Source: Sideroxydans sp. CL21 (GTDB taxonomy: Bacteria; Pseudomonadota; Gammaproteobacteria; Burkholderiales; Gallionellaceae). From it: a stretch of 64,000 bases of DNA. The notes under the pieces are model-generated. The model did not search any database. It saw nothing but the letters and a program-made list of their open reading frames with translations, and had not been told where the DNA came from. The first letter of the stretch is position 1; the number at the start of each line of letters is the position of its first letter. The position numbers and the translations under genes are program-made. Location: positions 1,252,501-1,316,500 of the forward strand of contig NZ_LR699166.1 of assembly GCF_902459525.1 (NCBI RefSeq). Direction: 5' to 3'. Positions 1 through 64,000 of this stretch are shown here, piece by piece.

Positions 1-2019
<2,019 letters not shown>

Positions 2020-2142
2020 ATAACATTAGGTTCAGTTGCAAGTAGTGTGAGTTTCGCAACAATCAGAACACATCTTTACTTCTTCCAAAATTACATCAGG
2101 CGCTGGAACGCTAAACCCGTTTCAGCGATTGATAACAGTTAT
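2020..2142 (+). other. 23S-5S intergenic spacer
   Basis: This AT-rich spacer joins the 23S and 5S genes. It contains a short inverted repeat CGCTGGAACG / CGTTTCAGCG near 2101-2128 that could form a processing stem just before the 5S. No tRNA gene is visible in it. Confidence 0.7.
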
Positions 2143-2257
2143 GTCTGACGACCATAGCAAGTTGGCCCCACTCCTTCCCATCTCGAACAGGACAGTGAAA
2201 CGACTTCGCGCCAATGATAGTGTGCGTCCGCATGTGAAAGTAGGTCATCGTCAGACT
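2142..2257 (+). rRNA. rrf: 5S ribosomal RNA
   Basis: The roughly 116-nt segment has the terminal stem GTCTGACGA / TCGTCAGAC and the conserved loop B/C region (CCCATCTCGAACAGGACAGTGAAACG) of bacterial 5S rRNA, with the AGTGTGCG and GTAGGTC segments in the usual places. It follows the 23S gene in standard order. Ends may be off by 1-3 bases. Confidence 0.95.
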
Positions 2258-2270
2258 CCTTACAAAGTAG

Positions 2271-2308
2271 AAAGCCCCCAAGTGAAAACTTGGGGGCTTT
2301 TTATTTAT
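2271..2308 (+). terminator. rrn operon Rho-independent terminator
   Basis: A 13-bp perfect stem (2271-2283 with 2288-2300) with a GAAA tetraloop is followed by a T-rich run. It lies 14 bases after the 5S gene and ends the rRNA operon before pyrG. Confidence 0.93.
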
Positions 2309-2353
2309 TGCACACGAAAATAAGCAACTGCCTCGATTTGCGCGCTTCTTCCT

Positions 2354-8199
<5,846 letters not shown>

Positions 8200-8213
8200 T
8201 TATCACAACCATG

Positions 8214-8609
8214 TCAGTTGGTATGGTGGTACCGGTATTCCTGTGTTAACCCGCCATAACCGTAAGCCGTGGCGCGCACATCCTCGATATAGATGTAGCT
8301 TATTTCGTGCAGGTTGCCGAGCAACCGGCTGAACACGGCGAACGCCTCGCCGACGTACTGTGCCTTTTCGGCTTTGGTGTTCGTTTCATCCGTGATCTTG
8401 ATGTCGAAATAGATGCTGCTCTTGCCTTGTTCGGTAAGAGACTGTCCTGCAACAATCCAGTCATCAGGATCGACGTAATCAATGGCGATCGAAGTCACCT
8501 CCGGTTTCTTGTGCAGAATGCGACTTGTCAATTCCAGCAGGGTGTTGGAAATAGCTTTGGTTAACTCAGCAGACTTTTTGGCGCTGACTTTAACGTTCAA
8601 AATGGGCAT
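8214..8609 (-). CDS. Tautomerase family protein
   Basis: The 131-residue protein begins MPILNVKVSAKK, so the mature enzyme would start with the catalytic Pro-1 of the 4-oxalocrotonate tautomerase/MIF superfamily. It is about twice the length of a minimal 4-OT subunit and so probably the long type. Substrate is unknown. AGGAGA lies at correct spacing before the ATG. It lies 47 bases downstream of the MarR gene on the same strand, and each gene is preceded by the same 17-base element, so MarR control is inferred. Confidence 0.85.
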   Translation of the reverse strand: MPILNVKVSAKKSAELTKAISNTLLELTSRILHKKPEVTSIAIDYVDPDDWIVAGQSLTEQGKSSIYFDIKITDETNTKAEKAQYVGEAFAVFSRLLGNLHEISYIYIEDVRATAYGYGGLTQEYRYHHTN

Positions 8610-8624
8610 GGGTATTCTCCTATG

Positions 8625-8641
8625 GTTAGCTATGCAACTAT
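8625..8641. promoter_or_regulatory. Candidate MarR operator, copy before the tautomerase gene
   Basis: GTTAGCTATGCAACTAT is repeated exactly at 9097-9113. The element is an imperfect palindrome (ATAGTT...AACTAT on the complementary reading), the shape of a MarR-family operator. It overlaps the probable promoter of the tautomerase gene. Confidence 0.55.
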
Positions 8642-8656
8642 TAGATCAAAAAATTT

Positions 8657-9085
8657 TCAATCGAGCGCGGAACGTACCCCACGCACCTTGGTGACTGCTT
8701 CCGCAAAAACATCTTCGTTTAACAGTTTTTTGAGACGTTTGGTGACTTTCCCGCTGGCCTCATTCAGCGGCGCCTGGAGGGTGGACGCCTTTCGCGTGGG
8801 ATAGATCGCATACTCTCGACCATCGCGTCCGGAATCCCGCCGTTCAATCAGCTCCTTTGCTGCAAGCCCATCCAGCACACGGGTTGCGGTTGGACGGGAG
8901 ATTGCCAGCGAGTCGGCCAACTCCCGTTGCAACAGTCCGGGTTTATTCAGGATGGTGCGCAACAAAAAAGCTTGGGACGGACTGAGTCCGAATGGCTTAA
9001 AGGCGGCGGCCCACTCGCGTTCCAGTCGTCGCGCCAGCGCTACCGTATTGAAATAGAGGCATTCTTCAAACATGCTGTACAGCAT
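8657..9085 (-). CDS. MarR family transcriptional regulator
   Basis: The 142-residue protein has the MarR winged-helix layout: an N-terminal dimerisation helix, the recognition region LQRELADSLAISRPTATRVLDGL (about residues 53-75) and the wing ERRDSGRDGREYAIYPT. Two starts are possible, ATG 9085 and ATG 9073; neither has a clear ribosome binding site. The codons between lie in a perfect 14-base palindrome (ATGCTGTACAGCAT, 9072-9085). It likely represses itself and the downstream tautomerase through the repeated element, which is inference from the repeats. Confidence 0.9.
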   Translation of the reverse strand: MLYSMFEECLYFNTVALARRLEREWAAAFKPFGLSPSQAFLLRTILNKPGLLQRELADSLAISRPTATRVLDGLAAKELIERRDSGRDGREYAIYPTRKASTLQAPLNEASGKVTKRLKKLLNEDVFAEAVTKVRGVRSALD

Positions 9086-9096
9086 AACGGATATTA

Positions 9097-9113
9097 GTTA
9101 GCTATGCAACTAT
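9097..9113. promoter_or_regulatory. Candidate MarR operator, copy before the marR gene
   Basis: This is an exact 17-base copy of the element at 8625-8641, 12 bases upstream of the marR ORF and between marR and the divergent recQ. With flanking bases it reads ATAGTTGCATAGCTAACTAA on the minus strand, a near-palindrome of operator size. Confidence 0.55.
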
Positions 9114-9202
9114 GGCGAAAATATCGGAATCTGATGACCAACTGTCCCCAGAGTTCTGCCAGTCAGGTTAAGCTTACGCACCTTGATCTAATCGTCCATT
9201 TC

Positions 9203-11050
9203 ATGAGTTCCGGCACCGCCCAACAAATCCTCCGCGACACTTTCGGCTTTCCCTCATTTCGCGGTGCGCAGCAGTCCATTGTCGAATATGTCGTCAACGG
9301 CGGCGATGCGCTGGTTCTCATGCCTACCGGAGGCGGAAAATCACTGTGTTACCAGATTCCTGCAATGATAAGGAATGGGGTCGGCATCGTGGTATCGCCA
9401 CTGATCGCATTGATGCAGGACCAGGTCGATGCGCTCAAGCAACTCGGTGTGCCCGCGGCTTTTCTCAATTCCAGCCTGGAAGCCGAAGAGGCACGCGAGG
9501 TATCGCGGCAGTTGATGCGCGGCGAGTTGAAGCTGCTGTATGTCGCCCCCGAGAGGTTGATGACGGAAGGATTCCTGAATCAGCTGGAGCGCTTGCAACA
9601 GGACAACAATATCGCCCTGTTCGCCATTGACGAAGCGCATTGCGTCTCGCAATGGGGCCACGACTTCCGTCCGGAGTATCGTGCGCTGACGGTGTTGCAC
9701 GAGCGCTTTCCGGGCGTGCCGCGCATTGCGCTGACTGCCACGGCGGATGCGCCGACGCGGCGCGAGATCGTCGAGCGCCTGTCTCTGGAGCAGGCGCAGC
9801 ATTTCGTATCCAGTTTTGACCGTCCCAACATCCGCTACCGCATCACGCTCAAGGACAATGCACGCCAGCAGTTGCAGACCTTCCTCGAAACCGAGCATCC
9901 CGACGATGCCGGCATCGTGTATTGCCTGTCACGCAAGAAGGTCGAAGAGACCGCCGCCTGGCTCAAGGAGCAGGGCTGGGATGCACTGCCGTATCACGCC
10001 GGACTGGATGCAGCCACGCGCAACGTCAATCAGAGGAGATTTCTGCGCGAGGAAGGTGTCATCATGGTTGCTACCGTTGCCTTTGGCATGGGCATCGACA
10101 AACCCAACGTGCGCTTCGTGGCCCATCTCGATTTGCCCAAGAGCATGGAGGGTTATTATCAGGAAACCGGTCGCGCCGGTCGCGACGGCTTGCCCGCGAA
10201 TGCCTGGATGGCCTACGGTCTGGGCGACGTGGTTTCCATGCGGCAAATGCTGCTCTCCGGTGATGCGCCCGATGAACGCAAGCGCGTCGAACTGCAAAAG
10301 CTTGATGCGCTGCTAGGTTTCTGCGAATCCACCGCATGCCGCCACCAGACCATCCTGCGCTACTTTGGCGAAGAGCATCCTGGCGATTGCGACCAGTGCG
10401 ACAACTGTCTCACTCCCGTCGATACATGGGACGCCACGAAAGCCGCTCAGATGGCGCTTTCCTGCGTTTATCGCACCGGGCAGCGCTTCGGCGTTGCGCA
10501 TCTGATCGACGTATTGCTGGGCAAGACCACACCCAAAATCAAACAATTCAACCACCAGCAACTGAGCACATTCGGTATCGGCAAAGACCTGGCCCAAACA
10601 CAATGGAGCAGTGTCTATCGCCAGCTCGTCGCAGCCGGATTTATCAACGTGGACATAGAAGGCTATGGCGGTCTGAAACTTGCCGAAGCGGCACGTCCCG
10701 TATTGCGCGGTGAACAGGAAATCTGGTTGCGACGCGACGCCGAACCGGCCAAGCGCAAAGCCAGCAAGGCCGAACGTGGTTCGCGCTTGCGCGAAGCTTT
10801 TGCCGGTGCCAACGAAGATCCATTGTGGCAGGCGCTCAAATCCAAACGCACGGAACTCGCCCGCGAACAAGGCGTGCCACCTTACGTCATCTTTCACGAC
10901 AGCACTTTGCTGGAAATCCTCAACCGCAAACCGCAAACGCTGGGCGACATGGCGCAGATCAGCGGTATCGGCCAGGCCAAGCTGGCGAAGTACGGCGATG
11001 CATTTTTGCAGGTGGTGGAAGATATGGCGAACGGAGTTCGAACGGGCTGA
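9203..11050 (+). CDS. recQ: ATP-dependent DNA helicase RecQ
   Basis: RecQ is a 3'-5' helicase of recombination and fork repair. The 615-residue product has the full family layout: motif [17 protein letters not shown] box [18 protein letters not shown], helicase-C with [14 protein letters not shown]-type and [10 protein letters not shown] motifs, the zinc-binding cysteines CESTACRHQ...CDQCDNC, a winged-helix domain, and a C-terminal HRDC domain (about residues 530-605). ATG 9203 gives [16 protein letters not shown], matching the family; an upstream ATG at 9104 would overlap the MarR operator and add nonconserved sequence. Confidence 0.96.
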
Positions 11051-11151
11051 ATCGTTTTCGAGATTGATGCCTGACGCCACATGAGGCAAGATGCGTCTTC
11101 GGGATTTTCCCCGAGTAAATGCAATATCCAACCAACACATAGAGAACAGAC

Positions 11152-11856
11152 ATGGGCGCACAGTGGAAAGCCAGGCACAAAGAGGTCGCAGCGAACGCAA
11201 AAGGTAAAATTTTCGGCAAGCTCGCCAAAGAAATCATGGTCGCTGCCAAAGGCGGCGCCGACCCGAGCTTGAATTCGCGCTTGCGACTTGTGGTCGAACA
11301 AGCCAAAAAAGCCTCTATGCCCAAAGATACGCTGGATCGTGCCATCAAGAAGGGGGCTGGACTGCTCGACGGCGGCGCGCAATTGGAACGTCTCGTGTAT
11401 GAAGGTTTTGCCCCGCACCGGGTGCCCATCATCGTCGAATGTCTGTCCGACAATATCAATCGTACCAAGGCCAGCATGAACGTACTGTTCCGCAAAGGCC
11501 AGCTTGGCGCAGAAGGTTCCGTCTCGTGGGACTTCAGCCACGTCGGCATGATCGAGGCTACACCGAATTCCAAAGATGCGGATCCGGAAGTCGCTGCTAT
11601 CGAAGCGGGTGCTCAGGATCTGGAACCTTCAGAAGAAGGCGCAACCCTCTTCATCACCGATATCACCGATCTGGATGTCGTATGCAAAGCGTTGCCTGCG
11701 CAAGGCTTTACCGTCATCTCCGCCCAACTTGGCTATCGTCCGAAGAATCCGGTTACTCTCGGCAATGACGCCGAGCGTGAAGAGGTGGAAGCCTTCCTTG
11801 AAGCAATCGACGAAGATGACGATGTGCAGAACGTCTATGTGGGATTAGCTGGATAA
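11152..11856 (+). CDS. YebC/PmpR family protein, YeeN-like
   Basis: The 234-residue protein belongs to the YebC/PmpR/TACO1 family, annotated as transcription regulators and more recently as translation factors acting on stalled ribosomes. It begins [11 protein letters not shown] rather than MAGHSKWANI, placing it near the YeeN-type branch. Family signatures seen are [51 protein letters not shown] and GSVSWDF. It lies 101 bases after recQ and may be cotranscribed. Which of the proposed roles applies cannot be told from sequence. Confidence 0.9.
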
Positions 11857-11885
11857 TTCCTGGGGATGCAAGCCTTGTGTAGCAC

Positions 11886-14612
11886 TCAACCTTTGCGCAA
11901 AGCAAGAGCGCGCTCGATGTTCGCCATCAATTTGTCCAGCTCCTGGTCAATTTTACCGAGCAATGATTCGACATCATCCAAGGCTCCGTTCTTGATTTTA
12001 TTCTCCAGGAGTTCAGCCTGATTTTGCAGGTATTCCGCGCCCAGGGTGCCGGCGATACCCCTGAGCGTGTGGGCAAGCCTTTCCGCTGTTTTGTGGTCGT
12101 TTGATGCCAGAGAGTCCCGAATATTTCGGACGGCATTTCCTTGATTTGCTCTGAACTTCTCCAGCAGCGAATAATACAAATCTACGTTCCCTCCGATTCG
12201 ACGCACGCTGGCAGCCACTTTGACGTCCGGCAAGTCGGGCAATGGCATGGGTGCGGAAATTGCGACAGTCTCGGGGAGAGGTGGACGTTCCGTAACCCGT
12301 GCTGGATGGATCCATTTTGCAAGGGTAGCGATCAGCCGATCCGGATCGAGGGGTTTGCCGATATGGTCGTTCATGCCCGCAGCCAGAAAAGCATTTTGTT
12401 CACTGACGTATACATTGGCTGTCAGGGCGATAATCGGCAAATTGGCAAGCATGGGGTTTTGGCGAATTTCACGGGTGGCGGTTATTCCATCCATCACCGG
12501 CATCTGCATGTCCATCAGTACACCGTCGAACGGTTCTTCCTGCAGTCGTGCTATCGCCTCTTCACCGTTCTCGGCGATGGTAACCTTGATTCCGAAACTC
12601 TCAAGCAGCTCGCGCGCAACTTGCTGGTTGATTTCGTTGTCTTCTACAAGCAGCAAGTGCGCTCCGCGGACTTGGGCAACCAGTGCCGGGTTAAATTGCG
12701 CACCGATTATTCTGAATTTCCCCGCCACCCATTTATCCAGACCGAAGATACTGGCGATGGTATCGAATAGTTTTTGTTGCTTGAACGGCTTTTCCAATAC
12801 TCCGTCAATCGTTTTGTCGTTTACCAGTGCCGGAATTTCATTCTGTCCATAACCTGCGATCATCAGTACCTTGGGCTTGATGCTTAATTCAGTCATTGAA
12901 TGCAATTCTCTGGCCAACTCCAGTCCATTCATTTGCGGCATCTTCCAGTCCAGGATGGCCAGATTAATAGGCCGTCCTTCCTTGTTTGCTTTGCGCACTG
13001 TGCTCAATGCATCACGCCCATTATTTGCAACAGCCACGTCGAACGAGAATGACTCAAGATAACTTTTCAGAATTTGCAGACTGTTCTCGCTGTCGTCGAC
13101 AGCCAGGACACGCATACCGCCCAACCCGGTGAATTCGGCGTGTGGAATGTTCGCCGACTTTTCAGCTTTGAGAACATTGACTGTGAAGATGAATTTCGAA
13201 CCCAGACCGGGAGTGCTTTCCACCCAGATTTTGCCACCCATGATTTCGATAAGGCGCTTGCTGATCGTCAGACCCAGGCCGGTACCGCCAAATTTCCGGG
13301 TGATGCTGGTATCAGCCTGGGTAAACGGCCGGAACAGTTTGTCGATATCCTGTTGCGACATTCCTATTCCCGTGTCTTTGACAGTGAATCGCAGAACGAC
13401 CTGATCGCCTTCCTCCTTTTCCAATTCAGCACTTACCACTACCTCGCCTTTGGGGGTGAACTTGACGGCATTACCTGCCAAATTGATCAATACCTGCCCC
13501 AGTCTAAGGGGATCGCCGATCAAAACTGATGGGACGTCTGGAGAGGTCTCTATGAGAAGTTCGAGATTTTTTTCCTGGGCTTTGACTCCCAAAATCGTGG
13601 CAAGATTGTCCATTACCTCATCCAGTTCGAATGAGACTCGATCCAACTCCATTTTCCCCGCCTCAATTTTGGAGACATCCAGTATGTCGTTGAGGATGCC
13701 CAGAAGCGATTTGGCCGAACTGTGGATTTTCTGGAGATAATCCTGCTGCTTGCCGGACAACTCCGTCTGCAAGCAAAGATGGCTTAAACCAATGACTGCG
13801 TTCATTGGTGTGCGAAGCTCATGACTCATGTTGGCGAGAAACTCATCCTTGGTCTGGCTTGCAGCTTCAGCACTATTCCGCGCTTCTTCAGCTGCTTTCA
13901 GTTTCTGGATTTCCTGTTCAAGTTCGCTGTTGACCAGTACCAGCATTTTGTTGCGGTTTTCCACCACTTTTTCCAGCACCACGATACCGCGGTTGACCAG
14001 CAACGTCAGTACCCCGATAACGAAAAGCATGAATGTGCCGATTATCGCTCCCGATCCTTGCGCCGTTTCAGATCGTCCTATCGCTATTCGTATTGTTTCC
14101 TGGAAATCTTTTTCTGCGGTATCCCTGTATGATGTTGCGGCCGCCGTATAGGCATTGCGCAGATCCCGCAACTGCTTTATTTGCTGCTGACTGGGAAGGT
14201 CCTTCTTGGCCATCATTTTCTGTGCCACATTGAACGCCAACTTGTAGAAGGCATTGAAATCGGATTTCAGTTTTTCAATTTCATTCGTGTGCGCAGTATC
14301 AATCTCTTCCATAGATTCATAACGGCTCAGGATTTCAGATGACTTGGCTTTGGATGCTTCCAGATAGTCCACTTCTCCGGTTGCGGCTGCCGCATTCAAC
14401 GATTCCACTACACCCTCGAAACTTTTGAGGTTCTCTCCAGCCGCATTGAGTATCGGGAATTCGGCATCGCGAATTTCCTTGAGAAGCTCGTTCCCCCCGG
14501 ACAGCACAAGTGAGGAGTAAATCAGGTATGCGACAAAGCTGACTACTGAAATTGAAGGCACCAGCAACAGTTTCAACTTCAATGGATAGTTGCGGAATCG
14601 GTTCATTTTCAT
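11886..14612 (-). CDS. Hybrid sensor histidine kinase (HK-REC-REC-HPt)
   Basis: This roughly 908-residue membrane kinase has an N-terminal helix (about 14-38), a helical periplasmic sensor of about 155 residues, a second membrane helix (about 195-215), a coiled coil, HisKA with the phosphoacceptor in MSHELRTPMNAV, and HATPase_c with NLAGNAVKFT, DTGIGM and GGTGLGL. Two receivers follow (VLAVDDSE...LDWKMPQMNG and LLLVEDNE...MDMQMPVMDG), then an HPt domain with the histidine in RLAHTLRGIAG. The layout resembles BarA/ArcB. It is the last gene of a run with the porin and periplasmic protein upstream, 12 bases after the latter. A TTG at 14618 is an alternative start. Confidence 0.93.
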   Translation of the reverse strand: MKMNRFRNYPLKLKLLLVPSISVVSFVAYLIYSSLVLSGGNELLKEIRDAEFPILNAAGENLKSFEGVVESLNAAAATGEVDYLEASKAKSSEILSRYESMEEIDTAHTNEIEKLKSDFNAFYKLAFNVAQKMMAKKDLPSQQQIKQLRDLRNAYTAAATSYRDTAEKDFQETIRIAIGRSETAQGSGAIIGTFMLFVIGVLTLLVNRGIVVLEKVVENRNKMLVLVNSELEQEIQKLKAAEEARNSAEAASQTKDEFLANMSHELRTPMNAVIGLSHLCLQTELSGKQQDYLQKIHSSAKSLLGILNDILDVSKIEAGKMELDRVSFELDEVMDNLATILGVKAQEKNLELLIETSPDVPSVLIGDPLRLGQVLINLAGNAVKFTPKGEVVVSAELEKEEGDQVVLRFTVKDTGIGMSQQDIDKLFRPFTQADTSITRKFGGTGLGLTISKRLIEIMGGKIWVESTPGLGSKFIFTVNVLKAEKSANIPHAEFTGLGGMRVLAVDDSENSLQILKSYLESFSFDVAVANNGRDALSTVRKANKEGRPINLAILDWKMPQMNGLELARELHSMTELSIKPKVLMIAGYGQNEIPALVNDKTIDGVLEKPFKQQKLFDTIASIFGLDKWVAGKFRIIGAQFNPALVAQVRGAHLLLVEDNEINQQVARELLESFGIKVTIAENGEEAIARLQEEPFDGVLMDMQMPVMDGITATREIRQNPMLANLPIIALTANVYVSEQNAFLAAGMNDHIGKPLDPDRLIATLAKWIHPARVTERPPLPETVAISAPMPLPDLPDVKVAASVRRIGGNVDLYYSLLEKFRANQGNAVRNIRDSLASNDHKTAERLAHTLRGIAGTLGAEYLQNQAELLENKIKNGALDDVESLLGKIDQELDKLMANIERALALRKG

Positions 14613-14624
14613 GGTCAATTCGCC

Positions 14625-15053
14625 CTAAGGTTTCAGAACGACTCTGACGCTGTGGTTCACTGCGCTTTTGTCGATATATCCGATAGCATTTGGGTTGTTC
14701 GCAATGGCCTTTCTGACGGCCATATCACCCGCTATGAGTTGCGGCGGGCGGCCCTCCCCGGTAAAAATGATTTTGGCCCAGTATGCAGTGAGTTGTGACG
14801 AGTTCTTGTGGGTGACTTTGGAATAGAACTCATCCCTGACAGCACTTCCCTCGGGCTGGTCTATGGGAAAGGCGGCGTGCTCATTCGGAAAGGTAACGAC
14901 TTTGCCGAGGAATATCTTCGCAGTCTGCTCGGCAGTCAGACTGGTGACCGAACTCTTGGAAGAAACGACGACGACGACCTCAGCTTGTGCGCTGAAGGCA
15001 AGCGATAGCAAGGCAAGCAGCAGTATAAACTTCAGGCCATTGTGCAATGTCAT
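14625..15053 (-). CDS. Small periplasmic phosphate-binding-like (PstS-type) protein
   Basis: The 142-residue product has a signal peptide (hydrophobic about residues 8-21, cleavage near SAQA-EV). The rest (LTAEQTAKIFLGK near the front, AVRDEFY, YIDKSAVNHSVRVVL at the end) resembles one lobe of PstS-like phosphate-binding proteins and is much shorter than the roughly 320 residues of PstS. ATG 15053 has GGGA upstream; ATG 15065 is also possible. Sandwiched between a porin and a sensor kinase, it may present a ligand to the kinase rather than feed a transporter; that is inference. Confidence 0.8.
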   Translation of the reverse strand: MTLHNGLKFILLLALLSLAFSAQAEVVVVVSSKSSVTSLTAEQTAKIFLGKVVTFPNEHAAFPIDQPEGSAVRDEFYSKVTHKNSSQLTAYWAKIIFTGEGRPPQLIAGDMAVRKAIANNPNAIGYIDKSAVNHSVRVVLKP

Positions 15054-15079
15054 CAGTGTTCCCATGCTGTGCCAGGCGA

Positions 15080-16231
15080 CTAGAAAACGAAGTCAACAAC
15101 TGCGGAGATGATATGGAACGTTGTACCGTAGAGAATAACGTTCGCCGGAACATTGATGAGGTAACCGTTTGAGTTGTCGCTGAGTGTGACGCGATCATAC
15201 TGTATTTTGAAATCGAAATTTCTCACGAAGTCCCAGCGTACACCAAAGCTGTCCGTACTCTGCGCCCGGTTGGCCAATTGCAGGTCGTAAGCGCTCGGTG
15301 GCGGAGAAGATTGAATGAATGAACCTGAGCTATTCTGGCTGTGTGTCAAATACGGTGTGAACTTATTGATGCGATAACCGGCGCTGACATACATCGCGCT
15401 GGATAGATAAATTGAGCGACGCTGCATCCACTCGGACATGACGAACCAGTTGCCCGGGTCGTAGTTGGCCCCGACAGAGACATCGCTGTTTTGTATCCAT
15501 GGCCCGGTCATCCCCGTCAAAATATACTCGGTCGAGGACATTCGCTGCTGGTAGCCGGCATGATAGGTGGCCTGTCCATATTCCAGCGTATCGAATATTC
15601 CCCACATTTCTTTGGAAGTCGTAACGCTGTTAGGCCTGTCGAGGGTGTTTCTACCGTATATGGTCTTGAAAGTATTCACAGCATCCCCGATCTCGGCGCG
15701 GTACATTGCATCTATGCCATCGCTGCTCGGAATGGAAAGTTGATGGTATAGATCTACGGGCGGTGTGACCCAGGTATAGCTATATCCGACATCCCAATTT
15801 TCGGAGTCCATGAAAGTTGGCAGTGCGATGCGTCCGACCCTCATGTAGAAATTCGGGGTAAAGGCATATTTCACGCTGAACCATTCGATCTCCGGGCGGT
15901 AAGTGCCGTCGGCGTGATATTCCGAATCAACTTGTAGCAAGGCCGAGACTTTAGGGGTGAAATTGGCATTCAAGTGCGCCGCAAACCTGCTGTTATTGGT
16001 TGCTGACCAATCGTTGCTCAAACCGGCTCCCTTGGGGGTGGCAGTGTCCACAACGTAATCTCCCATGCCTTGACTGGAGTGTGATAAACCAAGCGTGCCG
16101 AACCCACCCAATTTGAAGGTCGGTTGATCCGCTACGACATTGTTCGAGGCCAAGTTGGTTTGATCTGCGTCAGCGATGGAAATACCGACTGAAAACAGCA
16201 CAAGGACAACCAGACAATTCAGTTTTGTCAT
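15080..16231 (-). CDS. Outer-membrane porin-like protein
   Basis: The 383-residue protein has a signal peptide (about residues 1-22) and then alternating aromatic/polar beta-strand patterns ending in a terminal Phe (VVDFVF), a hallmark of outer-membrane barrels. Segments such as YAFTPNFYMRVGRIALP and DFVRNFDFKIQYDRVTL resemble porins found next to PstS-like proteins. It is first in the run porin, periplasmic protein, hybrid kinase (14-base gap to the next gene). ATG 16231 is preferred; GTG 16240 is in frame. Substrate unknown. Confidence 0.82.
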   Translation of the reverse strand: MTKLNCLVVLVLFSVGISIADADQTNLASNNVVADQPTFKLGGFGTLGLSHSSQGMGDYVVDTATPKGAGLSNDWSATNNSRFAAHLNANFTPKVSALLQVDSEYHADGTYRPEIEWFSVKYAFTPNFYMRVGRIALPTFMDSENWDVGYSYTWVTPPVDLYHQLSIPSSDGIDAMYRAEIGDAVNTFKTIYGRNTLDRPNSVTTSKEMWGIFDTLEYGQATYHAGYQQRMSSTEYILTGMTGPWIQNSDVSVGANYDPGNWFVMSEWMQRRSIYLSSAMYVSAGYRINKFTPYLTHSQNSSGSFIQSSPPPSAYDLQLANRAQSTDSFGVRWDFVRNFDFKIQYDRVTLSDNSNGYLINVPANVILYGTTFHIISAVVDFVF

Positions 16232-16531
16232 AAGGTCCACATTAATATGAAACGATCATGTTTCATGGCTCAGTTGATTTCAGAATATTTCAAACGTTGC
16301 GTTCAAACAACTCATGCCACCGGTATATCTGCAGCAATTAAATTGCCAAGGGCAGCATCGTGATGCTGAATTTCATGATCAACGTTCAGCTTGCACGTAG
16401 CAGGCCGATTCAAAAATACAACCTTCCTGAACCAGTCCAGCGAACAGTCGACAGACATGAAGGGTATAGCCAACATAAACACGGCCTGTCGTGGGCGGTA
16501 CCTTCGTTGGTGGGCACGGCTTTCCGGACGG

Positions 16532-17059
16532 TCAGAATTTTACGAAAGGACTGCCCCAAAGCATTTTTATCACTTCTACCAGTTCGGAAGATGACTGCTT
16601 TGCACTACCTTGCAGGCGAACATTTTCATTCCTGAGATAATCCATCACGAACTTGATTTTGATATGAGTCTTGACGCGCGCAATCAGTATGGGGGCGTTA
16701 ATGGGCTTGTGGATAAAGTCTGAAGCGCCTACCGCAAATCCCGTTTCTTCATATTCATCTTCATTCTTGGAAGTGATGAAAATAACCGGTATGTCCACGA
16801 GTTTCGGATTGGCTTTCAGGCGACGGCAAGCCTCAAAACCATCAATATCCGGCATCATGACATCCAGCAAGATCAGGTCGGGAGGATTTGCAAATGCATC
16901 ATCAAGCGCAGCTTTCGCATTGTTAAACAATTTCAACGAATATTCCTTCGCTAAAATCGATTCCATGATCATCAGATTTTCATCGGCGTCATCAACAATC
17001 AAAATTGTGGGGCGTACCAACACCGTAGGCTGGGTTCTGGAATCTTCTATATTATTCAT
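16532..17059 (-). CDS. Response regulator, receiver domain plus short helical tail
   Basis: The 175-residue protein has one receiver domain: acidic pocket ILIVDDADENL, phosphoacceptor in LILLDVMMPDIDGF (about residue 67), Thr/Ser in VIFITSKNE and Lys in FIHKPINAP. The last 40 residues form a basic helical tail with no DNA-binding or enzymatic domain. Receivers of this subtype often precede HD-GYP or GGDEF domains, so a missing output domain is possible. AAGGAG lies at good spacing. It sits upstream of the porin-to-kinase run on the same strand, so it may be a phosphorelay target of that kinase. Confidence 0.9.
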   Translation of the reverse strand: MNNIEDSRTQPTVLVRPTILIVDDADENLMIMESILAKEYSLKLFNNAKAALDDAFANPPDLILLDVMMPDIDGFEACRRLKANPKLVDIPVIFITSKNEDEYEETGFAVGASDFIHKPINAPILIARVKTHIKIKFVMDYLRNENVRLQGSAKQSSSELVEVIKMLWGSPFVKF

Positions 17060-17419
17060 TTTGTTCTCCTTGAAATATTGATCCGTCCATGATCAACCAT
17101 ACCTTAAATGATATGTATATGGCATCAATTTTAAATCATTCTCGACACGAACAAACAAAAATGCAATGCCACTGCCAGAAGTATCGGTCGAACCTGACAA
17201 ACGGTAAGGCTAAAACGATAAATGGCTGAATTGTTTTGCGGGCCTTTAGTCTGAAAGTTCTCCGGATTGCACCGGGCAAGGCGTAAAGTTATGTATCCCT
17301 TTGTGCAAAATTCCTTGCGTTGCATCAATCTGGCAGGATGAAGCAAGCATGCGATTGCCGGAAGAGTGGGGCTATGTGATACCAACGATCTGTATGAATT
17401 TTTTGATAGAGGAGTATCC
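17060..17419. other. 360-bp divergent intergenic region
   Basis: This region separates the response regulator (minus) from the truncated sensor gene (plus). I see an AT-rich stretch near 17095-17160 suitable for a promoter of the response regulator, and no convincing gene, tRNA or repeat. Confidence 0.4.
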
Positions 17420-18040
17420 GTGAAAGGAACCGGAAGCGGCAGTAAATTATTCTCATGGAACACGGCAGGGCGCATCGGCTTTACTGCCATCTTTTTTTTC
17501 TGGATATACATGACCTGGAATAGCACGGCAGATTTGGATAGCAAATTGAATTCAGCCACAGACCAGAATACTGCGATCCACAATATTCAGGTTGATTTCA
17601 AAAATGAAATTCAGCAATGGAAAGACCTGCTGCTGCGCAGTACCAATCGGGATGCTTTGGACAAAAACTGGAACGCTTTTGAGGTGGTGTTCCGGAAAGT
17701 TTCCGCGGAGGCGCAGGACATTATTCGTGAAAGCGAATCGCCGGCAGTCAGTACCCAGGTTAAAGCTTTTGTCGATGCACATGAGGCGAATCGCGAACTA
17801 TACAAAAGCAGTGTGGAATTGCTGATCAGGGATGGCTTTGATCCTCGTCCGGCCGATGTTGCCGTCAAGGGTATAGATCATCCTTTGCTTGAACACCTCG
17901 AAGCTGCCGAAGCAAGCATGGTTGAAGATAAAAAACGAATAAACAAGACGCTGGTCGATGCAGCGCGAAATAACATAGAGCAAAATCTTTTTGCCTTGGC
18001 TTTCCTCGCATTGTTGGCAGTGTGGATGCCGAAATACTGA
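17420..18040 (+). CDS. Membrane sensor fragment without output domain
   Basis: The 206-residue product starts at GTG 17420, which has GAGGAG 6 bases upstream. It has one membrane helix (about residues 15-32), a helical periplasmic domain of about 150 residues rich in charged residues, and a second membrane helix beginning FALAFLALLAV, then stops after only five more residues. This is the front end of a chemoreceptor, kinase or diguanylate cyclase. In the next frame the reading continues for about 18 residues (DAEILNQSAHVSDRIGRTLQ) before a stop, so a frameshift plus deletion is possible. I treat it as a truncated gene; a stand-alone small sensor cannot be excluded. Confidence 0.6.
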   Translation: MKGTGSGSKLFSWNTAGRIGFTAIFFFWIYMTWNSTADLDSKLNSATDQNTAIHNIQVDFKNEIQQWKDLLLRSTNRDALDKNWNAFEVVFRKVSAEAQDIIRESESPAVSTQVKAFVDAHEANRELYKSSVELLIRDGFDPRPADVAVKGIDHPLLEHLEAAEASMVEDKKRINKTLVDAARNNIEQNLFALAFLALLAVWMPKY

Positions 18041-18164
18041 ACCAGTCTGCGCATGTCTCAGACCGAATCGGGCGCACTTTGCAATGATTCGGGTTGCCAG
18101 CCAGCCTGCCGGGCGCGGATGCGGCACACCGGGGAATTGGGTCGCAGTGGTATTTGTCCGCTCT

Positions 18165-19475
18165 CTATTCAGAGACAGCTTCCTTGTCTTTCGGAATTTG
18201 AATTATTCCGGTGTTGAAGTTGTATTCGAACAGATCTCCATAACGTCCCCATTCGATGGCCACACGCAAAGCCGAGATTGCCTCGGCTTCGTTCAATGTG
18301 AAGCGCAGCAACCGAAGGAACAGGTCTTCGTGCAAATCGCCGGATGGGTCCTGCTTCAGGCCGAGATGGATGTAGGCGACCAAAGGCACGTTTTCTATGA
18401 GTTGCCGACCGAAGATCAGTTGGCGTTCCGGTGTGTTGGCATGCACATATTGTTCGCCCAGAGGCGTGATGATGATGTCGCCATGATCGAGGTGGGCGAA
18501 TCCCAGCAGGGTTAGCGCCCGCGACACATTCAAGAGTTCCTGGTCGGTGAGTTCCGTTTCTTCAGCCAGCTTGGGCAAGTCCGCACGACCGAGGAAAGGC
18601 TCCTCGGCCAGCAGTTCCAGAATACCTTCCATGCGGGCGATGTCCGCCTCCGGCAAGCGGTCGCCCAGCTGCAATTTGACTTCTTTCTCGGTGACACGTC
18701 CCGGGCGCATCGCGCCCGCTGTCATCAGCCCGTATACGTTGTCGATGAGGATGCGGACTTCCTGGCTTTCCACTTCTCTCGGACGTGAAAGAGTCACCGG
18801 CAGTTCATCCCGGATGCGTCCCGGATCGCTGGCGAAGATCAGGACCCGGTCGGCCATCATGACCGCCTCCTCGATATTGTGTGAGACCACAAGGATGGCC
18901 TTGGTCGGCAGCTGCTTTGTCTGCCACAGTTCCAGGATTTCGTCGCGCAGGCGCTCTCCGGTGAGCACATCGAGCGCCGAAAATGCCTCATCCATCAGCA
19001 GAACTTCGGGTTCCAGAACCAGAGCGCGGGCGATGCCGACCCGCTGCCGCATGCCGCCCGACAACTCGCGGGGCAGGGCGCCCTCAAATCCCGACAGCCC
19101 GATCAGCTCTATCGCGGCCTCGGCACGCCGTGCCCTGTCGGCGGGCGCCATTCCTTTCGCCTCAAGTCCCAATTCCACATTCTTTTGCACAGTGAGCCAG
19201 GGGAACAAGGCGAAGGACTGGAACACCATGCTGATGGAATGTGCCGGTCCATACAACGGAAGTCCCCGATAGAGTACCTGGCCGATATCTGCCGCAATCA
19301 GTCCGGCCATGATGCGCAACATGGTGGACTTGCCCGATCCGGACTGGCCCAGCAATGCCACGATCTCCCCCTCGTTCAGGGTGAAGTCGACACCTTCCAG
19401 CACGGATCGGGAAGTGCCGTCCGCGGAACGGAAAGATTTGCCGACAGACTTGAGTTCGATGACAGGTGTAGCCAT
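18165..19475 (-). CDS. ABC transporter ATP-binding protein, NitT/TauT type with AAA-associated C-terminal domain
   Basis: The 436-residue protein has an ABC ATPase domain (about residues 1-245) with Walker A GQSGSGKST, signature LSGGMRQRVGIAR, Walker B VLLMDEAFSALD and the H-loop in VVSHNIEEAV, close to nitrate/sulfonate/bicarbonate ATPases. The remaining roughly 180 residues match the AAA-associated C-terminal domain found on a subgroup of these. ATG 19475 gives MATPVIELKSVGKSF; the longer reading frame upstream is the shadow of the permease gene. It follows the permease gene by 11 bases. No substrate-binding protein gene is adjacent. Confidence 0.93.
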   Translation of the reverse strand: MATPVIELKSVGKSFRSADGTSRSVLEGVDFTLNEGEIVALLGQSGSGKSTMLRIMAGLIAADIGQVLYRGLPLYGPAHSISMVFQSFALFPWLTVQKNVELGLEAKGMAPADRARRAEAAIELIGLSGFEGALPRELSGGMRQRVGIARALVLEPEVLLMDEAFSALDVLTGERLRDEILELWQTKQLPTKAILVVSHNIEEAVMMADRVLIFASDPGRIRDELPVTLSRPREVESQEVRILIDNVYGLMTAGAMRPGRVTEKEVKLQLGDRLPEADIARMEGILELLAEEPFLGRADLPKLAEETELTDQELLNVSRALTLLGFAHLDHGDIIITPLGEQYVHANTPERQLIFGRQLIENVPLVAYIHLGLKQDPSGDLHEDLFLRLLRFTLNEAEAISALRVAIEWGRYGDLFEYNFNTGIIQIPKDKEAVSE

Positions 19476-19486
19476 TGCGTGAGTCC

Positions 19487-21217
19487 TTAGAAATGCAGGC
19501 GGTCCTCGGCCATACGATAAAGCCGACGCCATACAAAATGATTGAATCCCATGACAAAAATGCACATGACGCCGATCCCCAGCGCAATCCGCGGGAAATC
19601 GCCTATGGCCGTCTTTTCGGCGATATAGCTGCCGATGCCGTGAGCTTGCACTGTGGTGGTACCCCAGGTCACATATTCCGCAACGATGCTGGCGTTCCAC
19701 GAACCGCCGGAAGCCGTGATGGCACCGGTGACGAAACTCGGGAAGATCGCCGGCAGCAGATAACGGCGCCATTTGAGCCAGCCGCTCAGTCCCAGATTAT
19801 GCGCGGCGTAACGCAATTCGGTCGGGACCGTGGATGCGCCGGCGATGACATTGAACAGGAGATACCACTGCGTGCCCAAAATCATCAGGGGCGACAACCA
19901 GATATCCGGATTGAGCCCGAAGCGAACGACCACAACGACGGCAACGGGGAACATCAAATTGGCAGGGAAAGAGGCAAGGAACTGGATGATCGCCTGTGCA
20001 CGCGATGCCAATCGGGGATTCATTCCTATCTTCACGCCGATCGGAATCCAGATCAGCGCTGCCAGAAAAATCAGGATGACCACGCGCAGCATCGTATAGA
20101 AACCCAGCACGCAGACCCGACCCACTTCACTCCAGCCGACTTCGGTATGAATAAAGTGAACAAGCATCCACAAGGCATAGAAGACAACGGCGGCAATGGT
20201 GGCATCCCAGATGCGTTCCGGGGTCGACGAATGTTTATGCGGTCGTGCCCGAATCGACGTGCCGTCGTAACGGAGCCGGAAAATCGCGAACGATCGTTCC
20301 AGCAGTCTGCCGAATGCAACTACGACCCCTTGCATCCGTTCGGTTCGGCGCACCCAGTTGAGCAGCCATGAGTTCTGCGCCGTTTCGCTGCCGGATTCCT
20401 CGAAGCGGAATTTGTCGGCCCAGGCAAGCAGGGGTCTGAAGAACAATTGATCGTAGAGCATCACGCCGATCAGCATTGCGCCGATGGCCCAGCCGATCGC
20501 CTGGAGATCGCGCTGTTCTATGGCCAGGGCGATATAGGAACCGATGCCGGGCAGCTTGATGTTCTGGTTGGAGACCGAGATGGCTTCAGAGGCAACGACA
20601 AAGAACCAGCCTCCCGACATGGACATCATCATGTTCCAGAGCAGGCCCGGCATGGCAAAGGGAAGTTCCATCCGCCAGAAACGCTGCCAGGCGGACAGCT
20701 TGAACACCATGGCAGCCTCGACCAATTCGGCAGGCACGGTGCGAAACCCCTGATAAGCGCTGAACGCCATATTCCAGGCTTGAGAGGTGAAAATGGCAAA
20801 TATCGCGGCGCATTCGACACCGAGCAGGTTGCCCGGAAACAAGGCAATGAAGGCGGTGACGGTAATGGATAGAAAACCCAGAATCGGGATCGACTGGAGA
20901 ATGTCCAGCAACGGAACCAGGACCTTTTCTGCGGCGCGATATTTTGTTGTCAGCGCGGCGAATACGCAGCTGAAAAGTATGGAAGCGCCGAGTGCGATGA
21001 ACATGCGCAGGGTTGTCCGCAGCAGGTAATAGGGAAGATTGATGGGGTCCAGGGAGAGCGGCAGGACTTCGCCTAGTTGATAAGGGCGCGCCATCTGATT
21101 GGCACCGTAAGCGAGCAGGACGAATATGGCCAGCACCATGGGCAACAAGGCCCAATCCCAGCGGTTTCCACCGGCTTCAACAACTTGTCTGGGAAAATAT
21201 TGCTTGCGTGCATTCAT
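19487..21217 (-). CDS. ABC transporter permease with two fused membrane domains
   Basis: The 576-residue protein holds two BinPDT-type permease domains in one chain (about residues 70-275 and 355-570). Each has the EAA-like loop: AELVEAAMVFKLSAWQRFWRMELPFAMPG in the first half and TELRYAAHNLGLSGWLKWRRYLLPAIFPS in the second (key residues cited from 20461-20760 and 19700-19850). A single chain would thus form the whole membrane channel. It is cotranscribed with the ATPase gene downstream. Substrate is unknown; similarity is to NitT/TauT importers. Confidence 0.92.
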   Translation of the reverse strand: MNARKQYFPRQVVEAGGNRWDWALLPMVLAIFVLLAYGANQMARPYQLGEVLPLSLDPINLPYYLLRTTLRMFIALGASILFSCVFAALTTKYRAAEKVLVPLLDILQSIPILGFLSITVTAFIALFPGNLLGVECAAIFAIFTSQAWNMAFSAYQGFRTVPAELVEAAMVFKLSAWQRFWRMELPFAMPGLLWNMMMSMSGGWFFVVASEAISVSNQNIKLPGIGSYIALAIEQRDLQAIGWAIGAMLIGVMLYDQLFFRPLLAWADKFRFEESGSETAQNSWLLNWVRRTERMQGVVVAFGRLLERSFAIFRLRYDGTSIRARPHKHSSTPERIWDATIAAVVFYALWMLVHFIHTEVGWSEVGRVCVLGFYTMLRVVILIFLAALIWIPIGVKIGMNPRLASRAQAIIQFLASFPANLMFPVAVVVVVRFGLNPDIWLSPLMILGTQWYLLFNVIAGASTVPTELRYAAHNLGLSGWLKWRRYLLPAIFPSFVTGAITASGGSWNASIVAEYVTWGTTTVQAHGIGSYIAEKTAIGDFPRIALGIGVMCIFVMGFNHFVWRRLYRMAEDRLHF

Positions 21218-21350
21218 AATTCGTTCAGTTTTTCCGATTGGATCCCGACCAAGACGTTCAGCTTGGCGTCGGCGGAGTATAGGTGTCCGCAGGATGTTTC
21301 ACAATTGATTGAATTGACCATGCAGGCACGACACCGTATATTTCAATCCC

Positions 21351-22271
21351 ATGCAGACACGCAGCACCTTCGCCAATCGGGACGCATTTCTAGGTGTCAC
21401 TTTTGCCCTTCTCGCCGCGGTCGGTTTTTCGGCCAAAGCCATTCTGGTCAAGCTGGCCTATCACGACAGCGTGGATGCAATCACTCTCCTGGCTTTGCGC
21501 ATGGTGTTCGCGGTGCCGTTCTTCATCGGCGTGGCGATCTGGGCGAGGCGGCATCATGCCGAGCCGCTCGATGCGCATGATCGCCTGCTTGTACTGGGGC
21601 TGGGGTTCGTCGGTTATTACCTTTCCAGCTATCTCGATTTTCTCGGGTTGCAATATATCTCTGCCGGACTGGAGCGCCTGATCCTGTTCCTCTACCCGAC
21701 CATGACGGTGATCATCTCGGCCCTGCTCTACAAGCGTGCCATCGGCAGGATGGTTATTGCGGCGATGGCACTGAGCTATGCCGGGATTGCACTGGTGTTC
21801 CTGCATGATGTGGGCGCCAGGGAGGGCAGCATCGTGCTGGGCGCATCGCTGGTATTCGCCAGCACCTTGTCCTACTCGATCTACCTGGTGGGGGCGGGAC
21901 ATGCCATCGCGCGCATCGGCACGATGCGCTTCACCGCCTACGCCTCCCTGGTTGCAAGCGCGGCTTGTGTGCTGCAATTCCTCGCGATGCGCCCGCTGGC
22001 TGCGCTTGAATTGCCGGTGCGGGTGTACGGGCTTTCCATTGCGATGGCATTTTTTTCCACGGTGCTGCCGGTGTTCCTGTTGTCTTTCGCCATTCGCCGC
22101 ATCGGTTCGGGCAGCGCCTCGCTGATCGGCTCCATCGGCCCGGTCAGCACCATCTACATGGCATATGCGATTCTGGGAGAAAGTATCTCGTGGCTGCAGA
22201 TTGCGGGATCGGCGCTGGTGCTGGCCGGCGTGCTCGTCATCAGCCTGAACAGCAAACGCGAGACTAAATAG
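21351..22271 (+). CDS. DMT superfamily transporter (EamA domains)
   Basis: The 306-residue integral membrane protein has about ten hydrophobic helices arranged as two EamA repeats (about residues 12-145 and 155-300). The first begins FLGVTFALLAAVGFSAKAI and the second repeat ends in AILGESISWLQIAGSALVLAGV, both standard DMT features. Members export metabolites or amino acids; the substrate here is not identifiable. It is divergent from the ABC permease (133-bp gap) and convergent with the P-type ATPase gene (6-bp gap). Confidence 0.93.
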   Translation: MQTRSTFANRDAFLGVTFALLAAVGFSAKAILVKLAYHDSVDAITLLALRMVFAVPFFIGVAIWARRHHAEPLDAHDRLLVLGLGFVGYYLSSYLDFLGLQYISAGLERLILFLYPTMTVIISALLYKRAIGRMVIAAMALSYAGIALVFLHDVGAREGSIVLGASLVFASTLSYSIYLVGAGHAIARIGTMRFTAYASLVASAACVLQFLAMRPLAALELPVRVYGLSIAMAFFSTVLPVFLLSFAIRRIGSGSASLIGSIGPVSTIYMAYAILGESISWLQIAGSALVLAGVLVISLNSKRETK

Positions 22272-22277
22272 AGTGGT

Positions 22278-24776
22278 TTAGCGGGCAAGCTTGCGTAAAG
22301 TGACCCTGCCGACATCGAACAACAGCACAATACCGACGCCAGCGATAAACGCAGTCAGCGAGTGCTGCACCGAGGGCGGCTGGAAAGAAAAGGCTCGCGC
22401 AATCGCGGGGATATTGGTAATGATTACCAATCCAGACAATGTTCCGGCGAGTACCCACATGGCAACTGTAGAAGGCATGGAAAATATTTGATGCCACGTT
22501 TGCTGAGGGGAACGAACGGAAAGAATGAGCGCGGCATTCGCCGTGACCAGAACGATGAATGCCAATGCGCGCGCTTCTTCAGCCACGATGTATGCCCGCA
22601 GGCTCCACATGTAAAAAACCACAACAGCCAGCGTGACCAGCGCGCCTTGTGCCAGGCTCACGAAGAGATGCCGTGATGAAATCAGATGCTCGGTATTCGA
22701 GCGCGGCGGCTGTTGCATCAGGCCCGGACTGCCTTCTTCGGCTTCGAACACGATGGAGCAGGCGGGATCGATGATCAGTTCCAGGAAGGCAATGTGTATC
22801 GGTGCCAAAATCAGTGGCAGCCCGAAAAACAAGGGCAGGATGGACATGCCGATGATCGGAATGTGGACGGCGAGGGTATATACCACGGCCTGGCGCAGGT
22901 TGGCGAAGATACGGCGTCCCAGCCGGATGGCGGAAACGATCGCGTTGAAATCGTCTTCCAGTAACACCAAAGATGCAGCCTCGCGGGCGACGTCGGTGCC
23001 GCGTTTGCCCATGGCGATGCCGATGTGAGCCGCCTTCAGCGCGGGTGCGTCGTTTACACCGTCGCCCGTCATGGCGACCACATCGCCGTTGGCCTTGAGT
23101 GCTTCGACGATGGTGAGCTTCTGTTGCGGGGTAACACGGGCGAAGACATTCACCGAAGCGATGCGCTGCGCCAATGCAGCCGCGTCCGTTTTTTCCAACT
23201 CATCGCCCGTCAGCAACTTGCCGCTATCGATACCGGCGGCGGTCGCGATGGCACGTGCAGTACGCGGATGGTCGCCGGTGATCATGACGACGCGTATCCC
23301 GGCGCGATGGCATTCTGCGACCGCATCGGCCACTTCCGGGCGCAGCGGGTCGGCAAGCCCCACCAGACCAACGAATTCGAAATCAAAATCATGCTGGATG
23401 TCGGGCCAGCTTTTGTCGACGCTGTATTTTGCCTTGGCCACACCCAGCACGCGCAAGCCCTGGTCAGCCATGAGCTCTGCATCCTGATTCAGGCGTTGCC
23501 TTGCTTCCCCGGTCAGATGGCAAAGATCGGCAATCGCTTCCGGCGCGCCCTTGGTGGCGACGACATCATTTTTGCCCGAATCGTTGCGCCACAGATGCGA
23601 CATGGCAAAAAGTTCCGGTGAAAGTTCGTATTCCCGAGCCAACGCCCAATCGGGATGCAAGTGTTCCGTGTTGGCCAGATATTCGCGGGCAAAGCCGTGG
23701 AATGCGAGTTCCATCGGATCGTGTGGATCAATCTCGCTGGCCAGTACCGCATACTCAAGCAACTCGTGATAGGCCTCGGGCAGTCCGTTGTGGGCGAGGT
23801 CGGCAGTTTTCAGCAGCTGTCCGGCGACGGACAGAGCGGTCAAATTCATCCGGTTCTGGGTCAAAGTCCCGGTCTTGTCCACGCACAGCACCGTCGTTTC
23901 GCCCAGCGTTTCGATGGCATTCAGGCGACGTGTCAGCACACGCTGACCGGCGATGCGGCGCGCACCCAGGGCAAGAAAAACGATCATGATGACCGGGAAC
24001 TCCTGCGGCAGAATGCCCATTGCCAGTGTGATGCCAGCAAGCAAACCGTCCAGCCAACCGCCGCGCAGCATCCAGTAAAGCAGGGCCAGGGTGAGACACA
24101 AGCCGATTCCGATCAGTGCGAGGCGTTTGGTCAGCAGGCCGATTTCGTCACGTAGCGGTGACGATTCGATGGCGATGCTTTGCAGCGATTTGCCGATGCG
24201 TCCCAGTTCGGTCTGGCCGCCCACTGCGGTGATGCGAACCAGCCCCTGCCCGCGCACGATCAGGGTGCCGGCGAAAACCTGGTTGCCGTCGGCGAACTTG
24301 ACCACCGCTTCGGATTCGCCTGTCAGCAAAGATTCGTCGGCAGCCAGTTCATGCGCCTGCAGCACGGTGCCATCCGCGGGAACGCGATCGCCTTCGACCA
24401 GGATCGCAATGTCTTCGCGCACCACCTCGCGCCCGGCGATACGCGTCGGCACACCGTCCCGGATCACCAGGGCCCGCGGGCTGGAGAGATCGCGCAAAGC
24501 TTCTAGGGCGCTCTCGGTGCGCCGTTCCTGCAGGATGGTAACGACCATGATGATCACGACGAAACCCACCAGTATCAGGGCTTCACGCGCATCGCCGAGT
24601 GCAAGATAGATGGCGCCGGCACCCAGCAGCAGCAGGAACATCGGCTCGCGCACGACTTCGCCAGCAATGGCAAACAAGGTGCGTCGCTGGTCCGTACTGA
24701 GTTCGTTCGGTCCCTCGGCGTCCAAACGGTCTGCCGCATCTTGGTGACTCAGGCCCGGCGGAAATGCAGTTGTCAT
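22278..24776 (-). CDS. Cation-translocating P-type ATPase
   Basis: The 832-residue pump has the N-terminal cation-ATPase domain, TGES actuator loop (LLTGESEAV), phosphorylation site CVDKTGTLTQN, nucleotide-binding domain, GDGVNDAPAL hinge and a C-terminal group of membrane helices. The layout is P2-like. The membrane-helix-4 motif is PQEFPV, not the PEGLP of calcium pumps or the CPC of heavy-metal pumps, so the ion cannot be assigned. No metal-binding N-terminal domain is present. It stands alone between the DMT gene and a divergent cytochrome c gene. Confidence 0.93.
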   Translation of the reverse strand: MTTAFPPGLSHQDAADRLDAEGPNELSTDQRRTLFAIAGEVVREPMFLLLLGAGAIYLALGDAREALILVGFVVIIMVVTILQERRTESALEALRDLSSPRALVIRDGVPTRIAGREVVREDIAILVEGDRVPADGTVLQAHELAADESLLTGESEAVVKFADGNQVFAGTLIVRGQGLVRITAVGGQTELGRIGKSLQSIAIESSPLRDEIGLLTKRLALIGIGLCLTLALLYWMLRGGWLDGLLAGITLAMGILPQEFPVIMIVFLALGARRIAGQRVLTRRLNAIETLGETTVLCVDKTGTLTQNRMNLTALSVAGQLLKTADLAHNGLPEAYHELLEYAVLASEIDPHDPMELAFHGFAREYLANTEHLHPDWALAREYELSPELFAMSHLWRNDSGKNDVVATKGAPEAIADLCHLTGEARQRLNQDAELMADQGLRVLGVAKAKYSVDKSWPDIQHDFDFEFVGLVGLADPLRPEVADAVAECHRAGIRVVMITGDHPRTARAIATAAGIDSGKLLTGDELEKTDAAALAQRIASVNVFARVTPQQKLTIVEALKANGDVVAMTGDGVNDAPALKAAHIGIAMGKRGTDVAREAASLVLLEDDFNAIVSAIRLGRRIFANLRQAVVYTLAVHIPIIGMSILPLFFGLPLILAPIHIAFLELIIDPACSIVFEAEEGSPGLMQQPPRSNTEHLISSRHLFVSLAQGALVTLAVVVFYMWSLRAYIVAEEARALAFIVLVTANAALILSVRSPQQTWHQIFSMPSTVAMWVLAGTLSGLVIITNIPAIARAFSFQPPSVQHSLTAFIAGVGIVLLFDVGRVTLRKLAR

Positions 24777-24929
24777 GACAGATCAAAAGCCTCGAATTTT
24801 GTGCAAACTAAGGTGACCAACTATAGCAAACTGGTGCACAGAATCTTTTATTTGGAGGTCTGTTTGCCAAGTAGTTCTGCAGTTTGACGAAGCGTATACT
24901 GAGCGTCATCGCAAAATTTGGGGAAGAAC

Positions 24930-25226
24930 ATGCTTCGCAAATCGATACCCGTCATGCTGCTCGTTCTGTCAGGAAGCCTCGCTACAGCAAATGCGCAGGC
25001 GATGCATGATCCGCAACGCGGCGAGCTACTGTATTCGAACCATTGCATCGCCTGTCACAGCACCCAGATTCATTGGCGCGACAAGAAGCTGGCCAAGGAC
25101 TACCAAAGCCTCCTCGCCGAAGTTGGACGCTGGCAGAGGTTGGGTGGGCTGGGATGGAACGATGAAGACATATCGGCGGTTGCGCGATATCTGAACACGC
25201 TTTACTACCTTTATCCGGCGCCGTAA
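24930..25226 (+). CDS. Small monohaem c-type cytochrome
   Basis: The 98-residue protein has a signal peptide (cleavage near ANAQA) and a single haem site CIACH with axial candidate residues further on. It starts at ATG 24930, with GGGGAAG 4 bases upstream; a TTG at 24918 is in frame but less likely. Short periplasmic electron carriers of this type act with terminal oxidases or reductases; no partner gene adjoins it. It is followed 29 bases later by gloA. Confidence 0.85.
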
Positions 25227-25255
25227 ATACATCATCACACTTCAGGAACACAACG

Positions 25256-25642
25256 ATGCGAATACTTCACACGATGATCCGGACTGGAGACCTTGATCGC
25301 TCCATCGATTTCTATACCAAAGTGCTGGGCATGAAGCTGCTGCGGCGACATGAGTACCCCGATGGGAAATTTACCTTGGCCTTCCTCGGCTATGGCGACG
25401 AGAGCGAACAATCGGCGATCGAGCTGACCTACAACTGGGGTGTCGATCGATACGACCTGGGCACAGGCTACGGCCATATCGCCCTCGAGGTCGACGATGT
25501 CTATACCGCCTGTGACGAGATCAAGAGACTGGGCGGGAAGATGGTGCGCGAAGCGGGTCCGATGAATGGCGGGACGAGGATCATTGCGTTTGTCAGGGAT
25601 CCCGATGGCTACATGATCGAGCTTATCGGCAAGAAAGCCTGA
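25256..25642 (+). CDS. gloA: Lactoylglutathione lyase (glyoxalase I)
   Basis: Glyoxalase I turns the methylglyoxal-glutathione hemithioacetal into S-lactoylglutathione. The 128-residue protein keeps the four metal ligands expected of the nickel/cobalt bacterial type: His5 in MRILHTM, Glu in IELTYNWGV, His in YGHIALEV and Glu in YMIELIG. CAGGA lies before the start. It probably shares a transcript with the cytochrome c gene upstream. Confidence 0.97.
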
Positions 25643-25656
25643 GCTGCCAGCTCAGG
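25638..25656. terminator. Convergent hairpin between gloA and the thioesterase-like gene
   Basis: CCTGAGCT / AGCTCAGG form a perfect 8-bp stem with a 3-base loop covering both stop codons. There is no T-run, so termination strength is uncertain; it could serve both strands. Confidence 0.45.
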
Positions 25657-26116
25657 ACAGGGTGGCGACGAAGTCTCCCTCAAATTCGCCAACCTTCTGC
25701 CCATTGCATTTCAAAACCGACGGGATGTTGATGCGGGCGCGTTTGTATTTCAGCAACATGGCAACAAAGCGTTGCCATTTTTCCGGCGCAGGTGCAACAG
25801 CTTCGGCAGTGAACTCCCCCGTGATGGGCTGTTCGTAGTTCATGCTGCTCTTTTGGACCACGAGGTCTGCATTGATGCTCGCATCTACCAAAGAGACATA
25901 AAGCAATCCCCACGCCGACAGAACGGCGACGGCAGAGGCGCTACCGCCGAAAACGGTGCCATGATGATTGGTGTTGGGTGCCAGCGGCGCAACCAGGCGT
26001 ACGACTTGCGGTGTGGCTGCTTGGACTGCTACAGCCATCGCGCCGGAAAGCGGTATATGGCTGTGGAAATATTCCTGCAGTGCATGCGGTGTCATTGCGG
26101 GAATGCTGGCATACAA
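25652..26116 (-). CDS. YiiD C-terminal-type thioesterase-like protein
   Basis: The 154-residue protein looks like a single hot-dog fold of the putative thioesterase family related to the C-terminal domain of YiiD. The supporting segment is LAPNTNHHGTVFGGSASAVAVLSAWGLL (positions about 25915-26000), where the NHHGTVFGGS motif is typical. An AAGAGA sequence precedes ATG 26116; ATG 26095 is an alternative. Substrate unknown. Confidence 0.8.
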   Translation of the reverse strand: MYASIPAMTPHALQEYFHSHIPLSGAMAVAVQAATPQVVRLVAPLAPNTNHHGTVFGGSASAVAVLSAWGLLYVSLVDASINADLVVQKSSMNYEQPITGEFTAEAVAPAPEKWQRFVAMLLKYKRARINIPSVLKCNGQKVGEFEGDFVATLS

Positions 26117-26196
26117 TAAATCTCTTTCATGATCTGTTAACCGGTGAGACGCATGTAAAGTTGCGTTGAATGAAGTCTAGCGAAAAAAGGAACACG

Positions 26197-27966
26197 CTAT
26201 ATTGGTTTGAATAACCCTGTTAAAGTCTGCTGCAACAGCCATGGTTGTATAGGCTTGTGCAGGGTTTTCAGATTCGCCTTGCTTGCTTCTTGTATCGCGT
26301 GTTGGCTGGTATCGCCAGTAATCAGCAGGGCAGGAATATCACTCCCAAAATGTATTCTGAGGTTTTGGATTACGTCAATTCCGTTGTTGCTACCTGCCAG
26401 ACCGAAATCGGAAATCACCATATCGATTGCCTTATTCTGATGGTGTATCTGCTCCCGTACATCATCTTCGGATTCCCCGGAAATTACTTTGCAACCCCAG
26501 TTTTCCAGAAGGGAATGTATCCCTTTCCTGATTAGCGCCTCATTTTCGATTACAACAATAAGTCGATCTTGCAGGTCAAAATTTGACAATGCAGATTTTT
26601 CGATTGGATTTATTGAGTTTTTAGTTATTTCATTGCCCAAAGGCAAAGAAATTGTAAAACAAGATCCATGCCCTAACTTGGAGCTGACCGTAACCGTTGC
26701 GTTCAGCAGCTTTGCAGCCCGATCAACAATGGCGAGGCCGAGTCCAAGCCCGCGTTGGCGATCCCTTTCCTTATTGTCTACCTGGAAGAATTCGCCAAAG
26801 ATCGCCCGCAGGTATTTTTCCTGAATTCCAATGCCAGTATCCCAGATCGCTATCGCCAAACGATTTTGCCGACGACGACACCCTACGAGGACCTTGCCAG
26901 TATGGGTATAGCGCAGCGCATTGGAAATCAAATTGCGTAGAATTTGTCCCAGCAACCAAGGATCGGTTTCAAGGCAATTGGAAGTCTTCACAATACGCAG
27001 ACGAATTCCCTTTTGTTTAGCCAATGGCATAAATTCACTTCGTATTTCATCAAGCAAATTCTCCAGATTAACCACCTGTGGCTCGCACTTGACTGTATTC
27101 GAATCAAGTTTGGAAATATCCAGCAATGAATCCAGCAGATTACTGATTGATTTTACAGCTTGCTGTGATCGGGAGAAGTAGTGCTCCCCCTTTTCAGTCA
27201 AGATTATTTCGGGACGGATCAGTTCCTGAAAAATCATCAATGCCTGTATGGGTTGGCGCAAGTCATGGCTTGCCGCTGCGAGAAACCTGGCTTTCGCCCA
27301 GCCAGCCTCTTCGGCGATTTTATATTGTTCCGCTAATTTGTTCGCCAGAATTTCATTGTCGAAACGCAATTTCAACGAATCGATAAATGAATAGTGATGT
27401 TTTGTTGCCTGCCAGAGAATCACGGTGATAAAAACAGTCAGCATTACGCCGAGAATTAGGTGCAATCGGTCCTGTACGGTGTAGAACCAGAGCGTCAATG
27501 GAGTAAGCGAAGTGACGATGAATGCTCTGGAAGGAGCTGGGTAGGAAAAACCCTCCAACGTCGAAGCGGCAGCGGCAACGGATGTTACTGCTGCGATAAA
27601 CACTTGGAATGGCACGGATACATATGTGCTCATGATTGTGTTCGTAAAGCCCCAGCCTGTACCCGCAACTGCGACTAAGAAAACTTGACCGGCTTCCCAC
27701 TGTTCCGGCGATTTGGACGTTGAATTCCGGCCATATTGCCAAATCAAATATGCACGTGCGCCGGTCGCGGCATAGACAATTACCAACCCGGAAAGCCATG
27801 ACCATGTGGGAACATATTCAACCACTACCCAAATGATCAGCGTGAAAACGACAGCGCCTGCCAGATTTTGATCGTTTGAATCCTTGAAAAAAGCCTTGAT
27901 TTTTTCTGCGGCAACCGCTTTGTCGGTTTCAGTCTGCAGCAGCTTAGTTGTCATGAATGCGCTCAT
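26197..27966 (-). CDS. Hybrid histidine kinase with multi-helix membrane sensor and receiver domain
   Basis: The protein of about 589 residues has roughly six N-terminal membrane helices (about residues 25-180), a short coiled coil, HisKA with the histidine in AAASHDLRQPIQAL, and HATPase_c with NLISNALRYT, DTGIGI and GLGLGLAIV. A C-terminal receiver (about 465-585) has the phosphoacceptor in MVISDFGLAG and LHKPIQP. The gene overlaps the end of the LuxR-type regulator gene (translational coupling); ATG 27954 is also possible. The pair probably controls the divergent exported-protein genes starting at 28879, which is inference from position. Confidence 0.92.
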   Translation of the reverse strand: MSAFMTTKLLQTETDKAVAAEKIKAFFKDSNDQNLAGAVVFTLIIWVVVEYVPTWSWLSGLVIVYAATGARAYLIWQYGRNSTSKSPEQWEAGQVFLVAVAGTGWGFTNTIMSTYVSVPFQVFIAAVTSVAAAASTLEGFSYPAPSRAFIVTSLTPLTLWFYTVQDRLHLILGVMLTVFITVILWQATKHHYSFIDSLKLRFDNEILANKLAEQYKIAEEAGWAKARFLAAASHDLRQPIQALMIFQELIRPEIILTEKGEHYFSRSQQAVKSISNLLDSLLDISKLDSNTVKCEPQVVNLENLLDEIRSEFMPLAKQKGIRLRIVKTSNCLETDPWLLGQILRNLISNALRYTHTGKVLVGCRRRQNRLAIAIWDTGIGIQEKYLRAIFGEFFQVDNKERDRQRGLGLGLAIVDRAAKLLNATVTVSSKLGHGSCFTISLPLGNEITKNSINPIEKSALSNFDLQDRLIVVIENEALIRKGIHSLLENWGCKVISGESEDDVREQIHHQNKAIDMVISDFGLAGSNNGIDVIQNLRIHFGSDIPALLITGDTSQHAIQEASKANLKTLHKPIQPWLLQQTLTGLFKPI

Positions 27967-28654
27967 CCGACTTTCGCGTCCTGCTATGCCGACCAATGGA
28001 GTGTTCGACTTGGGCAAGCAAGTAGACCGCCTCTGCTCGGGAATGTACGCCTAATAAAGGGAAAATATTACCCAAATGTGTCTTGACAGTGCCATCGCTA
28101 ATTTTCAATTTCTTGGCTATGGAACAATTACTCAATCCATATACCAGCAAGCGCAATATCTCGAGTTGTCGAGGTGATAGCCGTTCAATCGCGGAGGTCA
28201 CACTGTCAGTATCCCCGTGAAACGGGAGACTTCCTCTTTTCAAACCACTCAAGCGTTCTTTGACGCCCATTTGCGGAAGATACACTTCGCCAGCCAGAGA
28301 ACGGGTCAAGGCTGCGGAAAAATCGGAGAAAGTAAGTGATTTCGGGATGAATCCCATAGCGCCAGCTTCAATGGAACTTCGTATCAAGCGTGGATCCACT
28401 TCACCGGAAAGCACAACAATGGGTATCTCCGGAAACATCTGGATCGTTTTGGTAGTCACCTGACTGACTTCCATTTCATTAAGCTTCAGGTCCAGCAGTA
28501 CAAAATCAAAGCTTTGTTTGTTGTTCGATACCAGCTTTTGCGCTTCAGCCAGCGACGCCGCTTCCAGAAGCGTTGCCTCTGGATTGTCACGTGCAATTAG
28601 CGAAACCAAACCTTCTCTAAACAAGGCGTGATCATCAATGATAAGTAATCGCAT
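27944..28654 (-). CDS. Response regulator, NarL/LuxR family
   Basis: The 236-residue protein has a receiver domain with IIDDHALFREG, phosphoacceptor in FVLLDLKLNE (about residue 54) and PKSLT, then a linker and a LuxR-type helix-turn-helix (SPRQLEILRLLVYGLSNCSIAKKL, ISDGTVKTHLGNIFPLLGVHSR; positions about 28040-28190). It lies upstream of and overlaps the hybrid kinase gene. The 224-bp gap to the divergent TraF-like gene is the likely control region. Confidence 0.93.
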   Translation of the reverse strand: MRLLIIDDHALFREGLVSLIARDNPEATLLEAASLAEAQKLVSNNKQSFDFVLLDLKLNEMEVSQVTTKTIQMFPEIPIVVLSGEVDPRLIRSSIEAGAMGFIPKSLTFSDFSAALTRSLAGEVYLPQMGVKERLSGLKRGSLPFHGDTDSVTSAIERLSPRQLEILRLLVYGLSNCSIAKKLKISDGTVKTHLGNIFPLLGVHSRAEAVYLLAQVEHSIGRHSRTRKSDERIHDN

Positions 28655-28878
28655 GGCTGGTTATTTACAAGCTCTTTTTGTTAGTAACCTGACGCAAAAC
28701 GCAAAATAAGAAATTCTACGTTATGCGTAATGTACATGAAGATTCTGAATTGGCATACGGCATTCGCAGTACTCCAAACGCCGTATTTTGCAAACCTAAT
28801 TGGTTGGGTAGCATCGTGTCAAATCAGGCTAAACATTGGCCTTTCAATAAACATGGTCTTTGCAAAAGGTTTTTAAAA

Positions 28879-30186
28879 ATGAAGAAAAAACTGCTAAATA
28901 TAAATCCAAGTCAAGCCACTGTGGTCGTGGCTATGTCCTGCCTCTCTCTAATCGCTTATGCCGATGACAGCACATACGATCCCCGTGCCGTCGCAATGGG
29001 TGGTACAGGGGTAACCACTTCCAATACACGCAATGCGGCTTTTCAGAATCCGGCGATGTTGGCGTCGACGCCGCGCGATTCCGTGGCGTTTGAATTTCCC
29101 ATCATTTCATTACGGCTTCAGGATGAGAACAATCTTCATTCGGACGTGAGTACGCTCAAAAGCAACACCAATGCGTTGAGTTCCGCCATCAATGCCTTCC
29201 AGGCCAATCCTTCTCAAATCACTGCAGCTACGGCAGCTTCGGCGATCACCAATTTCAACAACTCGTTGGCACAAGCTAGTAATAAGTCATTAATGGGCGA
29301 TATTTTTGCGGGAGCCATGCTCGGGATCCCAGGCAAAAATTTTGCGTTTTCCTTGTTTGTCGATGAACGGGTAGAAGCGGGCGCACTCTTTGCATATGCG
29401 ACGGCAGACCAGGCAACCCTTTCCAATATATCGTTAGCGCTGAACAGCTGCGCCGCCAACCAGGCAGCCTGCGCTTCCGCAGCCACCACGGTGAATGGGC
29501 TTGCCCCGAATGGCACAGTGAATAATCTGCAATCGCAACTATTGGTTCGCGGAGTGAGATTTAAAGACGTTGGAATAACCGCTGCGCATCATTTTGACTT
29601 TCTCGGCGGGATTGATATGGGCGTCACGCCTAAAGTCTCGCAACTGACAACCTATGACTATGCTGTCAACGCACAGTCTACGAGCTTGTCCTTGAATCAG
29701 GGCGAGAAAGGATACAGTTCCTACAATATGGATGTTGGTGTTTCAAAAACATTCAAGGCTGCAGATATGTTCAAGACCTCAGACAAAAATGAAGTCAAGG
29801 TTGGAATGGTGGTTAAAAACATGATGTCCAGAAGCTTTACGACGATTCTCGGAAATACCATCACTGTTAAACCTCAGGCCACCGTCGGTGCAAGTTACCT
29901 GACCGACCTGACCACTACCGGAATTGATCTTGATGTCATCACTAACCAGCCGGTTGTGAGCGGATTCAGCAAGGAGTCGCAGTATCTGCGGTTTGGCGCG
30001 GAGTTCGATGCCTGGCGTTGGGCGCAACTACGTGTTGGTTACCGCCATGACTTGAAAGGCAACTATCCGAACCTGCCTTCCGTGGGCCTTGGCTTATCTC
30101 CCTTTGGATTGCACGTTGACCTTTCCGTGGCCTATGCGAGTCAGCAAGAAGCAGTCTTGAGTATGCAAACTGGGTTGAATTTCTAA
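28879..30186 (+). CDS. TraF-like (TraF_2 family) outer-membrane protein
   Basis: The 435-residue protein has a signal peptide (about residues 10-27, cleavage near AYA-DD) and then DPRAVAMGGTGVTTSN and AFQNPAML, the FadL/OmpP1-like opening of the 'conjugal transfer TraF' (TraF_2) family. Its end is an Ala/Tyr-rich set of strands with a terminal Phe, fitting an outer-membrane barrel. No conjugation genes are nearby, so the transfer name should not be taken literally. ATG 28879 has AAAGG upstream; the longer frame reaching back to 28723 lacks a signal peptide. First of four exported-protein genes in a row. Confidence 0.82.
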   Translation: MKKKLLNINPSQATVVVAMSCLSLIAYADDSTYDPRAVAMGGTGVTTSNTRNAAFQNPAMLASTPRDSVAFEFPIISLRLQDENNLHSDVSTLKSNTNALSSAINAFQANPSQITAATAASAITNFNNSLAQASNKSLMGDIFAGAMLGIPGKNFAFSLFVDERVEAGALFAYATADQATLSNISLALNSCAANQAACASAATTVNGLAPNGTVNNLQSQLLVRGVRFKDVGITAAHHFDFLGGIDMGVTPKVSQLTTYDYAVNAQSTSLSLNQGEKGYSSYNMDVGVSKTFKAADMFKTSDKNEVKVGMVVKNMMSRSFTTILGNTITVKPQATVGASYLTDLTTTGIDLDVITNQPVVSGFSKESQYLRFGAEFDAWRWAQLRVGYRHDLKGNYPNLPSVGLGLSPFGLHVDLSVAYASQQEAVLSMQTGLNF

Positions 30187-30227
30187 CAAGCATTTCGTCA
30201 TAGTTGACAGAAGGGCAGGTAACGAAC

Positions 30228-32255
30228 ATGAAACTAAAAATTTCACATTGGACAAAGACACCGATGGTAATGGCTATCTTGCCGGTACTTCTTGTGGCAT
30301 GCGGAGGAGCGGGAAGTTCAAGTTCCACCTCTACCACATCACCAAAAGCTTCAGGTATTACTTTATCCGGCGTCGTTGCGTCCGGCTATCCTGTAATCAA
30401 CGGCGGAGGGTATGTCCTGGATGCATCAACGGGAAACACGATTCCGTTTACCACAAATTCAAGTGGAAATTACAGTGTCAGCGCAACGGGGCAAGGTCCC
30501 TTCTTGCTTCACGTCATTGGGGTAAATTCAGGCGGATCGCCCGTCAATATGTATTCTTTGGCAACAACGGGTAATGCCAATTCAACTACCAACATCACTC
30601 CTCTCACGGATATTGTGCTGGGCTATTCATCAGGGGTAAGCACCCAATCTCTTGAAAGTGCATGTACCGGTAATATTTCCGCATGCCCGGCGCTACTAAA
30701 CACAATTTACGGGAAATTGTCAGCGGCCAATACAACTTTCGTGGCTGCGGTACCAGCGGGTTTATCGTTCCCAAGTGGTTACAATGTTTTTACAACACCA
30801 TTTACAGCTAACCATACTGGTGTGGATCTTGTGATGGATCAGATTATTGTGACTCCGGCGGGATCAGGAGCAAGCAGCTATATAGTCTCATCCATATCCG
30901 CCCCGACAACACCGGTGATGACTGTCCCGACTACCGGTACTGCCGGTACGCAATCGACGACCTCCATTACTACGGGAACCATTAGTACGGCTCAGGCGGC
31001 TCAAGCTGCAAATCTTTCGTCCGTCCTTACCACTACCACAGAAATTCCAAAAGTATTTGCGACTTTGCAAAGTGCATTAAATCAAGCTACATACCCGCTT
31101 CTTGTGACGACTCTGACGCCGCTAATTGACGTTTCCTTTTTGGATGACGGTCAAAGTGGCGCTACATTCCTGACCCAAAGTGGACTTGGTAACGAATTTC
31201 CGTTAGGCGAGACGGTTACGGGCGGCGCGATTGCCCCCTATTCTAGCGCTCCCTTTACCGGAGTCACACCTGCACCCAATGCGACTTTTGACGCAGGCAA
31301 CTGTGTTACCTCTGTCTGGGTGCATATCGCTAACCACGGTGTAAATTTGGGTTCCGGGATGCAGGGTGGAATAATCAAACTGATTGATACCGGATATAAC
31401 CCCACTACATGTTTGGGAGGATCTTGGACAATTGCCGGTAACCAAAGAAATTACAAGTCCACCGTACTTGCAGAAAGCTGGAGTGGCGCTGCCAGTAGGT
31501 CGGGTTTGCATTTGCATGTGCCCAATACCAGTACCGCTGCCTCAAGCAGACAACCAAATCCATATACCAAAGCCGTTATTGGTGGGGCTGGGCTGGTTGC
31601 TTATGGAGATTGGCAAATAAACGGCAACAACGCTACACCAATTCCTGTGACGTTAACGCCTGCGGATCCGAATCTCAATTCAGATAGTTATATCCAAGAC
31701 CCATACTATTCTTCATCTACCCCAAATTCATATTATGCAGCGGATGGTTCTACCGGGATCGAGGGGAACAGTCTCTTGGTCTCTTGTACTTGGGTCGCAA
31801 GCCATACTAGTGGCTGGGGGGCGGCAACACCTACTACTCCTTGCTTCAACGCTAACGCGGTGGCCGGAAGTGATTACACAGTCAGCTTTTATAATGGCGC
31901 TACCCTCGTGGAGACGCATATGGAGAGGCTTCAAGTTACTCCACCGGCGAGCGTTCCTGCAAGTTGGTTTGCAACGATTACGGGGGTCTCTCCCGCTGGT
32001 TCGACTTCCCCAATAAGCGTGACGGTGAATTGGACAAAGCCAACCGGATCATATTCAAACGCCGTTTTACTCAATATGAATGATTCGGCCAATGGCCAAA
32101 CAGTCAACAACACCTATTACGGTCCTAATATCAACGACGTTACGGCTACTGTGACAATGGGTCATTACTATGGCACTCCAGGAACGAATACCAGCTATGC
32201 TTTTGTGCAAACGGTTTATAACAATATGTCACTAATTGCGGTCGCTGCATTTTAA
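30228..32255 (+). CDS. Large exported lipoprotein, unknown function
   Basis: The 675-residue protein has a lipoprotein signal with lipobox LLVACGG near residue 25, followed by a Ser/Thr-rich linker. About residues 45-110 read like a carboxypeptidase-regulatory-like beta-sandwich (TLSGVVASGYPVINGGGYVLDA). The rest is low in charge and rich in Thr, Ser, Ala, Gly and Asn, typical of surface proteins; no catalytic motif is recognised. Two Cys-containing segments may form disulfides. GGCAGG precedes ATG 30228. It follows the TraF-like gene by 41 bases and is probably in one operon with it. Confidence 0.75.
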   Translation: MKLKISHWTKTPMVMAILPVLLVACGGAGSSSSTSTTSPKASGITLSGVVASGYPVINGGGYVLDASTGNTIPFTTNSSGNYSVSATGQGPFLLHVIGVNSGGSPVNMYSLATTGNANSTTNITPLTDIVLGYSSGVSTQSLESACTGNISACPALLNTIYGKLSAANTTFVAAVPAGLSFPSGYNVFTTPFTANHTGVDLVMDQIIVTPAGSGASSYIVSSISAPTTPVMTVPTTGTAGTQSTTSITTGTISTAQAAQAANLSSVLTTTTEIPKVFATLQSALNQATYPLLVTTLTPLIDVSFLDDGQSGATFLTQSGLGNEFPLGETVTGGAIAPYSSAPFTGVTPAPNATFDAGNCVTSVWVHIANHGVNLGSGMQGGIIKLIDTGYNPTTCLGGSWTIAGNQRNYKSTVLAESWSGAASRSGLHLHVPNTSTAASSRQPNPYTKAVIGGAGLVAYGDWQINGNNATPIPVTLTPADPNLNSDSYIQDPYYSSSTPNSYYAADGSTGIEGNSLLVSCTWVASHTSGWGAATPTTPCFNANAVAGSDYTVSFYNGATLVETHMERLQVTPPASVPASWFATITGVSPAGSTSPISVTVNWTKPTGSYSNAVLLNMNDSANGQTVNNTYYGPNINDVTATVTMGHYYGTPGTNTSYAFVQTVYNNMSLIAVAAF

Positions 32256-32324
32256 TCGAATTCAATGTATGTCACCCGAGGGAGCCTGGCTTCCTTGGGT
32301 GATGCGTCTAAAAGGGATAAGCCG

Positions 32325-33182
32325 ATGTTAACAAACGCCTCGTTCCGCACGATTCTTGTCGGGTTAATTTTTGTCGCTAATGCTGCGCTTGCGGACGATA
32401 CAAAATCAGACGGTTTGTCCGATAAAGGATTTTCGTTTTTCGTCGGACTGGCAGGCTCATCAGTGCGCTATCAGGAAAATACAGGTGCCATAAAATCCAA
32501 AGCCCAGACTAACAACCTGATAATTAATAGTGGTGCGCTTTACGCAATAGACCACGATTATCTGCTGTCCATTGAAAATCAATCTACGTTCTATCCCGGG
32601 AATGCAACCGAATCGTGGAACGCCACCAGTCCGTTCAGCGCAGGTGGGTATTCATTCAATACAGGATTGCTTCAACAGGACGATTTCAGTCTTTCTCAAT
32701 CCAGTACCCGTCTTTTTCTGCATAAACGAATCGCAAATGAGTGGTTTGTGATGGGAGGGCCTTCGTTTAATACCAATTCGTTCAAACGCAGCGCATTTGT
32801 AGCGGCACAACCCGGAGTAAACACCAGTTCGGTTGTTGAAGAAACAGCGAGTGAGATATTGGTCAATTTAGGGATAGGGTTAGAGTCAGAACAAGTACTC
32901 AATAGACCTGACCACTATTCTTTGAGTCTCACTGCCGGCGTTCCAGTTTGGCGGAGAGTGACAAATACCGACAATCCGGGCGATACCTTTACAAACATAC
33001 AAGGATACGATGTATGGCTTGAAGGCCGGTATAGCTGGGCAATTAAAAATAATATCCAGATTGGATTGTGGGGGCAATTGTCTAATTCTTCTCGTGGAAG
33101 CCAGACAATAGGTTTAGCGGAGTTACCAAACAGTAGGCTTGAAACTGCCGGTTACGGACTGGAACTACTCTGGAAACTTTAA
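32325..33182 (+). CDS. Outer-membrane beta-barrel-like protein, unknown function
   Basis: The 285-residue protein starts at ATG 32325 with AAAGGGA upstream. It has a signal peptide (about residues 5-22, cleavage near ALA-DD) and then alternating strands with Tyr/Trp girdles (YDVWLEGRYSWAIKNNIQIGLWG near the end) closing in a terminal Leu after LLWK. It looks like a small 8-12 strand barrel. I do not recognise the family. Its place between two lipoprotein genes suggests a surface assembly with them. Confidence 0.7.
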   Translation: MLTNASFRTILVGLIFVANAALADDTKSDGLSDKGFSFFVGLAGSSVRYQENTGAIKSKAQTNNLIINSGALYAIDHDYLLSIENQSTFYPGNATESWNATSPFSAGGYSFNTGLLQQDDFSLSQSSTRLFLHKRIANEWFVMGGPSFNTNSFKRSAFVAAQPGVNTSSVVEETASEILVNLGIGLESEQVLNRPDHYSLSLTAGVPVWRRVTNTDNPGDTFTNIQGYDVWLEGRYSWAIKNNIQIGLWGQLSNSSRGSQTIGLAELPNSRLETAGYGLELLWKL

Positions 33183-33250
33183 GAATAGGAATCAAAGTGA
33201 ATCAACTGCAACGGGTTTAGATAAGAATTAATTCATATGGAGTGATGATC

Positions 33251-34621
33251 ATGACTGATTATTTAGTTACCCCCGCAGCTGGCAGAAAAGGAATCCCGGC
33301 AATATCGCAATTGTTTGTTATTGGGCTGATGTTGGCATTGGTTGGGTGTGGTGGCGGAAGCAGTACTACTGCTACGACTACAACCAATCCCTTATCTTTG
33401 GTTACTGCACCAGGGGCACCGACGGGCGTTACCGCTTCGGGTGGCAATACCACAGCAGCAATAAGATTCACGCCGCCGACCAATAATGGCGGTGCAGCTA
33501 TTACCAGCTATGCCGTGACCTCCACCCCGGGAAACATCACCGCCAAAAGCACCGCCAGCCCGATTTCAGTCACAGGATTAACCAATGGCACGGCCTACAC
33601 TTTCAAGGTTACAGCCACCAACAGTGCGGGCACAGGAACTGCATCGAATGCCAGTAATTCCGTTACACCTTCTGCGAATCCTCCTGCGTCAGGAGCGACT
33701 ACGGCTGTTGGCAATTACATTGCCGATCATCTAACGCCGGGTTTTGTGGGCTCGTGGGCCATCACCCCTGCTTCGGCTGTAGTTGCTTCTGAAAGCACGC
33801 TGGTAGCGACTGCAACGGCAAATACTTACAACAACACTTATGTTGAAAAGTTATTGGCTGGCACAACTTGGGGGACTAATCCAACCCCTTGGTTTGGGGC
33901 CTGTTACGATTTGATTCCAACAGGGTGGCTGCAATGTCCTTCTACCGGGACATGGGTCGACAGCGGCGACGGCAGCACAATAATTCTTACGAACACGGGA
34001 GAGCCCGCCCTTGCGGTCACCATGGTGAGCACTAGTCTGGCAGGCACTCCCATTACATGTACCTCACCAACTACGGGACTGGTTGTCACTTGTTCCGTGC
34101 CGGGCAACTATCCTGCAGGGGCGGTGAGTTTCACACAAACCTATGGCTCGGATTGGTATTCTCTATGCGGTTTTGCATATTGCACAGCATTAACAGATTC
34201 ATCGGGTGCCGCGCTAACTGCCTTGCCGAGTGTTGGGGCTACTGGCCCCACCTTCTGCGATACGGACAATTTTAGTGTTCTTCAACCGATTAATCCCGCA
34301 CCAGCACCGGGGAGTAATAACTATAACGTTTTTAGTACTGCTAGTTGCCTGGCATCTGACATTGCCTCTGCCATCACGACATCAGCGGTCGGTACTGTCC
34401 TAGTAAGCATACAAAGTACAGGCAATACGGTGGTGCCGACGGTACTGCGTTTGTCGGCAACCGGTACTCTCGCGTGGATGAACAACTACATCTATGGGGT
34501 AAGGGCGGGCAACGTCTGGTACGGGTGGATGACTCCTAACGGGACGGTTGGGAATAATGAGGAAAACAAGATTGCGATCAATGCAGAGCTGGTTGCCAAT
34601 GGGATAACTCCGCTGCCCTAA
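33251..34621 (+). CDS. Lipoprotein with fibronectin type III domain
   Basis: The roughly 456-residue protein has a lipobox (LALVGCGGG) after an N-terminal hydrophobic helix, a Thr-rich linker, then one fibronectin type III domain (about residues 52-142: APGAPTGVTASGG ... ITSYAVTS ... GLTNGTAYTFKVTATNSAG). The C-terminal 300 residues hold six or more Cys and are Thr/Gly/Ala-rich, of unknown fold. ATG 33251 is chosen because GGAG lies 8 bases upstream; GTG 33242 and ATG 33245 are in frame. It probably binds a carbohydrate or protein partner outside the cell, which is inference from the domain. Confidence 0.75.
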   Translation: MTDYLVTPAAGRKGIPAISQLFVIGLMLALVGCGGGSSTTATTTTNPLSLVTAPGAPTGVTASGGNTTAAIRFTPPTNNGGAAITSYAVTSTPGNITAKSTASPISVTGLTNGTAYTFKVTATNSAGTGTASNASNSVTPSANPPASGATTAVGNYIADHLTPGFVGSWAITPASAVVASESTLVATATANTYNNTYVEKLLAGTTWGTNPTPWFGACYDLIPTGWLQCPSTGTWVDSGDGSTIILTNTGEPALAVTMVSTSLAGTPITCTSPTTGLVVTCSVPGNYPAGAVSFTQTYGSDWYSLCGFAYCTALTDSSGAALTALPSVGATGPTFCDTDNFSVLQPINPAPAPGSNNYNVFSTASCLASDIASAITTSAVGTVLVSIQSTGNTVVPTVLRLSATGTLAWMNNYIYGVRAGNVWYGWMTPNGTVGNNEENKIAINAELVANGITPLP

Positions 34622-34632
34622 GGTAGCGCACT

Positions 34633-35487
34633 TTATTGGCCCGCCGCCCGCTCGGCCGCCTGCACCGTGTTGGCCACCAGCATGGTAATGGTCATCGGGC
34701 CGACGCCGCCGGGAACCGGGGTGATCCATCCGGCGACTTCTTTTGCAGATTCAAAATCCACATCGCCGCACAGCTTGCCGTCTGCCATGCGATTGATGCC
34801 CACGTCGATGACGGCTGCGCCGGGCTTGATCATGTCGCCGGTGATCATCTTCGGCTTGCCGGTGGCGACGACCAGGATGTCGGCGTCGCGCGTGAACTTG
34901 GCGAGGTCGACGGTCTTCGACGTGCAGATGGTGACGGTGGCGTTGGCCTGCAGCAACAGCATCGCCATCGGCTTGCCGACGATGTTGCTGCGGCCGATCA
35001 CGACGGCATGTTTGCCTTCGATGGGTACGCCGGCTTTTTCCAGCAGTGTCATCGCGCCAAAAGGCGTGCAGGGGGCGAAGCGCATATTGCCAGTGGATAG
35101 CGCGCCGACGTTGATCGGATTGAAGCCGTCGACGTCCTTGTCAGGGCTGATGGCTTCGATCACCTTGCTGCTGTCGATGTGTTTGGGCACGGGCAGTTGC
35201 ACGAGCAGGCCGTGTATCTTCGGGTCGGCATTCAACTCGGCGATCTTTGCCAGCAGTGCCGACTCGCTGGTGTCGGCGGGCAGGGCGATATGTTCAGAGT
35301 ACAGGCCGAGTTCGGCACAGGCTTTCACCTTGTTGCCGACATAGATCTTGGAAGCCGGGTCTTCGCCGACGATGATGACCGCCAGTCCGGGCGAGATGCC
35401 GCGCGCTTTCAAGGCGTCGGCGCGAACTTTCCATTCGGCGCGCACTTCCTGTGCGATGGCTTTGCCGTCAATGATGCGTGCGGTCAT
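34633..35487 (-). CDS. folD: Bifunctional methylenetetrahydrofolate dehydrogenase/cyclohydrolase
   Basis: FolD oxidises 5,10-methylene-THF to methenyl-THF and hydrolyses that to 10-formyl-THF, feeding purine and formyl-Met synthesis. The 284-residue protein shows the catalytic lysine in [30 protein letters not shown] and the NADP loop [17 protein letters not shown] 35487 is preceded by AGGAGA; the ORF extends upstream only as a shadow of ppa. It follows ppa by 17 bases and is likely cotranscribed. Confidence 0.97.
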
Positions 35488-35504
35488 CGTGGTCTCCTGG
35501 CGAT

Positions 35505-36053
35505 TCAGAATTGCGGTTTGTCGGAGGATTTCTCGTAGTTGGCAACGCCAGCCATGATTTCCTTGCGCGCTTCTTCCACATCTCCCCAGCCGCCGATCTT
35601 GACCCATTTGTTGGGTTCGAGGTCCTTGTAATGGGCGAAGAAGTGTTCGATTTGTTTCAGCACGATCTCGGGCAGCTCGGTATAGTTTTTCAGGCCGCGA
35701 TACAGGGTCGAGAGCTTGTCTACAGGGACCGCCAGCACTTTGGCATCGAAACCGGATTCGTCTTCCATCTTCAGCACGCACAGCGGGCGACAGCGCACCA
35801 CGACGCCGCTGTTCAGCGGGACGGGGGTGATGACCAGCACATCGACCGGATCGCCGTCGTCGGAGAGTGTGTGCGGGATGTAGCCGTAGTTGCAGGGGTA
35901 GTGCATCGCGGTATTCATGAAGCGATCCACGAAGATCGCGCCGGACTCTTTGTCCACTTCATATTTCACGGGCTCGCCATGCATCGGGATCTCGATGATA
36001 ACGTTGAAGTCGTTGGGAAGGTCTTTGCCGGAGGGGACTCTGTTCAAACTCAT
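35505..36053 (-). CDS. ppa: Inorganic pyrophosphatase, family I
   Basis: Soluble family I pyrophosphatase hydrolyses pyrophosphate and pulls biosynthetic reactions forward. The 182-residue length fits the prokaryotic enzyme. Visible are [27 protein letters not shown] and the signature [10 protein letters not shown] with its metal-binding aspartates. A weak AAAGG precedes the start. First gene of the ppa-folD pair. Confidence 0.97.
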
Positions 36054-36096
36054 GGTGCGACGCCTTTAGGTGGAAATTGAAAGGCGCGAATTGTAT

Positions 36097-36133
36097 CACC
36101 GGGCGGCAGTCTGCCAAAGACCGCCGCCCGGTG
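36097..36133. terminator. Strong GC-rich hairpin between the OYE gene and ppa
   Basis: CACCGGGCGGC and GCCGCCCGGTG form a perfect 11-bp stem with a 15-base loop. It lies just after the OYE stop and before the ppa start on the minus strand. There is no clear T-run, so it is a probable rather than certain terminator. Confidence 0.5.
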
Positions 36134-36143
36134 CCGATACGAA

Positions 36144-37211
36144 TTAATAATCGGTATAACCTTTTTCGCCGGGCGTATAGAAGGTGGCAAAATCCGGCGC
36201 AGTCAGTGCTGTTCCATTTTGCAGCTTCTGTACCAGGTCCGGGTTGGAGACAAACGGACGCCCGAAAGCCACCAGATCGCCGCGCTGTGCGTCGAGGTCA
36301 GTATTCGCCCGAGCGGCGTCATAACCACCGGAAAGGATGTACTTGCCCTTGAAGTTGGCGCGGATCTTTGACTTCAGTTCCGGGCTGACTTCCGGCGCTC
36401 CCATCGAGCTGTGATCGACTACGTGAATATATACAAGACCGATGTTGTTCAGTTCCTCGATCAGGCGTAGATACAAGGCATCCGTCTTGACGTCGGAAAC
36501 GGTGCCGTTGAACGCACCATAGGGCGAGATGCGCATTCCGACGCGCTCTGCGCCGATGGCCGCAACGGCAGCCTTGGCCACTTCCACCGCAAAGCGGATG
36601 CGGTTCTCGACGCTGCCGCCCCATTTGTCGGTGCGCTGGTTGGTGGCGGTATTGAGGAACTGATCGATCAGATAGCCGTTTGCTGCATGCAACTCGACTC
36701 CATCAAAGCCGGCTTCGATGGCCCGCTTGGAGGCATTGGCATATTCAGCGATGGCCTGTGTAATATCGGTTTCACTCATTTCGGCGGGAGCCGGGTGTGG
36801 CTGCATGCCATTGCTGTCTGTCCACATTTCTCCCGGTGCCGCGACGGTCGAAGGGGCAACAATCCTGGTTCCAGCGGCCATGTTGGCCGGATGGCTGACG
36901 CGGCCGGTATGCATCAACTGGATGAACGTTTTGCCGCCCTTGGCATGCACTGCATCGTTCACTTGTTTCCAGCCCTTCACCTGCTCATCGCTGAACATGC
37001 CGGGGATGCGTGCATAGCCGAGCCCGTTGGGGGAGGGGGATGTGCCTTCGGTGATGATGAGACCCGCTGTTGCGCGGTCTGCGTAATATTTTGCCATTAG
37101 CTCGTTCGGCACGTTACCGGTGGCGCGCGAACGCGTCATTGGCGCCATGACGACGCGGTTCTTCAGTTGCAGCTTGCCAAGTGTGGTGGGGGTGAAGAGG
37201 ATATTGCTCAT
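36144..37211 (-). CDS. NADH:flavin oxidoreductase, Old Yellow Enzyme family
   Basis: The 355-residue FMN enzyme has the OYE opening LFTPTTLGKLQLKNRVVMAPMTRSRA-type segment (positions near 37120-37200), FIQLMHTGRVSHP, the substrate-binding ELHAANGYLIDQF followed by GGSVENRIRF, and the phosphate-binding GRPFVSNPDL. Such NemA/XenA-type enzymes reduce electrophilic alkenes and nitro compounds with NAD(P)H. AAGGAG precedes the ATG. It is the last gene of the pirin-YceI-YceI-OYE run. Confidence 0.95.
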   Translation of the reverse strand: MSNILFTPTTLGKLQLKNRVVMAPMTRSRATGNVPNELMAKYYADRATAGLIITEGTSPSPNGLGYARIPGMFSDEQVKGWKQVNDAVHAKGGKTFIQLMHTGRVSHPANMAAGTRIVAPSTVAAPGEMWTDSNGMQPHPAPAEMSETDITQAIAEYANASKRAIEAGFDGVELHAANGYLIDQFLNTATNQRTDKWGGSVENRIRFAVEVAKAAVAAIGAERVGMRISPYGAFNGTVSDVKTDALYLRLIEELNNIGLVYIHVVDHSSMGAPEVSPELKSKIRANFKGKYILSGGYDAARANTDLDAQRGDLVAFGRPFVSNPDLVQKLQNGTALTAPDFATFYTPGEKGYTDY

Positions 37212-37276
37212 GTCATACTCCTTGCCTGCTTGACTATAAAATTCCCTCCCCCGTGAGGGAGAGGGATGAAGCGTTA

Positions 37277-37843
37277 TTATTGCTTGATGGACTCAACCGG
37301 GATGGACAGGGTTACTTCGTCACTTACATAGGGCACGTACTTGGCCATATTGAAATCCGAGCGCTTTACCTGAACTGTTGCATTGGCACCGCAGGCATCT
37401 TTTTTCATGATCGGGTGGGGCATGCACATGAAGGAGGTTACAGTCAGCGTTACCGGCTTGGTGATGCCTTTGATCGTCAAATTGCCTTCGACCGCAACCA
37501 GCTTGTCCCCTTCAAACTTCATCTTGTCCGACTTGAAAGTAATGGTGGGATATTTTGCAGTGTTGAAGAAATCCTCACCCTGGATGTGTTCGTTGAATAA
37601 GGCATATCCGGTATCGACCGATTTTGCATCGATCTCTACATCTACAGATCCGGTCTTGGCGGCGCGATCAATCGTGACAGTGCCTTTTACCGTATCGAAA
37701 CGGCTGAGCTGGGTGGAATAACCGAAGTGGCTGTATTCAAAACGCGGCTTGGTATGGTTGGTGTCGAGCACGTAAGTTTCGGATGCGGCAAAAGCGACCG
37801 AAGACAAAGAGGCGGCTAAGGCCAGGGCAACTAATCTTTTCAT
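37277..37843 (-). CDS. YceI family periplasmic protein (first copy)
   Basis: The 188-residue protein has a signal peptide (cleavage near VAFA-AS) and the YceI lipocalin-like domain over most of its length: YVLDTNHTKPRFEYSHFGYS near the front, VDTGYALFNEHIQGEDFF in the middle and VTLSIPVESIKQ at the end. YceI proteins bind polyisoprenoid or similar lipids in the periplasm. AGGAGA precedes the ATG. It shares family but little sequence with the YceI gene immediately upstream, 32 bases away. Confidence 0.92.
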   Translation of the reverse strand: MKRLVALALAASLSSVAFAASETYVLDTNHTKPRFEYSHFGYSTQLSRFDTVKGTVTIDRAAKTGSVDVEIDAKSVDTGYALFNEHIQGEDFFNTAKYPTITFKSDKMKFEGDKLVAVEGNLTIKGITKPVTLTVTSFMCMPHPIMKKDACGANATVQVKRSDFNMAKYVPYVSDEVTLSIPVESIKQ

Positions 37844-37875
37844 GGTGTTCTCCTAGGTGGTGGATAAAGGTAAAG

Positions 37876-38454
37876 CTACTTCTTGCTGGGTGATGCATTG
37901 ACTACAACGTGAAACTTGATCTGGATTTCGTTGGCGACCGAACTGACATCCGTCCATTCCCCTTCGCCGATCGCATAGTCGAGGCGCTTGATTTCAAAGG
38001 CGCCCTCGAATATTCCGCGCTTGCCGTCGGACTGGAAGGTGACGGGTGCTGCAACATCCTGCGTCCTGCCCTTGATACTGAGTTTTCCGAGGGCCTGATA
38101 ACGATTGCCACCCAATGCCTTGATTCCGGTCGAAACAAAGCTGGCGGTAGGATAGTCCTTGACGTTGAACCATTTTTTACCGACCACCTCTTCATTGCCT
38201 TCTGCCGAGCCGGTGTCGATGCTGGACAGGTCAATATCGATGCGAGCCTGCGCTTTGGCCAGTTGGGTCGGGTCGAATGAGAGTTGTGCCGAGAACTTGT
38301 TGAACTTGCCGTCCAGCGGTACGCCCATTTGCTTGAAACCAAAAGTGACCGCGCTGTCATTCGTTTGCACTTGCTTGAATTCGAGCGCCATGACCGGGCT
38401 GGTTATCAGTATCAGGACGGCAGCGCCGGTTAAGCACTTGAACAGGGTGTTCAT
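37876..38454 (-). CDS. YceI family periplasmic protein (second copy)
   Basis: The 192-residue protein has a signal peptide (cleavage near VMA-LE) and a YceI domain recognised from SAVTFGFKQMGVPLDGKFNKF, IDLSSIDTG and WFNVKDYPTASF. ATG 38454 has AAGGAG upstream; an in-frame ATG at 38505 does not give a signal peptide. It lies 34 bases after pirin and 32 before the other YceI gene. No cytochrome b561 gene, a frequent YceI neighbour, is present. Confidence 0.92.
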   Translation of the reverse strand: MNTLFKCLTGAAVLILITSPVMALEFKQVQTNDSAVTFGFKQMGVPLDGKFNKFSAQLSFDPTQLAKAQARIDIDLSSIDTGSAEGNEEVVGKKWFNVKDYPTASFVSTGIKALGGNRYQALGKLSIKGRTQDVAAPVTFQSDGKRGIFEGAFEIKRLDYAIGEGEWTDVSSVANEIQIKFHVVVNASPSKK

Positions 38455-38488
38455 TCGTTGCTCCTTGCGTAATTTGCTTAAGTTCGTT

Positions 38489-39355
38489 TCAGGCCAAACG
38501 CCCATTTCGAAAATCGTCCAATGCCTGGTGTATCTCTTCCTGCGTATTCATCACGAAAGGGCCGTATTGAACGATGGACTCTTTCAAAGGCTTTCCCGCA
38601 ACCAGTATCAGGCGCGCATCTTCCGTCGCTGTCAGCGTCACGCCGTCAGCTTCGGGTGTGTTGCTCAAGATGCCCATGCGGCGCGACGCTACCGGCGTAT
38701 CGCCGATTTTTATTGCTCCGCGATAAACGTAAATAAAAGCGTTGTGCATGGTTGGCAGCGAAGTCGAGAATGCGGACCCGGCAGGCAAATGGATATCGAG
38801 ATACAGCGGCTCGGTGGTTTCGCGGATGACGGCACCATTTACGCCATTGCTGCTGCCGGCGATGACGCGTACGGTGACATTGTCGGCAGTGACATATTCC
38901 GGAATATCCTTGCTGGCAAAGTCTTTGTACCAGGGCTGAGCCATTTTGCTCTGTGCAGGAAGGTTGAGCCAGAGTTGGAAGCCTTCCATGACTCCGTCTT
39001 TCTGTTCGGGTATTTCCGAGTGGATCACGCCACGGCCGGCAGTCATCCATTGCACACCGCCGTTTTCCAGCAAGCCTTCGTGTCCGGCGCTGTCGCGGTG
39101 GCGCATGCGGCCCGAGAGCATGTAGGTCACAGTCTCGAAGCCGCGATGCGGATGGTCGGGGAATCCCGCGATGTAGTCGTCCGGATCGTCGCTGCCGAAT
39201 GCGTCTAGCATCAGGAAGGGGTCGAGCCGGTGCTGCAATTTGCCGGTGAGTACGCGCGTCAGTTTCACACCGGCGCCATCGGAGGTGGCGACGCCCTCGA
39301 CCAGCCGGTCGATAGTGCGCGATTGTTGCAGTGTGACTTGGGTGGCAGTGTTCAT
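38489..39355 (-). CDS. Pirin family protein
   Basis: The 288-residue bicupin protein has the pirin N-terminal metal site DPFLMLDAFG ... FPDHPHRGFETVTYML and GGVQWMTAGRGVIHSE, with the metal-binding His residues in place, and the C-terminal cupin after residue 160. Bacterial pirins such as YhhW have quercetinase-like activity; the true role is unsettled. ATG 39355 is preceded by AAGGAG. First gene of the four-gene run and divergent from a LysR regulator. Confidence 0.94.
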   Translation of the reverse strand: MNTATQVTLQQSRTIDRLVEGVATSDGAGVKLTRVLTGKLQHRLDPFLMLDAFGSDDPDDYIAGFPDHPHRGFETVTYMLSGRMRHRDSAGHEGLLENGGVQWMTAGRGVIHSEIPEQKDGVMEGFQLWLNLPAQSKMAQPWYKDFASKDIPEYVTADNVTVRVIAGSSNGVNGAVIRETTEPLYLDIHLPAGSAFSTSLPTMHNAFIYVYRGAIKIGDTPVASRRMGILSNTPEADGVTLTATEDARLILVAGKPLKESIVQYGPFVMNTQEEIHQALDDFRNGRLA

Positions 39356-39426
39356 ATCGTTCTCCTTAGTGGAGTAAAGTGGTTGCATATTAGGCGTCTC
39401 GAAAAGATAGATAAAGCCATGAATTC

Positions 39427-39441
39427 GAGATAGACTGTCTC
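39427..39441. promoter_or_regulatory. Candidate operator between pirin and lysR genes
   Basis: GAGATAGACTGTCTC is a dyad (GAGAnAGnCTnTCTC) just before the lysR start in the 90-bp divergent gap. It is a plausible autoregulatory site, on sequence symmetry alone. Confidence 0.35.
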
Positions 39442-39445
39442 ACAA

Positions 39446-40351
39446 ATGGAACAGACAAACATCTCTGCCGATGACTACATCCTGTTCGCCACGATTGCGG
39501 ATCAGGAAAGCATGGTGCGTGCTGCCGAGCATCTCGGCATGCCCAAGGCGACGGTTTCGCGCCGATTGACGAATCTTGAAGCGGCGCTGGGGCAACGCTT
39601 GTTGTTGCGGACCACGCGCCGTCTGACGCTCACCGAATTCGGTCAGGAATTTCTCGATCATTGCCGCCGGGTAGCGGAAGAGGTGGCGACAGCGCAGGAT
39701 TTTGTGCGCAGCCACGATGTGCAGCCGCATGGCCGCCTGCGCATCTCCATGCCGGACGATTATGCCAAGCACAATCTGTCGCGTGCGCTGGCCACTTTCA
39801 TTGAAGCCTACCCGGAGATCCAACTTGATCTCGATCTGAGTTCACGCTTGGTCGATCTGATCGGAGAGCGGTTCGATCTCGCCATTCGCATGGGAAACCT
39901 GGAAAACGACTCCACCCTGGTTGCACGCAAGATAGACGACCAACACTTCGGCCTGTATGCCAGTCCTATTTATCTGAGCCTGCATCCGTCGCCCAAGCAT
40001 CCGGATGAGCTGCTACAGCACGTTGCGGTACGGTTGCTTTCCGATCATGGCGATTCCATCCCGTGGAAGTTGTCGCGCGGCAAGGCCTTGTGGGAAGGCG
40101 TTCCTTCCGGACGGTTGGCGCTGAACTCTATCGGCCTCATCCAACAGTTTCTGCTGGACGGTGCCGGCATCGGCGCTTTACCCGACCGGTTTGCGCAAGA
40201 ACATGTGAACATGAAACGGCTGGTGCGCATTTTGCCGGAATGGTGTTTACCTTCCGTCCCGGCATGGGCGGTGATGCCGATGCGCCGCTATTTGCCGGCC
40301 AAGACACGGGCGTTTATCGAGCATCTTGAGAAGTTCATGGTAAAGGGCTAG
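39446..40351 (+). CDS. LysR family transcriptional regulator
   Basis: The 301-residue protein has an N-terminal winged helix (about residues 10-68; SMVRAAEHLGMPKATVSRRL and LEAALGQRLLLRTTRRL) and a C-terminal LysR substrate-binding domain beginning at PHGRLRISMP. It belongs to the group that often sits divergent from pirin or oxidoreductase genes. By position it should control the pirin-YceI-YceI-OYE run; that is inference. Confidence 0.93.
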   Translation: MEQTNISADDYILFATIADQESMVRAAEHLGMPKATVSRRLTNLEAALGQRLLLRTTRRLTLTEFGQEFLDHCRRVAEEVATAQDFVRSHDVQPHGRLRISMPDDYAKHNLSRALATFIEAYPEIQLDLDLSSRLVDLIGERFDLAIRMGNLENDSTLVARKIDDQHFGLYASPIYLSLHPSPKHPDELLQHVAVRLLSDHGDSIPWKLSRGKALWEGVPSGRLALNSIGLIQQFLLDGAGIGALPDRFAQEHVNMKRLVRILPEWCLPSVPAWAVMPMRRYLPAKTRAFIEHLEKFMVKG

Positions 40352-40534
40352 ACGCTGTTCGGGACAGGGCGGGCTTCGTGGACTAGCCGCATGCCCGGAA
40401 CACGCAGGCTGGTGCAAATCGCTCCTGATATGTCAATGATCATGATTTTTAGAAGCTTCAAAAAACCATGTTAAAAAAACAGCTACAATTACTCGCAGTC
40501 ACCACCGACGAAGCACATATGAAGGGATTTTATT

Positions 40535-41680
40535 TTGGTTAACATTCAGAAGTGTCTGGCAGTTATTCTTTTAATTGTTTGCGCACCGGCATTTGCCGAA
40601 AGCGCGAACGACCCGTTCCAGGAGGTTGCCGCAAAATATCTGGCAGCGAATCCCAAACCGGTTCTGTCCGAGGAGGCCCACAAGTACAAGGTTCAGGCCG
40701 AATTCATGATGCAGGAAAAGCAACCTGACAAGGCTATAGCGCTGTATGGCAAGGCATTGAATGTTGCTCCCTGGTGGCCCGAGGGACACTACCAGTTGGG
40801 GTTGCTCCTTGGCGAAGCAAAAAAATACCGGGATGCGACGCAAGAGATGAAGCATTATCTGCTGCTTGCTCCTGAAGGTGCCGATGCGCGCGCAGCCCAG
40901 GACAAGATATACCAATGGGAAGTGGTGATCGAACCGGAAACGGGCAAAACGACCCCGGAAGCGGCGAAGGCACTTCCGGAAGCCGGGAAGACATTCAAAG
41001 ACTGCCCGACATGTGCGGAGATGGTAGAGATTCCTGCGGGCAGTTTTGACATGGGATCGAACAACGGGGAAGCAGACGAAAAGCCCGTGCATCGAGTTAC
41101 TTTCAGCAAACCCTTTGCCATAGGCAAGACCGAGGTCACCCAGGAACAATGGTATGCAGTGATGGGTAGCGACCCCAGTTATTTCAATGGGTGTGGTGAT
41201 ACTTGCCCGGTGGAACAAGTCAGCTGGAACGACGCCCAGACCTTCATTAAAAAGCTCAATGCCAAAACCGGAAAACAGTATCGTTTGCCTACTGAAGCCG
41301 AATGGGAATATGCCTGCCGGGCAGGGAGCCAACTGGAATATTGCGGTAGCGACAATGCGGACAATGTGTCGTGGAACACCTTGAACAGCGGCGGCTTCTT
41401 TTTCAATACGCCACATCCGGTTGCGACCAAACATGCCAACGCATTTGGTTTGTACGATATGAGCGGCAACGTCTGGGAATGGATCGAAGACAACTATCAC
41501 GAAAACTACAATGGTGCCCCGGCGGATGGCAGCGCATGGGAGGGTGGTTCCATGCGCGTTTTGCGCGGCGGCTCGTGGGGAAAAGATCCCAAGTTCGGGC
41601 GCGCGGCAGCGCGTTCCAAGTTCGCCTCCAATTACCGGGATTTCAGCTACGGGCTCCGTCTGGCAAGAAACCTGCCGTAG
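40535..41680 (+). CDS. Formylglycine-generating-enzyme (SUMF1)-like exported protein with TPR
   Basis: The 381-residue protein has a signal peptide (cleavage near AFA-ES), a TPR-like helical region (about residues 45-125), a Pro/Glu/Lys linker, then an FGE/sulfatase-modifying domain (about 155-380) with MVEIPAGSFDMGSNNGE, LPTEAEWEYACRAG, FGLYDMSGNVWEW and RVLRGGSW. The copper-ligand cysteine pair of true FGE is not evident, so it is probably a non-catalytic or ligand-binding relative. It starts with TTG at 40535, supported by GAAGGGA 7 bases upstream. Confidence 0.85.
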   Translation: MVNIQKCLAVILLIVCAPAFAESANDPFQEVAAKYLAANPKPVLSEEAHKYKVQAEFMMQEKQPDKAIALYGKALNVAPWWPEGHYQLGLLLGEAKKYRDATQEMKHYLLLAPEGADARAAQDKIYQWEVVIEPETGKTTPEAAKALPEAGKTFKDCPTCAEMVEIPAGSFDMGSNNGEADEKPVHRVTFSKPFAIGKTEVTQEQWYAVMGSDPSYFNGCGDTCPVEQVSWNDAQTFIKKLNAKTGKQYRLPTEAEWEYACRAGSQLEYCGSDNADNVSWNTLNSGGFFFNTPHPVATKHANAFGLYDMSGNVWEWIEDNYHENYNGAPADGSAWEGGSMRVLRGGSWGKDPKFGRAAARSKFASNYRDFSYGLRLARNLP

Positions 41681-41797
41681 TCAACGTAGAAAGCATTTGT
41701 GCATGCGGGGTATTTGAAGCGATTTTCCTGACGCAATTTGACGCCTCATTTGGCATTGAAAATAGCATCAATTTATTTCAGAACGGGTCAAAGCAAA

Positions 41798-41827
41798 TAA
41801 AAAAGCCGACTTGCGTCGGCTTTTTTG
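41798..41827. terminator. Bidirectional terminator between the FGE-like and cytochrome c genes
   Basis: AAAAAAGCCGAC / GTCGGCTTTTTT with a TTGC loop gives a stem flanked by an A-run and a T-run, so it can terminate both convergent genes. Confidence 0.88.
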
Positions 41828-41845
41828 TGTAGAACTGAATCAAAT

Positions 41846-42223
41846 TTACTTGGCCAGGCCCAGTACGAATTCGACCAATTCCTTGATTTCTGGTTGCTTC
41901 TTGCCGGCTGGGTCGTTAGGCACCATTGCTGCAGTACCCCAGTTGCCATGACCGCCCTTGGAAACCTTCATCATCAGACCTTCAACCAGCGGAAATTCCT
42001 TGGCGTCGGGAGCAGCAGATCCGTTATTTGAATACTTGTAAGTCTTGACACCCTTGTATTTTTTGGACACATCCATCCAAGCCGGGCCAACCACCTTGTG
42101 GTCAATTGCGTGGCAAGCGGTACAACCATTCTTCTTGGCCAATGGCGGCATATCTTCTGCCATTGCGCTTCCAGCTACCATCAATCCTGCTGCTACTGTC
42201 ATGCCTACGATAAAAGATTTCAT
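41846..42223 (-). CDS. Class I cytochrome c (c551/c552 type)
   Basis: The 125-residue protein has a signal peptide (cleavage near AMA-ED), one haem site CTACH, VVGPAWMDVSKKYKG after it and the distal Met candidates in a loop near residues 84-86 and 99-101 (NWGTAAMVPND). It is a small soluble periplasmic electron carrier. GGGGG precedes the ATG. It ends at the bidirectional terminator and stands alone. Confidence 0.93.
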   Translation of the reverse strand: MKSFIVGMTVAAGLMVAGSAMAEDMPPLAKKNGCTACHAIDHKVVGPAWMDVSKKYKGVKTYKYSNNGSAAPDAKEFPLVEGLMMKVSKGGHGNWGTAAMVPNDPAGKKQPEIKELVEFVLGLAK

Positions 42224-42551
42224 AGATTCCCCCTGAGTAGTTAAAAAACAAAGTTACTAACTTATCCATCTACTTACCTGAAAGATAAAGCAGTGGCACT
42301 GCATTGTCGGATAGCCCGAGTCCCCGTATCCTAACAACGATTCCGTAAAGAAAATGTCAATATAGCGTCAAGGAAGCGTGCATTTGCGCTTCGTGCAACA
42401 GAAGCGGTTTCCAGTTTGATATCAACCCGGATTTCCCATTAGCGCGATTTATCGAGGGTAAAAACGAGCGCTCTCCTATTCGCTCACTTGTGGACTTCGG
42501 CGAACCAAGGCGGAGCGGAATTTTATATAAATTGTTGTGTTCAATACAAAC
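42224..42551. other. Gene-free stretch left of the genomic island
   Basis: This region holds the promoter of the cytochrome c gene at its left end. I see no convincing coding sequence: the one small minus-strand ORF (42357-42563) reads into the terminator hairpin and has no ribosome binding site or recognisable product. Confidence 0.4.
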
Positions 42552-42583
42552 AAAAAAGCCCACCCTTACAGGTGAGCTTTTTT
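42552..42583. terminator. Hairpin at left edge of the island, possible original ssrA terminator
   Basis: AAAAAAGC...ACC / GGT...GCTTTTTT forms a stem flanked by A- and T-runs. On the minus strand it directly follows the sequence CGCCGCCAC that resembles the end of ssrA, so it may be the terminator ssrA had before the island inserted. Confidence 0.55.
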
Positions 42584-42585
42584 GT

Positions 42586-42592
42586 GGCGGCG
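42586..42592. repeat. Candidate left attachment core
   Basis: GGCGGCG matches the same seven bases inside the tmRNA 3' end at 48109-48115. The short length makes it suggestive only; position next to a terminator and arm-type repeats supports it. Confidence 0.4.
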
Positions 42593-42655
42593 TCTACCGA
42601 ATAGTGCTATCTATGCCACATCACTGCTAGATATTGAGAATAAATAGTTTTGATA

Positions 42656-42675
42656 TGCCCCCAATTGTGCCCCCA
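42656..42675. repeat. Left integrase arm-type repeats
   Basis: TGCCCCCA occurs at 42656-42663 and 42668-42675. The second copy is part of a 13-base match to 47976-47988 near the integrase. Confidence 0.55.
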
Positions 42676-42829
42676 GGAATATCCGTCATCCGCATGGAAA
42701 TCTATATTTCGCATCACGTTATTTGACAGCTTCCCCCTTTCTAGTACCTAAGTACAATATTTTTCTTTGCCCAAGTGGAGTAGCTTCAAAACCAGTTAAT
42801 TGAATTTATAACCACTGAGTGGGGGAATC

Positions 42830-43507
42830 ATGTTCAGATCTAAAATGCTTTATACATCTATGGTTGCCTGTTTCCTTGCCTTCACTGGCACGGCCCAAGC
42901 ATCTACGACGCAGTCGTTCGATTATGGTACTTTATTGAGTGCATCATCAGGCTACACGGCTCCCAACAATTTCTCATCCAACCCATTTGCGAATCTGCTT
43001 GTAACGAATTTTGGCACCGGCACATGGCAGTTTACACTGACCATCAACAACAATTTGTTCAGTAGCTTCGGTTCTAGCGCCTTCATTGGAGGTATGGAGT
43101 TCAATATTGACCCTAACGTGAATTGGAGCAATATGACATCGACTTTTGTTTCCAGCGATGTGGGCGGAGTGACTAGCGTCGCTACCACTGGCGGAAATTG
43201 TACTGGCGGCACAAGTATAGGTTGTTTCGACTTTGGAACCAGCTTCGGGAAGGGTGCCAACAACAGGCTTTCCCAGAATGATTATGTTACATGGAACGTG
43301 TCACCTTTTGCATCGAATGCTAACCTCATCAATTCGTACATACATGTGCAGGGACTAGGCACCTGTGCAACTGATTCCGCTAAGTACACACCTTTGTCTG
43401 CTGTTCCTGAGCCTGAGACCTATGCCATGCTACTTGCCGGCTTGGGACTGGTTGGTTTCATCGCTTCCCGTCGTAAGAACCAGAATAGCCTGATGAATTT
43501 CGCCTGA
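42830..43507 (+). CDS. PEP-CTERM exported protein
   Basis: The 225-residue protein has a signal peptide (cleavage near TAQA-ST), a Ser/Thr/Asn/Gly-rich body and a C-terminal PEP-CTERM sorting signal: VPEPETYAMLLAGLGLVGF, a membrane helix and a basic end RRK. Exosortase cleaves such proteins and links them to exopolysaccharide export; exosortase genes are not in this window. GGGGG precedes the ATG. It lies inside the island boundaries, on the opposite strand from the island genes, and is the only obvious cargo with its own terminator. Confidence 0.92.
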   Translation: MFRSKMLYTSMVACFLAFTGTAQASTTQSFDYGTLLSASSGYTAPNNFSSNPFANLLVTNFGTGTWQFTLTINNNLFSSFGSSAFIGGMEFNIDPNVNWSNMTSTFVSSDVGGVTSVATTGGNCTGGTSIGCFDFGTSFGKGANNRLSQNDYVTWNVSPFASNANLINSYIHVQGLGTCATDSAKYTPLSAVPEPETYAMLLAGLGLVGFIASRRKNQNSLMNFA

Positions 43508-43531
43508 TACATTTCCAGTATTTGACGTGAT

Positions 43532-43557
43532 AACCCCGCTACGGCGGGGTTTTTTAA
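43532..43557 (+). terminator. Terminator of the PEP-CTERM gene
   Basis: AACCCCGC / GCGGGGTT with a short loop followed by a run of T residues, 25 bases after the stop codon. Confidence 0.9.
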
Positions 43558-43642
43558 TCAGCTACGCCCACTAATGGCACACAGCGGTACTTCATGTTGC
43601 CATATTGTCTGCCGGAAAGCGGCCTCTCAAATCCACTTTTCA

Positions 43643-43855
43643 TTATGAAATCTCGTTTAGCTCATCCCGTTGCGCACGCAGCAATGACGATAGCTCACGC
43701 AGCATTGTTCGCCAACCTCCCTTGTAGGCGTTCCGCGATGATACCGTCTTGCCTTCAGGTGTACGTGCCCCCGTCGATCTAGTCCACGGTTGCCATTGCC
43801 TGATCTTTTCCGCCTGTTGCGCCCGTTGCTCTACCGTCCACTGTCTCGCCGCCAT
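43643..43855 (-). CDS. Small phage/island protein, unknown function
   Basis: The 70-residue basic protein starts MAARQWTVEQRAQQAEKIRQW and contains RSTGARTPEGKTVSSRNAYKGG. I recognise this as a small conserved protein of proteobacterial phage-like islands but know no function; the basic, Gln/Arg-rich make-up suggests nucleic-acid binding. Its first 77 bases overlap the end of the gene upstream in another frame, an unusually long overlap for two genes that both look real. Confidence 0.65.
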   Translation of the reverse strand: MAARQWTVEQRAQQAEKIRQWQPWTRSTGARTPEGKTVSSRNAYKGGWRTMLRELSSLLRAQRDELNEIS

Positions 43856-44384
43856 GCTGCACCTCTAATAGTTCGTTTTGCTGATTTATGTTTTTCTCCG
43901 CGCGAGCAGCGGGGGAGGGTGTGCCGTTGTTCACTTGCTGGTTGCCGTTGCCTTGGTTGATATTCGCCTGCCTTGCAAACACCACGGGCGGGTTCTTGAT
44001 CGTCGCCAATGTCTCTAACGTCATACGGCTTTGATTCTGAGCCTTCAATGCCAGGCGCAAATAGGTTTCGTATTGCTTCAAGTATTCCTGATTTACTGCC
44101 CGTCTTGCCAGGCTCACAAAGATGGCTTGCAGAGCATTAGCCTGCCCGACCAGCATGGCTTCACAGAGCTTTAGATCTCCGTCTTCCACTTGGTGAATTT
44201 TCTCGCGTAGCTGCGCAGTCAGCTCGCTTATGTCTTGCTCGCCAAAGGCTTTCGCGTATTCTGAAACCACTGCCGCCGCGTTGACGCTTGGCATCAGTGA
44301 CACCTTGGCAACATATTCGGCCTTTTCCTTGTCGGATTGTGCGGGTTGCTTTGCGTCGGTCTTTGCTATTTTCTTCGTTGCCAT
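43779..44384 (-). CDS. Island protein of unknown function
   Basis: The 201-residue protein starts at ATG 44384, with GGGAAGG upstream. The front is Lys/Ala-rich, the middle (about residues 35-135) is helical with LCEAMLVGQANALQAIFVSLARRAVNQEYLKQYETYLRLALKAQNQ (positions about 43990-44150), and the end is Gln/Asn/Gly-rich. I do not recognise a named family; similar proteins accompany the small gene downstream in other islands. The iteron-like repeats lie immediately upstream. Confidence 0.7.
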   Translation of the reverse strand: MATKKIAKTDAKQPAQSDKEKAEYVAKVSLMPSVNAAAVVSEYAKAFGEQDISELTAQLREKIHQVEDGDLKLCEAMLVGQANALQAIFVSLARRAVNQEYLKQYETYLRLALKAQNQSRMTLETLATIKNPPVVFARQANINQGNGNQQVNNGTPSPAARAEKNINQQNELLEVQHGGETVDGRATGATGGKDQAMATVD

Positions 44385-44440
44385 GTTTAACCTTCCCTGC
44401 AAGATGCAGTGTAAAGATGGTAATTCTAGATAGGTATGCA

Positions 44441-44570
44441 ACTAGTGCATCAGGGCTGGTTTGAAAAGTGCCTCTAGTGATGCAGCTAGTGCATCAGTGA
44501 CACAGTTTCCCTTAGCCCTCTAGTGCAGCCACTGCATCAGTTAGCGCGCTTGTGATGCTGCCAGTGCATT
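44441..44570. repeat. Iteron-like repeats based on CTAGTGCATCAG
   Basis: Copies or near copies lie at 44442-44453, 44474-44485 (CTAGTGATGCAG), 44486-44497, 44519-44529 (variant) and 44530-44540, with two further degenerate copies at 44552-44570 running into the neighbouring gene. The spacing of the best copies is about 44 bases. Such arrays bind initiator or repressor proteins in plasmids and satellites. Confidence 0.55.
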
Positions 44571-45014
44571 AAGGGGTGCGTTTTTCTCAACCACCTTTAG
44601 CACTGGTCGCGGATCTTTCAACCTGTATGCACCACGCGGAAATGACTGCGCACTAATTTCCAGCTTTCCGCCACAATCGTCCATCGCATACCATGTAACC
44701 GCATACAGGCTCGCCTTGCTGGGGCGTGAACCTTTCCGCGTTTCCACGATCAAGCCTGCCTCTATCAATTCGAGCTTTGCCGCATGTAGCGTGTGGGTAG
44801 ATTTCCACCCGCGCAACTTCATCATGCTAAAGGCCGCGCACAGGTCGCCGTTATTGTCGCCGCGATACTGCGCCACCAAATCAAACAGCAACATCCGTGC
44901 ATGAGCACTCACCCCCAGATAAGCCGCTCCATTCAGCACACACAACGGCAGCGTGATAAATGAGCCACCGTCGCGTTTGTCAGCCGCGTTCCTGTATCGA
45001 TTCTTTTTTGCCAT
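44541..45014 (-). CDS. Island protein, winged-helix-like, unknown function
   Basis: The 157-residue basic protein opens MAKKNRYRNAADKRDGGSFI. Residues about 35-110 (SAHARMLLFDLVAQYRG ... LRGWKSTHTLHAAKLELIEAGLIVETRKG) read like a winged helix. Similar proteins sit in the control modules of integrative elements. With iteron-like repeats at its 3' end it might be an initiator-like or regulatory DNA-binding protein; that is inference. It begins 4 bases after the stop of the small gene upstream. Confidence 0.65.
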   Translation of the reverse strand: MAKKNRYRNAADKRDGGSFITLPLCVLNGAAYLGVSAHARMLLFDLVAQYRGDNNGDLCAAFSMMKLRGWKSTHTLHAAKLELIEAGLIVETRKGSRPSKASLYAVTWYAMDDCGGKLEISAQSFPRGAYRLKDPRPVLKVVEKNAPLNALAASQAR

Positions 45015-45017
45015 CGC

Positions 45018-45161
45018 TTAGCCATCCGCAAGGCGTGAAAGGAACAGATACAAGCCCCATGCCTCGATCATTGAAAGCGCGGTGAGGTCAGCACCTATGC
45101 CAAGGTGTGAAAACCGTACAGCGAGGCATTGCAGGCGTTCCATCCAGTCCAGGTTATTCAT
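45018..45161 (-). CDS. Small island protein (47 residues)
   Basis: ATG 45161 has GAGG upstream and overlaps the stop of the preceding gene by 8 bases (ATGAATAA), a sign of coupling. The product MNNLDWMERLQCLAVRFSHL... is helical and of a type I associate with phage-like islands. Function unknown. A longer start at 45200 would overlap the neighbour further. Confidence 0.6.
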   Translation of the reverse strand: MNNLDWMERLQCLAVRFSHLGIGADLTALSMIEAWGLYLFLSRLADG

Positions 45162-45456
45162 CGGACACCTCGCTGGGTTGTAAAACGTAGAGCGCGACAC
45201 GATGCACTTTGCCGCAATCGGTCTGACGTCCTATCCAGACCGTTTCTATCCCGTTACCGCGTCGCCGTAACTCCAACACCCGCGCAGCCGGACAAAGAAT
45301 GTCCAGTTCATGCCGTGCTGTTACTGTATCAATCGGGGATTGTTTCAGGCGTTCCAGCAGTCTTTGCCGTTGTGCATGGGCGCTGTTAGAATCGCCGCGT
45401 GGTGTTTTTGAGGGCGTGCCGTTGCGAGGTGCGCCCTTGTTGTTTGTGGTGTCCAT
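45154..45456 (-). CDS. Small helix-turn-helix-like island protein
   Basis: The 100-residue protein has a polar N-terminus and then LLERLKQSPIDTVTARHELDILCPAARVLELRRRG (about residues 33-67), which resembles the helix-turn-helix domain (PF14090-like) common in phage and island genes. AAGGGGG precedes the ATG. It overlaps the small gene downstream. Confidence 0.7.
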   Translation of the reverse strand: MDTTNNKGAPRNGTPSKTPRGDSNSAHAQRQRLLERLKQSPIDTVTARHELDILCPAARVLELRRRGNGIETVWIGRQTDCGKVHRVALYVLQPSEVSDE

Positions 45457-45465
45457 GTCGCCCCC

Positions 45466-45675
45466 TTATTTTGCAGAAGTGCGGGTTGCTTCCCACGCCA
45501 GCAAATCCGTAAGTCTCCAGCAAGTTGTATTGCTACCAAGCTTCACAGGTTGAGGAAATCCTGTTGAGGGTGTCGCCGCCCATTTCCAGATCGTGCTCCC
45601 TGCTACACGGTAGCGGTTGCGCAGATCAGCTAGGCGCAGATAAGCGGGGGTGTCGGTAAGTGTTTTGGTTTGCAT
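45466..45675 (-). CDS. AlpA-like regulator / excisionase
   Basis: The 69-residue protein has an MerR/AlpA-type helix-turn-helix: YLRLADLRNRYRVAGSTIWKW, then GFPQPVKLGSNTTCWRLTDLLAWE. AlpA-type proteins control integrase expression and excision in P4-like elements. It is first in the row of island genes on the minus strand. Confidence 0.8.
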   Translation of the reverse strand: MQTKTLTDTPAYLRLADLRNRYRVAGSTIWKWAATPSTGFPQPVKLGSNTTCWRLTDLLAWEATRTSAK

Positions 45676-45780
45676 CGCATCGTTTCCGGTTCACCGTTAA
45701 GCAACGGCACGATGCGACTTTAGTTACACAGGCAGTAGATTTCGAGGGATGAAATAGGTGAATATCTATCACGGAATAAA

Positions 45781-46620
45781 TTATTCAGTTTTTCGTTCCA
45801 CTCTCGCGGCTTGCTCATCCAAAGCGGCAAGATACACATTTGACATTAATTTGTTTGCAAGTGGTCTCACCACCTTTCTAACGCGCTCGGAAACGTCAAT
45901 ATCAAATTCATCAGGGAATAGCAGGTTGCCCAAAGTTGCTTGAGATATGCTCGTATCTGTATAGTGGCAAAACAGATCAATATCAATGAGCGCGAGCACG
46001 CGGTATCGCCACCAGTCTTGCATGTCAGCATCAGTAACATCTTTTTTGGGGGCGCCCATTCCTCTTGCTTCACGTTTTTTTGCCAGCCAGTTTTTGAAGT
46101 CGCCTATCAATTGAGCGTCCGAAGTATTCAAGTCAACAAAAACTTCTTCGTAATAAGAGCTATCTGGAAACCTCTCATAAATTAAATCAATAAACGCCCT
46201 ATCTAGCAATGCTGGTATTTCAGGCACTTCTCCAGTTACATCGATGTGGTGATACCAGGCCTTTGCCGCTGAATCAACGTCCTGATAAGCCTCATTCTTC
46301 AATCTAAATTGGCCATCGTAAACGTCAACTACGGTTCTATCCCAAACTCTTGAAGAGCCTTTTGCTAAGAATCCACCAACATGTCCCCCTTCGTTGGGCG
46401 TTGGATTGCATAAGATCTTAACGAGTATTTCATTGAGACTATCATTGGGGCTCTTGCCAACACAGTGGCCACGATCCGCAACACCTTTCAACATATACCT
46501 GACACCCAAATGCCTCGTCCAATCGGGCACTCCCCAAGACTTAGTTCGGTCGTATTTGCCAATGTCAAACCATGACAAGTCGTCTGTTTTCAATCTAGCA
46601 ATGTGTTTAACTTCAGACAT
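45781..46620 (-). CDS. DUF6387-like protein
   Basis: The 279-residue protein begins MSEVKHIARLKTDDLSWFDI and resembles the DUF6387 proteins that lie next to integrases in islands. It is mostly helical, with acidic and aromatic residues spread evenly and no catalytic motif I can name. AT content is higher than in the flanking core genes, a sign of transfer. Its place beside the integrase is where phage-satellite defence cargo often sits, but no defence domain is recognisable. Confidence 0.7.
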   Translation of the reverse strand: MSEVKHIARLKTDDLSWFDIGKYDRTKSWGVPDWTRHLGVRYMLKGVADRGHCVGKSPNDSLNEILVKILCNPTPNEGGHVGGFLAKGSSRVWDRTVVDVYDGQFRLKNEAYQDVDSAAKAWYHHIDVTGEVPEIPALLDRAFIDLIYERFPDSSYYEEVFVDLNTSDAQLIGDFKNWLAKKREARGMGAPKKDVTDADMQDWWRYRVLALIDIDLFCHYTDTSISQATLGNLLFPDEFDIDVSERVRKVVRPLANKLMSNVYLAALDEQAARVERKTE

Positions 46621-46712
46621 GCCGCGCCCCTTTCACGTCCCTCAATAGAACCTACGCCAGCGGATAAGGGTGTCCGTTTTCGCCCCGTCGGGCTAGGCGT
46701 GGATAACTCGAA

Positions 46713-47924
46713 TTATGCTCGAAGCGTTAGCACTTCTGCACCTTGCTTAATCTTGTCCAGATAATCCGCCCATTGCTGCATCATGGCGCGGCGTTCTGCA
46801 AGGTGTGCTGTACGGTTGTATGCGCGCCCATTGGGGTCGCGTACGGCATGGGCAAGTTGATGTTCTATGAAGTCGGGGCGCACCTGTAAAACTTCATCCA
46901 AGATGGTACGCGCCATGGCACGAAAGCCGTGACCACTCATTTCATCTTTGGCAAATCCCATGCGGCGCAGTGCGGCCAATACTGCATTGTCACTCATTGG
47001 CCTGCCATTCGTTCGCGCCCCTGGAAACACATAACGTCCATCGCCTGTTAATGCGTGCAGTTCGCGAAGAATTTCTATTGCTTGGGTGGATAGGGGAACA
47101 AGGTGTGGTTCGCGCATCTTCATACGAGCTGCGGGAATGTTCCACTCGGCCTTATCTAAGTCAAACTCTGCCCATTCGGCTTTACGTAGTTCCCCAGGGC
47201 GTACAAAGAATAGGGGGGCGAGGCGGAGAGCGCACTTGGTAACGAACGCGCCTTTATAACCATCCATGGCGCGCAGAAGGTCGGCGATTGCCATAGGATC
47301 GGTAATGGCGGCATGGTGTTCTTGTTTTACTGGGGGTAGGGCACCCTTGAGGTCTGGAGAAGGGTCGCGATCGGCGCGTCCCGTTGCTATGGCATAACGG
47401 AAAACCTGCCCGCAATTTTGGAGCGCACGATGTGAAGTCTCGACTGCTCCGCGTTCTTCAATCCTGCGGAGAGTGGCAAGCAACTCTGGCGCTTTGATTT
47501 CAGCTATTGGCTTTCCGCCAATCCAAGGGAATATGTCGCGTTCAAGCCGTTTGATGATTCTATCGGCATGGTTGGCTGTCCAGGTATTGGATTGTTTTGC
47601 GATCCATTCGCGTGCAACGATTTCAAAGCTATTAGCTGCGCGTTCGGATTTTGCTGCCTTGGTGGCTTTGCGGTGTTCGCTGGGATCAATATCGTTTGCG
47701 AGTTGCTTGCGGGCTTCATCGCGCCTGGATCGAGCGTCGGATAGGGTTACGTCTGGATATACGCCCAAGGCGAACCGCTTTTCCTTTCCGCCAAAACGAT
47801 ATTTGAGCCTCCAATACTTTGAGCCGTTCGGCATCACCTCCAGATACATTCCGCCGCCGTCTGCCATTTTGTAGGGTTTGGCTTCTGGTTTGGCTTTCTT
47901 TACCGCCGGGTCTGATAGCTTCAT
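46713..47924 (-). CDS. int: Tyrosine recombinase/integrase, P4 type
   Basis: The 403-residue integrase has the DUF4102-like N-terminal arm-binding domain (MKLSDPAVKKAKPEAKPYKM ... RFALGVYPDVTLSDAR), a core-binding SAM-like domain (about residues 100-185) and the catalytic domain with Arg in FVRPGELRKAEW, HxxR in HGFRAMARTIL, His in LAHAV and Tyr in RAYNRTAHLAERRAMMQQW(ADYLD). All catalytic residues are present, so it may be active. It points away from ssrA and lies 178 bases from its 3' end, the standard arrangement for islands at this site. Confidence 0.95.
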   Translation of the reverse strand: MKLSDPAVKKAKPEAKPYKMADGGGMYLEVMPNGSKYWRLKYRFGGKEKRFALGVYPDVTLSDARSRRDEARKQLANDIDPSEHRKATKAAKSERAANSFEIVAREWIAKQSNTWTANHADRIIKRLERDIFPWIGGKPIAEIKAPELLATLRRIEERGAVETSHRALQNCGQVFRYAIATGRADRDPSPDLKGALPPVKQEHHAAITDPMAIADLLRAMDGYKGAFVTKCALRLAPLFFVRPGELRKAEWAEFDLDKAEWNIPAARMKMREPHLVPLSTQAIEILRELHALTGDGRYVFPGARTNGRPMSDNAVLAALRRMGFAKDEMSGHGFRAMARTILDEVLQVRPDFIEHQLAHAVRDPNGRAYNRTAHLAERRAMMQQWADYLDKIKQGAEVLTLRA

Positions 47925-47937
47925 GGCCGTACCTCAC

Positions 47938-47988
47938 TGGGGGCATCAAAATCGTAAAGGGGGCATAACGCTCAGAATTGTGCCCCCA
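47938..47988. repeat. Right integrase arm-type repeats
   Basis: TGGGGGCA at 47938-47945, AGGGGGCA at 47958-47965 (one mismatch) and TGCCCCCA at 47981-47988, the last within a 13-base match to the left end. Confidence 0.55.
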
Positions 47989-48029
47989 ATCCTCTCCCAA
48001 TTGCAATAGATGGCAATGTACGGCTTAAA

Positions 48030-48068
48030 ACAAAAAACCCGCCAATCGTTAGGATTGAAGCGGGTTTC
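48030..48068 (-). terminator. Terminator downstream of ssrA at the integrase end
   Basis: On the minus strand AAACCCGC / GCGGGTTT enclose a further ATC/GAT pairing and are followed by a T-rich run. It would end the tmRNA transcript on the island side of the insertion. Confidence 0.75.
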
Positions 48069-48101
48069 GTGTATGTCGTTAGACAGGGTGATACAGTGAA
48101 A

Positions 48102-48471
48102 TGGTGGAGGCGGCGGGAATTGAACCCGCGTCCGCAAGTCCTCTACAGGCAGTTCTACATACTTAGTCTGGTTGTTTAATTTTATCCGGCAGACGCCAAC
48201 CGACAGGCTGCTACAGGACGAGTCACCTTAATTTTAGCTTCGTACAAAGTAACCCTGTACGACACGATTCTGTGTAAATGACCTCACTCATCGCGGTATT
48301 GCTACCTTGAGCCCCTCCACAGACAGCGGGGTGTGAGGTCTAACCGGTTAAGCGGCTAGAGCGTACTTTTCGTCGTTTGCGACTATTGGTTTTCCAGCTG
48401 ATTTACGAGGTTGCGGGTCCTCGGTATGCCCTACGCTGCTTTGTAACCCACGTCGAAGCCAGGTCGCCCCC
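48102..48471 (-). ncRNA. ssrA: tmRNA
   Basis: Transfer-messenger RNA rescues stalled ribosomes and tags the nascent protein. The minus strand has the 5' end GGGGGCGACCTGG..., the tag ORF ANDEKYALAA followed by a stop (about 48361-48393), pseudoknot-rich middle, and the tRNA-like 3' end with GGTTCAATTCCCGCCGCCTCCACCA at 48102-48127. The 3' end, including the encoded CCA, is intact although the island sits right beside it. Length about 370 nt fits one-piece tmRNA. Confidence 0.96.
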
Positions 48472-48509
48472 GGTTCGTTGTGCTACTAACAGTGGGCATT
48501 ATAGCAGTA

Positions 48510-49889
48510 TTACTTCGGCTTGTTCTGCAGCAGGGAGCGGGAGAAGTGGCGGTCAGCCTTGGTGGCATGCGAAGAGAACCAGTCGAGCAGTAGCAGTTCG
48601 GTACGGAAGGCGAGGTAGCGCGGGTCTTCCTTGCCGATTCTGGCTTTCTTTTCCAGTTCGGAAAAATTTTCGATGAAGCGCTTGTGCTCCTGGGCATGGC
48701 CATCGGCGAAGGGGTAATTGCGCTCCCGCATCATTTTTTCTTCTATGGGGAAGAGTTGTTGGGTGTGCTGCGCGAGGAAGGGGAAAATGTCGGCAAACTT
48801 GCCGCAGTCGTTTTGATCGATTTGTGCGGAGAGTGTGTTGATGTGTTCCATCAAAACATGATGTGCCGCGTCGACTTCCGGCAAGCCGGTATGTTGGTCT
48901 TCTTTCCATGCCAGCCCGGTCTGCAGTTCTCCGGTTCCCAAATGCTGTCCGGTGGCCTGAAATTCGTAGCAGCGCTCCAGGTAGAAGAGGGCAGGAAAGT
49001 CCTCTGGGGAAATATCGATGCACTGCCTGAGCAGCGGGATGGCTTTCTCGGTGTCTTTCAGGTGGTAATAGGCGACCGCCTTTTCGAATATCTCCAGGGT
49101 TTCCCGTTTACTGTTACGCAGTTCTTCGGGGTTGTTGTCGAAGACTTCATAAATGGAAAGCGGCTGTGATTTGCCTTTGACGCGAATGCGGTCCAGGAAT
49201 CGGATGTCGAATTTTTTTGGGTCGGCCAGGTCGTACAAAGTGTTCTGGCTGATGATGAGGGGCGCATGGTAGGTCTTGGTGGCTTCTTCGATGCGCGAGG
49301 TCAGGTTCACGGCATCGCCGATCACGGTGCTGTCCATGCGGTTGATGCCGCCCACCGTGCCGATCATCACCACGCCCGTGTTCAGGCCGATGCCGACGTT
49401 GATCGGCTCGTAGCCCGCACGTATGCGTCCGGCATTGTAATAATCCAGCCGTTCCTGCATGGCGATGGCACCGCTGACTGCATCATCCGCGCCTTTTTCG
49501 AACAGGGCCATGATGGTGTCGCCGATGTATTTGTCGATGATGCCGTGATGGCGGCTGATGACGGGTTCCATCTGGCCGAGATACGAATTGATGAACTCGA
49601 AGTTTTCCGTCGGGGTCATGGATTCCGATAGCGGAGTGAAATCGCGGATGTCCGAGAACAGAATGGTCATTTTGCGTTCGACCTGGTCGCCCAGCTTTAC
49701 ATCCACGATGCTTTTGGCTTCGAGCAGGTGGAGCAATTGATGCGGGATCAGCCGACTATACGCCGCCTCGGTCTGTTGCAGCAGAGTCAACGCCTGTTGA
49801 TGGGCGATGATGACTTTGTGCAATATCTCCTGGATATTGTCTTGTGTTGGATTGGTGGATGTGTCATCTCCCCCGGCTTTCTTGTTCAT
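48510..49889 (-). CDS. Class III nucleotide cyclase fused to a hemerythrin-like domain
   Basis: The 459-residue protein has a short helical N-terminus, a class III cyclase domain (about residues 70-255) with metal-binding Asp in TILFSDIRDFT and DKYIGDTIMALF and the Asn/Arg pair in GDAVNLTSRIEEA, a linker with TPR-like sequence, and a C-terminal bacteriohemerythrin domain (about 330-455). In the latter, His in DAAHH, HAQEH and HATKAD are kept, but the His of the usual HFxxEE motif is Leu (QLFPIEEKMM). ATG 49889 has AGGAG upstream. It probably makes cAMP or cGMP in response to oxygen, redox or iron state; this is inference. Confidence 0.9.
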   Translation of the reverse strand: MNKKAGGDDTSTNPTQDNIQEILHKVIIAHQQALTLLQQTEAAYSRLIPHQLLHLLEAKSIVDVKLGDQVERKMTILFSDIRDFTPLSESMTPTENFEFINSYLGQMEPVISRHHGIIDKYIGDTIMALFEKGADDAVSGAIAMQERLDYYNAGRIRAGYEPINVGIGLNTGVVMIGTVGGINRMDSTVIGDAVNLTSRIEEATKTYHAPLIISQNTLYDLADPKKFDIRFLDRIRVKGKSQPLSIYEVFDNNPEELRNSKRETLEIFEKAVAYYHLKDTEKAIPLLRQCIDISPEDFPALFYLERCYEFQATGQHLGTGELQTGLAWKEDQHTGLPEVDAAHHVLMEHINTLSAQIDQNDCGKFADIFPFLAQHTQQLFPIEEKMMRERNYPFADGHAQEHKRFIENFSELEKKARIGKEDPRYLAFRTELLLLDWFSSHATKADRHFSRSLLQNKPK

Positions 49890-49935
49890 GCTCTCCTGCC
49901 CGGATTTCTTGTTATGTAGGGCATCATACCGCCGT

Positions 49936-50589
49936 TCAGTTCTGGATGTAACGCAGCAGGGCAAAGGGTGTTAGTACGCTGCCGGAGGCAGGCCAGGCGG
50001 TTAGATCCGCAACCGGATCGATATAGCCGTATGCCGCGATGATGCCAGTCATGCCTGCGGCCTGTGCTGCTTCCATGTCGCGCAGATCGTCGCCCAGATA
50101 GAGGCAGTTTTCCGGGATGACCCCCATCAGATCTGCCGCGTGCAGCAACGGCATCGGATGCGGTTTGGCGCGTGCGCAGGTATCGCCACTAACCAGACAG
50201 GCTGCGCGTTTGGCATAGCCGAGTTTTTCCATCAGCGGAACGGTATAGCGGTGCGGCTTGTTGGTGACGATGCCCCAGGGCAGATCGTGCCGCTCCAGTT
50301 CGGCAATCAGCGCTCCCATGCCGGGGAACAGGACAGTGTTGTCGCAGATGTGACTTTCATAATGCTGCAGGAATGCATCGCGCAACGCTTCGTAATTGGG
50401 CGCGTCCGGCTCGACGTTCATTCCCAGTTTGAGCAGTCCGCGCGAGCCATGAGAAGCCTGCAGACGGAGAATCTCGATGGGTAAAGGTGGCAGGTCGTGC
50501 AACTCACGCACATGGTTAAGTGCCGCACCCAAGTCGGGGGCGGAATCAGCGAAGGTGCCGTCGAGATCGAAGAGAACTGCCTGAATCAC
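49936..50589 (-). CDS. gph: Phosphoglycolate phosphatase-type HAD hydrolase
   Basis: The 217-residue HAD-superfamily enzyme has the nucleophile motif FDLDGTFADS, motif II in IVTNKPHRYT, the motif III Lys in RAKPHPMP and motif IV LGDDLRDMEAA. Next to ubiG it matches the betaproteobacterial Gph that removes 2-phosphoglycolate. It starts with GTG one base after the ubiG stop codon, so translation is coupled. Confidence 0.9.
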   Translation of the reverse strand: MIQAVLFDLDGTFADSAPDLGAALNHVRELHDLPPLPIEILRLQASHGSRGLLKLGMNVEPDAPNYEALRDAFLQHYESHICDNTVLFPGMGALIAELERHDLPWGIVTNKPHRYTVPLMEKLGYAKRAACLVSGDTCARAKPHPMPLLHAADLMGVIPENCLYLGDDLRDMEAAQAAGMTGIIAAYGYIDPVADLTAWPASGSVLTPFALLRYIQN

Positions 50590-50590
50590 G

Positions 50591-51286
50591 TTAGTCTTTG
50601 CGGCAAGCGGCCATGTAATTGACGCTGGTATCGTGCCCGAGGGAGTAGCTCTTGTTCAGCGGGTTATAGCTCATGCCTGTGATATCCGAAACAGTCAGCC
50701 CCGCATCGCGGCACCATTGCGCGAGCTCGGAAGGTTTGATGAATTTGGCGAAGTCGTGCGTTCCGCGCGGCAGCAGATTGAGTACATATTCCGCGCCGAG
50801 GATTGCGAACAGGTACGACTTCGGGTTGCGGTTCAGCGTGGAGAAGAACACATGTCCGCCCGGCTTCGCCAGTTGGGCGCAGGCTGCGACCACGGCGGCG
50901 GGATCGGGTACATGTTCCAGCATCTCCATGCAGGTCACCACGTCGTAATGGGCGGGGCGCTCGGCAGCCAGCTCTTCCACTGCCACCTTGCGGTATTCCA
51001 CCTGCATGCCGCTTTCCAGCAAGTGCAGTTTGGCGACTTGCAACGACTTGTCTGCAAGGTCGATGCCCGTCACCTTGGCGCCGGACGCTGCCAGGCTCTC
51101 CGTCAAAATGCCGCCGCCGCAGCCCACATCCAGCACCGTCTTGCCGGAAAGAGACGCGATGCGGTCGATGTACCCAAGGCGCAAAGGGTTAATCTCGTGC
51201 AGAGGCTTGAATTCGCTGTTCTTGTCCCACCACTTGTGGGCGAGTTGCGAGAATTTTTCCAGTTCGATAGGGTCGGCGTTGGACAT
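50591..51286 (-). CDS. ubiG: Ubiquinone biosynthesis O-methyltransferase
   Basis: UbiG does both O-methylations of ubiquinone synthesis using S-adenosylmethionine. The 231-residue product has [25 protein letters not shown] at the front (positions near 51180-51260), the SAM-binding [13 protein letters not shown], and [14 protein letters not shown] 51286 ([12 protein letters not shown]) fits the family start; the ORF upstream to 51505 reads repeat sequence and is not coding. It is first in the ubiG-gph-cyclase run. Confidence 0.96.
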
Positions 51287-51449
51287 GGCGTGGGCTCTTG
51301 TTGACAGGTAAGCGACTTTAACAAAACTACCGGCTAATAGCCAAACTAAGAAGGTGGGCTGGCCGGTAGTCGGCGCGGGAGGGGGGCGCGACTGAGCGAA
51401 TGGATCGCTGCGTAGCAGCGGGGAACCCATCGGCCTACTCCTTGCGGGT

Positions 51450-51626
51450 GCGTTACTGCGTAAGCAGCCGATTGCGGGAGCGACTGCCTGCAGCCCCTCC
51501 CGCACCGTCGGCTCCGCCGCACCGTGTCAGGGGGCGGTCGCGACGCGTTACTGCGTAGCAGCCGATTGCGGGAGCGACCGCGTGCAGCCCCTCCCGCACC
51601 GTCGGCTCCGCCGCACCGTGTCAGGG
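51450..51626. repeat. Tandem direct repeat, two copies of about 82 bp
   Basis: Copy one is 51450-51532 and copy two 51545-51626, period about 95 bases, with only a few differences in the shared part. Each contains CTGCGTA(A)GCAG, GATTGCGGGAGCGAC and CCCGCACCGTCGGCTCCGCC. A third partial copy of the CTGCGTAGCAG piece is at about 51409-51420. They lie just upstream of the gyrA -10 box. Confidence 0.85.
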
Positions 51627-51630
51627 CTGC

Positions 51631-51641
51631 TGTGGTAGAAT
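51631..51641 (+). promoter_or_regulatory. gyrA extended -10 promoter
   Basis: TGTGGTAGAAT contains TGG-TAGAAT, an extended -10 element. No good -35 box is seen 17 bases upstream, where repeat sequence lies. The start codon is 46 bases downstream of the -10 box. Confidence 0.5.
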
Positions 51642-51686
51642 GCGAACTTCGTTTTTTGCCCCTACGTCTCAATAATTAGGTCGCTC

Positions 51687-54257
51687 ATGGAACAACAATT
51701 CGCCAAAGAAACCCTGCCAGTCAGCCTTGAAGAAGAAATGCGCAAGTCCTATCTGGACTATGCGATGAGCGTCATCGTGGGCCGTGCGTTGCCGGATGTG
51801 CGCGATGGCCTGAAGCCGGTGCACAGGCGCGTTCTGTTCGCGATGCACGAACTCAATAACGACTGGAATCGCGCTTACAAGAAATCCGCGCGTATCGTCG
51901 GCGATGTCATCGGTAAATACCACCCGCACGGCGACACGGCGGTGTACGACACCATCGTGCGCATGGCGCAGGATTTTTCCTTGCGTTACACGCTGGTGGA
52001 TGGCCAGGGTAACTTCGGTTCGGTGGACGGCGATAACGCGGCGGCGATGCGTTACACCGAGATCCGCATGGCGAAGATCGCACACGAACTGCTGGCCGAT
52101 CTGGATAAAGAGACAGTGGACTTCGGGCCGAACTACGACGGTTCGGAGCATGAGCCGCTGGTGTTCCCCGCGCGCTTCCCCAACCTGCTGGTGAACGGCT
52201 CCTCCGGTATCGCGGTGGGCATGGCGACCAACATCCCGCCGCACAACATGAGTGAAGTGGTGGATGCCTGCCTGGCCCTGCTGAAAGAGCCGGACATGGA
52301 CATCGAGCAGCTGATCGAACTGGTGCCGGCTCCCGACTTCCCGACCGCCGGATTCATCTACGGCCTGGCAGGAGTGAAGGAAGGTTACCGCACGGGCCGT
52401 GGCCGCGTGGTGATGCGTGCGCGTACCCACTTCGAGGACATCGGCAAGGGCGACCGTCAGGCCATCATCATTGACGAACTTCCGTATCAGGTAAACAAGG
52501 CCACGTTGCTGATGAAGATCGGCGAGATGGTGCGCGAAAAGCGCATTGAAGGCATCTCCGAGATTCGCGACGAATCGGACAAATCCGGCATGCGTGCGGT
52601 GATCGAGCTGAAGCGCGGTGAGAACGCTGAAGTGATCCTGAACCAGCTATACAAAGACACGCCGATGCAGGACAGCTTCGGTATCAACATGGTCGCGATT
52701 CTTGACGGCCAGCCCAAGCTGCTCAACCTCAAGCAAGTGATCGAGGCGTTCCTGCGCCATCGTCGCGAAGTTGTCACGCGCCGCACCATATTCGAACTGC
52801 GCAAGGCGCGTGAGCGCGGCCATATCCTGGAAGGTCTGGCAGTCGCGCTGTCCAATGTGGACGAGATCATTGCGCTGATCAAGGCCGCACCGACTCCGCC
52901 GGACGCCAAGCGAGAATTGATGGCGCGCGGCTGGCGCTCCTCGCTGGTGGAAGACATGCTTTCCCGCGTCAGCGACGCATCGCGTCCCGATGGTTTGGCA
53001 CCTGAGTTCGGTCTGGTAGGAAAAGACGGTGAACGTGGCTACTACCTGTCGGATGCGCAAGCACAAGCCATTCTGGAATTGCGTTTGCAACGTTTGACCG
53101 GACTGGAGCAGGACAAGATCGTCGGAGAGTACCGCGAGGTGATGGACAAGATCACCGACCTGCTGGATATCCTGGCCAAGCCGGCCCGCGTGACTCAGAT
53201 CATCGGCGACGAACTGGTGACGATACGCTCGCAGTTCGGCGACAAGCGCCGTAGCGAAATCATCACGCATACACAAGACATGAGCATGGAAGACCTGATC
53301 GCGCCGGAAGACGTGGTGGTGACCATGTCGCACGGCGGCTACATGAAGGCGCAGAAGCTGGATGAATACCGCGCCCAGAAACGCGGCGGACGCGGCAAGC
53401 AGGCCACCGCGACCAAGGAAGACGATTTCGTCGATAACCTGTTCATCGCCAACACGCACGATTACATCCTGTGCTTCTCCAACCGCGGTCGCGTGTACTG
53501 GCTCAAGGTGTACGACGTGCCGCAAGGTACGCGCATCAGCCGCGGCAAGCCTATCGTCAATTTGTTGCCGCTGGAGCCGAACGAAAAGATCAACGCCATT
53601 CTGCCGGTGAAAGAGTTTACCGAAGATCAGTTCATCTTCTTTGCCACCACCGACGGTACGGTGAAAAAGACGCCGTTGTCCGACTTCGCCAACCCGCGCA
53701 AGGCCGGCATCATCGCCATCAATCTGGACGAGGGCGACTTCCTTATCGGCGTGGCGATTACCGACGGCAAGCACGACGTGATGCTGTTCTCGGATGAAGG
53801 CAGGGCAGTGCGTTTCGACGAGGATGACGTGCGCTCGATGGGCCGTGTGACGCGCGGCGTGCGCGGCATGAACCTGGCCAAGGGTGGCAAAGTGATTGCG
53901 CTGCTGGTGGCGGAAGACGAACAGCAAACCGTGCTGACCGCAACCGAGAACGGCTTCGGCAAACGCACGCCGATCGCTGAATATACCCGTCACGGACGCG
54001 GTACGCAGGGCATGATCGCGATACAGACCACCGAGCGTAATGGCAAGGTGGTGGCGGCGACGCTGGTCAAGCCGGAAGAAGAAATCATGCTGATAGGCAC
54101 CAACGGCGTGCTGATTCGCACGCGCGTCAACGAGATCCGCGAGATGAGCCGCGCCACGCAAGGCGTGACACTGATCAATCTGGGCGAGGGCGAGAAGTTG
54201 GCAGGTTTAAGCCGTATCGCCGAAACGGAAGAAGAATCTGAACCTGAATCTGAATAA
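51687..54257 (+). CDS. gyrA: DNA gyrase subunit A
   Basis: GyrA forms the break-reunion core of gyrase, which supercoils DNA with GyrB. The 856-residue protein has [25 protein letters not shown], the quinolone-region helix [13 protein letters not shown] (Thr at the position of E. coli Ser83, Asp87 kept), catalytic Tyr in RYTEIRM, and the C-terminal pinwheel with the GyrA box QKRGGRGK and six beta-blades. The tail is acidic (EEESEPESE). It is 17 bases upstream of serC and may read through into it. Confidence 0.98.
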
Positions 54258-54274
54258 CCTCTGAGGAGAGCTGC

Positions 54275-55357
54275 ATGACGATTTACAATTTCAGCGCAGG
54301 CCCGGCAGTGTTGCCGAAAGAAGTGTTGCAGCAGGCACAGTCGGAACTCATCGACTGGCATGGCAGCGGCATGTCCGTGATGGAAATGTCGCACCGCGGC
54401 AAGGAATACATGGGCATCCATGCCCAAGCCGAGGCCGATCTGCGCGAGTTGATGGGAATCCCCGCCAATTACAAAGTGCTATTCCTGCAAGGCGGCGCGC
54501 ATCAGCAGTTCTCGATGATTCCGTTGAACCTACTGCGCGGCAAGCTCTCCGCCGACTACGTGAATACCGGCGAGTGGTCGAAAAAGGCCATCGCAGAAGC
54601 CAAGAAATTCAGCTACGTGAATGTGGCGGCGGACAATAACGACAAGAAATGTACCTATGTACCCGCATTCGACACCTGGAAACTGGACAAGGATGCGGCC
54701 TACCTGCACTACACGCCGAACGAAACCATCGGCGGCGTCGAGTTCAACTGGATTCCCAATGTGGGCGATGTGCCGCTGGTGGCGGACATGTCTTCCAATA
54801 TCCTTTCGCGCCCTGTGGATGTCTGGAAGTTCGGCCTGATCTATGCCGGTGCGCAGAAGAACATTGGCCCGGCAGGCCTGACCATCGTGATCGTGCGCGA
54901 AGACCTGATAGGACATGCTCCGTCAGGATTGCCGACCATGCTGGATTACAAGACACACGCCGATAACGACTCGATGTACAACACGCCGCCCACGTTTGCC
55001 ATCTACATGGCCGGACTGGTGTTCCAGTGGCTGAAAAAGAACGGCGGCATCGGCGCCATGGAGCGCGCCAATATCGCCAAGGCGGAGCTGCTGTACTCGG
55101 CGATCGATGCCAGCAACGGCTTTTACAATTGCCCGGTGAGCAAGTCTGACCGTTCGCGCATGAACGTGCCGTTCACGCTTAAGGATGCGAATATGGACGG
55201 CGATTTCCTGAAACAGGCGGATGCGCGCGGTTTGCTGCAACTGAAGGGACACCGTTCCGTCGGCGGCATGCGTGCTTCCATCTACAACGCGATGCCCTTG
55301 GCAGGCGTGCAGGCTCTGGTGAACTTCATGAACGAGTTTGCCAGCCAGCATGGCTAA
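54275..55357 (+). CDS. serC: Phosphoserine aminotransferase
   Basis: SerC transaminates 3-phosphohydroxypyruvate to phosphoserine (and acts in pyridoxal phosphate synthesis). The 360-residue PLP enzyme shows [21 protein letters not shown] and the PLP-lysine in [19 protein letters not shown] precedes the ATG. Its stop lies inside the first codons of serA, 8 bases of overlap. Confidence 0.97.
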
Positions 55358-56540
55358 GGGTTTCCAGATCCTGACGCTGAACAAGATTTCGCCGACAGGC
55401 CTGAAGCGCCTGCCGGCGGGGCGCTATCACGTAGGGGACAAGGTCACACATCCGGATGCGATTCTGGTGCGATCGCACAACATGCTGGAGATGGATATCC
55501 CGTCCGGTGTGCTGGCCATTGCACGCGCAGGGGCGGGAACGAACAACGTGCCCGTGAAGAAGATGAGCGAGCGCGGCGTGCCGGTCTTCATTGCGCCTGG
55601 CGCGAACGCGAACGCGGTCAAGGAGCTGGTCATCACGGGCATGCTGCTGGCCTCGCGCAACGTCGTTCCTGCGCTGCGTTTTACATCCGGGTTGAAGGGC
55701 GACGATGCGACCATGCACAAGCTGGTCGAGGACGGAAAGAAAGACTACGCCGGGACCGAGTTGCAGGGACGTACGCTGGGTATAGTCGGCTTGGGCGCGA
55801 TCGGACGCCTGGTGGCGAATGCCGCCATCGGGCTCGGCATGAAAGTGATCGGCTACGATCCGGAGATCACTGTGGATGCGGCATGGAGCCTGTCTTCGCA
55901 GGTGAAGAAGGCATCCGGCATCGAGGACCTGCTCAAGCACAGCGATTTCGTCACGCTGCACGTGCCGCTGCTGGATGCGACCCGCAACCTGATCGACGAC
56001 AAGCGCGTGGCGGCGATGAAGTCGGGTGCTGTGCTGCTGAACTTCTCGCGCGATGCCATTGTCAACGAGGATGCGGTCATTGCCGGGCTGGCGAGCAATC
56101 ATTTGCGCGGTTATGTATGCGATTTTCCAAGCAACAAGTCGCTATCGAATGACAAGATCATCGCACTGCCTCATCTGGGGGCTTCCACTGAAGAGGCGGA
56201 AGAGAATTGTGCCGTGATGGTGGTGGAGCAGCTGCGCGAATATCTGGAACACGGCAATATCGCCAACACGGTGAACTTCCCCAATGTTTCCATGCCGCGC
56301 GAATCGGCGTTTCGTGTGGCCATTGCCAACAGCAATGTGCCGAACATGCTGGGGCAGATATCCACTGCGCTGGCGAAAGCAAGTATCAATATTCATAACA
56401 TGACCAACAAATCGCGCGGAGACATGGCTTACACACTTGTTGATACCGATACCGCACTGCCAGAAAACGTGATTGCGCAGATTGCAGCCATTCCCGGTGT
56501 GCTGATGGTGCGGGCGTTGCCGCTGGAGGCGGACGAATGA
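55350..56540 (+). CDS. serA: D-3-phosphoglycerate dehydrogenase
   Basis: SerA oxidises 3-phosphoglycerate to phosphohydroxypyruvate, the first step of serine synthesis. The 396-residue protein has the substrate-binding front ([17 protein letters not shown]), the NAD-binding [13 protein letters not shown], the catalytic Arg/Glu/His region and a C-terminal ACT domain (about residues 320-396) that normally binds serine for feedback control. ATG 55350 (MAKGFQIL) overlaps the serC stop; the frame-extended start at 55338 is less likely. Confidence 0.96.
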
Positions 56541-57601
56541 GCGAAGAGTTGAAAAAATACCGGGAAAAAATCGACCGTATCGACGACGAGTTGCTGAAGC
56601 TCTTCAATCAGCGCGCCGGACTGGCGCAGCAGATCGGCCATGCCAAGGGAAACGGCGCGGTGCTGCGTCCCGAGCGCGAGGCTCAGGTGCTGCAGCGCAT
56701 GGTTCAGGCGAATACCGGGCCGCTGTCCAACCAGGGAGTGACGCAGTTGTTCACCGAGGTCATGTCGCAATGCCGCGCGCTGGAGGCCCCGTTGCGTGTG
56801 GCTTATCTTGGCCCGCACGGGACGTTCAGCGAAGCCGCGGTCTTCCAGAGATTCGGTCAGGCTACCGAAGGATTGCCCGTTGATTCGATAGATGGCGTAT
56901 TCAGTGCCGTGGAAAGCGGAGCGGCCAACTACGGTCTGGTGCCGGTAGAGAATTCCACCGAGGGAGCGATTGGGCGCACGCTTGATCTGCTGCTGAACAG
57001 CAATCTCAAGATTTGCGGCGAGGTCTTGCTGCAGGTGCATCAATGCGTGCTGTCGAACGAGAATGATCTTTCGCTTATTCGTAAAGTCTATTCGCATCCG
57101 CAATCTTTCGGGCAATGCCAGGGCTGGTTGAATGCACATCTGCCGCACGCCGAGCGTATCACTGCGTCCAGCAATGCCGACGCAGCGCGCCTGGCGGCAG
57201 AGGAATCATTCGCTGCAGCCATTGCCGGGGAGCAGGCTGCGGAGCATTTCAAGCTGAAAGTCCTGGTGCCGAACATTGAGGACGATGCGCGCAACACCAC
57301 GCGCTTCCTCGTCATCGGCAAGCAGGAAGTGGCGCCGTCCGGCCGCGACAAGACTTCGCTGGCGATGTCCGCCGCAAACCGTCCCGGTGCGATGCACGAC
57401 CTGCTCACGCCGTTTGCGAGCAATGGCGTGTCGATGACCAAGATGGAATCGCGGCCTTCTCGCACCGGCTTGTGGGAATATGTGTTCTACGTCGATATTG
57501 AAGGTCATCAATCGGATGCCAAAGTGGCGGCTTCGTTGGCGCAGCTCAAGCAGATTGCTTCTTTCGTCAAGGTGCTGGGTTCTTATCCGGTCGCCGGCTA
57601 A
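56537..57601 (+). CDS. pheA: Bifunctional chorismate mutase / prephenate dehydratase (P-protein)
   Basis: PheA turns chorismate into prephenate and then phenylpyruvate. The 354-residue protein has an AroQ-type mutase domain (about residues 1-85; DELLKLFNQRAGLAQQIGHAK), a dehydratase domain with ENSTEGAIGRTLD and the TTRF motif, and a C-terminal ACT domain with GAMHDLL and ESRPSR, where phenylalanine inhibits. The ATG overlaps the serA stop by 4 bases. Confidence 0.97.
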   Translation: MSEELKKYREKIDRIDDELLKLFNQRAGLAQQIGHAKGNGAVLRPEREAQVLQRMVQANTGPLSNQGVTQLFTEVMSQCRALEAPLRVAYLGPHGTFSEAAVFQRFGQATEGLPVDSIDGVFSAVESGAANYGLVPVENSTEGAIGRTLDLLLNSNLKICGEVLLQVHQCVLSNENDLSLIRKVYSHPQSFGQCQGWLNAHLPHAERITASSNADAARLAAEESFAAAIAGEQAAEHFKLKVLVPNIEDDARNTTRFLVIGKQEVAPSGRDKTSLAMSAANRPGAMHDLLTPFASNGVSMTKMESRPSRTGLWEYVFYVDIEGHQSDAKVAASLAQLKQIASFVKVLGSYPVAG

Positions 57602-57625
57602 ACGTTTCAACAAGCAAGGTATCAA

Positions 57626-58747
57626 ATGAATTACTGTGATTTAGCACCTTCCTATATTCGCTCTATTGCGCCGTATCAGCCGGGCAAGCCGATCTCCGAG
57701 TTGGAGCGCGAGCTGGGCATCACCGGCATCGTCAAGCTGGCCTCGAACGAGAACCCGCTGGGTGCGAGCCCGGCCGCGGTTGCCGCGATGCAGGAGGCGA
57801 TCAAGACCATCGCGCTGTATCCGGACGGCAACGGTTTCGATCTGAAGGATGCGCTGGTGAAACGCTACGGTGTAACCCATGCCAACGTGACCTTGGGCAA
57901 CGGAAGCAACGACCTGCTGGAACTCGCGGCGCGTGCTTTCCTGACGCCCGGCGATAATGTCGTCTATTCGGCACATGCCTTTGCGGTGTACGCGCTGGCA
58001 TCGCAGGCCGTCGGTGCAACCGGCATCAGCGTCCCGGCCGCCAAAGGTTACGGGCATGATCTGCCCGCGATGCTGAAAGCAGCCAAAGACAACAAGGCGA
58101 AGATCGTGTTCATCGCCAACCCGAACAACCCGACCGGTACCTTCCTGAGTGCCGACGAGTTGGAGGTATTCCTGCGTGGCCTTCCACCCGAAATTCTGGT
58201 GGTGCTGGACGAGGCATACAACGAATATCTGCCGGAAGACAAACGCTACGACAGCGTGGGCTGGCTGAAGGAGTTCCCCAACCTGATCATCTCGCGCACT
58301 TTCTCCAAGGCTTATGGCCTGGCAGGTTTGCGCGTAGGTTATGCACTGGCGCATGAACAGGTGACGGACATGATGAATCGCGTGCGCCAGCCGTTCAACG
58401 TGAACAGCGTCGCGCAGGCGGCAGCCGTGGCGGCCTTGCGCGATGTATCCTTCGTGAAGAAGACTTTCGAACTGAACCGGCGCGGTATGCTGCAGATCAC
58501 CGAAGGTTTGACCAAGCTGGGCCTGGAGTACATCCCGTCGTTCGGCAATTTCGTGGCATTCCGCATCGGCAATGCAACGGCGATGTACCGACGCTTGCTT
58601 GAGCTGGGTGTGATCGTACGCCCGATAGCAAACTACGATATGCCGGACTGGTTGCGCGTGAGTATCGGTCTGGAAAGTGAAAATGCAAAGTTTTTGTCTG
58701 CGCTTGAAAAGTGCATCAATCAGCAAGTTAATGGAGAAATCAAATGA
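57626..58747 (+). CDS. hisC: Histidinol-phosphate aminotransferase
   Basis: HisC makes histidinol phosphate and can also transaminate aromatic keto acids, which would explain its place between pheA and tyrA. The 373-residue fold-type I PLP protein shows [32 protein letters not shown] and the PLP-lysine in [22 protein letters not shown] precedes the ATG. It overlaps the next gene by 4 bases. Confidence 0.95.
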
Positions 58748-59760
58748 TCATCGTAATGGGCAATGAAACCACCGACGCACAAATCGACACGGTGGTAAAA
58801 AAACTGGAAACGGCCGGACTCAAGGCCAATATCTCGCGCGGTGTGGAGCGCACCGTCATCGGTGCCATCGGCGACGAACGCAAGCTGGATCCGGAAATGT
58901 TCACTTCGCTGCCGGGTGTGGAATCGGCGATGCACATCACCAAGCAATACAAAATCGTGTCGCGCGAGTCGCACAAGCAGGATACCGTCATCGACATCGC
59001 GGGTATCCCGCTGGGCGGCAACCAGATCCAGATCATCGGCGGCCCATGTTCGGTGGAGACCCAGGAGCAGATGGACTTGTCGGCCAAGTTCGTGAAAGAA
59101 GCCGGCTGCCGTCTGATGCGCGGCGGTGCGTTCAAGCCGCGCACCAGCCCCTATGCTTTCCAGGGGCACGGCGTGGAAGGGCTGGCCATGTTCCGCAAGG
59201 CGGCAGACAAATTCAAACTGCCCATCGTCACCGAACTGATGGACGTGCGCCAGATCGACGCTTTCCTCGAATACGATGTGGACGTGATCCAGATCGGTAC
59301 GCGCAACATGCAGAACTTCGACCTGTTGAAGGAAGTCGGGCGCGTCAATAAACCGGTCATTCTCAAGCGTGGCATGTCGGCGACGATTTCGGAATGGCTG
59401 ATGGCCGCGGAATACATCGCCGCGCGCGGCAACCACAACATCATTTTCTGCGAGCGCGGCATTCGCACCTTCGAGACTGCATACCGCAACGTGCTGGATG
59501 TGACGGCTATCCCCGTGCTGAAGAAAGAGACCCATTTGCCGGTGATCGTCGATCCTTCTCATGCAGGCGGCAAGGCGTGGATGGTTCCAGCGCTGTCGCA
59601 GGCCGCCATTGCCGCCGGTGCGGACGGTCTGCTGGTCGAGATGCACCCCAGCCCGTGCGACGCATGGTGCGATGCCGACCAGGCGCTGACGCCGGGCGAG
59701 CTGAAGAAGCTGATGGGTACGCTGGGTGCGATCGCCGGGGCGATCGGACGGACTCTGTAA
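58744..59760 (+). CDS. aroF: 3-deoxy-7-phosphoheptulonate synthase, short-type with N-terminal regulatory domain
   Basis: DAHP synthase joins PEP and erythrose 4-phosphate, the first step of the shikimate pathway. The 338-residue protein has a ferredoxin-like N-terminal domain (about residues 1-70) and a TIM barrel with [48 protein letters not shown] and [12 protein letters not shown]. This is the type I-beta layout known from Thermotoga, different from E. coli AroF/G/H. ATGA overlap with hisC. Confidence 0.96.
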
Positions 59761-59763
59761 GTC

Positions 59764-60633
59764 ATGCAGCCTGCCTTTCGAAAGGTCGTCATCTTTGGCG
59801 CAGGATTGATTGGCGGGTCGTTTTCCCTGGCGTTGCGCAAGGCGGGGGCCGTGGGCGAAGTGGTCGGTTTCGGGCGCAGCTCGGCAACGCTGGAAGAGGC
59901 CAGGCAACTCGGCATCCTTGACCGCATCGGCGGCGATGTGGCGCAGGAAGTGTGCGATGCGGACATTGTTCTGCTCGCTACACCCGTGGCGCAAATGGCG
60001 GAAATATTCATCCGCATCGCCCCTCATCTTGGCGCTCACACGCTGGTCACAGATGGTGGCAGCACCAAGAGCGACGTGGTGGCCGCAGCGCGGGCGCATC
60101 TGGGTAACAAGATTGGACAATTCATTCCCGCGCACCCCATTGCGGGTGCCGAAAAGAGTGGCGCAGCTGCAGCACTGGCCGGTCTGTATCAAGGCAAGAA
60201 AGTTGTGCTGACTCCGTTGACGGAGAATTCGAAAGATGCGGTGGCACGCATCCGCAAGGCTTGGCAATCATGCGGGGCGGTAGTGAGCGAGCTGACACCG
60301 CAACAGCATGACGAAGTTTTTGCCGCAGTGAGCCATCTGCCGCACCTGCTGTCTTTTGCGCTGGTGCACGACCTGGCGCAACGCGACAACCGTGAACAAT
60401 TGCTTTCTTTCGCGGCCAGCGGCTTTCGCGATTTCACCCGCATCGCGGCCAGCAGTCCCGAGATGTGGCGCGACATCAGTCTGGCCAATCGCGCAGCCTT
60501 GCTGAAAGAAGTGAAACGCTACGCGGATGAGCTTTATGTCGTATATCAGGCGCTGGAAAACAACGACGCCGCCAAACTGGAAGAGATTTTCAGCGAGGCG
60601 CGTAAAGTGCGCAGCGCCTGGACGCAACAATAA
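59764..60633 (+). CDS. tyrA: Prephenate dehydrogenase
   Basis: TyrA oxidises prephenate to 4-hydroxyphenylpyruvate for tyrosine. The 289-residue protein has the Rossmann loop [18 protein letters not shown], the catalytic His region [12 protein letters not shown], and [19 protein letters not shown]. It is a stand-alone dehydrogenase without mutase or EPSP synthase fused, in contrast to E. coli and Pseudomonas. Three bases separate it from aroF. Confidence 0.96.
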
Positions 60634-60652
60634 TAACTACACTTCTTATAGT

Positions 60653-62617
60653 ATGACTCAGCACGAATCTATTGATCTCCCCCCTTTGTTGTCTGCGCAC
60701 GGTACCGTGCGTTTGCCCGGTTCCAAGAGCATCTCCAATCGGGTGCTGCTGCTGGCAGCGCTGGCCGAAGGTACGACGACAGTGCGTGACCTGCTGCATT
60801 CCGATGATACCGAACGCATGCTGGATGCCTTGCGCATATTGGGTGTGCGGGTCGAGTCGCTCGGCGATAACGCATATCGCATCACGGGTTGTGGCGGAAA
60901 TTTTCCGAACAAAGATGCCAAACTGTTCCTCGGTAATGCGGGTACGGCGTTCCGTCCTTTGACAGCGGCACTGGCCTTATCGGGCGGCAGCTACGAACTC
61001 TCCGGCGTGCCGCGCATGCACGAGCGTCCCATCGGCGATCTGGTCGATGCATTGCGCCAACTGGGGGCAAATATTCGGTATCTTGGCAATGAGGGTTTTC
61101 CGCCATTGCAGATTTCTCCTGCGAAATTGGCTGGCGATATTGTGGAGGTACGCGGCGATGTATCGAGCCAGTTCCTGACGGGTTTGTTGATGGCATTGCC
61201 ATTGGCAGGACAAACAGTAAGAGTCGAGGTGGTCGGCGAACTCATTTCCAAGCCATACATCGAGATCACGCTGGCGATGATGGCGCGTTTTGATGTACGA
61301 GTGGAGCGGCATGAGTGGCGCAGCTTTGTGGTGTTCGGCAGCCAGAATTATGTGTCGCCGCAAGAAATCTATGTTGAAGGTGATGCTTCGTCTGCCTCAT
61401 ATTTTTTGGCCGCTGGTGCGATTGGCGGCGGTCCGGTGAAGGTGGAAGGCGTCGGCAACGCTAGTGTGCAAGGCGATAAGCGGTTCATGGATGCCTTGGG
61501 GGAAATGGGTGCCTTGATTGACCATGGTCCGAATTGGATGGAAGCGCGTGGGCCTGCCAATGGCAAGTTGAAGGCCATCGATCTCGACTGCAACCATATC
61601 CCCGATGCGGCAATGACACTAGCCGTGGCGGCGCTGTTCGCCGACGGCACGACCACGCTGCGCAACATCGCCAGCTGGCGAGTGAAAGAGACCGACCGCA
61701 TCGCGGCCATGGCGACCGAGCTGCGCAAGGTGGGTGCAACAGTGGAAGAAGGTGCGGATTTCATCCGTATCATGCCGCCCGCTTCACGCTCCTCGATCCT
61801 CAATCCCCAATCCGGTATCGATACCTACGACGATCACCGCATGGCGATGTGTTTCTCGCTTGCGGCCTTCGGCGGAGCAGGCGTACGCATCAACGATCCG
61901 AAGTGTGTCGCCAAGACTTTCCCTGAATATTTCGCCGAGTTTGCCAAAGTGACGCAGGCCGTGCCGGTGATCGCCATCGACGGCCCGTCGGCTTCCGGCA
62001 AAGGCACGGTGGCGCAGCGCGTGGCGACGGCGCTGGGCATGCATTATCTCGACAGCGGCGCCTTGTATCGTTTGCTCGGGCTGGCAGCACAAAAGCGCGG
62101 CATCGCGCTGGAAGCAGAAGATCAACTGGCGGAACTGGCCGGACAGGTTGATATCCGCTTTGAGGGTGAGGATATTTGGCTGGATGGAGCAAAAGTGGGC
62201 GACGAATTGCGCACCGAGGAAGCAGGGTCTGCGGCCTCTAAAATCGCAGCCTTGCCCAAGGTGCGTGCGGCGTTGCTGGACAAGCAGCGTGCCTTCCGGC
62301 GCGCACCGGGGCTGGTGGCTGACGGACGCGACATGGCGTCAGTGGTATTCCCGGATTCGGCGTTGAAGATATTTTTGACCGCGAGTGCCGAAGCGCGGGC
62401 CGAGCGCAGATATAAACAGTTGAAAGAAAAAGGGATGAGTGCTAATATCGCCGCCCTTTTGCAAGATATACAGGCGCGCGACAAGCGGGATACACAGCGT
62501 AGCGTGGCCCCTTTGCAACAGGCGCAAGGTGCGAGCTTGCTGGATACGACTCCTCTGAACATCGAGCAGGCGGTTCAGGAAGTGCTTAGCCGCTACCGTG
62601 CGTTGGAGTCCAAATAG
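60653..62617 (+). CDS. aroA-cmk: Fused EPSP synthase / cytidylate kinase
   Basis: The 654-residue protein joins 3-phosphoshikimate 1-carboxyvinyltransferase (about residues 1-437; [55 protein letters not shown]) to CMP/dCMP kinase (about 438-654; P-loop [35 protein letters not shown]) with almost no linker. There is no stop or reinitiation site between them. The first makes EPSP for chorismate, the second phosphorylates CMP. The start ATG 60653 has no clear ribosome binding site. Confidence 0.95.
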
Positions 62618-62684
62618 AGCCTTTCTGTTTGGGTTGATTAACTAACCCCCGCTTATCACGGGATTGTCCTCAAGGTATACCAAA

Positions 62685-64000
62685 ATGACTGCAGTTGCTG
62701 AAATGGAAAATTTTGCATCAATGTTTGAAGAGAGCCTGAACCGCAAAGAAATGCGCGCAGGTGAATTGATTACGGCCCAAGTCGTTCGCGTCGAGCAGAA
62801 CGTGGTTGTGGTTAATGCCGGATTGAAGTCCGAAAGTTTTATTCCCGTTGAAGAATTCAAAGACGCATCGGGCGCAATCGAAGTTAAGGCAGGTGATTTT
62901 GTTACCGTCGCCATCGAATCCCTGGAAAACGGTTACGGCGAAACGCGCTTGTCGCGCGAGAAGGCTAAACGCCTGGCTGCCTGGATCGATCTGGAACAAG
63001 CAATGGAAGAAGGCCGCATCGTTGAAGGTTATGTCAGCGGCAAGGTCAAGGGCGGTCTGACTGCCATGGTGAACGGCATCCGCGCATTCCTGCCCGGTTC
63101 GCTGGTGGATACTCGTCCGGTCAAGGACACCACACCATACGAAAACAAGACGATGGAGTTGAAGGTTATCAAGCTGGATCGCAAGCGCAACAACGTGGTG
63201 GTTTCCCGCCGCGCTGTGCTGGAAGCGTCGCAAGGTGCCGATCGCGAGTCCCTGCTGGAGAACCTGAAGGAAGGCGCAATCGTCAAGGGTATCGTCAAGA
63301 ACATCACCGACTACGGTGCATTCGTTGACTTGGGCGGTATCGACGGCCTGTTGCACATCACCGACTTGGCATGGCGTCGCGTGAAGCATCCTTCCGAAGT
63401 TCTGACAGTTGGCGATGAAGTTGAAGCCAAGATCCTGAAGTTCGACCAGGAGAAGAATCGCGTTTCCCTGGGCATCAAGCAAATGGGCGACGATCCGTGG
63501 AATGGTCTGGCACGTCGCTACCCGCAAGGTACACGTCTGTTCGGCAAGGTGACCAACCTGACCGACTACGGTTCCTTCGTTGAGATCGAGCAAGGTATCG
63601 AAGGTCTGGTGCACGTTTCCGAAATGGACTGGACCAACAAGAACGTGCATCCGTCCAAGGTTGTAGCGCTGGGCGACGAAGTTGAAGTCATGATCCTTGA
63701 GATCGACGAAGCTCGCCGCCGTATCTCCCTGGGCATGAAGCAGTGCAAGTCCAATCCATGGGACGACTTCGCGCTCAACCACAAGAAGGGCGACAAAGTT
63801 AAGGGCGCGATCAAGTCCATCACCGACTTCGGCGTGTTCATCGGTCTGGAAGGTGGTATCGACGGTCTGGTGCATCTGTCCGACCTGTCCTGGTCTATCC
63901 CTGGCGAAGAAGCCGTGCGCAACTACAAGAAGGGCGACGAACTGGAAGCTCTGGTTCTGGCCATCGACGTTGAGCGCGAGCGCATTTCGCTGGGCGTGAA
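62685..64000 (+). CDS. rpsA: 30S ribosomal protein S1 (3' end outside window)
   Basis: S1 binds mRNA on the 30S subunit. The window holds about 438 codons and ends inside the gene. It opens [18 protein letters not shown], and S1 repeats follow: GVIVNGKVKGG-like modules, [42 protein letters not shown] and [18 protein letters not shown], five or so complete repeats. AAGGT precedes ATG 62685. The gap after aroA-cmk (67 bp) holds a short CCCG/CGGG inverted repeat that could take part in S1 autoregulation. Confidence 0.97.

Follow-up and report, generated by a model that had tools for sequence, protein, structure and literature searches.

What can a hemerythrin sensor report when one of its iron ligands has been replaced, and how does its signalling partner use the answer? 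The question is raised by a gene in a 64,000-nucleotide stretch of the Sideroxydans sp. CL21 genome (the window; NZ_LR699166.1, positions 1,252,501 to 1,316,500), which joins a nucleotide cyclase to a hemerythrin domain whose second helix carries Leu at the place of a His ligand. A first-pass annotation made from the sequence alone had placed the gene at 48510..49889, and these coordinates are right: it is one gene of 459 codons, read from the ATG at 49889 on the minus strand, which also carries all other features located below by window coordinates. A likely ribosome-binding site, AGGAG, lies 3 nt 5' of the start codon (49893..49897).

A cyclase-hemerythrin gene and its neighbours

The open reading frame and its domain matches gave a product (P0001, 459 aa) ordered as an N-terminal class III cyclase, TPR-like helices and a C-terminal bacteriohemerythrin domain. 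The cyclase domain (residues 72-242; 49164..49676) matched Pfam Guanylate_cyc (PF00211) at 5.8e-19 and PDB 3r5g at E 8e-28. All of the metal and transition-state residues that the first-pass annotation had credited to it were found, namely the metal pair D80 and D124, the adenylyl-type, adenine-selecting K120 and D186, and the transition-state N195 and R199; in 53 homologues these were invariant except for D186, which was D or E in 50. The protein is best explained as a soluble class III adenylyl cyclase, with cAMP synthesis predicted from these residues. The genome carries 11 cyclase matches and 16 cNMP-binding domains, which are thus possible readers for the cAMP output.

The TPR-like helical linker (residues about 255-313; 48951..49127) was assigned from weak TPR matches with sub-threshold Pfam scores, from model helices and from TPR structural matches. 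The hemerythrin domain (residues 326-453; 48531..48914) matched TIGR02481 at 9e-21, with 74 bits against a cut-off of 51.75, and Pfam Hemerythrin weakly (3e-6, 28 bits, residues 335-448). AlphaFold2, given the family alignment as input, predicted the cyclase part poorly and with low confidence, and in the hemerythrin domain it placed helices A (337-358), B (365-389), C (395-418) and D (423-455) with a pLDDT of about 90. The closest structure match to this model was DcrH-Hr (Z 17.7, 132 residues, rmsd 2.3), and the bacterial single-domain hemerythrin 4xpx scored Z about 16. With the TIGR02481 score above its cut-off and the DcrH-Hr match, the modelled domain has the bacteriohemerythrin fold, and its overall fold is that of a normal four-helix hemerythrin.

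The nearest named records were those of Sideroxydans, Sideroxyarcus and other Gallionellaceae, which are freshwater iron oxidisers. Homologues at E 1e-80 or better were found in 75 of 158 Gallionellaceae genomes, so that hemerythrin-cyclase fusions, supposed at first to be uncommon, are not so within this family. In 300 sampled genomes of the order, family members included, 12 had a homologue, and full-length relatives of the fusion also occurred elsewhere in the phylum. By locus comparison, the conserved neighbours were a gph-like phosphatase gene directly upstream (49936..50589), a ubiG-like methyltransferase gene (50591..51505) and ssrA, encoding tmRNA, directly downstream (48102..48471). 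The order ubiG, gph, cyclase-hemerythrin gene, ssrA was kept in most of the Gallionellaceae loci long enough to show it, indicating that the cyclase-hemerythrin gene is an old resident; it is probably co-transcribed with gph. The ssrA gene is a usual integration target, and an integrase gene (46713-47924) lies just past its 3' end in the window, as does an integrase match beyond ssrA at one other locus (L045). A search of the window for a repeat of the ssrA end, as would mark an attachment site, found none.

Iron ligands across the fusion family

The canonical hemerythrin motif, H-HxxxE-HxxxH-HxxxxD, consists of five His, a Glu and an Asp (PMC9388753). The window protein reads H343 - L379xxxE383 - H398xxxH402 - H441xxxxD446 and thus keeps six of the seven ligands, as the first-pass annotation had held: the Fe2 ligand H343 in helix A (48861..48863), the bridging carboxylate E383 (48741..48743), the Fe1 ligands H398 and H402 in helix C (48684..48698), and the Fe1 ligand H441 with the bridging D446 in helix D (48552..48569). 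The exception is L379 (48753..48755), which occupies the position of the helix-B His, an Fe2 ligand. With this Leu the protein lacks the complete motif of O2-binding hemerythrins and, one of seven ligands being replaced, the conserved-ligand feature of hemerythrin redox or oxygen sensors (PMC9388753). It has the other feature of such sensors, the fusion to a signalling domain in one polypeptide, here as a single open frame and across 93 distinct proteins. Because O2 binding takes place at Fe2, classical reversible O2 binding by the window hemerythrin is unlikely as judged from its ligands.

These 93 different proteins carrying both domains, the cyclase first in every one, formed our sample of fusions. 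At column 379 we counted H in 37, L in 20, S in 14, I in 8, C in 6 and other residues in 8, so that His379 was absent from 56 of the 93, and the column ranked 92nd of 128 by conservation in the family alignment. H343 was retained in 78 fusions and lost in 15. The Fe1 side was kept throughout, with H398 and H402 in 93/93 and H441 in 92/92 (one gap), and the bridging carboxylates were nearly as constant, E383 and D446 each being present in 92/93 (one Glu for D446). Across the sample the Fe2 His pair was thus lost singly or together, and the three Fe1 His were never lost. All 41 family members without H379 kept the Fe1 ligands and both carboxylates (for H441, the 40 with a residue there).

As a control we used 94 hemerythrins without a cyclase fusion, taken from ten same-genus genomes. 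In these, His379 was present in 88, H343 in 92 and the Fe1 ligand H398 in only 85. Since His379 was absent from 56 of the 93 fusions and from 6 of the 94 controls (Fisher p about 5e-16, a statistic that ignores relatedness), its loss is, on these sequences, neither chance nor a sequencing slip. In a published survey, 58 of 327 bacterial hemerythrin sequences were altered, as scattered cases and mostly in helix C, where 45 ligand changes were counted against 11 in helix B (PMC2556348). Both the control and the survey are biased to helix-C/Fe1 changes, so the cyclase fusions run opposite to the usual pattern. Within the window's own genome, the helix-B His is missing only from the window protein and from a paralogue at 1.79 Mb, which is 55% identical and has an N-terminal stretch that looks membrane-spanning; the other 15 of the 17 hemerythrin matches keep it. 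The paralogue (L062, genome 1794870-1796174) belongs to a group with L032-L038, L057 and L072, in which a hydrophobic, probably membrane-spanning N-terminus goes with Ser or Cys at the helix-B His position. As a separate observation, single-domain hemerythrins stand in adjacent pairs in at least two genomes, one member being canonical and the other having Gln in place of the helix-B His (L224/L227, G014 C8 465020-465741; L236/L239, G007 C2 206768-207495).

The history of the ligands was read on a tree built from the cyclase and linker only, with the hemerythrin domain left out; it was made by a quick method and has several long branches, so that the counts are approximate. The minimum numbers of ligand/non-ligand changes were six at 379, seven at 343, one each at 383 and 446, and zero at 398, 402 and 441. 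By changes of residue identity, H398, H402 and H441 were the three slowest of the 128 columns, and column 379 had at least 20 changes. Most of the proteins without His379 belong to a single large clade of Gallionellaceae, whose members exchange L, I, M, T, Q, S and C at position 379; the position there is, by its residues, free to vary and not fixed as Leu. The loss is common to most close relatives of the window protein; His379 is found in some of them (L031, L136), so the state at 379 can vary or revert. H343 and His379 are both lost in, for example, L015, L016, L017, L020, L101 and L067. The comparison of relatives at this His, which the first-pass annotation had proposed, thus bore out the loss itself but not the picture of a single-protein oddity, since the loss is clade-wide and recurrent. 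Taken together, the ligand columns support the view that evolution has left the Fe1 site of cyclase fusions intact and has worn down their Fe2 site time and again.

A mirror case was observed in L156, L157, L162, L164 and L107-L109, which keep the helix-B His and have Leu, Thr or Ala in place of the helix-A His. Two further homologues, L138 (G410) and L030, one with an in-frame TGA and one without H441, come from fragmented assemblies and may reflect sequence errors.

Candidate ligands and readings of the metal site

A missing His may be made good by a neighbour, and the first-pass annotation had named the His four residues earlier as the possible true ligand, in which case the site would be a normal diiron site. 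This residue, H375 (48765..48767), lies one turn before L379; it is present in several L379 relatives and is enriched among the fusions (43/93). The alignment is ungapped there, however, and column 375 has Y, D, Q, R, N or other residues in half of the fusions, with Y375 in at least seven relatives with L379 and D, N and Q also occurring without H379. Moreover, H375 stands beside an intact H379 in 15 control hemerythrins, and in an idealised helix, a rough geometry, any metal on E383 is 8 A or more away from the 375 C-beta, beyond the reach of His. We regard replacement by H375 as scarcely credible.

Among residues fixed only in proteins without H379, no clear metal ligand emerged, the candidates being N351, E401, F405, R429, L433, D436, F438 and R451. 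H448 was considered as a new ligand and rejected, because fusions with H379 intact share it and because two turns of the helix separate it from H441; we judge it, from its distribution, to be a coupling or family mark. It was found in 91% of cyclase-coupled hemerythrins and in 3% of the others. With R447 it forms a signature (48546..48551), a possible coupling surface, which about 91% of cyclase-coupled hemerythrins carry directly after their Asp ligand. The helix-D residues common to cyclase-coupled hemerythrins as compared with others (Y425, F428, R429, L432, D436, R447, H448 and R451) are a candidate surface for contact with the linker. In helix B, Pro381, two residues before E383, occurred in 26 of the 56 fusions without H379, in none of the 37 with it and in none of the controls; being confined to proteins without H379, it suggests that helix B has been locally rebuilt around the lost ligand, as appears from the sequences. 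F438, which takes the position of the Leu of the O2 pocket, occurred in 52/56 fusions without H379 and in 10/37 with it, with too few independent pairs to separate this from ancestry.

Three further readings of the site have to be weighed. In an asymmetric diiron site, H343 and the two bridging carboxylates would still hold Fe2 firmly, with water as a further ligand; the domain would be an ordinary diiron redox sensor, predicted to oxidise faster and to form no stable adduct with O2. The retention of H343 in 78/93 and of both carboxylates in 92/93 fusions is what such a site would show, but H343 changes at least seven times on the tree, including joint loss with 379 (e.g. L015, L067), and the residues that replace His at 379 are mostly hydrophobic (L, I, M) or S/C, none of them fixed; we hold this reading to be unlikely, though a serious contender. 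A set of three His with a carboxylate is able to hold several metals, and the remaining site might bind Zn, Mn or a structural iron and sense no redox change, regulation coming through other inputs. This is improbable, as the hemerythrin relatives in the same genome are otherwise canonical. A degenerate, metal-free domain retained only for dimerisation would fit the weak Pfam score and the loss of one Fe2 ligand; set against the Fe1 His, the slowest-evolving columns of the domain, it is very improbable.

The reading we prefer, by somewhat better than even chances, is a redox- or iron-responsive adenylyl cyclase switch in which the hemerythrin has a complete Fe1 site, its Fe2 site being either missing or weak and labile. 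Fe1 would be bound by H398, H402, H441, E383 and D446, leaving Fe2 with H343 only, and the loss of the Fe2 ligand would loosen Fe2 or do away with it, and the O2 adduct likewise. The site would then hold a single iron, to which we give somewhat less than even chances, or a tight iron together with a loosely held second one. The remaining Fe1, with three His and two carboxylates, could serve as a one-electron redox site or as a reporter of iron supply, and its oxidation state or iron loading would alter helix packing. The helix-D signature and the TPR-like linker may relay this change to the cyclase dimer, for which the cyclase part of the model is of low confidence, which would in this way set how much cAMP reaches the CRP-type regulators of a microaerophilic iron oxidiser. 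As a counterpoint, the bridging carboxylates are also invariant, though strictly they would be dispensable to a site with one iron only; H343 is kept in most relatives, including the window protein, so a second, weakly bound metal is possible. Of the first-pass suggestions, that of a mono-iron sensor is supported, with Fe1 spared and Fe2 eroded, for a family and not for one odd protein. Extended to the family, the proposal becomes more tentative, and somewhat under even: hemerythrin-coupled adenylyl cyclases would be a sensor family that has, time after time, cut the diiron O2 site down to a single iron, yielding a natural mononuclear hemerythrin through which iron or redox state is signalled to cAMP in iron-oxidising bacteria.

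Comparison with known hemerythrin and cyclase systems

The literature search for hemerythrin with adenylate, adenylyl or nucleotide cyclase, which covered only a minority of subscription papers, found no described hemerythrin-class III cyclase fusion. A genome paper on Sideroxydans and Gallionella gives PAS, GGDEF, kinase and chemotaxis domains as the partners in its table of hemerythrin fusions, with no column for cyclases (PMC3770913). CyaB-type class III adenylyl cyclases share with the window protein a catalytic domain with the full metal, K/D and N/R set, but have other regulatory domains and no hemerythrin. The DcrH hemerythrin domain of Desulfovibrio vulgaris, fused to an MCP, is likewise a bacteriohemerythrin fold placed as a C-terminal sensor on a signalling protein, but it has all seven iron ligands and a chemotaxis output, with no class III cyclase. 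In Bhr-DGC of Vibrio cholerae and Bhr-HD-GYP of Ferrovum, a hemerythrin domain is joined to an enzyme of second-messenger turnover and its redox state switches that turnover (PMC9388753); they differ in acting on c-di-GMP instead of cAMP, in an N-terminal hemerythrin and in a complete ligand set. Hemerythrin-like domains of P1B-5 ATPases also have non-canonical ligands in a hemerythrin fused to another function (PMC9388753), but there it is helix C that differs (HxE in place of HxxxH), the site is still diiron and the partner is a transporter.

If the proposal is true, cAMP joins the outputs of hemerythrin sensors, in bacteria living at the Fe(II)/O2 boundary. Natural relatives with and without His379 are available for comparison, which makes testable the question of why a hemerythrin sensor needs two irons. 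Unlike the known altered hemerythrins, which are scattered, the cyclase fusions are a case in which one type of output coincides with a loss that runs in one direction, striking the Fe2 site and leaving Fe1 frozen.
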